A stretch of DNA of 64,000 bases, from contig JAEULK010000013.1 of the NCBI GenBank assembly GCA_016793775.1, positions 1 to 64,000 of the forward strand, given 5' to 3'. The position numbers and the translations under genes were made by a program. The stretch's first letter is position 1, and every line of letters begins with the position of its first letter. Source of the DNA: Sphingopyxis sp. Its GTDB lineage: Bacteria > Pseudomonadota > Alphaproteobacteria > Sphingomonadales > Sphingomonadaceae. The notes under the pieces were generated by a model, which was not told the DNA's origin, did no database searches, and saw nothing but the letters and a program-made list of their open reading frames with translations. Below, piece after piece: positions 1 to 64,000 of this stretch.

Positions 1-106
1 GCTTTTCACCACACATAAAACCCCCGGGGGGGTCGCGCTATGGCGCCACCCCCGACGGCTGGCGCCCCCCACGGGTGTCCCCACTGCCCACGACACGCTC
101 CCCAAG

Positions 107-135
107 CGCGTCTCGACTTCGCTCGACACAAGCGG
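107..135. repeat. Single arm of the 9.5-kb inverted repeat
   Basis: A single arm with the core TCTCGACTTCGCTCGACAC lies just downstream of trpC. The same core forms both arms of the inverted repeat at 9524-9602. It is seen directly in the sequence and is probably a dispersed intergenic repeat. The first 100 bases of the window are otherwise GC-rich with no gene that can be supported. They include a short CCCCCGGGGG block at 21-30 followed by T residues when read on the minus strand, which could act as a weak terminator for the trp genes. Confidence 0.6.
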
Positions 136-173
136 AAATAGGGGAGGATCTGCAATCCGCCCCAAAGCGGCCG

Positions 174-959
174 TTATCCCTCGAGCAAAGCCATCGTCGC
201 CGCCGCAACATCGTCCTGTCGCATCAGGCTTTCGCCGACGAGGAAGGTATTCACGCCGCTTCGCGCGAGGCGCCGGCAGTCGGCGTGGGTGGCGATCCCG
301 CTTTCGCCGACCAGCAGCGTGCCCGGCGGGACGAGCCTGGCGAGGCGTTCGGTGACCGCGAGGTCGGTCTGGAACGTCCTGAGGTCGCGGTTGTTGACGC
401 CGATCAGGCGCGACTGGAGCGCGGTCAGTGCGCGGCTCAGCTCGGCTTCGTCATGAACCTCGACGAGGACGTCCATGCCGCGTTCGATCGCCGCGGCCTC
501 GATGTCCCGCATCTCGCCGTCTTCCAGCGCCGCAACGATGACCAATATCGCGTCGGCGCCGATCGAACGCGCTTCGGCGACCTGCCAGGGGTCGATCATG
601 AAATCCTTGCGCAGCACGGGCAGAGCGCAGGCGGTGCGGGCGGCGATGAGGAATTCCTCATGGCCCTGAAACCAAGGCGCGTCGGTGAGCACCGAGAGGC
701 AGGCCGCGCCGCCGGCTTCATAAGCGCGGGCATGATCGGCGGGATTGAAATCTTCGCGAATCAGGCCCTTGGACGGCGAAGCTTTCTTGATTTCGGCGAT
801 CAGCGCGAAGCGGCCCGCGTCGATCTTTGCCTGCAAGGCGGCGGCGAAGCCGCGCACCGGCCCGGCGTCGATCGCGTCGAGATCGGCGATGCTGCGCGAC
901 TGGCGGCGCTCGGCGACCTCCTCGGCCTTGGTCGCGAGGATTTGGGTCAGCTTGTTCAT
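174..959 (-). CDS. trpC: Indole-3-glycerol phosphate synthase
   Basis: TrpC closes the indole ring, converting 1-(2-carboxyphenylamino)-1-deoxyribulose 5-phosphate to indole-3-glycerol phosphate in cytosolic tryptophan synthesis. The 261-residue protein has the normal length for a monofunctional TrpC. Family motifs are in place: [12 protein letters not shown] at about 54-65, the catalytic-lysine segment VLRKDF at 115-120, and GVNNRDL at 187-193. Its ATG overlaps the trpD stop by four bases (ATGA), so it is probably translationally coupled as the last gene of trpG-trpD-trpC. No trpF fusion is present. Confidence 0.97.
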
Positions 960-1954
960 TTATAGGCGATCCAGCAGTCGAGCAGCGCGTTGGCGAGCCC
1001 CTTGTCGATCGCTTCGGCCGCTTCTTCGACGCCATCGACCAAGTTTTCGGCCGCGCCCGCGATCACCAGCGCCTCGGCGGCGTTGTAGAGCACGGCGTCG
1101 CGATAGGCGCCGGGTGCGCCCTGGAGCAGTTCGCGCAGCGCCTTCGCATTATCGGCCGCATCGCCGCCGCGGATCGCCGAAATCGGATGGGTGGGCAGGC
1201 CGGCATCGCTCGCCTGGCTGCGCTGCATGAACACCCCCTCGGCGTTGACCACCGCGACCTCGTTGCCGCCCGCGAGCGAGAGTTCGTCGATTCCCTCGTC
1301 ACCCGAAACGACACGCGAATGCTCGGTGCCGAGCCGGTACAGCGCCTCGGCATAAATGGGGACATAGCCGGGGCGCGCGATGCCGATCAGCTGGCGCGTG
1401 ACATGCGCGGGATTGGCGAGCGGCCCCATCAGGTTGAATACGGTGCGGCGGGCGAGCCGGGTGCGGATCGGCTGAATACGCTTCATCGCCGGATGATGGT
1501 TGGCGGCGAACAGGAAGCAGATGCCGAGATCGGCGAGCGTCGCTTCGGCGAGGCGCCCGGCGCGCTCCATGTCGAGCCCCAGCATTTCGAGCGTATCGGC
1601 CGCCCCCGATTTGGACGAAGCGGCGCGATTTCCGTTCTTTGCGACCGGAACTTCACACGCTGCCACGACGATTGCGACCGCGGTCGAGACGTTGAGCGTA
1701 TGGTGGCCGTCGCCGCCGGTCCCGCAGACGTCGATCGCGCCGGCGGGAGCAGCGATGGGGATCATCCGGTCGCGCAGCGCCTGCGCCGCAGCGGCGATTT
1801 CGACCGTCGTCTCGCCGCGATCGGCGAGCGCGACGAGGAATGCGGCGATTTCCTCGTCGCTGGTGCGCGCGTCGAGAATGGCGGCGAAGGCCTGCGCCGC
1901 CTCGTCATGATCGAGCAGATGCGCGGGGTCGGGAAGCGGGCCGAAGCGGCTCAT
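956..1954 (-). CDS. trpD: Anthranilate phosphoribosyltransferase
   Basis: TrpD transfers the phosphoribosyl group of PRPP to anthranilate. The start at 1954 gives 332 residues, the usual family size; the open frame runs further upstream, but that part only mirrors trpG in another frame. The PRPP-binding glycine loop GTGGDG is at 78-83, and the anthranilate/PRPP segment [15 protein letters not shown] is at 106-120. The gene overlaps both neighbours by four bases (ATGA at trpG/trpD and at trpD/trpC), a typical translationally coupled arrangement. Confidence 0.97.
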
Positions 1955-2541
1955 GCGGCGGTGCGCTCGCGAACCGGGAGGCCGGCGGCGGCCATGAAAT
2001 TGGCGAGCATGGCATGGCCATGGTCGGTGGCGATGCTTTCGGGGTGGAATTGCACCCCGTGGATCGGCAGTTCGGCGTGGCGGAAGCCCATCACCGCGCC
2101 ATCGTCGCTGGTGGCGTTGATGATGAGGCTGGCGGGAATGTCGACGACCTCGAGGCTGTGATAGCGCGTCGCGGTGAGCGGCGAGGGCAGGCCGGTGAAC
2201 AGCCCGCTGCCGTCGTGGCACACGGGCGAGGTCTTGCCGTGCATCAGATGGCCGCGCTGGACCGTGCCGCCGAAATGCTGGCCGATCGCCTGATGTCCGA
2301 GGCAGACGCCGAGCAAGGGCCGCGCCGCATCGGCGCAGGCGGCGACAAGGTCGAGGCTGATCCCCGCTTCATTGGGGGTGCACGGTCCGGGCGAGATGAG
2401 GATCGCCTCGGCTCCGGCGGCGAGCGCCTGGGCCGCGGTCAGCGCGTCGTTGCGTTCGACGCGCACCTCGGCGCCCAGCTCGATCAGATAATGAACGAGG
2501 TTGAAGGTGAAGCTGTCGTAATTGTCGATGACGAGGATCAT
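1951..2541 (-). CDS. trpG: Anthranilate synthase component II (glutamine amidotransferase)
   Basis: TrpG supplies ammonia from glutamine to TrpE for anthranilate synthesis. The 196-residue protein begins [14 protein letters not shown], the standard TrpG N-terminus, which decides the start at 2541. The catalytic cysteine is in [11 protein letters not shown] (Cys80), and the His/Glu pair of the triad is in GVQFHPES near the C-terminus. It could also serve folate synthesis (PabA), as many single TrpG/PabA proteins do, but the coupling to trpD and trpC points to tryptophan. Its partner trpE is separated from it by about 2.6 kb of unrelated genes. Confidence 0.96.
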
Positions 2542-2620
2542 GGGATGGGGCGGTAGCGATTTTGCGGGAGGGGGGGAAGGGATAGAAGCTTGCCGGCGTG
2601 CAAGGCGGGCTTTGCGCCGC

Positions 2621-3628
2621 CTATTCGACCATCCGCACGACGATCTTGCCCTTGGCGCGGCCCGATTCGAGATAGGCGATCGCATCGGCGATATCGGCGA
2701 AGGGAAAGACGCGGTCGATCACGGGTTCGAGCGCCTTTTGCTCGATCAGCGCCGCCAGTTCGGCGAGTTCGGCGCCGCTTGGGTGCATGAAGAGATAGCG
2801 ATAGGTGGCGCCATGCTTGCGCGCCTGGGCGCGGATGCCGAAGCTGGCGAACCAGAAGAGCGCAGCAAGCAGCGGGCCGCGGCCGAGGTCCTTGGTCGCG
2901 GTGAGCGGTTCGGGCATGCCCGCGACCGAGACGACCGTCGCGCCGGGTTTGACCACGGCGAAGCATTTGTCGAGCGTGTCGCCGCCGATCAGGTCGAAGG
3001 CGCCGTCCATGCCCCGGACTTCGCCCACGAAATCCTGAGTCGTGTAATCGACGATGCGGTCGGCGCCGAGCCGCTCGACGAGGGCGCGGCCGCGCGGCGA
3101 GGCGGTGGTGGTGACCTCTGCGCCGAGCCATTTTGCGAGCTGGATCGCGAAGGTGCCGACCCCGCCGGCGCCGCCGGGAATGAAGACGCGGTTGCCGGGT
3201 TCGAGCCGCAATTCGTCGCGCAGCGCCTGCAGCGCGGTCAGCCCCGCGAGCGGGACGCCCGCGGCGACGGTGAAATCGAGTCCGGCGGGCAGCAGCGCCG
3301 CGTGATCGGCGGGGACGACGGCGAGTTCGGCGAAGGCACCCATGCGATCCTTGGGCACGCGCGCATAGATGCGGTCGCCGGGCGCGAAGGCGGTGACGCC
3401 GGCGCCGCATTCCTCGACCACCCCGGCGAACTCGTTGCCCATCACGACGGGCATTTCATAGCCCTGGACGACCTTCAGCTTGCCGTCGCGGATCTTGAAA
3501 TCGACCGGGTTCAGCCCTGCGGCATGGACGCGGACGAGGATGTCGCCGGGGCCGGGCGTCGGCGCGGGGACGTCGCGCAGTTCGGTGGCGTCGGGGCCGC
3601 CATAGCGGGTGAGGACAAAGGCCTTCAT
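2621..3628 (-). CDS. NADP-dependent zinc-free medium-chain alcohol dehydrogenase/quinone oxidoreductase
   Basis: A 335-residue member of the quinone-oxidoreductase branch of the medium-chain dehydrogenase superfamily. The N-terminal GroES-like domain includes [15 protein letters not shown] (about 35-49), and the Rossmann dinucleotide loop GAGGVG is at 153-158. The zinc ligands of true alcohol dehydrogenases are absent, so NADPH-dependent reduction of a quinone or enone is likely; the substrate is unknown. The start at 3628 is chosen because the protein then opens [11 protein letters not shown] and overlaps the upstream hydrolase stop by ATGA. The two genes therefore form a coupled pair lodged between trpE and trpG. 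Confidence 0.9.
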
Positions 3629-4692
3629 GGCTGTTCCGCCATCAGCTTGGCGAGATCGTCCTTCCAGAATTTCGCCCAGGTGTGGGTGCCATGGCCCTTG
3701 GTTTCGGGGCTGGCCGGGATGAGGATGAATGTCGCGCGCTTCATGCGCGGCGCCGCCTTTTCGGTGATGCCGTAGAGCGGCGGGTTGATGAAATCGTCGG
3801 CGCTGTTGATCCACAGCACCGGCACGGTGATCTTTTCGAGGTCGGCCCAGGGATTGTAGGTGCGCGAGCTTTCGAGCTGATAGATGGTGTCGTTGGCATC
3901 GTTGCGACCATAGACGCGCGCGAACGCCTCATCCTTATATGTCTCGGCGGCCGCGCGGGTCGGATATTGCGCCTGCAGCGCATAGGGATTGGCGCCCGCG
4001 ATCAGGCTGAGCGTCGCGGCGGTGCGCAGGCCTGCGGCGGGTGGGGCACTGTAATTGCCGTCGTTCCACGCGGGATCGGCCTTGATCGCGTCGATCGACA
4101 GCGTGCGCCACAGCCGGTTCTGCCCCGCGATCTCGACCGGCAGGCAGGCGAAGGGGGCGAGGCGCTCGGCGAAACCCGGATATGTCTCGCCCCAGACGAA
4201 GGCGTGCATGCACCCCATCGAGGTGCCGAGGATGAGCTTCAGCCTTTTGACGCCGAGCTTTTCGGTGAGCAGCCGGTGCTGCGCCGCGACCATGTCGGCA
4301 TAGTCGTAGCGCGGAAATTTCATGCGGAGGCCGTCGCTGGGCTTCGACGAGCCGCCATGGCCGATATTGTCGGGCAGGATGACGTAATATTTGCTCGTGT
4401 CGAGGGGCTGGCCGGGGCCGTAGAGCTCGTTTGCGAACTGAGGCTGGAAGAATTGCTTGCCGGTGCCGCCGGTGCCGTGGAGGATCATCACCGCGTTGGT
4501 GACGTTACCCGCCTTGTCGCGCCGCGGCGTGCCGAGCGTCGTGTAGTGGAGCTTGAGCTCGGGCAGTTTTTCGCCCGTCGCGAAGGTGAAATCCTGGAGG
4601 ATCGCATCGGCTTCGGTGGCGCCTTCGACCTGGGCGTGGGCGGGAGTGGCGGCTGTGAGGAGCAGGGCGAGGGGGGCGATGAATTTCAGCAT
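3625..4692 (-). CDS. Secreted alpha/beta hydrolase, homoserine-acetyltransferase-like
   Basis: A 355-residue alpha/beta hydrolase of the MetX-related group. Residues 1-20 form a signal peptide (charged start, hydrophobic core, cleavage after AHA), so the protein is probably periplasmic, unlike cytosolic homoserine acetyltransferase. The nucleophile elbow GTSMGCMHAF places the serine at about 158. A late Asp (NSADDFINP) and His (GHGTHTW) complete a plausible triad, and LHGTGGTG near 71-78 fits an oxyanion loop. It is coupled to the downstream oxidoreductase by a 4-bp overlap. The export signal and context argue against methionine synthesis; the substrate is not known. Confidence 0.88.
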   Translation of the reverse strand: MLKFIAPLALLLTAATPAHAQVEGATEADAILQDFTFATGEKLPELKLHYTTLGTPRRDKAGNVTNAVMILHGTGGTGKQFFQPQFANELYGPGQPLDTSKYYVILPDNIGHGGSSKPSDGLRMKFPRYDYADMVAAQHRLLTEKLGVKRLKLILGTSMGCMHAFVWGETYPGFAERLAPFACLPVEIAGQNRLWRTLSIDAIKADPAWNDGNYSAPPAAGLRTAATLSLIAGANPYALQAQYPTRAAAETYKDEAFARVYGRNDANDTIYQLESSRTYNPWADLEKITVPVLWINSADDFINPPLYGITEKAAPRMKRATFILIPASPETKGHGTHTWAKFWKDDLAKLMAEQP

Positions 4693-5108
4693 GGGATGAG
4701 GCTAGCGCGTTTGCGGAGCGGTGATAAGTCCTCTGCGTCGCGAGATTGACGAGGGTTTCGGCGATGTCTGCGTTGGGGTGATGGGGTGGACGCTTATGCC
4801 ATCGTCATCCCGGGCTTGACCCGGGACCCGCCTACTTTCTTTCGGCGCCGGTTCAAAGGCAAGGCAGGCCCCGGGTCGAGCCCGGGGTGACGGGAATGGA
4901 ACGACAGCAACCGGTCGTGAGCTGCCTTAAATCCTCGTCATGCTGAACTTGTTTCAGCATCCATGGCCGGACTTCTCGTTCGGCGCCTCGTTCGTCGAAG
5001 GGGTAGGCCATGGATCCCGGATCAAGTCCGGGATGACGAAAGATGGGATGATCGCGATAGGTCGCCGCCCGGCTGCACCCTATCGGACGGATCAAATGGT
5101 GCCGGCGC
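4693..5108. repeat. Repeat-filled gap between trpE and the hydrolase gene
   Basis: No gene is supported in this 416-bp gap. It holds two inverted-repeat pairs. The first has arms at about 4804-4829 and 4867-4894, built on CCCGGGCTTGACCCGGGA and its relative. The second has arms at about 4933-4966 and 5008-5039, with TGCTGAACTTGTTTCAGCA in one arm and CCCGGATCAAGTCCGGGATG in the other. Such units are dispersed intergenic repeats in many alphaproteobacteria. Short open frames through them translate to the familiar spurious peptides HPGLDPGS and KQVQHD and are not genes. Hairpins here may end transcription from trpE. Confidence 0.85.
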
Positions 5109-6626
5109 TCACTGCCCATACCCCGGCATGCCCGCCAATCTTACCGCCTCGCGCGCCGCCGCGAACAAGGCGCCGGCCTTGGCCTCGCATTCGCGCTGTT
5201 CGTAGGCGGGGTCGCTGTCGGCGACGATGCCGGCGCCGGCCTGGACGTGCATCTCGCCGTCCTTGACGATCGCGGTGCGCAGCACGATGCAGCTGTCCAT
5301 ATTGCCGTCGGGGGCGAAATAGCCGACGCCGCCGGCATAGGGTCCGCGCGCGTCACCCTCGAGCTCGGCGATGATCTGGCAGGCGCGCACTTTCGGAGCG
5401 CCGCTGACCGTGCCCGCCGGAAAGCCCGCGAACAGCGCGTCGATCGCGTCCTTGCCCGGCGCGATGCGGCCGATGACGTTCGACACGATGTGCATGACAT
5501 GGCTGTAGAATTCGACCGTATAGCTGTCGGTCACCGTCACGCTGCCGCCCACCGCCGCGCGGCCGACGTCGTTGCGGCCGAGGTCGAGCAGCATAAGATG
5601 TTCGGCGCGTTCCTTGGGATCGGCGAGCAGGCTTTCGCGGTTATGGGCGTCCTCGGCGCTGGTTCGCCCGCGCGGGCGGGTGCCGGCGATCGGGCGGATG
5701 GTGATCTCGCCGTCGCGCACGCGCACCAAAATCTCGGGCGACGAACCGATGATGGCGAAGCCGGGCAGGTCGAGGAAATAGAGGAAGGGCGAGGGGTTGA
5801 TGCGGCGGAGCGCGCGGTAAAGATCGAAGGGCGGCAGGTCGAACGGGGTCGAGAAGCGCTGTGACAGCACGACCTGAAAGATATCGCCCGCGGCGATATA
5901 GTCCTTCGCCGCCGCGACCATTTTTGCGAAATCGGCGGGGCTGGTCGCCGGGTTCGCGGTGACCGTCGCCGGATCGGTGAGCGTGGCCGCGCGCGCGGCG
6001 TGGACATTGCCGGCCGCGAGGCGCGCGGCGATGCTGTCGAGCCGTTCCTCCGCGGCGTCGATCGCGCGGTCGATCGGGACGTCGTCGTCGGGCCAGATCG
6101 GCGCGATCAGGAACAATTCGTCGGCGAGGCGGTCGAAGACGAGGATCACCGTCGGGCGCACGAACACCATGTCGGGCAGGCCGAGCCCGGCGCCGGGCGC
6201 GCGCGGAATGCGCTCGACCAGCCCGATGGTTTCATAGGCGAAGAAGCCGACGAGCGTCGCCAGCGCCTTGGGCAGCGCGTCGGGCACGTCGAAGCGGCAT
6301 TCGGCGACGAGGTCGCGCAAAGCCTGGAGCGCGGGGGTTTCGAGCGGGGCGAAGCCATCGCGGTCGCGCTGCCAGTCGCGGTTGATGCGCGCGGCGTCGC
6401 CGCGCACCTCGAACAGCAGATCGGGGTCGAGGCCGAGCAGGCTGTAGCGTCCGCGCGTCTCGCCGCTTTCGACCGATTCGAGCACCCAGTCGCCGCGTCC
6501 CGGCTCGATCAGCTTGAGCGCCGCCGACACCGGGGTTTCGACGTCGGCGATCAGCCGCTGCCAGACCACCGCGCCGCGCCCCTGCGCCAGCGCCAAAAGC
6601 GCCGCGGCCCTCCCTTCGATCGCCAC
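5109..6626 (-). CDS. trpE: Anthranilate synthase component I
   Basis: TrpE converts chorismate to anthranilate using ammonia from TrpG. The 505-residue protein has the N-terminal regulatory domain with ESVESGETRGRYS (about 50-62), the segment used for tryptophan feedback binding in this family. It is followed by the chorismate-binding domain with VLSQRFS, SSPEILVRV, IAGTRPRGRT, LLDLGRNDVGR and GAPKVRACQII. It starts with GTG, two bases after the stop of the upstream foldase gene, so the two are very likely cotranscribed. Unlike a compact trpEGDC operon, trpE is cut off from trpG by a repeat block and two unrelated genes. Confidence 0.97.
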   Translation of the reverse strand: MAIEGRAAALLALAQGRGAVVWQRLIADVETPVSAALKLIEPGRGDWVLESVESGETRGRYSLLGLDPDLLFEVRGDAARINRDWQRDRDGFAPLETPALQALRDLVAECRFDVPDALPKALATLVGFFAYETIGLVERIPRAPGAGLGLPDMVFVRPTVILVFDRLADELFLIAPIWPDDDVPIDRAIDAAEERLDSIAARLAAGNVHAARAATLTDPATVTANPATSPADFAKMVAAAKDYIAAGDIFQVVLSQRFSTPFDLPPFDLYRALRRINPSPFLYFLDLPGFAIIGSSPEILVRVRDGEITIRPIAGTRPRGRTSAEDAHNRESLLADPKERAEHLMLLDLGRNDVGRAAVGGSVTVTDSYTVEFYSHVMHIVSNVIGRIAPGKDAIDALFAGFPAGTVSGAPKVRACQIIAELEGDARGPYAGGVGYFAPDGNMDSCIVLRTAIVKDGEMHVQAGAGIVADSDPAYEQRECEAKAGALFAAAREAVRLAGMPGYGQ

Positions 6627-6628
6627 CC

Positions 6629-8584
6629 CTATTCGACGACCGGGGCGTTGCCGGTCAGTTCGTCGCGCAGCTGGTCGATCAGTTTCTGGTTGAGGGTGAC
6701 GCCGACGCGCTTGCGCGCCTCCTGCATCATCTGGGCGACCAGTTCGTTGCCGAAGGCGGGGCCGAGCGGACCGGCGATCGCGGTCACGCGCGCGGGCTCG
6801 ATATCCTTGGCGTCGGGGCGCTTGACCTCACCCAGCGCGATCACCATCCAGCCGCGATTGCCGGGGATTTCGAGCGTCTTGACGCTGCCCTGCGCCATCG
6901 AGAAGAGCAGGGCCAGTTCGGGCGGGATGCGCTGGCCGCCGGCGCCGAGTTCGGCGCGCGAGCCGCCGATCGTCTGGACGCTGCCGATGTTCGGCCCGGC
7001 GGCGCGGACGGCGTCGGCGAAGCTTTGTTTGCCCTCGACCGCCTTGACGATGGCGCGCGCCTTGTCGCGGGCGAGCTTCTGCCCCTGCGCCAGTTTCCAG
7101 TCGCCGAGCAGGTCGCCGCGGATCTGCGCGAAGGGCGGGGGGGCCGCCGCGACGACCGACTTGACCGCATAGACGGCGAATTTCTCATTCTCGACGAGCG
7201 TCGCGAGGTGGGTTTCGCCTTCGCCGCCGCCCTGGAAGGCCTGGCTGACCATCGGCGCGAGGTCGGGGGTCATCGCGAAGGCGGGTTGCGCCGGGGCGCG
7301 GCCGCTGGGCAGGATCGCCGGGGTCGGGATCAGCTTGAGTTTGCGCTCCTCGGCGATTTCCTCGATCGACGTGCCGCTGTTCACCGCATCCTGGACGCTG
7401 TTGTAGAAGTTGATGATCGCCTCGTTCGCCTTGTTCAGCGCAAGCTGTTCGCGAATTTCGGGGGTCGCGTCGGCGAGCGTCTTGGCGGGCTTGGCGGTGA
7501 TCCCCTCGACCTGCGCGACCGCCCAGCCGAGGCCGGTCTGCGTCGGGCCCAGGACATCGCCGCGCTTGGCGGCGAAGCCGGCGCGGGCGGCGGCGGCGCT
7601 GGTCTGCGCCGAATAGGCGGCCTGGGTGACGTCGCCCGACGAGCCGGCGGTCAGCCCGGCGGCCTTGGCGGCGGCGGCGAGCGCGGTGCCGCCGCGCACT
7701 TTCGTCGCGATGCCGTTCGCGGTCGCCTGGTCGGGGGCGATCACCTGTGTGAAGCGGCGCGTCTCGCTGGCGGCGAAGCGCGCGGCGTTCGCCTTGTAGA
7801 TGTCGGCGATTTCCTTGTCGGTGACCGCGGCGGCGGGCGCGACGCTGCGGTCGAACACGGCGTATTGCAGCACGCGGCGCTCGGGAATGCTGAAGCGCGC
7901 GCGATGATCGGCGAGATATTTCTGCAGTACCGCGTCGCCCGGATCGGCGCTCGGCGCGAAGCTGCTCGCCGGAATGAAGGTCGCCTGGCCGCGGCGCTGT
8001 TCGAGGAGCAGCGCGGCGTATGGCGCCGCCATCGCGGGTGCGACGCGCGGCATCGAGCCGACGGGAACGGCGAGCTGCTCGCCGAAAATCTGTTGCTCGA
8101 GGTCGGCGCGGAGCTGGGCTTCGGTCAGACCGTTATTCTGCAGGAAGGTCTTGAACACCGTGGGATCGAAGCTGCCCGACACGCCCTTGAACACCGGAAT
8201 GTCGGCGATGCGACCATCGACGAGGCGCTTGCTGCTGCCGAGACCGATCTCGGTGGCATATTGGCTGAACGCGGCGCCGTCGATCAGCTGGTCGAGCGTC
8301 TGCTTGAGCCCGCCGCCTTCGACGAAGGCCTCCATCGTCAGGTCGGGCTGCTGCTGGCGCGCCTGGTCGAAGGCGCGGCGGACCTGATCGCGCAGTTCGA
8401 CATAGCCGATATCCTTGTCGCCGACCTGCGCGACGTTGGTGGCGCCGACCCCGCCGCCGCCGAGGCCGCTGTTGGTGCCGGTCACGTCGCTGAGCGCGAA
8501 GGCGACCCCGACGAGAACGACGAAGGCGAGGGCGATGACCTTGCCCAGCGTGGAGGAAAAGAGGCGGCGGATCGCGGTAATCAT
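6629..8584 (-). CDS. PpiD/SurA-type peptidyl-prolyl isomerase
   Basis: A 651-residue membrane-anchored periplasmic chaperone with a parvulin domain, assisting folding of exported and outer-membrane proteins. One N-terminal membrane anchor lies at about residues 15-34 (VIALAFVVLVGVAFALSDV). A SurA-N-like helical region follows, then a PPIC-type domain in roughly residues 240-375, then a long C-terminal part. Size and order match the PpiD family of alphaproteobacteria. It is transcribed divergently from tpiA across 177 bp and runs directly into trpE, a neighbourhood shared by many alphaproteobacteria. Confidence 0.92.
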   Translation of the reverse strand: MITAIRRLFSSTLGKVIALAFVVLVGVAFALSDVTGTNSGLGGGGVGATNVAQVGDKDIGYVELRDQVRRAFDQARQQQPDLTMEAFVEGGGLKQTLDQLIDGAAFSQYATEIGLGSSKRLVDGRIADIPVFKGVSGSFDPTVFKTFLQNNGLTEAQLRADLEQQIFGEQLAVPVGSMPRVAPAMAAPYAALLLEQRRGQATFIPASSFAPSADPGDAVLQKYLADHRARFSIPERRVLQYAVFDRSVAPAAAVTDKEIADIYKANAARFAASETRRFTQVIAPDQATANGIATKVRGGTALAAAAKAAGLTAGSSGDVTQAAYSAQTSAAAARAGFAAKRGDVLGPTQTGLGWAVAQVEGITAKPAKTLADATPEIREQLALNKANEAIINFYNSVQDAVNSGTSIEEIAEERKLKLIPTPAILPSGRAPAQPAFAMTPDLAPMVSQAFQGGGEGETHLATLVENEKFAVYAVKSVVAAAPPPFAQIRGDLLGDWKLAQGQKLARDKARAIVKAVEGKQSFADAVRAAGPNIGSVQTIGGSRAELGAGGQRIPPELALLFSMAQGSVKTLEIPGNRGWMVIALGEVKRPDAKDIEPARVTAIAGPLGPAFGNELVAQMMQEARKRVGVTLNQKLIDQLRDELTGNAPVVE

Positions 8585-8761
8585 CGAACGGGCAATCTTT
8601 CGAAAGGATGCGCGGTTGCGCGTTTCGGTGCGGCTTTAGGCGGGAGCGGCACCGGCTTCAAGGCGGGAAAGCGAGTTGACGACGGTGCAGCCGCGTCTTG
8701 CCTTGCGGCGCCCCCCGCCGCTAGGGCCGGCGCGAAGGGAACAACAACAAAGGGAATGGCG

Positions 8762-9508
8762 ATGGCGCGGCGCAAATATGTGGTCGGCAACTGGAAGATG
8801 AACGGCCTGTCGGACGCGGCGACCGAGGCGGGCGCGATCTTCGGCGCGGCGGCGGACTATCCGGCGGTCGACGTCGCGCTGTGTCCGCCCTTCACGCTGA
8901 TCGGCGCGCTGGTCGCGGCGGCGCCGGGGGCGGCGGTCGGCGGGCAGGATTGCCACAGCGCGGCGTCGGGCGCTTTTACCGGGTCGGTCGCGGCGCCGAT
9001 GCTCGCCGATGCGGGGGCGCGCCTGACGATCGTCGGGCATAGCGAGCGCCGCGAAGGCTGCGGCGAAAGCGACCAGGATGTGAAGGCGAAGGCCGAGGCG
9101 GCGCTGGCCGCCGGGCTCGACGTCATCCTGTGCGTCGGCGAACCGCGCGAAATCCGCGAATCGGGTGGGGCGATCGACCATGTGCTGGCGCAGGTGCGCG
9201 GCTCGCTGCCCGATGCGTTCGATCCGCGGCGGCTCGCCATCGCCTATGAGCCGATCTGGGCGATCGGCACCGGGTTGGTCCCGACGGTCGAGGATGTCGC
9301 GGCGATGCACGGATCGATCCGCGCCGCGCTGTCCGAACGGATCGGCACGGGGGCGGAGGTGCTGCGCCTGCTCTATGGCGGGTCGGTCAATGGCGACAAT
9401 GCGGCCGAGCTGCTCGGCGCGGGCGATGTCGACGGCGCGCTGGTCGGCGGCGCGAGCCTGACCGCGGCGAAGTTTTTGCCGATCGTAGCGGCGGGGGCGT
9501 CGATTTAA
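8762..9508 (+). CDS. tpiA: Triosephosphate isomerase
   Basis: TpiA interconverts dihydroxyacetone phosphate and glyceraldehyde 3-phosphate in central carbon metabolism. The 248-residue protein shows all catalytic features: Asn10 and Lys12 in GNWKMN, His93 in VGHSERR, Glu163 in AYEPIWAIGTG, and the phosphate loop YGGSVNGDN. The ATG at 8762 follows an AAAGGG ribosome site; an in-frame ATG six bases upstream is possible but sits too close to that site. The frame stays open far upstream, but only as antisense to the foldase gene. Confidence 0.97.
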   Translation: MARRKYVVGNWKMNGLSDAATEAGAIFGAAADYPAVDVALCPPFTLIGALVAAAPGAAVGGQDCHSAASGAFTGSVAAPMLADAGARLTIVGHSERREGCGESDQDVKAKAEAALAAGLDVILCVGEPREIRESGGAIDHVLAQVRGSLPDAFDPRRLAIAYEPIWAIGTGLVPTVEDVAAMHGSIRAALSERIGTGAEVLRLLYGGSVNGDNAAELLGAGDVDGALVGGASLTAAKFLPIVAAGASI

Positions 9509-9523
9509 GGCAAACTCCCGACC

Positions 9524-9602
9524 CCGTTCGTATCGAGCGAAGTCGAGATACGCTTGGGCAGTGTTTGCGGTCGCGTGTCTCGACTTCGCTCGACACGAAC
9601 GG
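9524..9602. repeat. Inverted repeat, two 29-bp arms
   Basis: The arms at 9524-9552 and 9574-9602 are near-perfect reverse complements around a 21-bp spacer, built on the core TCTCGACTTCGCTCGACAC. The two internal differences (ATACG against ACACG, and the matching change in the other arm) look like separate drift of the two arms. It lies between tpiA and secG and may act as a terminator or stabilising hairpin. A lone arm is found at 107-135. Confidence 0.85.
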
Positions 9603-9742
9603 ACATAGGATGGCGTATCGGTTCGCCGGTTCCGGGCTTTATTGCGGCTTGGTCCTAGCGGGTTGAAGAAACCGCCCGTCCTCTCTATGTGCACCGCCAG
9701 ATCGGCCGTGACAGGCCTGCGCTTTTTTTCCGGGAAATATCG

Positions 9743-10195
9743 ATGTCGAACCTCTTCACCTTCCTGCTCGTCGTCCAGGCCGTCGTTGCGGCCGCGATGA
9801 TCGGCGTCATCCTGATGCAGAAGTCGGAAGGTGGCGGGCTGGGCGTCGGCGGCAGCCCCGCGGGCCTGCTTTCGGCGCGCGGCGCCGCGGATTTCCTGAC
9901 CCGCGCGACGACGATCCTGGCAACCGCCTTCGTCGGCCTGTCGATCATCCTGGCCGCGATGGCGTCGGTGCGCGGCGGCAATGGCGGCACGTCGCTCGAT
10001 ACCTCGCTGTCGAAATCGGCGGCGCCGGCGACCGGCGACGCGGCGCCCGGCAGCCTGACCGGCCCGGCTCCGGCCCCGGCGGCGGGTGCCCCGGCGCAGC
10101 AGGCGCTGCCCAGCGACGATCCGCTCGCCGCCGCCGCGGCCGCCGCCGCGGCCGACACGCCGCCGGCCGAGCCCAAGGCCCCTGCCAAGAAATAG
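9743..10195 (+). CDS. secG: Protein translocase subunit SecG
   Basis: SecG is the small SecYEG subunit that assists SecA-driven export in the inner membrane. Two hydrophobic segments (about residues 3-23 and 56-76) flank the conserved cytoplasmic loop with LMQKSEGGGLG and the Gly/Ser stretch that follows. The core is followed by about 70 residues of Ala/Pro-rich, low-complexity tail ending in PAEPKAPAKK, common in alphaproteobacterial SecG and longer than in E. coli. The start at 9743 opens MSNLFTFLLVVQ, directly before the first membrane helix. Confidence 0.94.
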   Translation: MSNLFTFLLVVQAVVAAAMIGVILMQKSEGGGLGVGGSPAGLLSARGAADFLTRATTILATAFVGLSIILAAMASVRGGNGGTSLDTSLSKSAAPATGDAAPGSLTGPAPAPAAGAPAQQALPSDDPLAAAAAAAAADTPPAEPKAPAKK

Positions 10196-10301
10196 GCGGC
10201 GGCGCCCCGCAGCGCCCGTCATCGCCGTTCGGAATTATTTCCGAGCGGTGCGATTCGACGGCTTGCGCCGTCCCCCTCCTGTTGAGTAAGTCTTTCCTCC
10301 C

Positions 10302-11933
10302 ATGGCGCGGTTCATTTTTATCACCGGCGGCGTGGTCTCCTCGCTTGGCAAAGGTTTGATGGCGGCCAGCCTCGCCGCCTTGCTGCAAGCGCGTGGCTAT
10401 CGCGTCCGTATCCGGAAATTCGATCCCTATCTCAACGTCGATCCGGGCACGATGTCGCCCTATCAGCATGGCGAGGTCTATGTGACCGACGACGGGGCCG
10501 AGACCGACCTCGATCTCGGCCATTATGAGCGCTTCACCGGCGTCGCGGCGCGGCAGAGCGACAATGTCACCTCGGGCCGCATCTATCAGCAGATCATCAC
10601 CAAGGAACGGCGCGGCGATTATCTGGGCGCGACGGTGCAGGTCGTCCCGCACGTCACCGACGCGATCAAGGCCTTCGCGCGGGCCGAACTCGACGATCTC
10701 GACTTCGTGCTGTGCGAGATCGGCGGCACCGTCGGCGATATCGAATCCCTGCCGTTCATCGAGGCGATCCGTCAGCTGCGCAACGAGGAAGGGCGCGACA
10801 AGACGCTGTCGGTCCATGTCACGCTGGTTCCTTACATCGCCGCGGCGGGTGAGTTGAAGACCAAGCCGACGCAGCACAGCGTGCGCGAACTGGCGTCGCT
10901 CGGCGTCCAGCCCGACATATTGCTGTGCCGCTGCGAGCGCCCGCTGCCCGAGGGCGAGCGCGCCAAGATCGCGCAGTTCTGCAACGTGCGCAAGGAATCG
11001 GTGATCCCCGCGCTCGACGCCGATTCGATCTATTCGGTGCCTGTGCAATATCATGGCGAAGGACTCGATGGCGAAGTGCTGCGCCATTTCGGCATCCACG
11101 ACGCGCCCGATCCCGACCTGTCGCGCTGGTACGACATCATGGACCGCAAGCAGCATCCCGAGGGCGAGGTCACGATCGGCGTCGTCGGCAAATATGTGTC
11201 GCTGCCCGACGCCTATAAGTCGCTCAACGAGGCGCTGGTCCATGGCGGCATGGCGAACCGGGTCAAGGTCAACATCCGCTGGCTCGACGCCGAGATGTTC
11301 GAGAATGACGGCAATCTTGCCGAGAATCTCGAGCCGCTGCACGGCATTCTCGTCCCCGGCGGCTTTGGCGAGCGGGGGTCCGAGGGCAAGATTTCGAGCG
11401 TGCGTTTCGCGCGCGAACGGGGTGTGCCCTTTTTCGGCATCTGCCTCGGCATGCAGATGGCGTGCATCGAGGGGGCGCGGAACACGAGCGGCATCGCCGA
11501 TGCGTCGAGCACCGAATTCGGCAAGACCGAGGAGCCGGTGGTCGGCCTGATCACCGAATGGATGAGCGCCGAGGGCCTGCAGCAGCGCGGCGCCGATGCC
11601 GATCTGGGCGGGACGATGCGGCTGGGCGCCTATGCAGCGAAATTGTCGCCGAACAGCCATGTCGCCGCGGTCTATGGCGCGAACGACATCAGCGAGCGCC
11701 ACCGCCACCGGTACGAGGTCAACGGCGCCTATCGCGACCGGCTCGAAAATGGCGGCCTCGTCTTCTCGGGCATGTCGCCCGACGGCATGTTGCCCGAAAT
11801 CGTTGAAAGACCCGACCATCCGTGGTTCATTGGGGTGCAATTCCATCCGGAGCTCAAGTCGAAGCCCTTCGACCCGCACCCGCTGTTCGCCGGGTTCATC
11901 GAGGCGGCGGTGAAGCACAGCCGGCTGGTGTAA
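10302..11933 (+). CDS. pyrG: CTP synthase
   Basis: PyrG aminates UTP to CTP using glutamine and ATP. The 543-residue protein has the usual two-domain layout. The N-terminal synthase domain begins [17 protein letters not shown], with an ATP loop and the [13 protein letters not shown] segment. The C-terminal class I amidotransferase domain has its nucleophile in GICLGMQMA (Cys381) and the His/Glu pair in FHPELKS. The secG-pyrG order is common in alphaproteobacteria. The Crp/Fnr gene starts 18 bp after its stop and is probably on the same transcript. Confidence 0.98.
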
Positions 11934-11951
11934 CAGGGGAAAACGGGGCTT

Positions 11952-12635
11952 ATGGATCACGCGAAACTCGCCGAATTACAGGGCCCCGACAGCATCTTCT
12001 CCGGTCTGTCGCTGCAGGACTGGGCCGATGTCGCGAGGCGCGCGGTCCAGATCAATTTCGCCAAGGGCAAGGAAATATTGAGCCAGGGCGACGCGGGCGA
12101 CGGCCTGCTGATCCTGACCGAAGGCAGCGCGCGGGTGTCGATGCTGACCGCCAACGGGCGCGAAATCGTGCTCGCCTATGCCGAGCCCGGCGCGGTGCTG
12201 GGCGAGATCGCGCTGCTCGACGGCGGCGAACGCACCGCGTCGGTCACCGCGACCAGCGCCGGCAGCGCGCTCCAGCTCGGGCGCAACGCGCTGCGCGATT
12301 TCGCCGCCAGCCATCCCGATTTCGCCTGGTCGCTGATGCAGCAGCTGGCGCGCCGGCTGCGCACCGCCGACCAGACGATCGAAAGCGACCGCGCCTATGC
12401 GTCGGGGCCGCGGCTCGCGCGCTATCTGAAACGCCTGATTCGGATGGACGTCGAAACCGCGCAGCGCGTCGAGCTGTCGCAGACCGAACTCGGCAATTTC
12501 GCGGGCATGAGCCGCGAACATATCAACCGGCAATTGCGCAGCTGGGAAGAATCGGGGGTCATCTCGCTCGAACAGGGGCGGGTGCGGGTGCTCGATGCCG
12601 ACATGCTCGAGGATATCAGCGAGAGTGAGGGGTGA
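11952..12635 (+). CDS. Crp/Fnr-family transcriptional regulator
   Basis: A 227-residue regulator with an N-terminal cyclic-nucleotide-binding jelly roll (PGAVLGEIALLDGGERTASV at about 77-96) and a C-terminal Crp-type winged helix (LSQTELGNFAGMSREHINRQ at about 176-195). The phosphate-cassette-like segment GEIALLDGGERTASV keeps the Arg and Ser-region spacing of cAMP-binding members, so a cyclic nucleotide ligand is plausible. The cysteine cluster of Fnr is missing. Its targets cannot be told from this window. Confidence 0.9.
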   Translation: MDHAKLAELQGPDSIFSGLSLQDWADVARRAVQINFAKGKEILSQGDAGDGLLILTEGSARVSMLTANGREIVLAYAEPGAVLGEIALLDGGERTASVTATSAGSALQLGRNALRDFAASHPDFAWSLMQQLARRLRTADQTIESDRAYASGPRLARYLKRLIRMDVETAQRVELSQTELGNFAGMSREHINRQLRSWEESGVISLEQGRVRVLDADMLEDISESEG

Positions 12636-12642
12636 AATAAGC

Positions 12643-12731
12643 CGTCGCCCCCGCGGAGGCGGGGGCCGCTGCCGGTCTTGTCCTTCAACGCTGCTTAACC
12701 GCCGGCGGCCCCCGCCTTCGCGGGGGCGACG
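12643..12731. repeat. Short inverted pair of the GTCGCCCCCGCG family
   Basis: The arms at about 12643-12675 and 12705-12731 carry CGTCGCCCCCGCGGAGGCGG and the reverse complement of the closely related CGTCGCCCCCGCGAAGGCGG, with about 30 bp between them. They face the same way as the arms that bracket the GIY-YIG gene at 20.9-21.2 kb. It contains no gene and begins seven bases after the stop of the Crp/Fnr gene. Confidence 0.85.
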
Positions 12732-12749
12732 CTGTCGCGTCGGAATCAC

Positions 12750-12900
12750 AACGCCCGGGCCTCTGGAGAGACCCGGGCGCCTGTGACGAACTACCGCCAT
12801 CCCCCTTTTGCGTGGACGAGGCGAAGCGTCCACACTCCCTGAAACCGGGCCTTTAGCCGCGTGATCCAGAAGTCATCGGGCTAGGCGTCCGGGCGCCGCT
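12750..12900. other. Highly structured intergenic segment, possible non-coding RNA
   Basis: The 443-bp gap between the Crp/Fnr gene and lolC (12636-13078) has no credible protein gene. After the repeat pair it holds a hairpin at 12752-12779 (arms CGCCCGGG and CCCGGGCG) and a second perfect hairpin near 12815-12840 (arms GTGGACG and CGTCCAC). Longer-range pairings are also possible, such as TCTGGA at about 12761 with TCCAGA at about 12865, and GCCCGG with CCGGGC closing the segment. A 6S-like or other regulatory RNA on either strand is possible, but its identity is not established. Confidence 0.35.
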
Positions 12901-12966
12901 TGTCACCCTCTGGCGGCCCTCGCGACGCCCTTTTGTCGGCGGCTGTGGCCGATAGGCAACAGAATT

Positions 12967-12981
12967 TGCGAATCATTCGCA
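12967..12981. promoter_or_regulatory. Candidate Fur-type box upstream of lolC
   Basis: The 15-bp sequence TGCGAATCATTCGCA is a perfect 7-1-7 palindrome, the architecture of Fur boxes. It lies 98 bp upstream of the lolC start and also on the promoter side of any minus-strand transcript through the structured segment before it. A related site lies upstream of hemA. The match is to form and to partial consensus only. Confidence 0.5.
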
Positions 12982-13078
12982 ATGCATTCCGGACCACGGC
13001 GCCCATTGCCAGCGCCCGGACCGCCCCCTAAAGCGGCGGCATGACCGCCCTTTCCTGCGCGTTTCGGGGACCGACCTT

Positions 13079-14321
13079 ATGATCCTGCGTCCCTATGAGC
13101 GCACCATCTTCAAACGTTATCTGCTGCCGCATCGCGGCGAAGGTTTCATCTTCGTCGCGGCGGCGTTCAGCTTCATCGCGGTGACGCTGGGCGTCGCGGC
13201 GCTCGTCGTCGTGATGAGCGTCGTCAACGGCGTGCGCGGCGAACTGTTCGACAAGATCGTGGGCCTGAACGGCCATGCGGTGGTGCAGGGTTTCGGCGGG
13301 CGCATCGACGACTGGCGCGACGTGCTGAAGGAAGTGCGCGCGACGCCGGGGGTGACCGAGGCGACGCCGATCATCGAGCAGCCCTTGCTCACCACCTTCA
13401 ACGGCCGCGTCGAGGGCGTGGCGGTGCGCGGGATGCTGGTATCCGACATCCGCAACAATTCGGTGCTGAAGGGCGAGGTCAAGGAGGGCAGTCTGGCGCG
13501 GCTGACCGACGGGGCGGGCGAGGTCGCGCTGGGCTCCGAACTGGCGAATAATCTGGGCGCGGTGGTCGGGTCGCAGATCACGATCATCAACCCTGCGGGG
13601 CGGTCGACGCCGTTCGGCACGGTGCCGCGCGAGATCAGCTATCGCGTCGCGGCGATCGTCGCGACCGGCGTCTATGATTTCGACAAGACCTATGTGTTCA
13701 TGCCGATGGCCGATGCGCAACTGCTGTTGCTCACCGGCGACCAGATCGGGCTGATCAAGGTGCAGACCGAGGATGCCGACCGGGTCGGCGAGATATTGGA
13801 GCCGCTGGTGGAAAAATTGTCCGCCAAAGCGGTGGTTTCCGACTGGCGATCGATGAACAGCAGCCTGTTCGAGGCCTTGTCCATCGAAAGGGTGGCGCTG
13901 TTCGTCATCCTGTCGCTGATCATCCTGGTCGCGGCGTTCAACATCGTGTCATCGCTGATCATGCTGGTGCGCGCCAAGACGCGCGACATCGCGATCATCC
14001 GCACGATGGGGGCGCCGCGCGATTCGGTGCTGCGCATCTTCGTCGCGATCGGCGTGTCGATCGGCGTCGGCGGCGCCGTCGTCGGCCTGATCCTGGGCTT
14101 TACTCTGCTTTTCTTCCGCAAGGGGATATTGGCCGGCATCGGCTATCTGTCGGGACAGAATCTGTGGGACCCGTCGGTGCGCTTCCTGACCGAATTGCCG
14201 TCGAAGCCCGATCCGGTCGAAATCGCGGTGGTGGTGCTGATGACCATCGTCGCCAGCTTCCTCGCGACGCTCTACCCCGCCTATAAGGCGGCGAATACCG
14301 ATCCGGTGCAGGTGCTGCGTT

Positions 14322-14329
<8 letters not shown>
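13079..14329 (+). CDS. lolC: Lipoprotein-releasing ABC transporter permease LolC/E
   Basis: This inner-membrane permease extracts lipoproteins for transfer to LolA and the outer membrane. The 416-residue protein has the family pattern: an N-terminal membrane helix (about 26-50, [20 protein letters not shown]), a large periplasmic domain, and three C-terminal helices in the FtsX-like region (about 275-300, 320-345 and 375-400). It ends in [17 protein letters not shown], the standard LolC/LolE tail. One permease gene is present with lolD, suggesting a single LolC/E homodimer with LolD. The lolD start overlaps its stop by eight bases. Confidence 0.93.
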
Positions 14330-15027
<698 letters not shown>

Positions 15028-15041
<14 letters not shown>

Positions 15042-15504
15042 CCTTTCGGCGAAATTGCCGGGTGGCGGCGCGCAGTCGCTGGCCGACTATCGGGGCAAGG
15101 TGCTGCTGATCGTCAACACCGCGTCGAAATGCGGCTTTACCCCGCAATATGAGGGGCTGGAGGAATTATACCGCGACTATAAGGACCGCGGGCTCGAGAT
15201 CCTCGCTTTCCCCTGCAACCAGTTTGGCGCGCAGGAGCCTGGCGATGCCGAGGAAATCGCGAATTTCTGTTCGCTGACCTATGATGTGTCCTTCCCGCTG
15301 ATGGCGAAGATCGACGTCAATGGCGACGAGGCCGATCCGATCTTCAAGCATCTGAAGACGGAAAAGACCGGCCTTTTGGGCAGCGGGATCAAATGGAATT
15401 TCACCAAATTCCTGGTCGATCGCAACGGCAAGACCGTGTCGCGCCACGCGCCGACGACCAAGCCCGAGGCGCTGCGCAAGGAGATTGAGGCGTTGCTGGG
15501 ATAG
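15028..15504 (+). CDS. Glutathione peroxidase-family thiol peroxidase
   Basis: A 158-residue glutathione-peroxidase-fold enzyme that reduces hydrogen peroxide or lipid hydroperoxides, probably using thioredoxin as donor, as most bacterial members do. The peroxidatic residue is an ordinary cysteine, Cys35, in [12 protein letters not shown]. The Gln and Trp/Asn partners are in [12 protein letters not shown] and [11 protein letters not shown]. It starts inside lolD (14-bp overlap) with a GGGAGAGC ribosome site, so it is the third gene of lolC-lolD-gpx. A functional link to lipoprotein export is not obvious. Confidence 0.92.
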
Positions 15505-15511
15505 CGTGGGC

Positions 15512-15615
15512 GCCAATAAATAGGGACTGTCCCTATTTAACAAGAGCGCCGCGATTGGGATCGACGACAGGGGGCGATCGAGGCGATTAAATAGGGTCTG
15601 TCCCTATTTATTGGC
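15512..15615. repeat. Two-hairpin palindromic element
   Basis: Two copies of a hairpin (AAATAGGGA, three-base loop, TCCCTATTT) lie at 15512-15540 and 15587-15615. They are themselves inverted relative to each other, so the whole 104-bp unit is a 29-bp inverted repeat around a 46-bp centre. Palindromes of this look are often linked to REP-associated tyrosine transposases; no such transposase gene is in the window, so this would be a non-autonomous copy. It sits between gpx and dnaE. Confidence 0.8.
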
Positions 15616-15678
15616 TTCGCGACGGTCGTTTCCAACTCTTCGCTTCCCCGAATCATCGCGCCCGCATAGCGTCATCCG

Positions 15679-18600
15679 ATGGCCTACAGCCCCTTTGTCC
15701 CGCTGCGCGTCTTTTCCAGCTACACCATGCTGGAAGGGGCGATCGAGCCCAAGGCGATCGCCAAAGCGGCGCGCGACCGGGGTTTTCCGGCGGTGGCGAT
15801 CTGCGACCGCAACGGGCTGTACGGCGCGATGGCGTTCGGCGAGGCGTGCACCGCCGCCGGTGTCCAGCCGATCGTCGGCATTTACCTCAGCGTCGCGCGG
15901 CCGGGTCCGCGGCTGGCCAATGGGGCGCCGCAGATCGACTGGATCGCGCTCTATGCGCAGGACGAGACGGGCTATAACAATTTGTGCGCGCTCGTGTCCG
16001 AGGCGCATCTCGGCCGGCCGGTCGAGCAGGACCCGCATGTCACCTTTGCCAAGCTGGCGGGGCGCACCGACGGCCTGATCTGCCTGACCGGCGGCGGCGA
16101 GGGCGCGCTGGTGCGATTACTGGCGGGCGAGCAGAAGAGTGCGGCGGAAGATTATGTCGAGCAGCTCGAGGCGCGGTTCGGCGGGCGGCTCTATATCGAA
16201 TTGTCGCGGCGCGGCGATGCGGCGGAGAAGGCGGCCGAAAAGGCGCTGATCGACATGGCCTATGCGCGTGCGCTGCCGCTGGTCGCGACCAACCCGGCGT
16301 CCTTCGTCGAGCCGCAATTCCACGCCGCGCATGATGCGATGCTGTGCATCGCGCAATCGGCCTATGTCGAGAGCGAGGACCGGCGCGTGTCGAGCCCCGA
16401 GGCCTGGCTGAAGCCCGCCGAGGCGATGGAAGATGCCTTTTCCGACCTGCCCGAGGCGATGCGCAATTCGCTCGTCATCGCGCAGCGCTGCGCCTTCATG
16501 GCGCCCAAGCGTGCGCCGATCCTGCCGAGCCTGGCGGGCGACCGCGAGGGCGAGGCGGCGCAGCTGGCGGCCGATGCGCGCGCCGGGCTGGAAGAACGGC
16601 TGGCGCTCATCGCCGATCTCTCCGCCGAAGAGCGGCAGGCCTATGTCGAGCGGCTCGATTTCGAGGTCGGGGTCATCGTCCAGATGGGCTTTCCCGGTTA
16701 TTTCCTGATCGTTGCCGACTTCATCAAATGGGCGAAGGCGCATGATATTCCGGTGGGGCCGGGGCGCGGGTCGGGCGCGGGCAGCGTCGTCGCCTGGGCG
16801 CTGACGATCACCGACCTCGACCCGCTCAAGCTGGGTCTGCTGTTCGAACGCTTCCTCAATCCCGAGCGCGTGTCGATGCCCGACTTCGACATCGACTTCT
16901 GCGAAACGCGGCGCGGCGAGGTGATCCGCTATGTGCAGGAGAAATATGGCCGCGATACCGTCGCGCAGATCATCACCTTCGGGAAACTGAAGGCGCGCGC
17001 GGTGCTGAAGGACACCGGGCGCGTGCTCCAGATGAGCTATGGCCAGGTCGACCGGCTGGCGAAGCTGGTGCCGAACCATCCGACCGACCCCTGGACGCTC
17101 GAACGCGCGCTGAACGGCGTCAGCGAGCTGATGACCGAATATAAGCAGGACGACGGGGTGCGCCGGCTGTTCGACATGGCGCGTCAGCTGGAGGGCCTGC
17201 CGCGGCACAGCTCGACCCATGCCGCGGGCGTGGTGATCGGCGACCGCCCGCTCGACCAGCTCGTCCCGCTGTACCGCGATCCGCGCTCGGACATGCCTGT
17301 CACCCAGTTCGACATGAAATATGTCGAGAGCGCGGGGCTGGTGAAGTTCGACTTTCTGGGGCTGAAGACGCTTTCGGTGCTGAAGGAGGCGAAGCGCCTG
17401 CTCGCGCTGCGCGGGATCGACGTCGATCTGGACGCGCTCGCATGGGACGATACGGCCGTCTACGAACTGCTCCAGCGCGGCGAGACCGTCGGGGTGTTCC
17501 AGCTGGAATCCGAAGGCATGCGGCGCACGCTGTCGGCGGTGAAACCGACCAATTTCGGCGACATCATCGCGCTCGTCGCGCTCTATCGCCCGGGGCCGAT
17601 GGACAATATTCCGCTGTTCGGCGCGCGCAAGAACGGGCGCGAGGCGATCGCCTATCCGCATCCGCTGCTCGAGGACATCCTCGCCGAAACCTATGGCATT
17701 TTCGTCTATCAGGAACAGGTGATGCAGGCGGCGCAGATCCTGGCCGGCTACAGCCTCGGCGGCGCCGACCTGCTGCGGCGCGCGATGGGCAAGAAGGTGC
17801 AGGCGGAGATGGACGCGCAGCGCGACACCTTCGTCAAGGGCTGCGGCGAGCATAATGGCATCGACGCCAGGGCGGCGAACGAGCTGTTCGACTTGATCGA
17901 CAAATTCGCGGGATATGGCTTCAACAAGAGCCACGCCGCGGCCTATGCGCTGCTGTCGTATCAGACCGCCTGGTTGAAAGCGCATTATCCGCACGAATTT
18001 TTCGCGGCGTCGATGTCGTTCGACAGCCACCAGACCGACAAGCTCTCGATCTTCATCGACGATATGCGGCGGCTGGACGTCGGCATCGCGCCGCCGTCGA
18101 TCAACGACAGCGAAGCCGATTTTTCCGTGGGCGAGACCGATGAGGGGCTGGCGGTGCGCTATGCCCTCGGTGCGCTGAAGGGCGTCGGCGAAAAGGCGAT
18201 GGAGGCGCTGGTCGCCGAGCGCCGCGCGCATGGCGATTTTGCGAGCCTCGACGATTTTGCCGGGCGCATCGACCCGAAATTGCTCAACCGGCGCCAGATC
18301 GAGGCGCTGGCGGGCGGCGGGGCGTTCGACCCGATCGAACCCGAGCGGCCGCGCGCTTTTGCCGGTGCGGAGGCGCTGCTCGCCTGCGCCAACAGCTCGG
18401 CGCATGAGCGGTCGACGGGGCAGGGCGGGCTGTTCGGCGGCGACATCGCGATCGCTCCCGCGCTGCAACTGCCGGTGACCGAGCCCTGGACGCTCGCCGA
18501 GCGGATGACGCGCGAGAAGGAGGCGTTCGGTTTCTATTTCTCGGCGCATCCGGTCGAAAATTACGAGGCGATCATCGTCGCGCGCGGCGCGCGCAGCTAT

Positions 18601-19170
18601 GGCGATATCTGCGCCAATGTCGCGATGACGCCGGGCACGCGCATCCCGATGATGATGGCGGCGATGGTCGAAAGCGCGCGCCCGCGCGTGTCGCAGCGCG
18701 GCAACCGCTTCCTGAACCTGACCTTGTCCGACCGCAGCGGGCAGTTCCAATCGAGCTGTTTCGACGAAGGGGCGGGCAAGATATTGGAGGCGCTGGCGGT
18801 CGACGGCGGCTGCGCGATGCTGTCGGTCGAGCTCGACCTGCTCGAAGGCGAGGAGACGCCGCGCGTGACGGTGCGCGGGGCGCAGCCGCTCGCCGATATC
18901 GCGGCGACCGCGGCGTTGCAGCTCGAATGCCGGATCGACGCGGCAAGCGCGATCGCCGAGATCGCGCGCTTCGCCGAGCAACGCGAGGATGCGCGCGGGA
19001 CGATCGTCATCACGACCTCCGATCCCGATACCGGGGTCGATATCCGGATCAACCTGGGGCGGCGTTTCGCGCTCGACCCCGATCTGGTCGCGCGGCTGGA
19101 AAATGTCGCGGGGGCGGTGGGGCCGAAGCTGTCGCTGGTCGCTCCGCGCGATTTTCGGGTGCGCGGCTAG
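15679..19170 (+). CDS. dnaE: DNA polymerase III subunit alpha
   Basis: The replicative polymerase catalytic subunit (DnaE1 type), 1163 residues, full length. The N-terminal PHP domain starts at FVPLRVFSSYTMLEGAI. The C-family polymerase core has GPGRGSGAGS at about 360 and the catalytic aspartates in PDFDIDFCETRRGEVI at about 400. A helix-hairpin-helix region and a C-terminal OB fold (RFLNLTLSDRSGQFQSSCF) follow. The PHP start is Phe/Ser rather than a full metal-binding HxH set, so intrinsic exonuclease activity is uncertain. A long antisense frame covers the gene but has no support. Confidence 0.97.
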   Translation: MAYSPFVPLRVFSSYTMLEGAIEPKAIAKAARDRGFPAVAICDRNGLYGAMAFGEACTAAGVQPIVGIYLSVARPGPRLANGAPQIDWIALYAQDETGYNNLCALVSEAHLGRPVEQDPHVTFAKLAGRTDGLICLTGGGEGALVRLLAGEQKSAAEDYVEQLEARFGGRLYIELSRRGDAAEKAAEKALIDMAYARALPLVATNPASFVEPQFHAAHDAMLCIAQSAYVESEDRRVSSPEAWLKPAEAMEDAFSDLPEAMRNSLVIAQRCAFMAPKRAPILPSLAGDREGEAAQLAADARAGLEERLALIADLSAEERQAYVERLDFEVGVIVQMGFPGYFLIVADFIKWAKAHDIPVGPGRGSGAGSVVAWALTITDLDPLKLGLLFERFLNPERVSMPDFDIDFCETRRGEVIRYVQEKYGRDTVAQIITFGKLKARAVLKDTGRVLQMSYGQVDRLAKLVPNHPTDPWTLERALNGVSELMTEYKQDDGVRRLFDMARQLEGLPRHSSTHAAGVVIGDRPLDQLVPLYRDPRSDMPVTQFDMKYVESAGLVKFDFLGLKTLSVLKEAKRLLALRGIDVDLDALAWDDTAVYELLQRGETVGVFQLESEGMRRTLSAVKPTNFGDIIALVALYRPGPMDNIPLFGARKNGREAIAYPHPLLEDILAETYGIFVYQEQVMQAAQILAGYSLGGADLLRRAMGKKVQAEMDAQRDTFVKGCGEHNGIDARAANELFDLIDKFAGYGFNKSHAAAYALLSYQTAWLKAHYPHEFFAASMSFDSHQTDKLSIFIDDMRRLDVGIAPPSINDSEADFSVGETDEGLAVRYALGALKGVGEKAMEALVAERRAHGDFASLDDFAGRIDPKLLNRRQIEALAGGGAFDPIEPERPRAFAGAEALLACANSSAHERSTGQGGLFGGDIAIAPALQLPVTEPWTLAERMTREKEAFGFYFSAHPVENYEAIIVARGARSYGDICANVAMTPGTRIPMMMAAMVESARPRVSQRGNRFLNLTLSDRSGQFQSSCFDEGAGKILEALAVDGGCAMLSVELDLLEGEETPRVTVRGAQPLADIAATAALQLECRIDAASAIAEIARFAEQREDARGTIVITTSDPDTGVDIRINLGRRFALDPDLVARLENVAGAVGPKLSLVAPRDFRVRG

Positions 19171-19238
19171 GCTTCCCCCTTGCATATCCGCCGTCCTCCG
19201 CCCTATTCCAGCGCGAAACAGCATAAGAGGATGCCGAT

Positions 19239-20843
<1,605 letters not shown>

Positions 20844-20850
20844 GGCTCAT

Positions 20851-21230
20851 CGTCGCCCCCGCGAAGGCGGGGGCCGCTGGCGGAATGGCTCAACCGTTGA
20901 TGGTATCGAACAGGTATTCCCAATGAGGGTTGGCTTCTGAAATCAGCCGTAGTTTCCAGACGCGGTTCCCCTTCTTCAGCGCCTTTTCCCGAACGATGGC
21001 TTGGTCGATCCGGTCGAATGGTTCGGCATAGACCAGCCGGTTCAAATCCCATTTCCTGCAAAAAATCGGACCCCGTGCCGGAACGGTGCGCGAAAATGCG
21101 CGCTGGCAGATTATCGGTGACGCCGATGTATAGGATGCCCAACGGCTTGTTGGTCATGATGTAGACATAGGCTCTTCTCATCAGCCTTTCCTCCATGCGG
21201 CCAGCGGCCCCCGCCTTCGCGGGGGCGACG
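20851..21230. mobile_element. Inverted-repeat cassette carrying a GIY-YIG gene
   Basis: A 31-bp perfect inverted repeat brackets the small nuclease gene, with arms at 20851-20881 and 21200-21230. Each arm begins CGTCGCCCCCGCGAAGG and ends GGCCGCTGGC reading inward. The arms lie only 8 bp from the repaired stop codon and 18 bp from the start codon, the gap on the start side holding just the ribosome site. The same arms occur without a gene at 22372-22462 and, less perfectly, at 12643-12731 and 62701-62777. No target-site duplication was found. Mobility is an inference. Confidence 0.6.
20890..21181 (-). pseudogene. GIY-YIG endonuclease-family gene with a one-base frameshift
   Basis: The protein starts MRRAYVYIMTNKPLGILYIG at 21181, behind a strong GGAGGAAA ribosome site, and has the GIY-YIG core (YVYIM, LYIGVT, then the Arg in LPARIFAHRSG). 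After GSDF the frame is lost in a run of six T residues. Removing one T restores the family continuation CRKWDLNRLVYAEPFDRIDQ, then a REKALKKGNRVWKLRLI segment and a normal end at DTING, stopping at 20890-20892. Without repair translation runs into repeat DNA. It is either a true pseudogene, a sequencing error, or a slippage site. Small single-domain GIY-YIG proteins like this have no settled function. Confidence 0.82.
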
Positions 21231-21235
21231 GTTTT

Positions 21236-22354
21236 TCAGAACAGCTCCATCTGCCCATCTCTCTCCGGTGGCCTAAACAGGTCGCTGCGGATCGGGGGGA
21301 AGCTCTTGTCCATGCCATGTTCGCGCGCCGCGCGTTTGACGCGGGCGCGGATCAGGTCGGCCCAGATGCCGGTGCCCTTCATGCGCGTGCCGAATTTGGG
21401 ATCGTTGTCGCGGCCGCCGCGGATGTCGCGGATCATGTTCATCACCTTGTCGGCGCGATCGGGATAATGCGCGGCGAGCCAGGCGCGGAACAAAGGCGCG
21501 ACCTCGTGCGGCAGGCGGACGAGGATGTAGGAGGCACGGATCGCGCCCGCCTCGCCCGCCGCGGCCATGATCGCCTCTATCTCATGGTCGGTGATCGCGG
21601 GGATGACCGGCGAGATATTGACCTGCGTCGGCACGCCCGCGTCGATCAGCTTGCGGATCGCGGCGAGGCGGCGGCGCGGGTGCGGGGCGCGCGGTTCGAG
21701 CGTGCGGGCGATCGCGGGGTCGAGGCTGGTCACCGACACCGCGACGCCCACCAGCCCGTCCCTTGCCATGCCCGCGAGCAGGTCGAGGTCGCGCAAGATG
21801 CGGTCGGACTTGGTGGTGACGATCAGCGGATGTTTCGTCTCCGCCAGCACCTCGATTACCGCGCGGGTGACGCCCCATTCGCGCTCGATCGGCTGATACC
21901 CATCGGTGTTGGTGCCGATCGCCAGCGGCGCGGGGGTGTAGCCGCGTTTCGCCAGTTCCTTGCGCAGCAGTTGCGCGGCATCGGGTTTGGCGAAGAGGCG
22001 GCTTTCGAAATCGAGGCCGGGTGAGAGGTCATGGAAGGCGTGGGTCGGGCGCGCGAAGCAATAGATGCAGCCATGCTCGCAGCCGCGATAGGGATTGATC
22101 GAACGGTCGAAGCCGATGTCCGGCGATGTGTTGCGCGCGATGATGGTCTTGGGATGTTCGACCGTTACGCTGGTGCGCAGGCGTGGCGGTTCGCCGTCGA
22201 TGGTTTCGGATTCGTCGAGCCAGTCGCCATCGGCTTCGCGTGCCAGCGAACCGGTGCGCGTCGGGCGAAGATTGGTCGGCGCACCGCGGCCGGGGGTTGG
22301 GGGGAGGGGCTTGGGCGATTCCACCGGGCGAGGATAGGATGGCGCTTGGAACAA
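21236..22354 (-). CDS. PA0069-family radical SAM protein
   Basis: A 372-residue radical SAM protein of the spore-photoproduct-lyase-related PA0069 family. The SAM [4Fe-4S] cluster motif CX3CX2C is in NPYRGCEHGCIYCFARP (Cys92, 96 and 99). The fold continues with the usual barrel signatures, including VTTKSDRILRDLDLL, QVNISPVIP and ASYILVRLPHEVAPLF. The function of the family is unknown. The longest form begins with TTG and has no clear ribosome site; a GTG at 22320 is an alternative start, so the N-terminus is uncertain. The stop lies five bases from the GIY-YIG cassette. Confidence 0.85.
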   Translation of the reverse strand: MFQAPSYPRPVESPKPLPPTPGRGAPTNLRPTRTGSLAREADGDWLDESETIDGEPPRLRTSVTVEHPKTIIARNTSPDIGFDRSINPYRGCEHGCIYCFARPTHAFHDLSPGLDFESRLFAKPDAAQLLRKELAKRGYTPAPLAIGTNTDGYQPIEREWGVTRAVIEVLAETKHPLIVTTKSDRILRDLDLLAGMARDGLVGVAVSVTSLDPAIARTLEPRAPHPRRRLAAIRKLIDAGVPTQVNISPVIPAITDHEIEAIMAAAGEAGAIRASYILVRLPHEVAPLFRAWLAAHYPDRADKVMNMIRDIRGGRDNDPKFGTRMKGTGIWADLIRARVKRAAREHGMDKSFPPIRSDLFRPPERDGQMELF

Positions 22355-22371
22355 AGAAAGAACAAAAAGTG

Positions 22372-22462
22372 CGTCGCCCCCGCGAAGGCGGGGGCCGCTG
22401 GCGGTTTACGCAGCGAGGCAGGAGCAAGGCGGCCAGCGGCCCCCGCCTTCGCGGGGGCGACG
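22372..22462. repeat. Empty inverted pair, same family as the GIY-YIG cassette
   Basis: The arms at 22372-22402 and 22432-22462 are identical over 31 bp to the arms of the cassette at 20851-21230 and point the same way, but enclose only 29 bp and no gene. It lies between moaB and the radical SAM gene. It is the short, REPIN-like form of the element. Confidence 0.9.
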
Positions 22463-22466
22463 GTCT

Positions 22467-22991
22467 CTATTCGGTCAACCGCGGGATCAGATCGACGAAG
22501 TTGCAGGGCTTGTGGCGGCTGTCCAGCTGGGTCGACAATATGCCGTTCCACGCGTCCTTGACCGCGCCGGTCGAGCCGGGGAGCGCGAAGATATAGGTGC
22601 CGCGCGCGACCACCGCGCAGGCGCGCGACTGGATCGTCGAGGTGCCGATGTTCTGGTAGCTGAGCCAGCGGAACAATTCGCCGAACCCCGGAATGTCCTT
22701 GCCGTCGAGCTGGTGCAGCGCCTCGGGCGTGACGTCGCGGCCGGTGACCCCGGTGCCGCCGGTGGTGATGACGACATCGACCGCGGGATCGTCGATCCAG
22801 TTGTGGAGGCGCGAGACGATCAGCGATTTTTCGTCGGCGATGATAGCGCGGTCGGCGAGGATATGGCCAGCGCCGGTCAGCAAGTCGACGAGCGTGTCGC
22901 CCGAGCGGTCGTCGTCGATGCCGCGCGTATCCGAGATGGTCAGGACCGCGATGCGAACCGGCTTGAATTCGAGGCTTTCGTCAATCGGCAT
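22467..22991 (-). CDS. moaB: Molybdenum cofactor biosynthesis protein B
   Basis: A 174-residue MoaB/MogA-fold protein that binds molybdopterin; MogA-type members adenylylate it before molybdenum insertion. The family motif [16 protein letters not shown], the early [13 protein letters not shown] and the later [18 protein letters not shown] are all present. Its ATG overlaps the stop of the upstream transglycosylase by 11 bp, so the two are coupled, though they share no obvious pathway. No other moa or mog gene lies in the window. Start and length fit MoaB well. Confidence 0.94.
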
Positions 22992-24726
22992 TCGTCAGCC
23001 CGCCGGCATAGGTCAGGCGGACGCGGTCCTTGGTGTCGGGAAAGCGCGGCCATTTGCCCTGCGCGAGCGCGGCGCGGCTGACCGAGGGTTTGCCCTGCTG
23101 CGCCTCGTACATCCAGTAATTGCGCAGCACGATGCCGACATAACCGCGCGTTTCCCAATAAGGGATCGATTCGATGTAGAGCAGGGGGTCGCCCTGATCG
23201 CGGACCTCGGTCTGCCAGCGCGCGATCGGCGCGGGCCCGGCGTTATAGGCGGCGATGACCTTGGGCAACTGGCCGCCGGTCGAGCCGTCGCGGCTGAGAT
23301 ATTCGAGGTAACGCTGGCCGAAGTCCATGTTGACCGCGGGGGTCTTGAGGTCGCCGGGACCTGAGGGGTCGCCGTTCCAGCGCGCAAGGTCGCGCGCGGT
23401 GCCGGGGCGGACCTGCATCAGCCCGGTCGCGCCGGCGCCGCTGACCGCTGTGCGCTGGAAGCGCGATTCCTGCAGCGTGTGGGCAAAGACGAGCGCGGGG
23501 TCGACCCGCCAGCCGCCATTGGGTTCCCATCTGGGCTGCGGATAGCGCGTCGAGGCGGCGAGCTTGCGGCCTTGCGGGGTGTTGTGCGCGAGGTAGAGCT
23601 GGGTTTCGGGCAGGCTGAGCGCGTTGGCGATGCCGATCAGCTGTTCATGCTGTTCGGCGCTGCCGATGCGTGCCTGATAGCGCAGCAGTTCGTCGGCATA
23701 TTTGTCCTCGCCGATCTCGGCGAGCGCGATCGCGGCGCGGACATTCGGCTGTTCCTCGAGCGCGCGCCAAGCGCTGCGGTCGGCGCGAAGGCCGGCGCCG
23801 TTCGACGGCTGACCGAGCGTTTCGGCGGCGAGCATGCCGTAGAAGGTTTCCTCATTGGCCGCCGCGGCGCGCAGGCGCGGCTGCACCGATGCGGGCTCGC
23901 CCGCAGCCATCGCGGCGCGGGCGGACCAATAATAGGCCGCGGCGCGCAATTCGCTGTCGGGGGCTTCTTTCGCGACGCGATCGAAGGCGACGAGCGACGT
24001 GCGATAATCGTGGAGCCGCCAGGCGGCGAGGCCCTGCGTCCACGCGCCCTGGGTGGCCCAGGCGCCGCCATTTTGCGTGCAGGCGAGCGACAGGCGCAGG
24101 GCGTTGGCGTCGTCATTCTCGATATAATAGGACCAGGCGACCTTCTGCTGCCATTCGGCGCGGGCATCGGGGCCGAGCTTGTCGATCACCGCGTTGAGCA
24201 AAGCCTCGGCACCTGCGGGATCGTCATTCTTGATGCGGTCGGGGATGCTGCTGGCGAGGCCGTTCGCAAAGGGGTCGCTGACGCTGTCGGCGCCCAAGCG
24301 GCGCGGGGCGCTGCCGGCCCAGGACAGGCGCGTCTGATAGGGCAGGCTCGGCAGATCGGTCGCACCGCGTTTCGCGGCGAGGCGGCCGAGCTGTTCGGCT
24401 TGCGGCAGATTGGGCGATCGCGCCAGGATCGGCACGATGTCGGCGACTTCGGCCTTGGGGCTGTTCGGCGCGACGAGCAGTTCGGCGCGCAGGAAATCGG
24501 TGAGCGGGCCGTTTTCGGAGGTGTCGAGCAGGGACTTGGCTTCGGCCCAGCGTTGGCCGCGGATCGCGGTCAATATCTGGACATATTGCTGTTTCTGCTT
24601 GCCCGAGAGTACGGGCGGCACGGTCTGCGGCGCGGCGGCGAAGGGATCGCCGTTGTCGGCGGCGATCGCCGGCGTGGCAGCGGAAAAAAGAAGCGAAGCG
24701 GCGAGAGCCGCGGTCCATTTGGTCAT
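22981..24726 (-). CDS. Soluble lytic murein transglycosylase
   Basis: A periplasmic Slt70-type enzyme that cleaves the glycan strands of peptidoglycan to form 1,6-anhydromuropeptides. The 581-residue precursor has a signal peptide (about 1-22, cut after AIA), a long alpha-superhelical region, and a C-terminal SLT domain. The catalytic Glu is in HTLQESRF (about 419), with [13 protein letters not shown] and [15 protein letters not shown] downstream. Length and layout match bacterial Slt. It is preceded closely by the uracil-DNA-glycosylase-like gene and followed by overlapping moaB. Confidence 0.94.
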
Positions 24727-24729
24727 CTG

Positions 24730-25527
24730 TCAACGTCCCCGGTTGAGCAGTTTGAGGCTATCCCAGGCCGCCGCTTTCTGGGCGGGCCGGGCCAGCAGCA
24801 TCGCGGGATGCGCGATTGCCACCGCCTCCACCTTGCCGCCATGTTGGTTAATATCGAGTAACCTTCCGCGCGCGTCGGGCAGCGCCATATCCTTGGCCAC
24901 GCGGACGATGTCGCTGCCGATCAGGATCAGCCGGCCGGGCCGGGCGAGGCGGAGGTGGTGCCAGAGCAGACGATCGAGATCGGCCGCAGCGGCTTCGTCG
25001 CAGCGGCCGCCGGGCGGGCGGGTGACCGCGAGGCTGGCCATATAGCAATCGCCGCGCGCCATGCCGATGGCGCGCAGCATCGCGTCGAGCAGCTTGCCTG
25101 CGGGTCCGGCGAACAATTCGCCGTCGCGCTGGTCGTCGATTTCGGCCCAGGCGGTGAGCAGCATCAGCGGCGCACCGGCCCGACCGACGGGCAAAACGCG
25201 GCGCGCGTCCCACTGGCTGCCGGGAACGTCGGGATGCGCGGCGAGCCAGGCCTGGAACGCCGTCCAATCCTCGGGCAGTTCGACAGGGCCTTTCGCGACG
25301 GGCGCCTCGACGACCTGCTGACGCTGCAGCGCGGCGGGCAGGGGGGGCGCTTCGGCTTCGTAAACGGGGGCGACGGGCGCGACCTTGGCGCGCACCGGCG
25401 CGGGGTCGTTCGCGGGGGGCGCGGCGAGCCAGCCGCTCGGCGTTTCGCCGACGAGCGCGTCGACGCCCGCCAGCAACCACCAGTCGCAATAGCTTTCCGC
25501 CAGCAACACAGAGTTTTGCCCGCCCAT
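24730..25527 (-). CDS. Uracil-DNA glycosylase superfamily protein, degenerate active site
   Basis: A 265-residue protein whose C-terminal two thirds match the family 4/5 uracil-DNA glycosylase fold: FAGPAGKLLDAMLRAIG at 139-155, YMASLAVTRPPG at 162-173, and a late AHPAMLL. The first catalytic motif (GEAPGxxE in family 4) is replaced by TAWAEIDDQ at 125-133. Only three scattered cysteines remain (14, 161, 176), so the four-cysteine Fe-S cluster of family 4 is missing. It may be an atypical glycosylase or a DNA-binding relative without activity. The first 80 residues are Ala/Pro-rich and poorly conserved in look. Confidence 0.8.
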   Translation of the reverse strand: MGGQNSVLLAESYCDWWLLAGVDALVGETPSGWLAAPPANDPAPVRAKVAPVAPVYEAEAPPLPAALQRQQVVEAPVAKGPVELPEDWTAFQAWLAAHPDVPGSQWDARRVLPVGRAGAPLMLLTAWAEIDDQRDGELFAGPAGKLLDAMLRAIGMARGDCYMASLAVTRPPGGRCDEAAAADLDRLLWHHLRLARPGRLILIGSDIVRVAKDMALPDARGRLLDINQHGGKVEAVAIAHPAMLLARPAQKAAAWDSLKLLNRGR

Positions 25528-25645
25528 CGATTTGTTTCAAACAGGCAGTTGACGGAGCCGTCAATTGGCGGGCATCGCATTTCGTGACAGAATGAGCGCA
25601 GGGCACGATGAATGTCCGCGCTGGGACGGCAGAAAGGTATTTGCG

Positions 25646-27301
25646 GTGAGCGAACGGGAATCGATGCCCTATGACGTGGTCATCGTCGGCGCGGGTCCGG
25701 CGGGACTTTCGGCGGCGATCCGCCTCAAGCAGCTGGCGAACGACGCGGGCAGCGAATTGTCGGTCTGTATCCTGGAAAAGGGATCGGAAGTCGGCGCGCA
25801 CATCCTGTCGGGGGCGGTCATCGATCCCAAGTCGCTGGACGAGTTGATCCCCGATTGGCGCACCTCGGGCTGCCCGCTCGCCGAGGTGCCGGTGAACGAC
25901 AACCAGCATTGGGTGCTGACCAAGACGAAGAAATTCGGCCTTCCCGAATTCATCTCGCCCGGCTTCATGCACAATGTCGGCACCTATACCGGCAGTCTCG
26001 GCAACCTGTGCCGCTGGCTCGCCGAACGGGCCGAGGGGCTGGGGGTCGAGATTTTCGCGGGCTTCCCGGCGGCCGAGATCCTCTACAATGAGGATGGCTC
26101 GGTGAAGGGCGTCGCGACCGGCGACATGGGCGTGGCGCGCGACGGCAGCCACAAGGGCGATTATCAGCCGGGCCTCGAACTCCATGCCAAATATACCTTC
26201 TTCGGCGAAGGCGTGCGCGGGCATCTAACCAAGATGCTGAAGCCGCAATTCGCGCTCGATGCCGATTGCGAGCCGCAGGTCTATGGCCTCGGCGTCAAGG
26301 AATTGTGGGACATCAAGCCCGAGAATCATGCCGCGGGCCGCGTGATCCATACGCAGGGCTGGCCGCTCGATCACAATGCCAATGGCGGCGGTTTCCTCTA
26401 TCATCAGGCGAATGGGCAGGTCGCGCTCGGCTTCGTGACCTGGCTGAACTATCGCAACCCGCACATCTCCCCCTTTCAGGAGATGCAGAAATGGAAGACC
26501 CACCCCGAGATCGCGCGGATCCTGAAGGGCGGCAAGCGCGTCTCCTATGGCGCGCGCGCGATCAGCGACGGCGGGTACCAGTCGGTGCCGAAGCTCGCCT
26601 TTCCGGGCGGCGCGTTGATCGGCGACAGCGCGGGGTTCCTCAACGTTCCACGCATCAAGGGCACGCATACCGCGATGAAGTCGGGCATGATGGCGGCCGA
26701 GGCGGCGTTTGCGGCGGTGACCGCGGGGCGCGGCAGCGATGTCCTTACCGCCTATCAGGACGCCTATGACGACAGCTGGGTGAAGAAAGAACTCAGCGTC
26801 GTCCGCAACGTGCTGCCGCTGGTCGAGAAATGGGGCGATCTGGCGGGTACGCTCCTGTCGGGCATGACGATGTGGCTGGAAACGCTGAAGATCAAAGTCC
26901 CGTTCACGATGAAGCACCACCCGGACAATGAGAGCCTGTACCGCGCCGACATGATGCCGAAGCCGGACTATCCCAAGCCCGACGGCGTGCTGACTTTCGA
27001 CCGGCTGTCGTCGGTGTTCGTCTCGAACACCAACCATGAGGAGGATCAGCCGGTCCATCTCCAGCTCAAGGACCCGTCGATCCCGGTTGCCTACAACCTG
27101 CCGCTCTATGACGAGCCCGCGCAGCGCTATTGCCCGGCCGGGGTCTATGAGATCGTCGGCGAGGCCGAGGGCGACCCCAAATTCGTGATCAACGCGCAGA
27201 ATTGCGTCCATTGCAAGACGTGCGACATCAAGGACCCGACCCAGAACATCAACTGGGTCACCCCCGAAGGCGGCGGAGGCCCCAATTATCCGAATATGTA
27301 A
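25646..27301 (+). CDS. Electron transfer flavoprotein-ubiquinone oxidoreductase
   Basis: ETF-QO passes electrons from reduced electron transfer flavoprotein (fed by acyl-CoA and related dehydrogenases) to ubiquinone at the inner membrane. The 551-residue protein has the FAD site DVVIVGAGPAGLSAAI at the start, the ubiquinone-region segment GFLNVPRIKGTHTAMKSG, and a C-terminal 4Fe-4S ferredoxin domain with NCVHCKTCDIKDPTQNI. The GTG at 25646 is preferred, preceded by AGAAAGG; an upstream ATG would add unsupported residues. It fits a strain living on fatty-acid or amino-acid oxidation. Confidence 0.95.
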   Translation: MSERESMPYDVVIVGAGPAGLSAAIRLKQLANDAGSELSVCILEKGSEVGAHILSGAVIDPKSLDELIPDWRTSGCPLAEVPVNDNQHWVLTKTKKFGLPEFISPGFMHNVGTYTGSLGNLCRWLAERAEGLGVEIFAGFPAAEILYNEDGSVKGVATGDMGVARDGSHKGDYQPGLELHAKYTFFGEGVRGHLTKMLKPQFALDADCEPQVYGLGVKELWDIKPENHAAGRVIHTQGWPLDHNANGGGFLYHQANGQVALGFVTWLNYRNPHISPFQEMQKWKTHPEIARILKGGKRVSYGARAISDGGYQSVPKLAFPGGALIGDSAGFLNVPRIKGTHTAMKSGMMAAEAAFAAVTAGRGSDVLTAYQDAYDDSWVKKELSVVRNVLPLVEKWGDLAGTLLSGMTMWLETLKIKVPFTMKHHPDNESLYRADMMPKPDYPKPDGVLTFDRLSSVFVSNTNHEEDQPVHLQLKDPSIPVAYNLPLYDEPAQRYCPAGVYEIVGEAEGDPKFVINAQNCVHCKTCDIKDPTQNINWVTPEGGGGPNYPNM

Positions 27302-27317
27302 GCTTGCCGCGCCGCTG

Positions 27318-28952
27318 TTGCTGGCGGTGCCGGTGCCGATTGCCGCGCAGGCGGCCGATGGCGGCGATGCCGCGCTCGGCGCGCTGGCGCGGGCGCGGCT
27401 GGCCGAGGATGCGGGCGACCCCGGGCAGGCGCTCGCGGCGCTGACGACGGTGTCGAGCCTCGTCCCCGACCTGCCGGGGCTGCGCGGCCGGATGCTCGAA
27501 CAGGCGATCGAGGCGGGCGACCTCGAGGCCGCACGCAGCGCCGCGATGCTGCTGTGGGCCAAGGGCGACCGGCGCTTCGACGCGCAACTCGTGCTGGTCA
27601 CCGACGCGCTGCGCCGATCTGACTGGAAGGCGGCGCGCGACTATGTCGCGGGACGTAGCGACCGCGCGGACGGCGATGCGGTGGCGCGGCTGGTCACACC
27701 GCCGCTGAACGGCTGGATCGCCGTCGGGATGCGCGAGAAGCTGCCCGAGCGCGCCTTGCTGGATACCGGCGGGCGCGCCGCGCCGCAGCCGGCGTTCCAG
27801 CTCGAAGCGGCGCTGGTCCAGCTCGCCGCGGGGCGCAAGGACGAGGCGGCAGCGCTCGCCGACAAGGTGACGCTGACCGACCGCACGAGCCAGCTCGTCG
27901 CGATGCGGCTTGCCGCGACGCTCGACAAGGCGGGTGAGAGGGACGCGGCGAAGCGGCTGCGCGAGCGCGTCGCGCTGGCGGCGGGCGAGCGCGAGGACCC
28001 GGTGCTGCTGCTTCCCGATCAGGTGGTAACCGGCCCGCGCGGCGGCGCGGCGCATTGGTTCGCGTTGCTCGCCGATGGGTTTGCGCGCACCCCGAACAGC
28101 AATCCGAAGATACCGCTGCTCTTTGCGCGCGTTGCTTATTGGCTCGACGCCGGCGACTGGCAGGCGCGCAGCGCGCTGGTCGAGGCGCTCGACGCCAACG
28201 GCCGCAAGGTCGACGCGCTTGCACTATTGCAGGGCGGTCGGGCGCCGCTGCCGCCGGTGCTCGCGATGCGGCAGGCCGAGCTGCTCGCCGACGACGGCAA
28301 GGCGGCCGAGGCGGTGGCGCTCGCGGAAAAAGCCGTGGCCGCGGACAAGCCGGGGCGTATCCTGCTGGTGCGTTATGCCGATCTGGCGCGGCGGTCGGAC
28401 GACCCGCGCGCCGCCGAGCGCGCCTATGCGCGGCTCGAGGACGATCTCGGCGACGATGATTTCGACAAGGCGCTGCACGGCAGCATCCTGATTGCGCGCG
28501 CCGAGCTGTTGTTGCAGGCGGATGATTGGGACGCGGCCGAGCCGTTGCTCGCCAAGGCGATCGCGCTGCGGCCGAACGATCCCAATGTGCTGAACTTCGT
28601 CGGCTATTCGTCGATCGAGCGGCGTAAGAATGTCGATCAATCGATGGCGCAGATCGAGGCGGCCTGGGCGCAGGACCCGCAGAGCGCGGCGATCACCGAT
28701 TCGCTCGGCTGGGCCTATTTCCTGACCGGCAAGCCGGCGGAAGCGGTGCCCTTGCTCGAAAAGGCGCAGGCGGGCGATCCGGGCAATGCGGTGATCGTCG
28801 AGCATCTGGGCGATGCCTATTGGCAGGCGGGGCGGCGGTTTCAGGCGCGTTACACCTGGCGCGCCGCGGCTTTGCTCGCCGAGGCCGATATGGCGACGCG
28901 GATCGAGGCGAAATTGCGCGACGGGCTGACCCCCGCGACGACCGCGCCATGA
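27318..28952 (+). CDS. Secreted tetratricopeptide-repeat protein
   Basis: A protein of about 544 residues rich in Ala, Arg and helical repeat units; the last 200 residues contain clear TPR-like helices (DPNVLNFVGYSSIERRKNVD, SLGWAYFLTGKPAEAVPLLE, HLGDAYWQAGRRFQARYTW). The start is unclear: reading a few codons upstream gives KLAAPLLLAVPVPIAAQA, a good signal peptide, but no ATG/GTG/TTG precedes it. The TTG at 27318 is only the first recognised codon. It begins right behind ETF-QO and ends overlapping ispE by ATGA. It is probably a periplasmic scaffold protein of unknown role. Confidence 0.8.
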   Translation: MLAVPVPIAAQAADGGDAALGALARARLAEDAGDPGQALAALTTVSSLVPDLPGLRGRMLEQAIEAGDLEAARSAAMLLWAKGDRRFDAQLVLVTDALRRSDWKAARDYVAGRSDRADGDAVARLVTPPLNGWIAVGMREKLPERALLDTGGRAAPQPAFQLEAALVQLAAGRKDEAAALADKVTLTDRTSQLVAMRLAATLDKAGERDAAKRLRERVALAAGEREDPVLLLPDQVVTGPRGGAAHWFALLADGFARTPNSNPKIPLLFARVAYWLDAGDWQARSALVEALDANGRKVDALALLQGGRAPLPPVLAMRQAELLADDGKAAEAVALAEKAVAADKPGRILLVRYADLARRSDDPRAAERAYARLEDDLGDDDFDKALHGSILIARAELLLQADDWDAAEPLLAKAIALRPNDPNVLNFVGYSSIERRKNVDQSMAQIEAAWAQDPQSAAITDSLGWAYFLTGKPAEAVPLLEKAQAGDPGNAVIVEHLGDAYWQAGRRFQARYTWRAAALLAEADMATRIEAKLRDGLTPATTAP

Positions 28953-29797
28953 CCGTGCTGGCCGAGACGGGTTGGGCGAAGATCAACCTCGCGCTGCACG
29001 TCCGCGCGCGGCGGGCCGACGGCTATCATGACATCGAGACCCTGTTCGCCTTCGTCGATCATGGCGACGGGATCGCGGCGCGGGTGGCCGAGACCGACAG
29101 GCTGACGATCGACGGCGAATTCGCCGAGGGGCTGAGCACGGGCGGCGACAATCTGGTGCTGCGCGCGCTGGCTTTGCTGCGCGAGCGTTATGGCGCGGCC
29201 CGCGTGCCGCCGCTGGCGGTCAGGCTGACCAAAAGGCTGCCGGTGGCGGCGGGGATCGGCGGCGGGTCGGCCGATGCCGCAGCGATGGCGCGGCTGGTGC
29301 GAACGCACTTCCTGCCCGAATTGGGCGATGCGACGCTGGCGCGAATCATGGCGCCGCTCGGCGCCGATGTTGCGGCGTGCGTCGCGAGCCAAACCCGTTT
29401 GGGCGTCGGCGCGGGCGAGGAACTGTCGCCGGTGCCCGAATTGCGGCTCGGCGGGACGCCCGTGCTGCTCGTCAATCCGCGTCAGCCGGTGGCGACGGGG
29501 CCGGTGTTCGCGGCGTGGGACGGCATCGACCGCGGCGCGCTCTATGGCGATCCGGCGGGGCGCGCCAAGCTGCTGGCGGCGCGCAACGATTTGCAGCGCG
29601 CGGCGATCGCGCAATGCCCGGCGATCGTCGATGTGCTGACCGCGCTGGGCGCGCTCAGCCCCTGGCTGGCGCGCATGTCGGGGTCGGGGGCGACCTGCTT
29701 CGCATTGTTCGACGCGCTGGCGGAGCGCGATGCGGCGTCGGTGAAGCTCGCCGCAAGCCACCCGCATTGGTGGCAGATGGCGGGCGCGCTGCGATGA
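28949..29797 (+). CDS. ispE: 4-diphosphocytidyl-2-C-methyl-D-erythritol kinase
   Basis: IspE phosphorylates CDP-methylerythritol in the non-mevalonate (MEP) isoprenoid pathway. The 282-residue GHMP kinase has the substrate-binding start WAKINLALHV (Lys11), the ATP glycine loop PVAAGIGGGSADAAA at about 98-112, and a late GSGATCFALF. It is linked by ATGA overlaps to the TPR gene before it and the N-formylglutamate amidohydrolase after it. The MEP pathway supplies ubiquinone and carotenoids in sphingomonads. Confidence 0.96.
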   Translation: MTVLAETGWAKINLALHVRARRADGYHDIETLFAFVDHGDGIAARVAETDRLTIDGEFAEGLSTGGDNLVLRALALLRERYGAARVPPLAVRLTKRLPVAAGIGGGSADAAAMARLVRTHFLPELGDATLARIMAPLGADVAACVASQTRLGVGAGEELSPVPELRLGGTPVLLVNPRQPVATGPVFAAWDGIDRGALYGDPAGRAKLLAARNDLQRAAIAQCPAIVDVLTALGALSPWLARMSGSGATCFALFDALAERDAASVKLAASHPHWWQMAGALR

Positions 29798-30522
29798 GCG
29801 CATGGGTCGCGCTCGGCAGCCCGCGCGCGGGCGGGGTGCTGCTGATCGGCGATCATGCGTCGAACCATGTGCCCGCCGACATCGACCTCGGCATCGATGC
29901 AGGGCTGCTCAGCGAGCATATCGCAGTCGATATCGGGGTTGCCGAAGTGGCGACGCTGCTGGTCGAGGCGGGTGCGGTCGATGCGGCGATCCTGGGCGGC
30001 GTGTCACGGCTGGTGGTCGATTGCAACCGCGACGAGCATGCGCCCGGCGCGGTGCCGATCGCGAGCGACGGCCATGCGATTTCGGGCAATGCGCTCGATC
30101 ATGAGGGCCGCGAGGCGCGGATGGCGCGGTTTTTTCGGCCCTATCACGACCATATCGCGGCGACGGTCGCGGCGCAGCGACCGGCGTTCATCCTTTCGCT
30201 GCACAGCTTCACGCCCTCGCTGGCGAGCGACCCCGAGCAGGCGCGGCCGTGGCAGGTCGGGGTGCTGTATAATGAGGACGAGCGGCTTGCTGCGCCCGCG
30301 ATTGCGGCACTGGAAGACGAAGGTTTGATCGTCGGCGACCAGCTTCCCTATTCGGGCAAGCTGCTCAATGCGACGATGAACCGCCATGCCGAGGCGAACG
30401 CGATTCCGTACGTGGGGATCGAGATGCGGCAGGATCTGGTGCGCGATGGTGCGGGGCGGGCATTGTTCGCCGAGCGGCTCGTTCGCATGTGCAACAAACT
30501 TTCATTGTATCTCGCCAAATAG
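29794..30522 (+). CDS. N-formylglutamate amidohydrolase family protein
   Basis: A 242-residue zinc-hydrolase-like protein of the N-formylglutamate amidohydrolase (HutG2-like) family. The early GDHASNHVP, the central LVVDCNRDE and SLHSFTP, and the late GKLLNATMNRHAEANAIPYVGIEMRQD are typical. Family members release formate from N-formylglutamate at the end of one histidine-breakdown route, but there are no other hut genes here, so the substrate is uncertain. It starts in an ATGA overlap with the ispE stop. Confidence 0.88.
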   Translation: MSAWVALGSPRAGGVLLIGDHASNHVPADIDLGIDAGLLSEHIAVDIGVAEVATLLVEAGAVDAAILGGVSRLVVDCNRDEHAPGAVPIASDGHAISGNALDHEGREARMARFFRPYHDHIAATVAAQRPAFILSLHSFTPSLASDPEQARPWQVGVLYNEDERLAAPAIAALEDEGLIVGDQLPYSGKLLNATMNRHAEANAIPYVGIEMRQDLVRDGAGRALFAERLVRMCNKLSLYLAK

Positions 30523-30581
30523 GCGTGTAGAGGCGCGTTTCTTCGCCGAATTTTGAAATATTATTATCAGGATTGTTGAAA

Positions 30582-32435
30582 ATGCCTTCATATCGTTCGC
30601 GCACCACCACCCATGGCCGCAATCAGGCGGGCGCGCGCGGGCTGTGGCGGGCGACGGGAATGACGGACGGCGATTTCGGCAAGCCGATCATCGCGGTGGT
30701 CAACAGCTTTACCCAGTTCGTGCCGGGGCATGTCCATCTGAAGGACCTCGGCCAGATGGTCGCGCGCGAGATCGAGGCGCACGGCGGCGTCGCGAAGGAA
30801 TTCAATACCATCGCGGTCGACGACGGCATCGCGATGGGGCACGACGGCATGCTCTACAGCCTGCCGAGCCGCGACCTGATCGCCGACAGCGTCGAATATA
30901 TGGTCAACGCCCATTGCGCCGACGCGATGGTGTGCATCTCGAACTGCGACAAGATCACCCCGGGCATGCTGATGGCGGCGCTGCGCATCAACATCCCCGT
31001 GGTGTTCGTGTCGGGCGGGCCGATGGAGGCGGGCAAGGTCGTGCTGAAGGGCAAGACCGTCGCGCTCGACCTCGTCGATGCGATGGTCGCCGCCGCCGAC
31101 GAGAAATACACCGACGAGGAAGTGACTGCGATCGAACAGGCGGCGTGCCCGACCTGCGGATCGTGCTCGGGCATGTTCACGGCGAACTCGATGAACTGCC
31201 TGACCGAGGCGCTGGGGCTGTCGCTGCCGGGCAATGGCTCGACCTTGGCGACGCACGCCGATCGCAAGGCCTTGTTCCTGAACGCCGGGCGGCTCGTCGT
31301 CGACATGTGCCGCCGCCATTATGAAGAGGACGACCAGAGCGTCCTCCCGCGCAATATCGCGACCTTCGAGGCGTTCGAAAATGCGATGAGCCTCGACATC
31401 GCGATGGGCGGCTCGACCAACACGGTGCTCCATCTGCTCGCCGCCGCCCATGAGGCCGGCGTCGATTTCACGATGGAGGATATCGACCGGCTGTCGCGCC
31501 GCGTGCCGTGCCTGTCGAAGGTCGCGCCGGCCAAGAGCGACGTCCATATGGAGGACGTCCACCGCGCGGGCGGGATCATGGCGATCCTCGGCCAGCTCGA
31601 GCGCGCGGGGCTGATCCACGCGCATCTGCCGACGGTGCACAGCGCGACGCTGGGCGATGCGCTCAACAAATGGGACATTTCGCGCACCAACGATCCCGAG
31701 GTGCAGAAATTCTTCATGGCGGCGCCCGGCGGCGTGCCGACGCAGACCGCGTTCAGCCAGGACCGGCGCTGGGACGACCTCGACCTCGATCGCGAGGCGG
31801 GGGTGATCCGCTCGACGACCCATGCGTTCAGCCAGGACGGCGGGCTCGCGGTGCTGTCGGGCAATCTCGCGCTCGACGGCTGTATCGTGAAGACCGCAGG
31901 CGTGGACGAGAGCATTTTGAAATTCTCGGGTCCTGCCAAGGTCTATGAGAGCCAGGATGCCGCGGTCGCGGGCATCCTCACCGGACAGGTCGTCGCGGGC
32001 GACGTTATCGTCATCCGCTACGAAGGGCCGAAGGGTGGGCCGGGCATGCAGGAAATGCTCTACCCGACGAGCTATCTGAAATCGAAGGGGCTGGGTGCGG
32101 CCTGTGCGCTGGTCACCGACGGGCGCTTCTCGGGCGGCACTTCGGGCCTGTCGATCGGCCATGTCTCGCCCGAGGCGGCGGAGGGCGGGACGATCGGGCT
32201 GGTCGAGGATGGCGACCTCATCAATATCGACATTCCGGGCCGCACGATCATCCTCGCGGTGCCCGACAGTGTGCTCGCCGAACGCCGCGCCGCGATGGAC
32301 GCAAAGGGCTGGCAACCCGCCAAAGCGCGGCCGCGCAAGGTTTCGGTAGCACTTCAGGCCTATGCCGCGATGACGACGAGCGCCGCGCGCGGCGCGGTGC
32401 GCGACCTGTCGCAGCTGAAGGGGGCCAAGGGTTGA
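30582..32435 (+). CDS. ilvD: Dihydroxy-acid dehydratase
   Basis: IlvD dehydrates dihydroxyisovalerate and dihydroxymethylvalerate in valine, leucine and isoleucine synthesis. At 617 residues it is full length. The Fe-S cluster cysteines are in [12 protein letters not shown] and in [20 protein letters not shown]; the catalytic-domain segments [31 protein letters not shown] and [15 protein letters not shown] follow. The start at 30582 is preceded by an AGGA ribosome site. Its stop overlaps the TTG start of the next gene, so the small lipoprotein is cotranscribed. Confidence 0.97.
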
Positions 32436-32821
32436 GACTGTTCGGTCTGGCGGCGCTGCCGCTGTTGTTGCTCGCGGCCTGTGACCGCGCCCCCGACAAT
32501 GAGAAGCTCGCCGAGACCGAGGCGCAGCAGTCGCGCGATGCCGCGAACAACGGCCGCATCGAATGCGCGCTCGAAGGCGCGAAGCTGTTCGACCGCACCT
32601 GTACCGTGCAGGAAATCAGCGGCGAGAGCGGGACGATCCTCGTCGTCGGGCGCGCCGATGTGGGATACCGCCGCCTACAGATCACCACCGACGGGCGCGG
32701 GGTGGTGTCGGCCGACGGATCGGAGCAGGCGACGGTGACGATCATCGGCGAAGGCATGATCGAGGTCGCGATCGGTGCGGACAAATATCGCCTGCCGGCG
32801 GATACCGGCGGGGTGGATTGA
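32432..32821 (+). CDS. Small putative lipoprotein
   Basis: A 129-residue protein starting with TTG, coupled to the ilvD stop (TTGA), with a strong purine-rich ribosome site. The N-terminus is a lipoprotein signal peptide ending in the lipobox LLAAC (Cys at about 17). The mature part is acidic at first ([12 protein letters not shown]) and then forms a compact beta-rich domain. No known domain is recognised. Orthologues probably follow ilvD in related sphingomonads, but this cannot be checked here. Confidence 0.75.
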
Positions 32822-33019
32822 GCTAGCGGCGGCTTAGGGGCAGTTGCCGCCATAGCTGCCTTTCATCCTGCCAGGTTAAATCCGCGATCTGTCTACGCAG
32901 AGGCGCGCGATATTCCAAATTTCAGTAAGGTTCAGCATACACCAAACATAGATTAGACCCACCTGCGTATTCACCAAGGATTGAAGTATGGAATTCTGAG
33001 GGAAAGAATTTCTATAATT

Positions 33020-33409
33020 TTATCGTTGAAAATTGGATTTAATAAAGACCTCAATTTCATGGAAATCATTCATGAAAATATTCCGATCTATGTCGGACAA
33101 TACTTCTGAGGCCTGAATTATGCGCTGTTGGGAAAGCGCGGATCCAAAATGATTCATAAATAATTCGTCGGATGAGTATTTATCCAAATCTCCGGATTCC
33201 GAAATTTTCGTTAGAAATGACAAGCAAAATAATGTTTCATTCTCTTGAGAATGTTCCATTAACAACTCTAAATCCTCAAGAGAAAATTGTATTGACTTTC
33301 CTGAGGAGTATCCTCTTTCTCTGATTCCGAAATTTATAGATTCTTCGACACATAATTTTGCCTCCTCGTATCCGATTTTGTGCATTTCATTTTCCATGTT
33401 GTTTCGCAA
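33020..33409 (-). CDS. Orphan AT-rich gene, unknown protein
   Basis: A 129-residue acidic, largely helical protein beginning MRNNMENEMHKIGYEEAKLC. It has no signal peptide or membrane segment and no domain I can name. Codons ending in A or T dominate, unlike every neighbour, and the flanks (about 32880-33020 and 33410-33560) are also AT-rich, so the block of roughly 650 bp was probably acquired by transfer. Small acidic orphans of this kind are sometimes immunity or defence-associated proteins, but no toxin partner is adjacent. An alternative start at the fifth codon (MENEMHK) is possible. Confidence 0.65.
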   Translation of the reverse strand: MRNNMENEMHKIGYEEAKLCVEESINFGIRERGYSSGKSIQFSLEDLELLMEHSQENETLFCLSFLTKISESGDLDKYSSDELFMNHFGSALSQQRIIQASEVLSDIDRNIFMNDFHEIEVFIKSNFQR

Positions 33410-33605
33410 AATTGCATGCCGCCGGCGCGATCGAAAACTTGAATTGCGTTCATCTCGCCAGAATAGCTATATGAACGACATCCGCAATCGGTCGTTGGTC
33501 ACCAACCTGGGCTTGGCCCGGAATCCCACTCTTCTGTCACTTTAGGGGTAAGTGGACGAGTTCCTTGCTGTTCTCTCCTGCGCAGAAAGCCACTACCATC
33601 GCCTT

Positions 33606-34964
33606 ATGTCCGTTCCTGCAGACGCCCACATTTTGACCACCGCCGCGATGCGCGCGGCCGAGGCGGAGTGTGCGGCGTCGGGGACGTCGCTCTCCGAACT
33701 GATGGATCGCGCCGGTGCGGCGGTCGCGGACACCGCGTGGCGCATGGGCGCCGGTGGGCCGCTGCTCATCCTGTGTGGGCCGGGCAATAATGGCGGCGAC
33801 GGTTATGTCGCGGCGCGGCTGCTCGCCGAGCGTGGCGCCGAGGTCCGGGTCGCGGCGCTCGCCCAGCCCGCGACCGATCTGGCGAAGGCGGCGCGCGATG
33901 GATGGGGCGGTCCGGTCGAGCCGTTGACCGCCGATACCGCGCCCGCGCCGCTGATTGTCGATGCGCTGTTCGGCGTCGGGCTGACGCGACCGATCGGCGA
34001 CGATCTGGCGGTAATCCTCCGCCGTTTCGCAGGGCGCCGCGTGCTGGCGGTCGATATGCCGAGCGGGGTCGATGGCGATGGGCTACACGACTGGGCGCCG
34101 CCGCTGCCCGGCGATGTGACGCTTGCGCTCGGTGCGCTCAAGCCGGCGCATGTGCTGCTCCCCGCCGCGCCGCATTGCGGGCGCGTGCTGCTCGCGCCGA
34201 TCGGGATCGCGGCGGACCGGACGATGCGCAGCGCGCCGAAGCCGTCGGTCGCGGCGCCGGGTGCCATGGCGCACAAGTTCAATCGCGGCATGGTCTTGGT
34301 CCGGTCGGGTCCGATGCCGGGCGCCGCACGGCTGGCGGCCGCTGCGTCGCTGCGCAGTGGGGCGGGCTATGTGGTGCTGAGCGGGGCCGATGATGCGCCC
34401 TTTAATGCGATCATCGCCGAGGAGGCGGCGCGCTATGCCGAGCGGCTGGGCGATGCGCGCGTCGGCGCGGTAATCGTCGGGCCGGGCTTTCCGGCGGGTG
34501 AGGGGCTGAACGGTGACGTTATGGCGGCGCTCGATGCCGGCAAGCCACTCGTCCTCGATGCCGCCGCGATCGTTGCGGCGCTCCCGCGGCTGCGCAGCAT
34601 GGGGGGAGCAGTCCCCATGATCCTCACGCCGCACGAAGGCGAGTTCGCCAAGGCCTTTCCTGGGCCTGCAGGAAACAAGATCGACCGCGCCAAAGCTGCC
34701 GCGGCGGACGCGGGTGCAGTGGTGATCTACAAGGGGGCCGACACGGTTGTCGCGGCGCCTGACGGTCGCGTCGCCGCCGCCTGGCCGGGCAGTCCCTGGC
34801 TCGCGACGGCGGGCACGGGCGACGTGCTCGCGGGCGCATGCGGCGCGATGCTGGCGCGCGGCGGCGATGCCTTTGATGCCGCGGTTGCCGCGGTGGGCTG
34901 GCATATTGCGCGCGCAGCGGCTATCGGCCCCGGCCTTGTAGCCGACGACCTCGTGAAAGACTGA
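33606..34964 (+). CDS. nnr: Bifunctional NAD(P)H-hydrate repair enzyme
   Basis: This enzyme repairs damaged NADHX and NADPHX. The N-terminal epimerase domain (about 1-210) has the YjeF-N signature CGPGNNGGDGYVAARLL, and the C-terminal ADP-dependent dehydratase domain has LTPHEGEFAKAFPG, VIYKGADTVVAAPDG and GTGDVLAGACGAMLARG. At 452 residues it is slightly shorter than E. coli Nnr (515). The start at 33606 gives MSVPADAHILTTAAMRAAE, the usual opening; a longer frame starts in the AT-rich flank and is unlikely. The next gene starts one base after its stop. Confidence 0.93.
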   Translation: MSVPADAHILTTAAMRAAEAECAASGTSLSELMDRAGAAVADTAWRMGAGGPLLILCGPGNNGGDGYVAARLLAERGAEVRVAALAQPATDLAKAARDGWGGPVEPLTADTAPAPLIVDALFGVGLTRPIGDDLAVILRRFAGRRVLAVDMPSGVDGDGLHDWAPPLPGDVTLALGALKPAHVLLPAAPHCGRVLLAPIGIAADRTMRSAPKPSVAAPGAMAHKFNRGMVLVRSGPMPGAARLAAAASLRSGAGYVVLSGADDAPFNAIIAEEAARYAERLGDARVGAVIVGPGFPAGEGLNGDVMAALDAGKPLVLDAAAIVAALPRLRSMGGAVPMILTPHEGEFAKAFPGPAGNKIDRAKAAAADAGAVVIYKGADTVVAAPDGRVAAAWPGSPWLATAGTGDVLAGACGAMLARGGDAFDAAVAAVGWHIARAAAIGPGLVADDLVKD

Positions 34965-34965
34965 C

Positions 34966-36165
34966 GTGAGCGAAACCGCCCTGATAACCCGCATCGCCGC
35001 GCGCGGCGACGGCGTCACCGCCGACGGTCGCCATGTGATGGGCGCGGTGCCGGGCGACCGGGTGCGCGACGATGGCATCCTCATTCCCGGGCCGAACCGT
35101 GCCGAACCCGTGTGCCGCCATTTCGGCAAATGCGGCGGGTGCCAGTTGCAGCATGTCGCCGAGGCGGCGCTTGCCGACTATGTCCGCGACCGGGTGATCG
35201 GCGGGCTGGCGGGGCAGGATGTGACCGCCGAAGACATGCTGCCCGCGCTGCTGTCGCCGCCGCACAGCCGCCGCCGCGCGGTGCTGACCGCGCTGCGCAC
35301 CGGCAAGCAGGTCGCGATCGGTTTCAACGCGGCGCAGAGCAACCAGATCGTCGACATGCGGATGTGCCCGTTGCTGCTGCCCGAGCTGTTCGCGCTGGTC
35401 GCACCGGTGCGCGAATTGCTGACCCTGATCGCGCCGCAGCGCCGGCCGGTGAAGGTCAAGATGCAGATGCTCGACCAGGGCGTCGAGCTGGTGCTGGAGG
35501 GCGTGAAGGCCGAGGGGCTCGACGCGGCGATGGCGCTCCAGGATTTCGCCGGCGCCAACAAGCTGGCGCGCTTCGTGATCGACCAGGGCGACGGGCCCGA
35601 GACCTTGTGGCAGCCCGACCCGCCGACGGTGCGCTTCGGCGCTATCGCGGTCGAGGTGCCGGTCTTTGCTTTCCTGCAGCCGACCGCGGTGGGGCAGGAG
35701 GCGCTGATCGAAGCGGTGCGCCGCGCGATCGGCGAGGCGCCAGCGGTCGCCGACCTGTTCGCGGGTGTCGGCACCTTCGCGCTGTCGGTCCAAGCGGGGC
35801 GCAAAGTCTATGCCGCCGAGGGCGCGCGCGATGCGGTCGCGGCGCTGACGGCGGCGGCGAACCGGGCGCGGGCGCTGGTCGCCGGCGAGCATCGCGACCT
35901 GTTCCGGCGGCCTTTGGTGCCCAAGGAACTCGATCGCTTCGGCGCGGTGATTCTCGATCCGCCGCGCGCGGGGGCCGAGGAGCAGGTGAAGGAACTGGCG
36001 GCGTCGGACGTGCCGACGATCGCCTATGTCAGCTGCAATCCCGCGAGCTTCGCGCGCGATGCGAAGATTTTGGTGGCCGGTGGATACAGGCTCGACTGGG
36101 TGCAGCCGGTCGGGCAGTTCCGCTGGTCGACGCATGTCGAGCTGGCGGGGCGGTTTTCAAAGTAG
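34966..36165 (+). CDS. 23S rRNA (uracil-C5)-methyltransferase, RlmD/RumA family
   Basis: A 399-residue TRAM-less member of the RumA/TrmA class that methylates uridine C5 in rRNA using SAM. A Fe-S cluster motif is visible near the start in CRHFGKCGGCQLQH. The SAM-binding region has ADLFAGVGTFALS, and the catalytic cysteine is in YVSCNPASFARDA with the DPPRAGAEEQ motif before it. A GTG start one base after the nnr stop suggests cotranscription. Which uridine is modified cannot be told. Confidence 0.9.
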   Translation: MSETALITRIAARGDGVTADGRHVMGAVPGDRVRDDGILIPGPNRAEPVCRHFGKCGGCQLQHVAEAALADYVRDRVIGGLAGQDVTAEDMLPALLSPPHSRRRAVLTALRTGKQVAIGFNAAQSNQIVDMRMCPLLLPELFALVAPVRELLTLIAPQRRPVKVKMQMLDQGVELVLEGVKAEGLDAAMALQDFAGANKLARFVIDQGDGPETLWQPDPPTVRFGAIAVEVPVFAFLQPTAVGQEALIEAVRRAIGEAPAVADLFAGVGTFALSVQAGRKVYAAEGARDAVAALTAAANRARALVAGEHRDLFRRPLVPKELDRFGAVILDPPRAGAEEQVKELAASDVPTIAYVSCNPASFARDAKILVAGGYRLDWVQPVGQFRWSTHVELAGRFSK

Positions 36166-36169
36166 AGTT

Positions 36170-36266
36170 CCCCTCCCGCAAGCGGGAGGGGCTAGGGGAG
36201 GGCATGTCGCCGTCCCCCGCCCGATGAAACATGCCCTCCCCCGACCCCTCCCGCAAGCGGGAGGGG
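36170..36266. repeat. Inverted repeat between convergent genes
   Basis: The arms at 36170-36206 and 36229-36266 each contain the small hairpin CCCCTCCCGCAAGCGGGAGG and are also inverted relative to each other, including GGGGAGGGCATGT against ACATGCCCTCCCC. It fills the space between the rRNA methyltransferase gene and the MAPEG gene and could serve as a bidirectional terminator. Confidence 0.85.
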
Positions 36267-36272
36267 AGAAGG

Positions 36273-36707
36273 TCAGTGCAGCACGAACCCCATGAAGGCA
36301 TGCACGCACAGCGCGAGCAGCGCGAGGCTGGCGAGCGCGAAGATGCCGAAGCGCCACATCACGCGGTTGACGGTGACCTGCACCAGGCTGTGCAGGATGC
36401 GCAAGGCCACATAGGCCCAGGCGATCTGCGTGTTCAGCCCGCCACCCATCCCGCCGACCGCGAGCGCCAGCGCGACCGCGTAGAAGACCGTCGGCTGTTC
36501 CATCAAATGGTTGTAGTTGTGCGCTTTCCACTGCACCTCGGGCGGCAGCACGTCGTCGAGATTCTTGCCGGTGCCGCCGACGAGGTTGGCGGCGTCGATC
36601 TTGGCGCGGCTCATCGCCGGGATGCGCGTCGCGTACATCCACACCCACATGACCATCGACCACAAGGCGAGCGTCGCGACCGGCCCCAGAATTGCATTCG
36701 TTTCCAT
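36273..36707 (-). CDS. MAPEG family membrane protein
   Basis: A 144-residue integral membrane protein with four hydrophobic helices and the MAPEG pattern NHLMEQPTVFYAVALAL near the second helix. Bacterial MAPEG proteins resemble eukaryotic microsomal glutathione transferases and leukotriene synthases, but their substrates are mostly unknown. It is the second of two adjacent, diverged MAPEG genes; the other starts 447 bp upstream and shares the ExPTxFYAV core, so they are probably an old tandem duplication. Confidence 0.88.
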   Translation of the reverse strand: METNAILGPVATLALWSMVMWVWMYATRIPAMSRAKIDAANLVGGTGKNLDDVLPPEVQWKAHNYNHLMEQPTVFYAVALALAVGGMGGGLNTQIAWAYVALRILHSLVQVTVNRVMWRFGIFALASLALLALCVHAFMGFVLH

Positions 36708-36721
36708 TATTTCTCTCCCCC

Positions 36722-37153
36722 TCAACCCAGAGTTGCGATCACCGCGAGCAGCGCCAGCGCCAGCAGGCACAAGGTCGACAGCCCGAAGATCGCGAAGCGC
36801 ACCGGAATGCGGTTCACCGTCGCCTGCCAGAAGCTGTGGACGACGCGTAAAGCCACATAGGCCCAGGCGATCCACACGACATAGGCGGGATAGCCGCCGA
36901 TCGCGTGCAGGATCAGGATGACCGCGTAGAAGAGCGTCGGCTGTTCGAGCAGATGTGTATAATTGTGCGATTTCCAGTTGGTGACGGGCGGCAATATGCC
37001 TTCCAGATCGCCGCCGCGCCCGCCCGGAGGGGCCGCCTTCAGGTCGATGCCCGACTTGGCGAGGGCGCGGAAGCGCGAAGCCGCGACCCACACCAGCATG
37101 ATCAGCGTCCACAGGATCAGCACCGCGCCGGGCGCGAGGATGTTCGGCGTCAT
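36722..37153 (-). CDS. MAPEG family membrane protein
   Basis: A 143-residue four-helix membrane protein, the paralogue of the gene just downstream. The hallmark is HLLEQPTLFYAVILIL in the middle, with an early conserved WVAASRFRALAKSGIDLKA. Both genes read on the minus strand with 14 bp between them and are likely cotranscribed. The substrate is unknown. Within the family this reading is firm; a glutathione-linked activity is only inference. Confidence 0.88.
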   Translation of the reverse strand: MTPNILAPGAVLILWTLIMLVWVAASRFRALAKSGIDLKAAPPGGRGGDLEGILPPVTNWKSHNYTHLLEQPTLFYAVILILHAIGGYPAYVVWIAWAYVALRVVHSFWQATVNRIPVRFAIFGLSTLCLLALALLAVIATLG

Positions 37154-37218
37154 ATGGCTCCCCCTTCTTGTTTGGCTGCGATGCTAGGGATCGCGCGCCA
37201 TTATGCAATTGCCCAAAT

Positions 37219-38379
37219 TCAGCCCCGCCGCGCCGCCACCTCGGCGCGGATCGCTGCGCCATCGCCGTCGATCCGGGGCGCGAAGCCGATATCGCGCGGG
37301 GAGGCGGCGCCATATTTCACCGGCGGCTGCATCTCGTAAAAACCGCCGACATCGGGATGGACCCGGTGGCGGAAAAATCCGGTCGCGGCGAGGTGCGGGT
37401 CTTCGCGGATATCCTGCAGGTCGCGGACCGCCATCGCGGGAATGTCGTTTTCGGCGAACAGGGCCAGCCAGTCGTCGGTCGTGCGCGCCGGGGTCTGACG
37501 TGCGATCTCGCTGTAGACGAGCGTCATATGCCGGCCCTTGGCCTTCGCCGCCTCGAATTCCGGGGTGCCGAGCATCGGCGCGCTGCCGAACAGCGCGAGC
37601 AGGCGCGCGGTCGATTCGGGGGTGTAGGGGACGATCGCGACAAAGCCGTCGCTGGTCGGAAAGGGCTGGCGCGTCGGGTCGAGCTGGCGCGGATAGCCGG
37701 CGGGTCCGATCGGCGGTTCGAGCGTCGCGTCGCGCAGATGCTCGACCATCATGAAGCTGGTGAAACATTCGAACATCGCGACCTCGACCGCCTGGCCCTC
37801 GCCCGTGCGGAGTTTGTGGACAAGCGCGGCGAGGATCGCCTGCGCGCCATATTGGCCCGCGACCTTGTCGGCGATCAGCGAGGGCAGGTAACGCGGGCGC
37901 GGGTCGTCATCGACGCGCGGCAGCAGGCTGGTCGTGCCCGTCGCGGCCTGGATGACGTCGTCATAGGCCTGCAGGTCGGCATAGGGGCCGTCCTGTCCGA
38001 AGCCGGTGCCATGGACATAGATGATGTCGGGCTTGATCGCCTTGCAGCCGTCATAATCGAAACCGAGCCGCGCGATCGCCTTGCCGCGGACATTGTGGAA
38101 AAAGACGTCGGCGTCGGCGATCAGCCCGCGCAGCACCGCGGCATCCCCGGGCTTCTTGAGGTCGAGCGCGATCGAGCGTTTGCCGCGGTTCACATTGAGG
38201 TGGATCGACCCCATCGTCGGATCGGGAATGCCATTGCCGAGGTAGCGCGAGATGTCGCCGAGCCCCGGCGTCTCGACCTTGATTACTTCTGCGCCGAGGT
38301 CGGCGAGCATCTGGGTCGCATAGGGGCCGAAGATGACCGTGGTGAGGTCGACGATCCTGATGCCTTCCAACATGCTCAC
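37219..38379 (-). CDS. Class III (CaiB/BaiF) CoA-transferase
   Basis: A 386-residue family III CoA-transferase that moves CoA between carboxylic acids, with the acid unknown. The opening LEGIRIVDLTTVIFGPYATQ, the GADVIK-like GAEVIKVETPGLGD, the LNVNRGKRSIALDLK segment and the catalytic-aspartate region HVRDA-like EHLRDATLEPP are typical of the fold. A GTG start is used, two codons before an internal ATG. It is transcribed divergently from the pseudouridine synthase. No partner acyl-CoA dehydrogenase is next to it. Confidence 0.9.
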   Translation of the reverse strand: MSMLEGIRIVDLTTVIFGPYATQMLADLGAEVIKVETPGLGDISRYLGNGIPDPTMGSIHLNVNRGKRSIALDLKKPGDAAVLRGLIADADVFFHNVRGKAIARLGFDYDGCKAIKPDIIYVHGTGFGQDGPYADLQAYDDVIQAATGTTSLLPRVDDDPRPRYLPSLIADKVAGQYGAQAILAALVHKLRTGEGQAVEVAMFECFTSFMMVEHLRDATLEPPIGPAGYPRQLDPTRQPFPTSDGFVAIVPYTPESTARLLALFGSAPMLGTPEFEAAKAKGRHMTLVYSEIARQTPARTTDDWLALFAENDIPAMAVRDLQDIREDPHLAATGFFRHRVHPDVGGFYEMQPPVKYGAASPRDIGFAPRIDGDGAAIRAEVAARRG

Positions 38380-38502
38380 CTGGCGTCGCTCCCTCTGCCC
38401 GTCTTTCGGCGAGGATAGAATGATTGCGAAGTGAAACGGAAGAGGCGATTGGCGCGGGGGCGAAAGATTTGCGCGGCGACCGATGCGGGCTACAGACCGG
38501 CA

Positions 38503-39051
38503 ATGACGCTGATCCTGTTCAACAAGCCTTATGATGTGCTCAGCCAGTTCACCGATCGCGGTACCGCAGGATCGGCGCGGCGCACGCTGTCGGCCTTCAT
38601 CGATATGCCCGGCGTCTATCCCGCGGGGCGGCTCGACCGCGACAGCGAGGGCCTGATGCTGCTCACCGACGATGGACGGCTGCAGGCGCGGATCGCCGAT
38701 CCCAAATATAAAATGCCCAAAACCTATCTGGCACAGGTCGAGGGGGCGGTGACCGGGGAGGCGCTGGCGATATTGCGCGCAGGGGTGCGGCTGAAGGACG
38801 GACTGACGCGCCCGGCGGAGGCGGAGTCGATCACCGACCCCGCGCTATGGCCGCGCGACCCGCCGATCCGGGTGCGCCAGAGCGTGCCCGACAGCTGGAT
38901 AAGGCTGACCATTTCGGAAGGGCGCAACCGGCAGGTACGACGGATGACGGCGGCGGTCGGGCATCCGACGCTGCGGCTGGTTCGCTGGCGGATCGGCGAC
39001 TGGGCGCTGGGCGATCTGGCGCCGGGCGAATGGCGGCGGGGCGACGGCTGA
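38503..39051 (+). CDS. 23S rRNA pseudouridine synthase, RluE-like
   Basis: A 182-residue pseudouridine synthase of the RsuA/RluE group without an S4 domain, modifying one uridine in 23S rRNA. The catalytic Asp45 is in [18 protein letters not shown], and the start [14 protein letters not shown] and the late [20 protein letters not shown] are diagnostic. The start at 38503 gives a normal N-terminus; the open frame upstream adds only basic, unconserved residues. It is shorter than E. coli RluE (217), mostly at the N-terminus. Confidence 0.92.
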
Positions 39052-39117
39052 GGCAGCGATTGCAACTGGCGCGGGCTTGCCGCGTTGCACGTCGGGGGTC
39101 GCAGAGGAGATCTTCCG

Positions 39118-40014
39118 ATGATCAGGACCAAAAATATCGCCGCGCTGGGCCTCGGTGCCTTGCTTTTTTCCACTACGCCGGCGCTTGCGCAGAGCGACAC
39201 GGCGCAGCCATCCACCGAAAAGCAGAAGGTCCGCGTCGGCGATATATTGGGGTCGCTGTTCGGCGACCGCCTCGGCACCTCGACCTCTATCGAGGGGCAA
39301 TGGGCGGTGGGCCGCAAGCCGCTGGGCACCAACCGCACGCAGTTCCACACGCGGATCGACACCGACGTCAGCGCGGGAACGCTGACGCAGAAGAACGGCG
39401 CGCGGATGAAGGCCGAATATGACGCGTTGGTCGCGCTCGAGACGCGCTATGGCGCCGATGGGCGTTTTACGACCGCCGAGCGCACCGAGCTGGGCGACAA
39501 ATATGGCGCGTTGACGCAGGTTCTGTCGGAGGGCGGTTATGCCGATGCGGCGGTGCCCGACACGCTGGCGGTTGCCGACGGCAAGGCCGAATTCACCCGC
39601 CGCGTCGATGCGCAGGTCAGCGCGCGCCGTCTGACCCGCACCGCCGGCACGCGGCTCAAGACCGACTATGCCGCGCTGATCACCGCCGAGGCCACTTATG
39701 CGCGCGACGGGATCAGCGAGCGCGAGCGCGACGATCTCGACGCCAGGCTCGATGCGCTCGACACGCGGGTGGGCGATACGGCTTATGGCAATACGCCGGT
39801 GGTGCTCGACAACAAGACGCGGCTGGCGAATATCGACAGTGCGCTGCGCACGAGCGGCCTCAGCACCACGGCGCAGGCGCAAGTGCGCGTCGAGGCGGGC
39901 GACCTGACGCGCCTCGATGCGGCCTATGCCCGCGCGACGCCATCAAGTGACGACCGGGCTTATCTGGAGCGGCGGATTGTCGAGCTGGAGACGAAGGCGA
40001 AGGTGAAGCGCTGA
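39118..40014 (+). CDS. Secreted protein with three diverged helical repeats
   Basis: A 298-residue protein with a signal peptide (about 1-23, cut after ALA). Three homologous units of about 60-80 residues follow, each running FHTRIDTDVSAGTLTQKNGA, then a YxxL helix and a xxDGR/xxTxxER turn: roughly residues 75-145, 160-230 and 235-295. The GADGRFTTAER and ARDGISERER turns look loosely like EF-hand calcium loops but lack the full acidic set. It begins behind a GAGGAG ribosome site. The family is unrecognised; probably periplasmic. Confidence 0.75.
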   Translation: MIRTKNIAALGLGALLFSTTPALAQSDTAQPSTEKQKVRVGDILGSLFGDRLGTSTSIEGQWAVGRKPLGTNRTQFHTRIDTDVSAGTLTQKNGARMKAEYDALVALETRYGADGRFTTAERTELGDKYGALTQVLSEGGYADAAVPDTLAVADGKAEFTRRVDAQVSARRLTRTAGTRLKTDYAALITAEATYARDGISERERDDLDARLDALDTRVGDTAYGNTPVVLDNKTRLANIDSALRTSGLSTTAQAQVRVEAGDLTRLDAAYARATPSSDDRAYLERRIVELETKAKVKR

Positions 40015-40029
40015 TACCTCGGCCATAAG

Positions 40030-40064
40030 AAAAGGGCCGGTCGCTTTGCAGCGCCGGCCCTTTC
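40030..40064. terminator. Bidirectional terminator hairpin
   Basis: A strong stem (AAAGGGCCGG paired with CCGGCCCTTT, GC-rich, with a short internal loop) is followed by T-rich tracts on both strands. It lies between the convergent repeat-protein gene and ornithine decarboxylase and suits both as an intrinsic terminator. Confidence 0.85.
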
Positions 40065-40085
40065 TTTATCGCTTCGCGATCCCGT

Positions 40086-41279
40086 TCAGAACAGCTTGGT
40101 CACCGTCGCCGTGCGGCGCTCGGGCTCGGCTTCGCCGGTGTAGAGGCTGAGCATCGGTTCGTCGCTGACGACATGGGTCTCGTCGGCGCCGAAGCCGTTG
40201 AACTTGGTGCGCATCGCGCAGCCATAGGCGCCGAGCATGCCGATCTCGATGAAATCGCCCGCCTTCACATCCGCAGGGAGGTAGAAGGGCCCGGCCATAT
40301 GGTCGAGGTCGTCGCAGGTCGGGCCGTAAAAGCTGAACGCGGTCATCTCGGCGTCGCTCTCGGGCTCGCGCAGCAGCGTGACGGGGAAGCGCCAGCCGAC
40401 ATGCGCGGCGTCGAACAGCGCGCCATAGGCACCGTCGTTGATGTAGAGTTCGTCGCCGCGGCGCTTTTCGACGCGCACGATCAGCGAGCTGTACTCGGCC
40501 GACAGCGCGCGGCCGGGTTCGCACCACAGTTCCGCCGAATAGCTGATCGGCAGGCTTTCGAACGTCCGGTGGATCGTGTCGAAATAGGCGCCGAGCGGCG
40601 GGGGCTCCATGCCCGGGTAGGACGAGGGGAAGCCGCCGCCGACGTCGATGATGTCGACGGTGACCGACGCCGCGACGATCGCGGCGCGGACGCGCTCCAT
40701 CGCCTGCGCATAGGCATGCGGGGTCATCGCCTGGCTGCCGACGTGAAAGCAGATGCCGAGCGCGTCGCTGGCCTGGCGGGTCGCCATCAGCAGTTCGGCG
40801 ACATCCTCGGGTTCGGCGCCGAACTTGGCGGCGAGGCTGAGCTTCGAATGGTCGGACGAAACCCGGAGACGGACCAGCAGGTTGAGGTCTTCGGCGCCCT
40901 CGGTCGCGCGGACGATCTTTTCGAGCTCGTCCATCGTGTCGAGCGAGAAGGTGCGCACGCCATGCTTCCAATAGGCTTCCGAAATCGCTTCTTCGGCCTT
41001 CACCGGATGCATGAAGCAGAGCACTGCCTTGGGCAGGGTGCGCGCGACGAGGCGCACCTCGGCGATCGAGGCGACGTCATAATGCGTGACACCCGAATCC
41101 CACAGCACGCGCAGCAGGTCGGGCGACGGATTCGCCTTGACCGCATACATGGTCGTGCCGGGAAATCGCTCGATGAAGAAACGCGCTGCGCGCGCCGCAG
41201 CGTGCGGGCGGACAAGCGTGACAGGTTCGACCGGCGAAAGTGCCTGAATCAGCCCGTGGGCGCTATGATGCTGGTGCAA
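40086..41279 (-). CDS. Ornithine/lysine decarboxylase, type III fold
   Basis: A PLP enzyme of the eukaryote-type (alanine-racemase-fold) ornithine decarboxylase family, 397 residues, making putrescine (or cadaverine from lysine). The PLP lysine is Lys48 in TMYAVKANPS, the phosphate site is GGGFPSSYPG, and the active-site cysteine is Cys322 in FYGPTCDDLDHM, donated across the dimer. An EPGR segment is present. It begins with TTG behind GGGGG; an upstream in-frame stop rules out an earlier start. It probably supplies putrescine to the two carboxynorspermidine enzymes 5-10 kb away. Its leader is long and structured. Confidence 0.92.
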   Translation of the reverse strand: MHQHHSAHGLIQALSPVEPVTLVRPHAAARAARFFIERFPGTTMYAVKANPSPDLLRVLWDSGVTHYDVASIAEVRLVARTLPKAVLCFMHPVKAEEAISEAYWKHGVRTFSLDTMDELEKIVRATEGAEDLNLLVRLRVSSDHSKLSLAAKFGAEPEDVAELLMATRQASDALGICFHVGSQAMTPHAYAQAMERVRAAIVAASVTVDIIDVGGGFPSSYPGMEPPPLGAYFDTIHRTFESLPISYSAELWCEPGRALSAEYSSLIVRVEKRRGDELYINDGAYGALFDAAHVGWRFPVTLLREPESDAEMTAFSFYGPTCDDLDHMAGPFYLPADVKAGDFIEIGMLGAYGCAMRTKFNGFGADETHVVSDEPMLSLYTGEAEPERRTATVTKLF

Positions 41280-41400
41280 CTCAAGGGACCCCCAAAAATA
41301 ACGTTAAACTTACAAGGCTGCCTTGCGGTTATTGGAAGTCCCCCTGGGGCAGCGGGGGTGCGATATATGCAGGGGGGTCCCCCCTGTAAAGACCCTATCG
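41280..41400 (-). promoter_or_regulatory. Structured leader of the ornithine decarboxylase gene
   Basis: Immediately upstream of the decarboxylase the minus-strand leader contains GGGGGTCCC, which includes the likely ribosome site (41285-41293). Further upstream is a palindromic hairpin CAGGGGGGACCCCCCTG (41370-41386). GGGACCCCC in that hairpin is a perfect complement of GGGGGTCCC, so the hairpin and ribosome-site sequestration are mutually exclusive. A further C5/G5 stem (about 41340-41357) and a CAAGG/CCTTG hairpin lie between. Leaders of the speF type are known upstream of alphaproteobacterial ornithine decarboxylases; membership is unproven. Confidence 0.55.
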
Positions 41401-41534
41401 CGCAATTTTGTAACGCAACGGTAACAGTCGCGCCGAAACGGGCCTGACGCGCGGTAACCGGGGGACAAGCGAGACAAATCGGGCGACTCGCGCTATCGGT
41501 GCTGCGCCCTTCCCGCCGAAAGGATCGCGCCGCC

Positions 41535-43184
41535 ATGACCCCGCCGCCCGACGTCAACTACACTTTTACCGACGCCGAGCTTGAGGAACTGATCGCGTTC
41601 GGCACCGTCGAATCGCATCGCGCCGGCGCCGTCCTGCTCGCCGAGGGGACGATGGCGCCCGATTGCATCGTCACCCTGTCGGGGCACACCGACATTTTCG
41701 CGACCACCGACGAGGGACCCAAGCGCGTCGGCTGGATGGAGCGCGGGCAGTTCGCGGGCGACCTGTCGGTGCTCACCGGCCAGCGCCATTCGTCGCGGGT
41801 CGAAATGGGCGCTGCCGGGGATATTTTGCGCATCGCGCATGCCGATTTCCAGCGGCTGATCGCCGGCAACAGCTATTTCTCCGACGTGTTCGTGCGCGTG
41901 TTCGCGGCGCGGCGCGAGTTCGGCAACAGCCGCGGATTCGCGGCGATCATCGTCATCGGCGCGGCGCTGGACCGCAGCGTCTATGCGCTGCGCGACCTCT
42001 TGATGAAGCATGGGGTCGCGCACCGCTGGTTCGACCCCGCCGACGGGCCGGTCGCCGGGCATCTGATGGCCGAACGCGGGCTGACCGACGAGCAATTGCC
42101 GCTGGTGATCCTGGGCGCGACCGATCCGCTGGTGCAGCCGACGCCCGAGAGTCTGGCGGGGGCGCTGGGGCTCGACCTGCTGCCCGACGGCGCGACCGCC
42201 GATGTGCTGGTGGTGGGCAGCGGGCCGGGCGGACTGGCAGCGGCGGTCTATGCCGCGTCTGAGGGGCTGACGGTGATCGCGCTCGATTCGTTGGCGCCGG
42301 GCGGGCAGGCGGGGACGTCGTCGAAGATCGAGAATTATCTCGGCTTCCCGACCGGTATTTCGGGCAATGAGCTGGCACGGCGCGCGACGGTGCAGGCGCA
42401 GAAGTTCGGCGCGCGGCTGGTGTCGCCGGTGCGCGCGGCGACGGTGGGGCGCGACGGTGACGCCTATTGCCTGCACCTCGCCGACGGGCGCAAGCTGCGC
42501 AGCCGCGCGGTCGTGGTCGCGAGCGGGGCGCGCTACCAGCGGCTGCCGATCGCGGGCATCGAGGCCTATGAGGGGCGCGGCATCTATTATGGCGCGACCC
42601 CGATGGAGGCGCAGCTGTGCGGCAATGCCGAGGTGACCGTCGTCGGATCGGGCAATTCGGCGGGGCAGGGCGCCATCTATCTCGCGAGCGTCGCGAAGAA
42701 GGTTTACGTCATTTTTCGCCGCAAGAGCCTGCGCGAGACGATGTCCGAATATCTGGTCAAGCGGCTGGAGGAGCATCCGAACATCGAGATCATCGGATCG
42801 ACCGACGTCGTCGCGCTGCACGGCGAGGACCGACTGGCGGGGCTGACCTATCGCTGCCGCGAGACGGGCGAGGAGGATCGTTGCGATTGCGGCTTCCTGT
42901 TCCTGTTCCTCGGCGCGACGCCGAACACGAACTGGCTGCCCAAGGAAATGGTGTGCGACGAGCGCGGTTTCGTGAAGACCGGCGCCGACATCGCGCCGAT
43001 CGAACTGGTCAAGGCGGGCTGGTCGCTGGGCCGCATGCCGAGCCGCTACGAAACGAGCTGGCCGCGCATCTATGCGATCGGCGACGTGCGCAAGGGATCG
43101 GTCAAGCGTGTCGCCTCGTCGGTGGGCGAAGGGTCGGTGGTGGTCAGCGACATTCACGCCGCGCTGGTGGAGATCGCCTCCTGA
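41535..43184 (+). CDS. Cyclic-nucleotide-domain fused to thioredoxin-reductase-like flavoprotein
   Basis: A 549-residue fusion. Residues 1-140 form a cyclic-nucleotide-binding jelly roll (VTLSGHTDIFATTDEGPKRV, RGQFAGDLSVLTGQRHSS), a linker of about 90 residues follows, and residues 230-549 form a FAD/NAD(P) pyridine-nucleotide oxidoreductase with VLVVGSGPGGLAAAVYA, VTVVGSGNSAGQGAIYL and YAIGDVR. The redox CxxC of thioredoxin reductase (YCATCDG) is replaced by YYGATPMEAQLC, so it cannot be a normal thioredoxin reductase. Start chosen at MTPPPDVNYTF. It is divergent from ornithine decarboxylase. Confidence 0.9.
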   Translation: MTPPPDVNYTFTDAELEELIAFGTVESHRAGAVLLAEGTMAPDCIVTLSGHTDIFATTDEGPKRVGWMERGQFAGDLSVLTGQRHSSRVEMGAAGDILRIAHADFQRLIAGNSYFSDVFVRVFAARREFGNSRGFAAIIVIGAALDRSVYALRDLLMKHGVAHRWFDPADGPVAGHLMAERGLTDEQLPLVILGATDPLVQPTPESLAGALGLDLLPDGATADVLVVGSGPGGLAAAVYAASEGLTVIALDSLAPGGQAGTSSKIENYLGFPTGISGNELARRATVQAQKFGARLVSPVRAATVGRDGDAYCLHLADGRKLRSRAVVVASGARYQRLPIAGIEAYEGRGIYYGATPMEAQLCGNAEVTVVGSGNSAGQGAIYLASVAKKVYVIFRRKSLRETMSEYLVKRLEEHPNIEIIGSTDVVALHGEDRLAGLTYRCRETGEEDRCDCGFLFLFLGATPNTNWLPKEMVCDERGFVKTGADIAPIELVKAGWSLGRMPSRYETSWPRIYAIGDVRKGSVKRVASSVGEGSVVVSDIHAALVEIAS

Positions 43185-43278
43185 TTTTTGCGGTGGAAAT
43201 GCCGCAGCTGCTTCGATAACCATTTGTTCTCCATATGAGTCGGCGCGGCCGCCTGGCTGGCGCAAGGATGGTGAGGAG

Positions 43279-45087
43279 ATGGTCATGGCGGTGATCCCCG
43301 GCGGTCCTGGCGACGATATTCTTCCCGGCACGCCCGATGGCGACACGATCGACGGCTTCGACGGCAATGACCGGATCAACGCCGGCGAGGGCAACGACAC
43401 CGTCACCGGCGGTCGCGGAAACGACGTGATCAACGGCGAGGGCGGCAACGATAGGATCCGCGGCAACGGGGGCAGCGACGTCATCCTTGGCGGCACAGGC
43501 AACGACATACTCTATGGAGGCGGTGGGGCCGACGAACTGCGCGGGGGCGACGACGACGACGAGCTTTACGACGAGGATGGTCCGGGCATCGGGGGTGCGG
43601 GCGGCAACGACAAATTCTATGGCGGGCGCGGCAACGACCTGATCGTCATCAATCGCCCCGTCGTCTCGAGCCTGCAGGAAAACCTGCTGCTATGGGGCGA
43701 CGACAATGTCCAGATCCCCGGCAACGATGTCGTCGATTATCGTAGTGCCCATGCCGATATCGCGACCGTCGACCTGCTCGGGGGTGCCGACACCTTCATT
43801 CTGCGCGACACCGGCACCGGGCGCGTCGATTTGCGCCTCGGCACGGGTCCCGAGCAGGACAGGATCGTATTCATGGACGCGACCCCCGGTTCGGCGGGGC
43901 AGGCGGGGCTGGTTGTTTCGCAGTTCGGCACGGTCGGCAGGCAGGCGTCGTCGGGTATCGGGCTGGATGTCGTCGACCTGTCGCCGCTGCTTTCGTCGCT
44001 TACCAATTGGGACGGTGCGAATCCCTTTCTGACCGGACATTTTCGGCTGTCGGAATCGACGCTTGGGAGCGTTTTGCTGGAAGCCGATTTTGATGGCGCG
44101 GGGCCTGGCGGCTATTCGACGCTGATCCGATTTATGCCCCTGAGCTTCGCCCAAGCCGATCGTCTGCGTGTTTCGGACTTCGGCGAGGCCAATTTCATCA
44201 ATATCCCGCAGGGCGGGGTGACGCGCGTCGGCGATGCGGGCGACAATGTCCTGAACGGCAGCGCCTTCGACGACAGCCTGACCGGCGCGGGCGGCAATGA
44301 CAGCCTTTACGGTTTCGCCGACGACGATGTGCTGAACGGCAATGACGGCAACGACCTGCTCGACGGCGGCGCGGGCGCCGACACGATGACCGGGGGCGCG
44401 AACAACGACCGTTACATCGTCGACAATATCGGCGATGTCGTGATCGAAGGCGCGAACGGCGGCACCGACACCGTCGCGTCGTCGATCAACTACACGCTGG
44501 GCGCCAATGTCGAAAATCTCGAACTGACCGGGAGCGCGGTCGTCGGCACCGGCAACAATGCCAATAATGTCATAACCGGCAATGGCCTCAACAATTCGCT
44601 GATCGGCGGATCGGGCGACGACAGGCTCGAAGGCGGCGAGGGCCATGATACGCTGAACGGGGGCGGCGGTAACGACAATCTGATCGGCGGTGGCGGCAAT
44701 GATGTGCTCAACGGCGGGCCGGGGATGGATATCATGGACGGCGGCGCGGGCGCCGACCGCTATCTGTTCATCCCGTCGAGCGTCAGTACGACGCAGGTCG
44801 ACCGCCTCTATTTCTCGACCGCCGACGACGACGTCATCGACCTGAGCATGGTCGATGCGGTGACGGGGGGCAGCGACGATGCCTTCGGCTTCCTGGGAAC
44901 GGGCGCCTTTACCGGTCTCGCCGGCCAGCTGCGTTACGAGATGACCGGCAGCTGGAGCGAGGGCGACCGGTCGGGGTCGGTCTATCGCGTCAGCGGCGAC
45001 TTGAACGGCGACGGTTTGGCGGATTTCCACATCGACGTGAACATGCTGGGCACCGACGCGCTGGGGCCGGGCGACTTCGTGCTGTAA
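43279..45087 (+). CDS. RTX-type calcium-binding secreted protein
   Basis: A 602-residue protein with many GGxGxDxLx nonapeptide repeats, the calcium-binding beta-roll of RTX proteins: one block near residues 10-105, a second around 320-390, and a third around 440-500, with beta-rich segments between. The ending (ADFHIDVNMLGTDALGPGDFVL) is the serralysin-like C-terminus used as a type I secretion signal. No signal peptide is visible, consistent with type I export, but no T1SS genes are here. The start is either 43279 or the ATG at 43285, which has the better-spaced GAGGAG. Confidence 0.88.
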   Translation: MVMAVIPGGPGDDILPGTPDGDTIDGFDGNDRINAGEGNDTVTGGRGNDVINGEGGNDRIRGNGGSDVILGGTGNDILYGGGGADELRGGDDDDELYDEDGPGIGGAGGNDKFYGGRGNDLIVINRPVVSSLQENLLLWGDDNVQIPGNDVVDYRSAHADIATVDLLGGADTFILRDTGTGRVDLRLGTGPEQDRIVFMDATPGSAGQAGLVVSQFGTVGRQASSGIGLDVVDLSPLLSSLTNWDGANPFLTGHFRLSESTLGSVLLEADFDGAGPGGYSTLIRFMPLSFAQADRLRVSDFGEANFINIPQGGVTRVGDAGDNVLNGSAFDDSLTGAGGNDSLYGFADDDVLNGNDGNDLLDGGAGADTMTGGANNDRYIVDNIGDVVIEGANGGTDTVASSINYTLGANVENLELTGSAVVGTGNNANNVITGNGLNNSLIGGSGDDRLEGGEGHDTLNGGGGNDNLIGGGGNDVLNGGPGMDIMDGGAGADRYLFIPSSVSTTQVDRLYFSTADDDVIDLSMVDAVTGGSDDAFGFLGTGAFTGLAGQLRYEMTGSWSEGDRSGSVYRVSGDLNGDGLADFHIDVNMLGTDALGPGDFVL

Positions 45088-45099
45088 GCGCTGCGGGGC

Positions 45100-46287
45100 T
45101 CAGCTCAGCCGCGTCTTGAAATCGGCATAGCCGAATTCGCGGACGAGGGTCAGCGCGTCGCTTTCGCTGTCCCACAGCCAGATCGAGGGCAGCGGCACGC
45201 CGTTGAAGCTGTTGGTCTTGACCATCGAATAATGCGCCTGGTCGAGGAAGGCGAAGCGCTGGCCGATCGCGGCGCCGCCGGGCAGGCGATAATCGCCGAT
45301 GACGTCGCCGGCGAGGCACGAGGGGCCGCCAAGGCGCGTCGGCGTACCGTCGTCTTCTTCGCCTAGCATAGCGGGGCGATAGGGCGCCTCGATGACGTCG
45401 GGCATGTGGCAGGTCGCACTGATGTCGGTGATGCCGATCGGCATGCCGTTGTCGAACAGGTCGAGGACTTCGCCGACGAGGATGCCGGCGTCGAGCGCGA
45501 TCGCCTCGCCGGGCTCGATCATCACCTCGGCGCCGGTCGTCTCGCGCACGCCCTTCAGGAAGGCGATCAAATCATCGATCTGGTAATCGGCGCGGGTGAC
45601 ATGGTGGCCGCCGCCGAAATTGATCCATTTGAGATGGCCGAAATACGGACGCAGCACGGGTTCGATCGCGGCCCAGGTGCGCGCGAGCGGCGGGAAATCC
45701 TGTTCGCACAGGCTGTGCATGTGGATGCCGTCGACGCTGCGCATATGCTCGGCGGTCAGCTGGTCGACCGGGAAGCCGAGGCGGCTGCACGGCGCGGCGG
45801 GGTCATATTTGGGCACCTCGCCCTCGCTGTGCAGCGGGTTGATGCGCAGGCCGATGTCGAAGCTTTCGCCCGCGGCGCGTGCCTCGTCGAGGATCGGGCG
45901 GAAGCGTGCGATCTGGTCGGGCGAGTTGAAGATCAGATGGTCCGACAGGCGGGCGATCTCGGGCAGATCCTCGGCCTTATAGGCGGCGCAATAGGTCGCG
46001 ACCTCCTTGTCGCCGCGCGGCCCGCCATATTCCTCGCGCCCGAGCCGCGCTTCGTAGAGGCCCGACGCGCAAACGCCGTCGAGCGTGCCGGCGACGGTCG
46101 AACCCAGCGACCACATCGAAAAGGCCTTGAGCGCCGCGAGCACCCGCGCGCCCGACGCGTCGCCGATCTGGCGCAGCACGCCAAGGTTCGCCCGCACCTT
46201 CGCCGCATCGACGACGAAGGCGGGCGAGGGGACGCGGTTGAGGTCGAAATGGGCAAAGGCCCCGGGGTCGCCGGCTCTGGTTTCCAT
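45100..46287 (-). CDS. nspC: Carboxynorspermidine/carboxyspermidine decarboxylase
   Basis: A PLP decarboxylase of the alanine-racemase-fold NspC group (395 residues) that removes CO2 from carboxynorspermidine or carboxyspermidine to give the triamine. The PLP lysine is Lys54 in LAALKAFSMWS. Other marks are HMHSLCEQDFPP, WINFGGGHHVTRADY, IEPGEAI and the late TCHMPDVIEAPYRP and GPSCLAGDVIGDY. Its partner dehydrogenase is at 49419-50627 on the same strand, with other genes between. A shortened copy of its first 61 codons is fused to the peptidase gene at 48918. Confidence 0.95.
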   Translation of the reverse strand: METRAGDPGAFAHFDLNRVPSPAFVVDAAKVRANLGVLRQIGDASGARVLAALKAFSMWSLGSTVAGTLDGVCASGLYEARLGREEYGGPRGDKEVATYCAAYKAEDLPEIARLSDHLIFNSPDQIARFRPILDEARAAGESFDIGLRINPLHSEGEVPKYDPAAPCSRLGFPVDQLTAEHMRSVDGIHMHSLCEQDFPPLARTWAAIEPVLRPYFGHLKWINFGGGHHVTRADYQIDDLIAFLKGVRETTGAEVMIEPGEAIALDAGILVGEVLDLFDNGMPIGITDISATCHMPDVIEAPYRPAMLGEEDDGTPTRLGGPSCLAGDVIGDYRLPGGAAIGQRFAFLDQAHYSMVKTNSFNGVPLPSIWLWDSESDALTLVREFGYADFKTRLS

Positions 46288-46337
46288 GGGCGCGCATGTA
46301 GGGGTTTTGGGGCGTGGAGGAAAGGGGGCGACGAGTT

Positions 46338-46358
46338 CCCCTCCCTTTCAGGGAGGGG
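46338..46358. terminator. GC-rich hairpin upstream of nspC
   Basis: A perfect 8-bp stem, CCCCTCCC paired with GGGAGGGG around a five-base loop, lies between the asparaginase stop and the nspC start. On the minus strand it is followed by GGAAC and no T tract, so it is more likely an attenuating or stabilising hairpin, or a repeat, than a full terminator. Confidence 0.5.
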
Positions 46359-46365
46359 AGAAGAA

Positions 46366-47367
46366 TCAGGCCACCGGCACGTGCACATTGCCCGTGGCGG
46401 TCTGCACCGAATAGCTGAACGGGGTGTCCTCCCAGCCGATCTTGGCGGCGCCATGGACCCCGTCGCGGCGGATGACCGCGATGCCGCCGCCGATCCGGTA
46501 ACCGGCATCGGCGATGCGCTGGAGTGCCGCTTCGGCCGCGGCCTGCGGGTGCATGCCGCCGCGCATCAGTTCGACCGCGTGATAGGTGGGCAGGAAGCGC
46601 ATCATCACATCGCCATTGCCCGTCGCGACCGCGCCGCCGACCGCCTGATCGCCATAGGCGCCCGCGCCGGGGATCGGCGAATCGCCGACGCGGCCGGGGA
46701 TCTTGCACTCGCGGCCGTTGGTCGAGCAGCCGACGGTCAGGTTGCCCGCGGCGTCGAGCGCGATGCAGCCGACGGTGTCGTGGCCGGCGAGCTTGGCGTC
46801 CTTCGCCAGCGGTTCGGGGCCGAAGGCGTCGGACTTCTCGCCCTTTTCAGCCCATTTGGCGAAGGCGGCCTGCGACTTGGGGCCGGTGAGCGAGGTTTCG
46901 GCGAAGCCCATGCGCGCCGCGAAGCGCGTCGCATCGTCGCCGACGATCAGCGTGTGCTGGGTTTCCTCCATCACCTTGCGCGCGACCGAGATCGCCTTTT
47001 TGACACGCTTCAGGCAGCCGACCGCGCCGATGTCGTGCGTCGGTGCCCACAGGATCATCGCGTCGAGCGTTGTTTCGCCGACCTCGTTGGGGACGCCATC
47101 GGCGCCGACCCAATAATCGCCGAGCAGTTCGACATGGTTGACCGCCGCCTCGACCACATCGAGCGACGAGGCGCCTTGCGCGAGCATGGGCCAGCCGACG
47201 GCGTTGGCGCCGGGGCCGAAATTCCAGGTGGTCAGGATGAAGGGCTTGCCGGTGGGGATGGGCGCGGGTTTTGCCGGCTTGGCGGCTTCGGCTGCGACCG
47301 GCAGCGCGGCGAGGCCCGCTGCGCCGGCGGCGAAGTGGCGCCGCGAAATTGCCTTGTCGTCCGCCAT
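46366..47367 (-). CDS. N4-(beta-N-acetylglucosaminyl)-L-asparaginase family hydrolase
   Basis: An Ntn-hydrolase of the glycosylasparaginase family (333 residues) that self-cleaves before its catalytic threonine, Thr198 in GHDTVGCIALDAAG. The N-terminus carries a twin-arginine signal (SRRHFAAGAAGLAALPVAA, about 8-26), so it is folded before export to the periplasm. Later GRVGDSPIPGAGAYGD and GNGDVMMRFLPTYHAVE match the substrate pocket of the family. The start at 47367 begins this Tat signal. It lies between the two polyamine genes without a clear link to them. Confidence 0.92.
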   Translation of the reverse strand: MADDKAISRRHFAAGAAGLAALPVAAEAAKPAKPAPIPTGKPFILTTWNFGPGANAVGWPMLAQGASSLDVVEAAVNHVELLGDYWVGADGVPNEVGETTLDAMILWAPTHDIGAVGCLKRVKKAISVARKVMEETQHTLIVGDDATRFAARMGFAETSLTGPKSQAAFAKWAEKGEKSDAFGPEPLAKDAKLAGHDTVGCIALDAAGNLTVGCSTNGRECKIPGRVGDSPIPGAGAYGDQAVGGAVATGNGDVMMRFLPTYHAVELMRGGMHPQAAAEAALQRIADAGYRIGGGIAVIRRDGVHGAAKIGWEDTPFSYSVQTATGNVHVPVA

Positions 47368-47407
47368 GCTCGTCTCCCCTTTGGCGGTGAGGCTAGCGGG
47401 GCCGGTG

Positions 47408-47758
47408 TCAGGTCGCAATCGGTCCCTTGAAGATGAAGAAGGCGCCGCCCGCGATCAGCAGGAAGCCGACGAGATGGTTGAGCGTCAGCTTCTCGCCGAG
47501 CCAGAAGACCGCGAAACCCGCAAAGACGATCAAGGTGATCACCTCCTGCATCGTCTTGAGTTCGGCGGTCGAATAGACGCTGTGGCCCATGCGGTTGGCG
47601 GGCACGACGAGGCAATATTCGAAAAAGGCGATGCCCCAGGCGATCAGGATCGCGAGCCACATCGGGCGCGAAATGTCGCCGAGATGCCCGTACCAGGCGA
47701 TCGTCATGAAGATGTTCGAGACGACGAGCATGAAGATCGGCAGGATATAGGGCGTCAT
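47408..47758 (-). CDS. DMT-family small membrane protein (DUF486)
   Basis: A 116-residue protein with four predicted membrane helices, of the DUF486 group in the drug/metabolite transporter superfamily. The conserved middle SVYSTAELKTMQEVITLIVF is typical. The substrate is not known. Its ATG overlaps the stop of the upstream peptidase gene by four bases, so the two are coupled. Confidence 0.88.
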   Translation of the reverse strand: MTPYILPIFMLVVSNIFMTIAWYGHLGDISRPMWLAILIAWGIAFFEYCLVVPANRMGHSVYSTAELKTMQEVITLIVFAGFAVFWLGEKLTLNHLVGFLLIAGGAFFIFKGPIAT

Positions 47759-48918
47759 CGGCGGTCCTTCGTCAGCGGCAGCACGTCCTTGAGCAACGCG
47801 GCGAAGAAATGGCCCGGCTCCTCGACCATCGGCATATGCGCCGAATGTTCGAGCCAGATAAGCTTTTTCGACGGCGCCCGGACCTGCGCCAACCAGTCGG
47901 CGGCGACCGGCGAGGGCACGGTATAGTCATGGCGGCCGAGCAGGAAGACGATCGGCACGTCCATCTTCTTCACGGGCCTGAAACTGACGTCGGCGAGGCG
48001 CGGCCAGAGCGTCGTGACCGAAAATTCGCTGCCCTGGCCCCACGCCTTGCGGTCGGCCTCCGTATATTCGGGCGAGAGGCGCGGGGTCTGGAAATAATAT
48101 TTGAGATCGGGCTTGTTGTAGATGAGCGACCCATAGGGGATCGCATATTTGCGCCAGCCGTCGGCCTTGGCGATGGTGAAGTCGCCGCGCGGATACGGGG
48201 CGAGCGCGTCGATGGCGTCGACCGCGTCCATATCGCCCGCGATCAGCGCCTTGCTGCGCGTCCACGCCATGCCGACCGCCTCGCCCTCGCGGAAATCGAT
48301 GCCCTGGCCGACCCCGACATAGGCGTAGAGCAGGTCGGGGCGCTTCACCGCGACCGACAGGCCGACGATCGAGCCCCAGCTGTGCCCCATCAGCACGACC
48401 TTTTTCTTGCCATAGCGTTTCTTGAGCAGTTCGATGAGTTCGATCGCGTCGTCGCGGTAGCGGTCGGGGGTCATCGTCGGCGCGAGCGTCCTGGGATCGT
48501 TGAGCGGGTAACTGCGCCCGGCGCCGCGCTGGTCGTACTGGACGACGGTGAATACATCCTCCCACGGGCGCTGGAAGGCCCAGGCGAAGGGCATTTCGAC
48601 CGCGCCGGGGCCGCCGTGGACGAAGATCAGGATCGGATTGTCGCGGTCGGCACCCCGCACGTTGACCACCTGCCGCGCGCCGCCGAGCGTGACCTCGAAG
48701 GTTTCCTGCGCGCCGTTCGGGGTGACGATCTTGCCGATGTCGGCAACGATGGCGCGCGCGGGAGCGTAAGCGTCGTCGGTTTGCGCAGCGGCGGGGGTGG
48801 TGAGGGCGGCAAGCAGGAGCAGGCCGACCGACCATCTCGAAAACGCCTTCCGCGCAGCAAGCAAGCGGGTGAGGTCGAAACGGGTGAAAGCCCCAAGGTC
48901 GCCGTCTCTCGTTTTCAT
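47755..48918 (-). CDS. Secreted alpha/beta hydrolase, proline-iminopeptidase-like, with an nspC-derived N-terminus
   Basis: A 387-residue alpha/beta hydrolase (S33 peptidase-like) with HGGPGAVEMPFAWAFQRPWE, the nucleophile elbow GHSWGS, and a late Asp (LGRHDYT) and His (LEHSAHMP). A hydrophobic segment at about 30-46 ending TTPAAAQ is its export signal. Residues 1-31 do not belong to the family: MKTRDGDLGAFTRFDL and ARKAFSRWS match residues 1-16 and 52-60 of the nearby NspC, joined across a deletion. The start at 48918 is the ATG inherited from that copy; the inverted-repeat cassette ends 15 bp upstream. Confidence 0.85.
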   Translation of the reverse strand: MKTRDGDLGAFTRFDLTRLLAARKAFSRWSVGLLLLAALTTPAAAQTDDAYAPARAIVADIGKIVTPNGAQETFEVTLGGARQVVNVRGADRDNPILIFVHGGPGAVEMPFAWAFQRPWEDVFTVVQYDQRGAGRSYPLNDPRTLAPTMTPDRYRDDAIELIELLKKRYGKKKVVLMGHSWGSIVGLSVAVKRPDLLYAYVGVGQGIDFREGEAVGMAWTRSKALIAGDMDAVDAIDALAPYPRGDFTIAKADGWRKYAIPYGSLIYNKPDLKYYFQTPRLSPEYTEADRKAWGQGSEFSVTTLWPRLADVSFRPVKKMDVPIVFLLGRHDYTVPSPVAADWLAQVRAPSKKLIWLEHSAHMPMVEEPGHFFAALLKDVLPLTKDRR

Positions 48919-48933
48919 ATGTAGCAGTTCCAA

Positions 48934-49415
48934 GGTTTCACGCAGAGGCGCGGAGGGAGCAGAGACCGCGGAGAATCATTCTTCCGGGCGGTAATCATTG
49001 ACGATCCGCTTTATGCCTTCCTTCATCGTCGCGCCCGAAAGTTGTGGAGCAGCCCGACGGGCTGCTGTAAAATTCTGAGATAGGTCAGGAGTTGCCTGGC
49101 ATGGGCTTTGCCCAACTGCTCGACAGCTTTGATCTCCAACACAACCCGGTCGTCCACCAGAATATCGACCCTGAAGGCTGTCTCGAAATGATGGCCGCCT
49201 ACCATTAACGGCACGGCCAACTGGCGTGCCACTTTCAATCCCCGCGCTTCGAGCCGGCCCGCCAATACGGTCTCATAAACGATCTCGAGCAAGCCGGGTC
49301 TCAAAAGCCGATGAATCGCGATCGCCTCATCGACGACGATGGCGCCGACATCGTCCATTCGCATCCGACCCATCTCTCTGCGGTCTCTGCATCCTCTGCG
49401 CCTCTGCGTGAAACC
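48934..49415. mobile_element. Inverted-repeat cassette carrying the GxxExxY gene
   Basis: The 41-bp arms at 48934-48974 and 49375-49415 are inverted copies with four mismatches, each beginning GGTTTCACGCAGAGGCGC at the outside. They abut the coding region: one base separates the inner edge from the start codon and one base separates it from the frame-repaired stop. The outer edges lie 15 bp from the peptidase start and three bases from the carboxynorspermidine dehydrogenase stop. No target duplication was found. Mobility is inferred from the architecture. Confidence 0.6.
48976..49373 (-). pseudogene. GxxExxY protein gene with a frameshift near its 3' end
   Basis: The unshifted frame (49023-49373) gives 116 residues with the family motif GLLEIVYE (GxxExxY), FRVDILVDDRVVLEIKAVEQL and LLTYLRILQQPVGLLHNF, a PD-(D/E)XK-nuclease-like core (D, then ExK). 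After HNFR the frame is lost and stops at once. One base more restores GATMKEGIKRIVNDYRPEE and a stop at 48976, the normal C-terminus of this family. The cause could be mutation, sequencing error or recoding. GxxExxY proteins are small and of unknown function. Confidence 0.8.
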
Positions 49416-49418
49416 GAA

Positions 49419-50627
<1,209 letters not shown>

Positions 50628-50689
50628 CAAAATCTCCTGCGCCTAGCTATGCGGCTTGTCTTGTATGCCGCGCCCTATAGGACGAAGCC

Positions 50690-51694
50690 ATGACACAGCA
50701 AAGCCCTCAACCCCTTCCCGATAGCCTGCTCGATCCGGCGCGCGCGCCGACCCTTGCGGGCGTCGAACGCGCGGCGGCGAAAGTCGCTGCATTGCTTCCC
50801 CGGACGCCGTTGTTGCCGCTCGAAGCCGATGGCGTGACGCTCTGGTGCAAGGCCGAGTGTCTGCAACCGATCGGATCGTTCAAGATCCGCGGGGCGTGGA
50901 ACCGGCTGACCGACCTTTCCCCCGAACAGGCGACCGCGGGCGTCGTCGGCGTGTCGAGCGGCAACCATGCGCAGGGCGTCGCCTGGGCGGCGAAACGGCT
51001 GGGGATCAAGGCGACGATCGTGATGCCGAGCAATGCGCCGGCGATGAAGCTGGCGGCAACGCGGATGCTGGGGGCCGAGGTCGTGCTGTACGACCGCGTT
51101 ACCGAATCGCGCGACGCGGTCGCGGCGAAGCTGCTCGATGAGAATGGCGGCACGCTGGTTCATGCCTATGGCGATCCCTGGGTGATCGAGGGGCAGGGGA
51201 CGGTCGGCATCGAGGCGGGCGCGCAGCTGGCGGCGCGCGGGATCGATGGGCCCGACAAGGTCGTCGCCTGTTGCGGCGGGGGTGGACTGTCGGCGGGTCT
51301 GGCGCTCGCCTGTCCCGATGCCGAGATCGTGGCGGTCGAGCCCGAGGGGTGGGACGATCTGACGCGCAGCCTGGCGGCGGGCGAGATCCTGTCGGTCGAG
51401 GACCTGTCCTATCCGACCGAATGCGATGCGCTGCAGACGCCGCAGACCTGGCCAATCAACTTCGCGGTGTTGCAGGCGCGCGGGGTGCGCGGGGTCGTCG
51501 TCACGCGCGAGGAAGTGCGCCATGCGATGCGCGTGGTGTTCGAGAAATTGCACCTCGTCGTCGAACCCGGTGGCGCGGCGGCGCTCGCGGCGGTGCTGGC
51601 GGGTAAGGTCGCGCCGGGGGCGGCGACGCTGGTCACCTTGTCGGGGGGCAATGTCGATCCCCAGAAATATGCGGAAATTTTGGCTGGATACTAA
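50690..51694 (+). CDS. Threonine/serine dehydratase-like PLP enzyme
   Basis: A 334-residue fold-type II PLP enzyme, with the catalytic domain only and no ACT regulatory domain. The PLP lysine is Lys65 in GSFKIRGAWNRL. SSGNHAQGVAWAAK and the phosphate-binding GGGGLSAG follow, and a C-terminal SGGNVDP. It is most like catabolic threonine deaminase or serine racemase; the specific substrate cannot be told. It is divergent from the carboxynorspermidine dehydrogenase gene over 62 bp. Confidence 0.9.
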   Translation: MTQQSPQPLPDSLLDPARAPTLAGVERAAAKVAALLPRTPLLPLEADGVTLWCKAECLQPIGSFKIRGAWNRLTDLSPEQATAGVVGVSSGNHAQGVAWAAKRLGIKATIVMPSNAPAMKLAATRMLGAEVVLYDRVTESRDAVAAKLLDENGGTLVHAYGDPWVIEGQGTVGIEAGAQLAARGIDGPDKVVACCGGGGLSAGLALACPDAEIVAVEPEGWDDLTRSLAAGEILSVEDLSYPTECDALQTPQTWPINFAVLQARGVRGVVVTREEVRHAMRVVFEKLHLVVEPGGAAALAAVLAGKVAPGAATLVTLSGGNVDPQKYAEILAGY

Positions 51695-51730
51695 CCGGCG
51701 CTGGTGCGTTGCACCGATCGAAGGAGACAT

Positions 51731-52180
51731 ATGATGCATAAAGCGATGATCCTGTCCGGCGCCGCGGCGCTGGTGCTGCTGTCGGCGTGCGAAAAGGCCG
51801 AAGCACCCGCGCCGGCGCCGACCGAGACCACCGAAGTCGTGGATGAGACGGTGCCCGCCGACGCCGCCGATGTCGAAGCCGATTCCGCGACCGCGCCGCA
51901 CCGCTTCGCCGACTGGGCGGGCAAATGGATCGGGGTCGAGGGCATGTATGTGACGATCACGCCGGGCGAGCCGGGCAAATACAAGCTCGACATGCAATCC
52001 GACCTCGACACCCAGGGCAGCTATGACGGCAGCGACAGCGAACATGGCATCAAGTTCAAGCGCGGCGCCGAGGAATTGAGCCTGCGCCGTGGCAGCGGCG
52101 ACGAAACCGGCCTCAAATATCTGGCGGGCAAGAAGGAATGCCTGATCGTCAAGGAGGGCGAAGGCTATTGCCGCGACTGA
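51731..52180 (+). CDS. Putative lipoprotein
   Basis: A 149-residue protein with a lipoprotein signal (MMHKAMILSGAAALVLLSAC, lipobox LLSAC, Cys at 20), an Ala/Pro/Thr/Glu linker (about 21-55), and a compact C-terminal domain beginning HRFADWAGKWIGVEGMYVTI. No family is recognised. It begins after an AAGGAG ribosome site; two ATGs three bases apart are possible. It precedes btaA by 120 bp and probably is not part of that operon. Confidence 0.78.
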   Translation: MMHKAMILSGAAALVLLSACEKAEAPAPAPTETTEVVDETVPADAADVEADSATAPHRFADWAGKWIGVEGMYVTITPGEPGKYKLDMQSDLDTQGSYDGSDSEHGIKFKRGAEELSLRRGSGDETGLKYLAGKKECLIVKEGEGYCRD

Positions 52181-52223
52181 CGCCCGCGAAGCTGACTTAA
52201 ACCGGTCGAAGAGTGACGCCGTT

Positions 52224-52241
52224 CTGACATAAGTTGGTCAT
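52224..52241 (+). promoter_or_regulatory. Candidate Pho box upstream of btaAB
   Basis: CTGACAT-AAGT-TGGTCAT has the 7-4-7 direct-repeat layout of a PhoB box (CTGTCAT-4-CTGTCAT), with six and five of seven matches. It lies 60 bp before the btaA start. In several alphaproteobacteria the betaine-lipid genes are induced by phosphate starvation through PhoB, so position and target agree. The match is by eye only. Confidence 0.5.
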
Positions 52242-52300
52242 GACGGTCACATGAACCGCGTCCACAGGCGACCCACAGAGTCGCCAAGGGGATCGCAACC

Positions 52301-53518
52301 GTGACCAGCCAGCCGAACCGCAAGATATCCGACGCCGTCGTCCGCGAGGATGCCGAGCAGAAGCAGCGCCTGCTCGATCGCGCCTTTGCGCTGGCCTTTC
52401 GCGGGCTCGTCTATGCGCAAATCTGGGAGGATCCGGTCGTCGATATGGCGGCGCTCGACATCCGGCCGGGCAACCGCATCGCGACGATCGCGAGCGGCGG
52501 ATGCAACGTCTTTTCCTATCTCGTCGCCGACCCGGCAGAGATCGTCGCGGTCGACCTCAACACGGCCCATGTCGCGCTCAACCATCTGAAGCGCGTCGCG
52601 GCGCAGCGCCTGCCCGATTATGACGGCTTTCGCCGTTTCTTCGCCGACGCCGACAGCGGCGACAATGTCGAAGCATACAAGACCCACGTTCGTCCGCATC
52701 TGGACGAGGTCAGCCGTCGCTATTGGGAGGGGCGCGACCTGATCGGCCGGCGCCGCATCAACGGCTTCGCCTCGGGGCTCTACAAGCGCGGGCTGCTGGG
52801 CAATTTCATCGGCGTCGCGCATCTGCTGGCGCGGCTGATGAAGGCCGATCCGCGCCTGCTGCTCGAAGCGCGCGACATCGACGAGCAGCGGCATATTTTC
52901 AAAACGAAATTCGCGCCCTTCTTCGACAAGAAATTCGTCCGCTGGGTAACCGACCAGCGTTCGTCGCTGTTCGGGCTGGGCATCCCGCCAGCGCAATATG
53001 ACGCGCTCGCGGGGGGCAAGCCGATGGCCGACGTGCTGCGCGCGCGGCTCGAGAAACTCAGCTGCGATTTCGACCTCAAGGACAATTATTTCGCCTGGCA
53101 GGCGTTCGGGCGCGGCTATGGCCGCGGCGTCGAGGCGCCGCTGCCGCCCTATCTGCAGGCGGGCAATTACGACGCGGTGAAGGCGCGCGCCGAGCGGGTG
53201 ACGATGCTCCACGCCAATATGACCGATATGCTCGCGGGCGGCGAGGACGCCAGCTTCGACCGCTATGTCTTCCTCGATGCGCAGGACTGGATGACCGACC
53301 AGCAACTGCTTGCGCTGTGGAGCGAGGTCACGCGCACCGCGCGACCGGGCGCCCGCGTGCTGTTTCGCACCGCCGCCGAGCCGAGCCTGCTACCCGGACG
53401 GCTGCCGGACGACCTGCTCGATCGCTGGGACTATCGGGCTGAGGAGTCGCTGGATTATACACGCCGCGACCGGTCGGCGATCTATGGCGGGGTTCATCTC
53501 TATATATTGAAGCGCTGA
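52301..53518 (+). CDS. btaA: Diacylglycerol 3-amino-3-carboxypropyltransferase BtaA
   Basis: BtaA transfers the 3-amino-3-carboxypropyl group of SAM to diacylglycerol, making diacylglycerylhomoserine, the first step of betaine lipid DGTS synthesis. The 405-residue protein (DUF3419 family) has YAQIWEDPVVDMAAL, the SAM-binding ASGGCNVFSYL and VDLNTAHVALNHLK, and a late DAQDWM and RTAAEPSLLPG. A GTG start follows AAGGGG. btaB begins three bases after its stop. DGTS can replace phospholipids when phosphate is scarce. Confidence 0.93.
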   Translation: MTSQPNRKISDAVVREDAEQKQRLLDRAFALAFRGLVYAQIWEDPVVDMAALDIRPGNRIATIASGGCNVFSYLVADPAEIVAVDLNTAHVALNHLKRVAAQRLPDYDGFRRFFADADSGDNVEAYKTHVRPHLDEVSRRYWEGRDLIGRRRINGFASGLYKRGLLGNFIGVAHLLARLMKADPRLLLEARDIDEQRHIFKTKFAPFFDKKFVRWVTDQRSSLFGLGIPPAQYDALAGGKPMADVLRARLEKLSCDFDLKDNYFAWQAFGRGYGRGVEAPLPPYLQAGNYDAVKARAERVTMLHANMTDMLAGGEDASFDRYVFLDAQDWMTDQQLLALWSEVTRTARPGARVLFRTAAEPSLLPGRLPDDLLDRWDYRAEESLDYTRRDRSAIYGGVHLYILKR

Positions 53519-53521
53519 GCC

Positions 53522-54184
53522 ATGACCGGGGGGGAGGGTCATGCCGCGCTGATGGACGGCGTCTATCGCGGCCAGCGTCATATCTATGATCTGACCCGCA
53601 AATATTATCTGCTCGGGCGCGACCGGATGATCGACGAGCTGGCGCCGCCGGTGGGCGGTCATGTGCTTGAGGTCGGCTGCGGCACCGGGCGCAACCTGAT
53701 CGCGGCGGCGCGCTGCTGGCCGGGGGCGCGTTTCCACGGCATCGATATTTCCGAGGAGATGCTGAAGAGCGCGCGCACCGCGATCGCCCGCGCCGGGCTG
53801 AGTCGGCGGATCAGCGTGGCGAAGGGCGACGCCACCGGCTTCGATCCGCACGCGCTGTTCCGCGTCGCGCAGTTCGACCGTATCTTCCAGAGCTACACTT
53901 TGTCGATGATCCCAGATTGGCAGGGCGCGATCCGCGAGGCGACGCGGCACCTGGCGGCCAATGGCGCGCTGCACATCGTCGATTTCGGGCAGCAGGAGGC
54001 GCTGCCCGGCTGGTTCCGCGCCGGGCTTTTCACCTGGCTGGACCGCTTCCACGTCGCACCGCGCGCGATGCTGCCCGAGGCGGCGCGCGAGATCGCGAGT
54101 GATGTCGGCGGGCGCATGACGCTGGTGCGGCTCTATCGCGGCTATGCCTGGTCGGTGCGGATCGACAAGGGGCCGCGCCGCTAA
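53522..54184 (+). CDS. btaB: Diacylglycerylhomoserine N-methyltransferase BtaB
   Basis: BtaB adds three methyl groups to diacylglycerylhomoserine, giving the betaine lipid DGTS. The 220-residue class I SAM methyltransferase has VYRGQRHIYDLTRKYYLLGR near the start, the glycine loop VLEVGCGTGRN at 48-58, and FDRIFQSYTLSMIPDWQ at the fourth strand. It follows btaA closely, and the pair is the complete bacterial DGTS pathway, likely a two-gene operon behind the candidate Pho box. Confidence 0.92.
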   Translation: MTGGEGHAALMDGVYRGQRHIYDLTRKYYLLGRDRMIDELAPPVGGHVLEVGCGTGRNLIAAARCWPGARFHGIDISEEMLKSARTAIARAGLSRRISVAKGDATGFDPHALFRVAQFDRIFQSYTLSMIPDWQGAIREATRHLAANGALHIVDFGQQEALPGWFRAGLFTWLDRFHVAPRAMLPEAAREIASDVGGRMTLVRLYRGYAWSVRIDKGPRR

Positions 54185-54234
54185 GCGGCTTGCCAAAGGA
54201 CGCGCTAGCTGCTCCCCTTTGCGGCGGAGGGGCT

Positions 54235-54828
54235 ATGGACGAGACGATAGCAGCGGTGCAGGCGGGCGATGTGACGGCGGTGGTCGAAACGCTGGCGCAG
54301 GCGTTTCAGACCGACCCCGCGCTGTCGTGGATATTAGCCGAAGCCGATCATCGCGCGCGAGCGCTGCGTTCGCTGTTTCGCGTGCTGGTGCCGGCCGACA
54401 GGCGCGCGGGCGTCGCGTTGCGATCGGCGGGCGACGAAGCCGCCTCGCTGTGGCGCGCGCCGGGGCGGGCGCATAGCGGGACGCGCGAGTTTTTACGCAC
54501 GGTGATCCCGCTGGTTGCGACCTTCGGCACCGCCCTGCCGCGCGGGCTGACGGTGCAGAACGGCATCGACGCGCACCGGCCCAAGGGGCGCTTCTGGTAT
54601 CTCCACTATGTCGGGGTGCGGCCCGAGCATCAGGGCAAGGGTCATGGCGGGCGCATCATCCGGGCGCAGACGGCTATTGCCGATGCCGAGGGGCTGTCCT
54701 GCTGGCTGGAGACCGCGACGCCGGAGAATGTGCCGCTCTACGAACGGCTGGGCTTTGTGACGCAGGTCGAGTGGGATGTGCCGGGCGGCGGTCCGCATTT
54801 CTGGGGAATGACGCGGCTTGCCACCTAG
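54235..54828 (+). CDS. GNAT family N-acetyltransferase
   Basis: A 197-residue Gcn5-related acetyltransferase. The acetyl-CoA signature is VRPEHQGKGHGGRIIRAQ (about 131-148), preceded by FWYLHYVG and followed by LETATPENVPLYERLGF. The acceptor is unknown. It starts after CGGAGGGG. It ends with TAG right at the outer edge of the large palindrome that separates it from the convergent nitroreductase gene. Confidence 0.88.
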   Translation: MDETIAAVQAGDVTAVVETLAQAFQTDPALSWILAEADHRARALRSLFRVLVPADRRAGVALRSAGDEAASLWRAPGRAHSGTREFLRTVIPLVATFGTALPRGLTVQNGIDAHRPKGRFWYLHYVGVRPEHQGKGHGGRIIRAQTAIADAEGLSCWLETATPENVPLYERLGFVTQVEWDVPGGGPHFWGMTRLAT

Positions 54829-54971
54829 GGCCGATCGACATTCAGCCCTGACGGCCTGCAAATGGCGGCTTTCCGCGCTTCCGGTGCTCACCTACTTTAA
54901 GTACGCTGCGCTCCGGGTCACGGAAAACCACCATTTTCGGCACGTCATCTTCTGAATGTCGATCGACCCTA
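54826..54971. repeat. 146-bp palindrome holding both convergent stop codons
   Basis: The arms run from 54826 inward and from 54971 inward. The outer ends TAGGGCCGATCGACATTCAG and CTGAATGTCGATCGACCCTA are almost perfect complements. The inner parts (about 54870-54940) also pair loosely (AAATGGCGGCTTTCCG against CGGAAAACCACCATTT). The TAG stops of both the GNAT and the nitroreductase gene are the outermost bases of the arms. It is a likely bidirectional terminator, and a dispersed repeat in form. Confidence 0.85.
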
Positions 54972-55658
54972 GTCGTCGAAACCCACGAAACGTACGGCAT
55001 CCGCGACGCTCTTGCGGTTCGACACCACCGCGTTGGCCGGGAAATCGTCGGCGGGCCAACCCATCGCGACGCAGATCATGATCACCTGATCGTCCGGGAT
55101 CTGCGCATGTTCGCGCACCACCGGCGACTGCATGATGCCCTGGCTGTTGATCACGCAGCCGAGACCCCGCGACCAGGCCGCGTTGACCAGCGCGTTGGTC
55201 ACCGCGCCGCAGTCGAAGGGCGCGATGTCGCTGCCGAGCAGGATGCGGTCATAGGTGACGACGATGCTGACTGGGGCGTCGAACTGGCGGAAACCGCGCA
55301 GCACCCAGTCCTGCCGCGCGTCCTTGTCGTCGCGCGCGATGCCCATCGCACCGAACAATTGTTTGGCGATCTCGATCTGGCGCGCGCGGTGGTCGTCGGC
55401 GATACCGTCGAAGCGGCGGAATTCGCGGCTGTCGGGCTTGCCGGCGAGAATGCCCTCGGTATTGCCGCGGCGGATCGCGTCGAGCGCGGCGCCGGTGACG
55501 ACCGAGAAATTCCAGCACTGGTTGTTGAACGACGAGGGCGCGCGCATCGCGACCTCGAGGATCTCGGCGATCAGCTCTTTCGGAACAGGCTTGTCGAGGA
55601 AGCCGCGAATGCTGCGGCGTCCCCTGACGACCTCGTCGAAACCCGGTGCGGTCGTCAC
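54969..55658 (-). CDS. Nitroreductase family protein
   Basis: A 229-residue FMN-dependent nitroreductase-fold enzyme with [17 protein letters not shown] and the [14 protein letters not shown] site near the start, and [15 protein letters not shown] later. Such enzymes reduce nitro groups, quinones or flavins using NAD(P)H; the natural substrate is unknown. Its start overlaps the hemA stop by four bases (ATGA), so the two are cotranscribed. Confidence 0.88.
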
Positions 55659-56875
55659 GCGGCCTTGCGCAGCTCCAGTTCGAGCCGACCCCAGATTTCG
55701 GTCAGCGCCGTCGTCAGCTCGCGCATCATCGCCTCGTCGTGCGCCGGACCCGGGGTGAAGCGCAGCCGTTCGGTGCCGCGCGGCACGGTCGGGTAATTGA
55801 TCGGCTGCACATAGACGCCATATTCGGCGAGCAATATGTCGCTGATCTTTTTTGCGCGCACCGGGTCGCCGACCATCAGCGGCACGATGTGCGTCGTCGA
55901 ATCCATCACCGGCAGGCCCGCGTCGCGGAAGCTCGCCTTGAGATACGCCGCGGCGGTCTGCTGCGCCTCGCGTTCGACGCTCGACGATTTGAGGTGGCGC
56001 ACGCTGGCGAGCACGCCGGCGACGAGCACCGGCGACAGGCTGGTGGTGAAGATGAAGCCGGGCGCATAGCTGCGGATCACGTCGATGATATTCTTGTCGG
56101 CGGCGATATAGCCGCCCATCACGCCGAACGCCTTGCCGAGCGTGCCTTCGATGATCGTCACGCGGTCGGCGGCCTCGTCGCGGTCGGTGATGCCGCCGCC
56201 GCGCGGGCCGTACATGCCGACGGCATGGACTTCGTCGCAGTACGTCAGCGCATTATATTTCTCGGCGAGGTCGCAGATCGCGTGGATCGGGGCGACGTCG
56301 CCGTCCATCGAATAGACGCTTTCGAACGCGATCAGCTTGGCGGCGTCGGGATCGTCCTCGGCCATCAATTCTTCGAGATGCGCCAGGTCGTTGTGGCGCC
56401 ACACGCGCTTTTCGCAGCCCGAATTGCGGATGCCCGCGATCATCGAGGCGTGGTTGAGCTCGTCCGAATAGATGATGCAATTCGGCAGCAGCTTGCCGAG
56501 CGTGCCCAGCGTCGCTTCGTTCGAGATATAGCCCGAGGTGAAGAGCAGCGCGCCGTCCTTGCCGTGGAGGTCGGCAAGTTCGGCCTCGAGGTCGACGTGA
56601 TAATGGGTGTTGCCGCCAATGTTCCGCGTGCCGCCCGAACCGGCGCCGACGTCGTGCAGCGCCTCTTCCATCGCGGCGACGACCTTGGGATGCTGGCCCA
56701 TGGCGAGATAGTCGTTCGAGCACCAGACGGTGATCGGCTTCGGCCCGTTATGCCCGGCAAAGCAGCGCGCGTTCGGAAACGAACCCTTGTTGCGCAAAAT
56801 GTCGATGAAGACGCGATAGCGTCCCTCTTCGTGCAACCGGTCGATGGCGCGTGCGAAAATATCGTTATAGTTCAC
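55655..56875 (-). CDS. hemA: 5-aminolevulinate synthase
   Basis: ALAS condenses glycine with succinyl-CoA to 5-aminolevulinate, the first heme-pathway step in alphaproteobacteria (C4 route). The 406-residue PLP enzyme has [20 protein letters not shown] at the start, [34 protein letters not shown], and the PLP lysine Lys248 in [13 protein letters not shown] Fur-type palindrome lies about 90 bp upstream, suggesting that iron controls heme synthesis here. The nitroreductase gene is coupled downstream. Confidence 0.97.
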
Positions 56876-56965
56876 GTCTCAGCCCCGCAGTCAGGTGCCA
56901 GCACCGCTCCCTCCGGGCGGCTATTAACAGCCGGGCCAATAACGCCGGCAAGCGCCGAAAGCCAG

Positions 56966-56980
56966 TGCGAACGATTCGCA
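56966..56980. promoter_or_regulatory. Candidate Fur-type box upstream of hemA
   Basis: TGCGAACGATTCGCA is a 7-1-7 palindrome with one mismatch, 91 bp before the hemA start. It is nearly the same as the site before lolC (TGCGAATCATTCGCA). Iron-dependent control of 5-aminolevulinate synthase is known in alphaproteobacteria, often through Irr or Fur, so placement is plausible. Found by eye. Confidence 0.5.
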
Positions 56981-57011
56981 ATTCAGGCGGCAGTTCAGTC
57001 TGATCGAGCGG

Positions 57012-57818
57012 CTAGATGATATCGATCCGGCCAAGCCCATAGGGCGCCAGCGATGCCAGCGGCGGCGGCGGGCGATCAGCGCTGCGCGTGAACACCGCGA
57101 TGCCGGGCGGGGCGGCGCTCGGCCAGGGCTGGCCGCGGGTCAGGTCGGCGATGCGGCGCGCGATGCCCTCGGCGCCGTCGATCAGGCGGACGCCGGGGCC
57201 GGCTTCGGCCTGCAACTCGTCGGCGAGCAGCGGGAAATGGGTGCAGGCGAGGACGATGACGTCGAGTTTGTCGCCCCCCGGTTGCTGGGTCAGTCCGGCG
57301 ATGGCGCGCGCGGCGACCGCCGGGTCGAGGGTCTCGCCGCGCAGCTTCGCCTCGGCGCCGGTGACGAGACCGGGGCTGCCGTGGCGCAGCACCGTCTTGC
57401 CCGCGGCGAAGCGCGCCGAGAGGTCGTCGACATAGGGCTGGCGCACCGTGGCCTCGGTACCGAGGACACCGATGACGCCGGTCCGGGTCAGCTCGGCGGC
57501 GGGCTTGATCGCGGGTACGGTGCCGACGATCGGCAGGTCGAGCGCGGCGCGGACATGGGCGAGCGCGATCGTCGAGGCGGTGTTGCACGCGATCACCGCG
57601 AGCCGCGGCTGATAGCGTTCGACCAGCCGCCCGAGCAACGCGGGGACGCGCGCCGCGAGTTCGGCCTCGCTTTTCTGGCCATAGGGTAGGCCGGCATAAT
57701 CGGCGGCATAGACGATCGGCGCGGTCGGCAGCAGCGCGCGCGTCGGTCCGAGCACGGTGAGGCCGCCGAGGCCGGAGTCGAAGAAGAGGATGGGGGCGTC
57801 GGCGCGGGCAGGGGGCAT
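57012..57818 (-). CDS. murI: Glutamate racemase
   Basis: MurI makes D-glutamate for peptidoglycan. The 268-residue protein has the aspartate-racemase fold with two catalytic cysteines, Cys78 in VIACNTAS and a second in LACTHFPLLA (about 192), and the early FDSGLGGLTVL. At this size it is a standard MurI. It sits upstream of hemA on the same strand, about 136 bp away, and is divergent from plsY. Confidence 0.96.
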   Translation of the reverse strand: MPPARADAPILFFDSGLGGLTVLGPTRALLPTAPIVYAADYAGLPYGQKSEAELAARVPALLGRLVERYQPRLAVIACNTASTIALAHVRAALDLPIVGTVPAIKPAAELTRTGVIGVLGTEATVRQPYVDDLSARFAAGKTVLRHGSPGLVTGAEAKLRGETLDPAVAARAIAGLTQQPGGDKLDVIVLACTHFPLLADELQAEAGPGVRLIDGAEGIARRIADLTRGQPWPSAAPPGIAVFTRSADRPPPPLASLAPYGLGRIDII

Positions 57819-57954
57819 CGACGCGCCCTAGCAGCGGCGACGGGGCCGCTCAATGGCCGCCACGAGTTTGTCCGATTTGGCGGTCACCATGCGCGAATGC
57901 GTTGATTGCTACGCGCAATATCGCCACAAAGGCGCAAAGGGAGCAGGGGTTGCC

Positions 57955-58557
57955 ATGACGACATATCTGTTGATCGCCGCGGGCTATCTGCTCGGCTCGA
58001 TCCCGTTCGGGGTGATCCTGACGCGGGCGTTCGGCGCCGGCGACCTGCGCCAGATCGGGTCGGGCAATATCGGCGCGACCAATGTGCTGCGCACCGGGCG
58101 CAAGGGGCTGGCGGCGGCGACCCTGATCCTCGACGGCGCGAAGGGCGCGGTCGCGGTGCTGCTGGCGCGGCATTTCTTCCCCGAAAGCGGCGACCATGGC
58201 GCGATGGCCGCGGGCGCGGCGGCGATGATCGGCCATTGCTACCCCGTCTGGCTGAAGTTCCGCGGCGGCAAGGGTGTCGCGACATTGCTCGGCCTGTCGA
58301 TCGCGCTTGCCTGGCCGATCGGGCTGGTCTTTGCGGCGGTATGGCTCGGCACGGTGCTGCTGCTGCGCATTTCGTCGCTCGGCGGGATGCTGGGCGCAAT
58401 ATCGGCGCCGGTCGCGGCGCTCGCGCTCGGCTATCCCATCTATGCCTTTGGCCTCGCGGGACTGGCGATCGTCGTGTTGTGGCGCCACCGCGAGAATATC
58501 GCGCGGCTGCGCGCCGGGACCGAGCCGCGCGTCGGCGACAGGAAAAGCGCCGAATGA
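57955..58557 (+). CDS. plsY: Glycerol-3-phosphate acyltransferase PlsY
   Basis: PlsY transfers an acyl group from acyl-phosphate to glycerol-3-phosphate, the first committed step of phospholipid synthesis, in the inner membrane. The 200-residue protein has five to seven hydrophobic segments and the three family motifs GSIPFGVILTR, GSGNIGATNVLR and GHCYPVWLKFRGGKGVAT. The start at 57955 opens MTTYLLIAAGYLLGS; a longer frame upstream adds an unlikely tail. It overlaps dprA by ATGA. Confidence 0.95.
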   Translation: MTTYLLIAAGYLLGSIPFGVILTRAFGAGDLRQIGSGNIGATNVLRTGRKGLAAATLILDGAKGAVAVLLARHFFPESGDHGAMAAGAAAMIGHCYPVWLKFRGGKGVATLLGLSIALAWPIGLVFAAVWLGTVLLLRISSLGGMLGAISAPVAALALGYPIYAFGLAGLAIVVLWRHRENIARLRAGTEPRVGDRKSAE

Positions 58558-59636
58558 CCGATGCCGAGCGGCTGGCGCGGCTGCGGCTGATCCGCACGCC
58601 GCATGTCGGCCCGGTCAGCTGGCACCAGTTGATGATGCGCTTCGGATCGGGCGAGGCGGCGCTGGCGGCGCTGCCCGATCTGGTCGGGCGCGGCGGCGGC
58701 AAGCTGCGCGTCGCACCGGTCGAGATCGCGGAGAGGGAGATCGAGCGCGTAGCGGAACTCGGTGCGCGCCATGTCTTCGGCGACGAGGCGGACTATTCGC
58801 CGTTGATGCGCGAGGTCGAGGGGGCGCCCCCCGTCGTCATCGTGCGCGGCGACGCCGCGATGCTGCGCCGCCCGTGCGTCGCGATCGTCGGCGCACGCAA
58901 CGCCTCGGCCGTCGCGTGCCGCTTCGCGCGCCAGATGGCGGCCGAGCTGGCGGCGCGCGATGTCACGGTGGTCAGCGGGCTGGCGCGCGGCGTCGATACG
59001 GCGGCGCATATCGGTGCGCTCGGCGGGCGCACCGCGGCGGTGATCGGCAGCGGCATCGACATCGCCTTTCCGCCCGAAAATGCGGCGCTGCAGGAAAAAA
59101 TCGCAACCGACCAGTTGCTGATCGCCGAACAGCCGCCGGGGACCGAGCCGCTGGCGCGCCATTTCCCGTCGCGCAACCGCATCATCGCGGGGATGGCGCA
59201 CGGCACGCTCGTCATCGAGGCGGCGCCCAAGTCGGGATCGCTGATCACCGCGCGCCGCGCCGGCGACTTCGGGCGCGAGGTGATGGCGGTTCCCGGCTCG
59301 CCGCTCGATCCGCGCGCGCAGGGGTGCAACCTGCTGATCCGCGAAGGCGCGACGCTGATCCAGACTGTCGACGATGTGATCGAGGCGCTGGGGCCGATCG
59401 ATGCGCGCATGGTCCGCGAACCGTTGCAGACCTATGCGACCGCGCCCGCCGGGCTCGAGGCCGGCGAGGGCGATCGGCGTACGGTCGCCGACCTGCTCGG
59501 GCCGACCCCGGTCGCGATCGACGAGTTGGTCCGTCAGTCGGGCTGTACCGCCGCAGCGGTGCAGCTGATCCTGCTCGAACTCGAACTGGCGGGGCGGATC
59601 GAGCGCCACGCCGGGGCGAAGATTTCACGCCTGTGA
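58554..59636 (+). CDS. dprA: DNA-processing protein DprA
   Basis: DprA binds incoming single-stranded DNA and loads RecA during natural transformation; it is also widespread in non-competent bacteria. In 360 residues, the Rossmann core begins at VAIVGARNASAVACRF, then VVSGLARGVDTAAHIGAL, GSGIDIAFPPEN, SRNRIIAGMAHGTLVIEAA and a C-terminal winged-helix domain. Coupled to plsY by ATGA. The plsY-dprA-topA order is widespread in alphaproteobacteria; here a gene fragment separates dprA from topA. Confidence 0.95.
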   Translation: MTDAERLARLRLIRTPHVGPVSWHQLMMRFGSGEAALAALPDLVGRGGGKLRVAPVEIAEREIERVAELGARHVFGDEADYSPLMREVEGAPPVVIVRGDAAMLRRPCVAIVGARNASAVACRFARQMAAELAARDVTVVSGLARGVDTAAHIGALGGRTAAVIGSGIDIAFPPENAALQEKIATDQLLIAEQPPGTEPLARHFPSRNRIIAGMAHGTLVIEAAPKSGSLITARRAGDFGREVMAVPGSPLDPRAQGCNLLIREGATLIQTVDDVIEALGPIDARMVREPLQTYATAPAGLEAGEGDRRTVADLLGPTPVAIDELVRQSGCTAAAVQLILLELELAGRIERHAGAKISRL

Positions 59637-59689
59637 CCTGCCGCATAGCGGCGCAACCTTCTGCAATCTAACCATTCATCGCGGTTCAG

Positions 59690-59985
59690 CCACGGTTCAG
59701 CGGCTGGCCGACGAGGCCGAATATGCGATGCGCGCGATGGCGGCGGCGACCCAGTCGCGTTACCTGTTCCTGACTGACGACAGCGGGGTGGGCAATCCGC
59801 ACGCGCCGCCGGCGATCGACTGCTATCTCGTCACGCGCCTCGACGCGCTGGTGCGCCGCGTGGTCGACGGCCAGATCAGCGGCCGCCGCATCGAGCCCGA
59901 CGACAAGGAGGTGATCCGCAGCGTCGGCAAATATGACGCGGGCAGATGCGTGCTCCCCGCCGACTTCAAATGGCAGAACTCATAA
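59690..59985 (+). pseudogene. C-terminal remnant of a vWA-domain protein gene
   Basis: In one frame the sequence reads LADEAEYAMRAMAAATQSRY then LFLTDDSGVGN, later CYLVTRLDALVRRVV and RRIEPDDKEVIRSVGKYDAG, which is the tail of a larger vWA-domain family seen in sphingomonads (recalled from family knowledge). The match extends upstream of the first ATG (59728) to about 59690 and then stops in a promoter-like AT-richer stretch, so most of the gene is missing. An 85-residue product from 59728 is possible but probably non-functional. It lies between dprA and topA. Confidence 0.6.
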
Positions 59986-60116
59986 GCCGCTGACTTGTCC
60001 CCGCATCGTTGGTGCGGGGGCGGGGGCGGGGGCGCTCGAAACCCCTTGACGGGAGACCGCGACCCCCGCCACCCTCGCGCGTACATACGTGAGAGACAGC
60101 AGGACAACGCGTTTAC

Positions 60117-62693
60117 ATGCAATTGGTTATTGTGGAATCGCCCGCCAAGGCGAAGACGATCGAGAAATATCTCGGTCGCGATTTCAAGGTGTTGGCCAGC
60201 TATGGCCATGTTCGCGACCTGCCCCCCAAGGACGGGTCGGTCGATCCCGACGACGGCTTCGCGATGCAGTGGCAGCTTTATCCCGACAAAACGAAGCGGA
60301 TGAAGGAAATCCAGGACGCGGCCAAGACTGCCGACCGCCTGATCCTCGCGACCGACCCCGATCGCGAGGGCGAAGCGATCAGCTGGCATGTGCAGGAATT
60401 GCTGCGCAGTAAAAAGGCGCTGCCCGCCAAGGTCGACCGCGTCACCTTCAACGCGATCACCAAGCAGGCGGTCACCGACGCGATGGCGGCGCCGCGCGAA
60501 CTCGATACCGACCTGATCGACGCCTATCGCGCGCGCCGCGCGCTCGACTATCTGGTCGGCTTCACCCTGTCGCCGGTGCTGTGGCGCAAGCTGCCCGGCG
60601 CCAAGTCGGCGGGGCGCGTCCAGTCGGTATCGCTGCGGCTGATCGTCGAGCGCGAGCGCGAAATCGAGGCGTTTGTCGCCTTGCAATATTGGTCGATCAC
60701 CGGGCTGTTCGAAATGGGCGGCACGCCGTTCCGGGCGCGGCTTGCGCGCTGGCGCGGCGACAAGATCGAGCGGCTGACGATCACCAGCGAGGCCGACGCA
60801 CGCGCCGCCGAGGCCGATGTGAAGGCGGGCCATTTCACCGTCGAGAACGTCGAGACCAAGCCGCTGACGCGTAACCCGCCGCCGCCCTTCACCACCTCGA
60901 CCCTGCAGCAGGAAGCCGCGCGCAAGCTCGGCTTTTCGGCGAGCCACACGATGCGCGTCGCGCAGGGCCTCTATGAGGATGGCGCGATCACCTACATGCG
61001 GACCGACGGCGTCCAGATGGACGGCAGCGCGATCAGCGCGGCGCGCAAGGCGATCGCGACACGCTACGACGGGGGCTATGTCCCCGACAAGCCGCGCCAA
61101 TATCAGACCAAGGCGAAAAATGCGCAGGAAGCGCATGAGGCGATCCGGCCGACCGACTTTTCCAAGGACAAGGCCGGCAGCGGCGACCATGGCCGGCTCT
61201 ACGAGCTGATCTGGAAGCGCGCTATGGCGAGCCAGATGGCCTCGGCGCGGCTCGAACGCACGAGCATCGATCTGAGCGACGGTACCGGCAAGACGGTGCT
61301 GCGCGCGACCGGGCAGGTGGTCAAGTTCCCGGGCTTTCTCGCGCTTTACGACGAAAGCCGCGACGAGAGTCATTCTCCCTCCCGGGAGGGGGCGGGCGAC
61401 GACGACGATGCGCGCCTGCTGCCCGCGATGGCGAAGGGCGACGCGCCGGCCAAGACCGGGGTCGAGGTCGAAAGCCACGAGACCCAACCGCCGCCGCGCT
61501 ATTCGGAAGCGAGCCTGGTCAAGAAGATGGAGGAGCTCGGCATCGGGCGCCCGTCGACCTATGCCTCGATCCTGCAGGTGCTGAAGGACCGCGCTTATGT
61601 GACGGTCGAGAAGAACCGTTTCATTCCCGAAGAGAGCGGGCGGCTGCTCACCGCCTTCCTCGAACGCTATTTCACCCGCTACGTCGAATATGACTATACT
61701 GCGGGACTCGAGGAAGAACTCGACGACGTATCGGGCGGCCGCGCGCAGTGGCAGGCGGTGCTCGAGGCCTTCTGGCGCGATTTCAAGCCGCGTACCGGCG
61801 AGGTGATGGAGCTGAAGCCGTCAGAGATTACCGCGGCGCTCGACGAGTTCCTCGGCCCCTATCTCTTCCCCGACAAGGGCGACGGCAGCGACCCGCGGCT
61901 GTGCCCCAATTGCGGGACCGGCAAGCTGGCGCTGCGCGGCGGCAAGTTCGGGCCGTTCATCGCGTGCAGCAATTATCCCGACTGCAAATATACCCGCAAA
62001 TTCGCCCAGCCGGGCGGTAGCGACGGCGCCGACACCGGACCCGAAACGCTCGGCACCGACCCCGAGAGCGGGCTGGAAGTCACGAAGCGCAGCGGGCGCT
62101 TCGGCCCCTATATCCAGCTCGGCGACGGCAAGGAGGCGAGGCGTTCGTCGATCCCGGCCGACATCCCCGGTGAGGATTTCGATCTCGACTATGCGATCCG
62201 GCTGCTGAGCCTGCCGCGCGAGGTCGGCGTGCATCCGGAGAGTGGAAAAGTCATCATGGCGGGGCTGGGGCGTTACGGACCCTATCTGCTCCATGACGGC
62301 AAATATGCGAAGCTGGCGGGCACTGCCGAAATCTTCGAGATCGGCATGAATGCCGCGGTCGCGCGGATCGCCGATGCCGCCAATGGCGGCGGGCGCGGGC
62401 GGACCAAGACCGAGCCGCTCAAGAGCTTTGGCGCGCATCCGACCAGCGGCGGCGACATGAAGCTGATGGCCGGGCGCTTCGGTCCCTATGTCACCGATGG
62501 TACGACCAATGCGACCTTGCCAAAGTCGATGGAGCCCGACGCGCTGACCGAAGAGGAAGCGATCGCGCTGATCGATGCGCGCGCCGCCAAGGGTCCGGCG
62601 AAGGGCAAGAAGAAGGCGGCGCCGAAAAAGGCTGCGGCCAAGAAGGCCCCGGCGAAGAAAAAGGCGCCGGCCAAGAAGGCAGCGAAGGAATAG
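60117..62693 (+). CDS. topA: DNA topoisomerase I
   Basis: TopA relaxes negatively supercoiled DNA by a single-strand break. The 858-residue enzyme has LVIVESPAKAKTIEKYLG at the TOPRIM start, DPDREGEAISWHV, the catalytic Tyr293 in ITYMRTDGVQM, and zinc-ribbon repeats (CPNCGTGKLALRG, CSNYPDC) in the C-terminal half, with two short GRFGPY-type repeats after them. The end is a Lys/Ala-rich DNA-binding tail. The plsY-dprA-topA neighbourhood is conserved in alphaproteobacteria. Confidence 0.97.
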   Translation: MQLVIVESPAKAKTIEKYLGRDFKVLASYGHVRDLPPKDGSVDPDDGFAMQWQLYPDKTKRMKEIQDAAKTADRLILATDPDREGEAISWHVQELLRSKKALPAKVDRVTFNAITKQAVTDAMAAPRELDTDLIDAYRARRALDYLVGFTLSPVLWRKLPGAKSAGRVQSVSLRLIVEREREIEAFVALQYWSITGLFEMGGTPFRARLARWRGDKIERLTITSEADARAAEADVKAGHFTVENVETKPLTRNPPPPFTTSTLQQEAARKLGFSASHTMRVAQGLYEDGAITYMRTDGVQMDGSAISAARKAIATRYDGGYVPDKPRQYQTKAKNAQEAHEAIRPTDFSKDKAGSGDHGRLYELIWKRAMASQMASARLERTSIDLSDGTGKTVLRATGQVVKFPGFLALYDESRDESHSPSREGAGDDDDARLLPAMAKGDAPAKTGVEVESHETQPPPRYSEASLVKKMEELGIGRPSTYASILQVLKDRAYVTVEKNRFIPEESGRLLTAFLERYFTRYVEYDYTAGLEEELDDVSGGRAQWQAVLEAFWRDFKPRTGEVMELKPSEITAALDEFLGPYLFPDKGDGSDPRLCPNCGTGKLALRGGKFGPFIACSNYPDCKYTRKFAQPGGSDGADTGPETLGTDPESGLEVTKRSGRFGPYIQLGDGKEARRSSIPADIPGEDFDLDYAIRLLSLPREVGVHPESGKVIMAGLGRYGPYLLHDGKYAKLAGTAEIFEIGMNAAVARIADAANGGGRGRTKTEPLKSFGAHPTSGGDMKLMAGRFGPYVTDGTTNATLPKSMEPDALTEEEAIALIDARAAKGPAKGKKKAAPKKAAAKKAPAKKKAPAKKAAKE

Positions 62694-62700
62694 AATTGGA

Positions 62701-62777
62701 CGTCGGCCCCGCGAAGGCGGGGGCCGCTATCGACCGAGCGCAAGGTTGCCCGCGGCCCCCGCCTTCGCGGGGGCGAC
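62701..62777. repeat. Short inverted pair of the GTCGCCCCCGCG family
   Basis: The arms at about 62701-62728 and 62752-62777 carry GCGAAGGCGGGGGCCGCT and GCGGCCCCCGCCTTCGCGGG, oriented like the arms around the GIY-YIG gene at 20.9-21.2 kb. The left arm lacks a few bases of the consensus. About 24 bp lie between. No gene inside. It lies between the convergent topA and CrtC-like genes. Confidence 0.85.
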
Positions 62778-62786
62778 GGTCACCGC

Positions 62787-63815
62787 CTACGGCCGCTGCT
62801 CGTTCCACGCCGTCCCGGTCACCGGCTCGCCTTGGAAGGTCCCAGCCGCGGTCGCCACGCCCTCGTAAACATAGCTGCCGAAGGCGTCGAACGCCTGATC
62901 GGGCATCGATGTGGTCACGCTGATCGAGGCGTCGAACTCGGCGATTTCGAGCAGGAAATCGAGGTAGAAGATCTGGCCGTTGGGCGCGGTCCATGTTCGC
63001 TTGCCCGGGGTCATCACGACGCCCGTGGTGAAATAGGTGGTTCCGTCGGCGCATTGAATCGTCGCATTGCTCTGATGCGGCTGACCGGGCACGACCGGCG
63101 AGGAAGCGTCGAGGACCATCGAGTTGGAGATATGCACGCCATTGCTCAGCTGCATATCCTGCAGATACCAGAGGATCGGCTTGGTCGATGTTCCGAAAAG
63201 CCCATATTCATGGTCCATCCACGTCTGGCCGCTGACGTCGAAGGTCTGGCCATCGTAACAGATCGTCCCGCTCGCCTGGAGGCGGGTGAGCGAATAATAA
63301 TAATTGTTCGTCGTCACGCCGCCAGGATTGGGCGGGGTCGGGTTGACGCCCGAACCCCAGACGATGAACGGCGAACCCTCCTGCGCCATGACGAGGTCGA
63401 AGGTCACCACCGTGCCCGTCGCTTCGTCGGTCAGCTGCGCCTTCACGCTCATGTTGGTGGGATCTGCCTGCGGCGCGGTCATCGCGATCCAGTCGGCGTC
63501 GGTGCCGGGGGTGCCGAGCCGGGCGTACCAGTCCTTGCTCGGGTCGCTTTCGGCCCAATTGGCGGGGTTCTGCGTCGCGGTCTTCTGGAAATGGAGCTGC
63601 TTCGCGACGTCGGTCAGCATGACCTCGGTAAAGGCGAGCGGAGTGAAGCTCGCGGCGTTGATCTCGAAGCCGAAGACGCGGTCGCCGGCGACCAAAGTGC
63701 CAGTGTGCCACCACCATTCGGTCGGCGCCTCGGGGTGCAGATATTGATCCTGCGGCAGCTTGATCGCGACTTTGGACGGCGGCACGGGAACGGGCCCGGA
63801 ATCTTTCGGCGTCAT
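62787..63815 (-). CDS. CrtC/AttH-like lipocalin-domain protein
   Basis: A 342-residue protein of the carotenoid 1,2-hydratase/AttH-type family (lipocalin-like beta-barrel pair). The opening EWWWHTGTLVAGDRVFGFEI, the middle GQTWMDHEYGLFG and later YVYEGVATAAG are typical of the superfamily. CrtC members hydrate carotenoids; others, such as AttH, are secreted with unknown substrates. The start at 63815 follows a GGGGGAGAGAC ribosome site; upstream residues could form a membrane helix but have no clear start. The substrate is uncertain. Confidence 0.82.
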   Translation of the reverse strand: MTPKDSGPVPVPPSKVAIKLPQDQYLHPEAPTEWWWHTGTLVAGDRVFGFEINAASFTPLAFTEVMLTDVAKQLHFQKTATQNPANWAESDPSKDWYARLGTPGTDADWIAMTAPQADPTNMSVKAQLTDEATGTVVTFDLVMAQEGSPFIVWGSGVNPTPPNPGGVTTNNYYYSLTRLQASGTICYDGQTFDVSGQTWMDHEYGLFGTSTKPILWYLQDMQLSNGVHISNSMVLDASSPVVPGQPHQSNATIQCADGTTYFTTGVVMTPGKRTWTAPNGQIFYLDFLLEIAEFDASISVTTSMPDQAFDAFGSYVYEGVATAAGTFQGEPVTGTAWNEQRP

Positions 63816-64000
63816 ATGTCTCTCCCCCTCGGCCCGCAGAAAGCGGGCTGCGATAACTATCATGACGAAAGCAAAAGGCCGCACGGTTATTTGGTGCGCA
63901 AAGTAAAGGATTGCTGCCATATTTGCGATATTTGGTGCCAAAGCGGCCATATCGGTCGTCGCCAACTCGTGGTAGAATGGGCCAACCGGGAGGTGTTCGA
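63816..64000. other. Upstream flank at the window edge
   Basis: This stretch probably carries the promoter region of the CrtC-like gene. It contains a small hairpin (CCCGCAGAAAGCGGG, about 63832-63848) and repeated ATTTGG and ATATTTG segments. The last 40 bases may hold the beginning of a plus-strand gene beyond the edge, but nothing can be supported. Confidence 0.3.

Follow-up and report, generated by a model that had tools for sequence, protein, structure and literature searches.

The minus strand of the window, the 64-kb stretch of Sphingopyxis DNA analysed here, carries in gene order a dehydrogenase resembling carboxynorspermidine synthase (SYN), a small cassette holding a GxxExxY gene (GXY), an alpha/beta hydrolase (PEP, the peptidase of the initial annotation), a transporter (DMT), an asparaginase-2 family protein (ASN) and a full-length nspC, which resembles carboxynorspermidine decarboxylases (Table 1). 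Genes were named by profile search. The GxxExxY gene scored 109.3 bits against TIGR04256 (curated cut-off 35) and the hydrolase 71.3 bits against the alpha/beta hydrolase fold PF00561 (Pfam gathering score 25.8), both above their thresholds. SYN (407.7 bits against NF043000, cut-off 800), nspC (369.7 bits against TIGR01047, cut-off 409.05, with the whole profile covered) and the hydrolase (58.7 bits against TIGR01250, cut-off 167.65; 58.6 bits against NF045948, cut-off 500) all fall under curated NCBIfam cut-offs, so that these three names express sequence resemblances only. Rfam gave no match at gathering score anywhere in the window.

Table 1 Features of the locus, in the order in which they are read on the minus strand.
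Feature	Positions	Strand	Remarks
SYN, carboxynorspermidine synthase-like dehydrogenase	49419..50630	-	Profile search
Cassette, left inverted arm	49375..49415	-	3 nt past SYN stop codon
GxxExxY gene	49023..49373	-	TIGR04256 / PD-(D/E)XK family PF13366; profile search
Cassette, right inverted arm	48934..48974	-	
Leader between cassette arm and hydrolase ATG	48919..48933	-	15 nt; GGAA nine bases before ATG
Alpha/beta hydrolase, fused reading frame	47755..48918	-	Proline-iminopeptidase-like; profile search
nspC fossil (first 30 codons of hydrolase frame, start codon included)	48829..48918	-	nspC codons 1-18 and 49-60
Fossil block 1	48865..48918	-	Counterpart of nspC codons 1-18 (46234-46287)
Fossil block 2	48829..48864	-	Counterpart of nspC codons 49-60 (46108-46143); opens with in-frame TTG (codon 19)
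Hydrolase's own hydrophobic core of putative signal peptide, codons 31-45	48784..48828	-	VGLLLLAALTTPAAA ahead of presumed AQ cut
DMT-family transporter	47408..47758	-	PF04342; profile search
Asparaginase-2 family protein	46366..47367	-	PF01112; profile search
nspC, carboxynorspermidine decarboxylase-like, full length	45100..46287	-	Profile search
nspC piece missing from fossil, codons 19-48	46144..46233	-	Exactly 90 nt, in frame

The nspC fossil and the hydrolase leader

Local alignment of the 5′ region of the hydrolase with that of nspC scored 72.0, against 44.0 for the best of 2000 dinucleotide shuffles and 43.4 for the best unrelated place in the window. The initial annotation, which had described the peptidase gene as beginning with a shortened copy of nspC, was therefore right in its main claim, and the same fusion was found in a second genome, that of Sphingopyxis sp. 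HIX (labelled G031 here; the window’s own genome is G000). The two nspC blocks that the initial annotation described were confirmed with altered boundaries: the missing piece is codons 19-48 rather than 19 to about 49, and the second block takes in codons 49-60 instead of 52-60. All that is left of the decarboxylase is these two stretches, a remnant and not an enzyme, with no complete decarboxylase domain. The sequence CGCGT stands at both ends of the missing 90 nt in the nspC of 46 of 74 genus genomes, HIX included.

When the fossil region was searched with blastn against 80 genomes of the genus, some match appeared in 26, at full length only in the window and HIX (88%). The other matches were partial, many of them nspC starts, and fell into two separate blocks: one at query 18-71 (81% in the window’s own nspC and, in the best congener, G076, 85% with E 8e-11) and one at query 69-112/114 (84% in G003, 83% in G058). 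A scan for a second nspC start upstream of nspC, beginning from SYN where present, scored 81.2 in HIX, 68.7 in the window and 36.1 in the next of 74 genomes, with a maximum of 31.2 on reversed target sequence. Chance or low complexity as the source of the similarity is ruled out by the shuffle, blastn and upstream-scan scores. Of 28 loci returned by a search of a collection of named genomes with the hydrolase, only HIX matched from residue 1 within one gene length; ten other rows matching from residue 1 spanned more than 1.5 kb, which would fit the search having joined a hydrolase to the true nspC start downstream. The 30 codons, whose presence in orthologues would have told against the initial annotation, are carried by none of the 38 other hydrolase genomes read, a result in its favour.

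HIX shows the same fusion junction and the same 90-nt deletion as the window, and the two fossils share eight departures from the consensus for their nspC type (five of them judged synonymous by eye), which is what descent of the fossil from another nspC allele would produce; their sequences mark the two fossils as having one origin. The best match to nspC of the genus is 77/90 nt for the HIX fossil and 73/90 nt for that of the window. The bases before the start codon read TGCTACAT-ATG in the window and TGCCATAT-ATG in HIX, so that the match upstream of the ATG (CTACAT) to which the initial annotation had pointed is present in the window, absent in HIX and weak as evidence.

Behind the fossil lies the hydrolase’s putative Sec signal peptide, with a core reading VGLLLLAALT. 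Three comparators have 20 residues before the presumed AQ cut, the window 45. An ATG that leaves 19-24 residues ahead of this cut (the criterion being an ATG yielding at most 30 residues) is present in 38 of the 40 genomes with the hydrolase; the exceptions are the window and HIX, with 45, of which 30 in the chimera are nspC-derived. The GGAA nine bases upstream of ATG 48918 is present at the same place in HIX, which has one further in-frame ATG three codons upstream, and ATG 48918 is the likely hydrolase start in cells.

Between the window and HIX the 30 codons differ by eight non-synonymous and four synonymous changes (dN/dS 0.60), as compared with a dN/dS of 0.185 for the mature hydrolase domain. 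The eight amino-acid changes equal the 8.0 expected at random; against the nspC consensus, the window’s fossil shows nine where 11.7 would be expected at random for 18 changes. The 12 differences in 90 nt are fewer than those at synonymous sites of the hydrolase and nspC (binomial P 2e-4) and not fewer than those in SYN (P 0.17). This comparison of window and HIX gave no sign of protein-level selection on the 30 codons, so the N-terminal extension is probably ballast, tolerated since it carries the start.

Gene orders and cassettes between SYN and nspC

Regions around nspC were read in 74 of the 80 genus genomes; the remaining six (G009, G018, G042, G048, G071, G073) had no usable nspC stretch. 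The order SYN-PEP-DMT-nspC was found in 28 genomes (plus two without SYN on the stretch), SYN-DMT-nspC in 20 (plus one without SYN on the stretch), SYN-PEP-DMT-ASN-nspC in eight, SYN-nspC in seven (three of them with 0.35-2.1 kb of other sequence in between), SYN-DMT-ASN-nspC in five and SYN-ASN-nspC in one, while the order including the cassette was confined to the window and HIX. The stop codon of SYN and the start of nspC overlap in G015 and G017 and lie 2 and 5 nt apart in G056 and G074. SYN and nspC thus overlap or stand at most 5 nt apart in four of the 71 genus genomes having both, in agreement with the ancestral order dehydrogenase-nspC put forward in the initial annotation. Its further proposal, that a duplication had brought three genes in between, finds no support in the congeners: hydrolase and transporter lie ahead of nspC in 38 of them (two without SYN on the stretch), eight also with the asparaginase, and no nspC copy shows in any of the 38.

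Across the 74 genus loci and 30 family loci, the SYN/nspC junction is an insertion hotspot, where GxxExxY, the hydrolase, the asparaginase and the DMT transporter, along with palindrome-like repeats recognised by inspection, are found in many combinations. One genome (G023, contig C5) has a second hydrolase copy, 87-88% identical to the window’s, away from the SYN-nspC locus.

Of 298 family genomes, 67 were found to have GxxExxY genes, and 61 of the 67 belong to other genera. Among these 61, nspC was found in 34, and in eight of the 34 a GxxExxY gene stands between SYN and nspC, all three on one strand, giving the placement of the cassette between dehydrogenase and nspC that had been read from the window a counterpart elsewhere. 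The nspC start falls 1-24 nt past the right arm in seven of these eight loci (in the other, G335, the two are separated by about 1 kb of other sequence), and the window shows a gap within this range, with its nspC-like ATG 15 nt past the right arm. The SYN match ends 4-15 nt before the computed left arm, again in seven of eight (G235 overlaps by 8). In the rest of the family (30 loci), SYN and nspC are near neighbours with no GXY or are separated by other sequence. An exact pattern of cassette end plus nspC-like start, run over 397 family genomes, matched the window alone; HIX lay outside that draw, and the pattern missed all eight SYN-[GXY]-nspC genomes within it, which makes its negative uninformative.

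In a tree of the GxxExxY protein (79 rows and 111 columns, with many forks unresolved), the window, HIX and six of the eight SYN-[GXY]-nspC loci form an eight-row clade with support 100/96, to the exclusion of 28 other copies from the genus, 12 from the family and 29 from the phylum; the window’s cassette is kin to those of SYN-[GXY]-nspC loci. Near its 3′ end (49023-49060) the window’s GxxExxY gene apparently has one base fewer than that of HIX and a shorter frame (131 vs 147 aa). In the remaining two of the eight, from two other genera (G368, G335), the SYN/nspC junction holds a GxxExxY of a different subfamily, so that this junction has been occupied at least twice.

The HIX fossil, besides its best score, averages 71.6-75.1 of 90 positions against groups of genus nspC (n = 74), and against nspC from other genera it averages 66.1, with a best of 76 in L334 (n = 30). 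This closeness to nspC of the genus points to retention within it, and the sequences are most simply read as an ancient SYN-[GXY]-nspC junction of the genus that survives in the window. The window and HIX fall within one eight-genome clade of the SYN+nspC tree, yet not as sisters, and in a quick tree their mature hydrolase domains belong to different sublineages, the window pairing with G026 and HIX with G044/G012. One therefore has to add that the fused start was replaced or transferred: either some relatives regained the ordinary start or the module travelled.

Proposed formation of the chimera and rival explanations

We consider it likely that the hydrolase is a chimera, formed when a hydrolase-transporter-asparaginase-nspC block joined a relic SYN-[GXY]-nspC and took the start of the displaced gene. 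The hydrolase’s start codon, its probable ribosome-binding site and its first 30 codons would then be the remains of an nspC that stood behind SYN and the cassette. As to the type and direction of recombination, the order of events and the use of the fossil ATG, we infer that an existing block, like those of G026 or G012, recombined onto SYN-[GXY]-nspC, with one end probably paired by homology (at SYN, or at nspC and beyond) and the other joined illegitimately and in frame, from nspC near codon 60 to the middle of the hydrolase signal peptide. The hydrolase would have lost its own start in this event and taken over that of the displaced nspC, whose remaining piece would have been shortened by a 90-nt in-frame deletion of slippage type, probably between the two short CGCGT repeats. 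The product would be the 45-residue leader, composed of 30 former nspC residues and the old hydrophobic core, in place of the usual 19-24. By inspection, the nspC/hydrolase join shows no long homology; the parental sequences are not preserved.

In favour of this explanation are a fusion far above chance, a junction, a deletion and eight differences held in common with HIX, the ordinary ATG of the 38 other hydrolase genomes, the GxxExxY genes between SYN and nspC in eight genomes of other genera, the cassette clade that unites the window and HIX with six of those, and the closeness of the HIX fossil to nspC of the genus. Counting against it are the finding of a whole SYN-[GXY]-nspC in none of the 74 genus genomes, the fact that the two genomes with the fossil are not sisters, the near equality of L334 nspC (76) with the best genus copies (77) in matching the HIX fossil, the sequence CGGGT, not CGCGT, at the second repeat of the window’s own nspC, and the lack of visible protein-level selection on the 30 codons. 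Three competent species and E. coli are known to undergo homology-facilitated illegitimate recombination (PMC3240628), which has also been proposed for remnants of displaced genes in Vibrio (PMC5361080); the latter paper calls such recombination rare, which also weighs against our explanation.

A head-to-tail tandem duplication of the segment between the hydrolase signal peptide and nspC codon 60, followed by deletion of the upstream copy and independent insertion of the cassette, would yield exactly such an nspC::hydrolase junction. The window’s CTACAT, found within 20 nt upstream of nspC in nine of 74 genomes, resembles the leader of the nspC type mostly preceded by the asparaginase, a type that both fossils fit at five of seven diagnostic sites; however, CTACAT is absent in HIX, and the diagnostic AGA at codon 4 occurs also in the SYN-nspC genomes G015 and G074. 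Since a second event would be required for the loss of about 2.3 kb, and yet another to set kin of the nspC-linked cassettes down just there, we hold this course of events to be quite improbable. Derivation of the fossil from an asparaginase-preceded nspC (CTACAT, codon 4 AGA) had been a candidate of its own and was demoted to this rival on account of HIX lacking CTACAT and of the SYN-[GXY]-nspC loci elsewhere. It is less far-fetched, though still rather unlikely, that the nspC part is largely an untranslated leader and that codon 19, an in-frame TTG, serves as the start, which would give a signal peptide of ordinary shape with 27 residues and a positively charged n-region of 12. That TTG is present in both genomes and the amino-acid changes of the fossil between them appear unconstrained, but no bases like a ribosome-binding site precede it, whereas the ATG with its GGAA is kept in both. 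The frame is also open from the ATG in both genomes, a point of little weight, as about 0.70 of simulations with 12 random changes leave it open too.

Alternatively, a small module of fused start and cassette may have passed from lineage to lineage, in place of descent from the common ancestor of the eight-genome clade; we hold this to be less likely than not, though likelier than the other rivals. SYN+nspC does not place the window and HIX as sisters, and their mature hydrolases pair with different genomes; in addition, dS between them in the 5′ half of SYN is 0.14, against 0.17-0.31 between the window and each of the six others of the clade, and their dN in DMT is the lowest among the window’s pairs. 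On the other side, synonymous divergence of the GxxExxY gene between the two is 0.55, at least that of nspC and the mature hydrolase (0.38 each), which argues against a recent transfer of the cassette. That the fusion is a chance similarity, assembly error or annotation artefact has next to nothing in its favour: the window’s assembly is in 106 contigs, but HIX is a second genome with the same fusion, and alignment and scan scores are far beyond those of shuffles.

Chimeric bacterial genes arise by partial duplication or recombination, and the hydrolase resembles them in that the 5′ part of one gene continues in frame into the body of a second. It differs in that the donor piece comes from a gene without a signal peptide and is set before a signal-peptide core, and in that the source arrangement can be traced through the cassette. 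Autotransporters have extended signal peptides, whose n-region is long and charged and whose hydrophobic core is ordinary; the hydrolase leader is like these in shape and differs in that its extension is nspC-derived and free of visible protein-level constraint. We liken the event to the model for Vibrio T6SS immunity-gene arrays (PMC5361080), in which a block is anchored by homology at one end and illegitimately joined at the other, with a piece of the displaced sequence left alongside. Here, by contrast, what remains of the displaced gene is its 5′ end, which would be read as the start of the incoming one, by a mechanism that we infer. The locus is a traceable molecular fossil and not a new system: a bacterial gene would have gained a new N-terminus because the start of a displaced gene was kept and the incoming gene was read from it. 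Living relatives still show the donor arrangement as well as the chimeric and the ordinary state, so the steps are testable. The case is also a warning that an automatic gene start can rest on the fossil of another gene.

GxxExxY cassettes at other junctions

RAYT/REP and other small repeat-bounded cassettes consist of a single small gene between related inverted repeats and lie between genes. The GxxExxY element is like them in layout and differs in its protein family, PD-(D/E)XK. In the window the cassette measures 482 bp (48934-49415), with 41-bp arms. Inverted arms scoring at least 20 flank 28 of 30 GxxExxY loci in the genus (maxima of single-letter shuffles 12-16), many of these being the same locus in different species and not independent, and 20 of 29 examined loci in a phylum draw (30 fetched; shuffle maxima 12-17). 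Mispaired phylum flanks reach 20 in 129 of 812 cases, with means of 22.2 for own and 16.9 for mispaired flanks; mispaired flanks also score because the repeat units are alike. The corresponding control for the genus (368 of 870) is unreliable, given that loci were not turned to match the strand and that orthologous loci were among them. An apparent ‘inverted orientation’ of cassettes was discarded as an artefact of the same kind, the signs following the strands of loci that had not been turned.

The arms are built of short tandem units (CGCAGAG, CGCGGAG, CGCGAAG and CGCAAAG types), alike in the two arms of one cassette and differing between cassettes. Only junctions checked individually are named here, as automatic neighbour genes gave inconsistent strands. 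The leuC-leuD junction holds a cassette, in gene direction, in two genomes (G079, L147; G022, L155), where both genes are whole and a new leader lies ahead of leuD. Among 30 leuC-leuD loci fetched out of 79 matching genomes, 23 are empty, with stop and start touching and the next start 1-3 nt after the aligned leuC end (one of them, G062, with a different-looking next gene), and five have other sequence there. A fabD-[GXY]-fabG arrangement was checked by family at one locus (L149), and others in its group show the same downstream start by inspection.

GxxExxY cassettes look like a widespread element. We tentatively suggest, with more doubt than conviction, that they are operon-junction elements, of which two different subfamilies settled independently at SYN/nspC, and that the next start, with the arm immediately before it, stays fixed to the cassette when the gene behind is displaced, to be captured by a newcomer. 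Were this reading true, a PD-(D/E)XK gene between matching inverted arms would sit between stop and start, leaving the genes whole and supplying a new leader, and the window’s hydrolase would be such a start capture. A text search of literature lying mostly outside subscription journals returned no mention of six arm sequences or, by name, of PDDEXK_3, and nothing on point for clusters or for borrowed starts; GxxExxY is named in two papers, in one of them (PMC8934634) in a passage on reverse transcriptases, and PF13366 in one.

Relatives of the GxxExxY gene were seen in four plasmid records. In the window’s own genome, an arm-like motif pattern gave 19 matches, against 12 for a reversed control pattern. 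The same genome contains arm-like inverted pairs measuring 120-242 bp end to end, on contigs C89 (2223-2354, 12439-12558), C55 (27052-27293) and C85 (6885-7011), which are too close together to hold a GxxExxY gene and may be gene-less relatives of the cassette.
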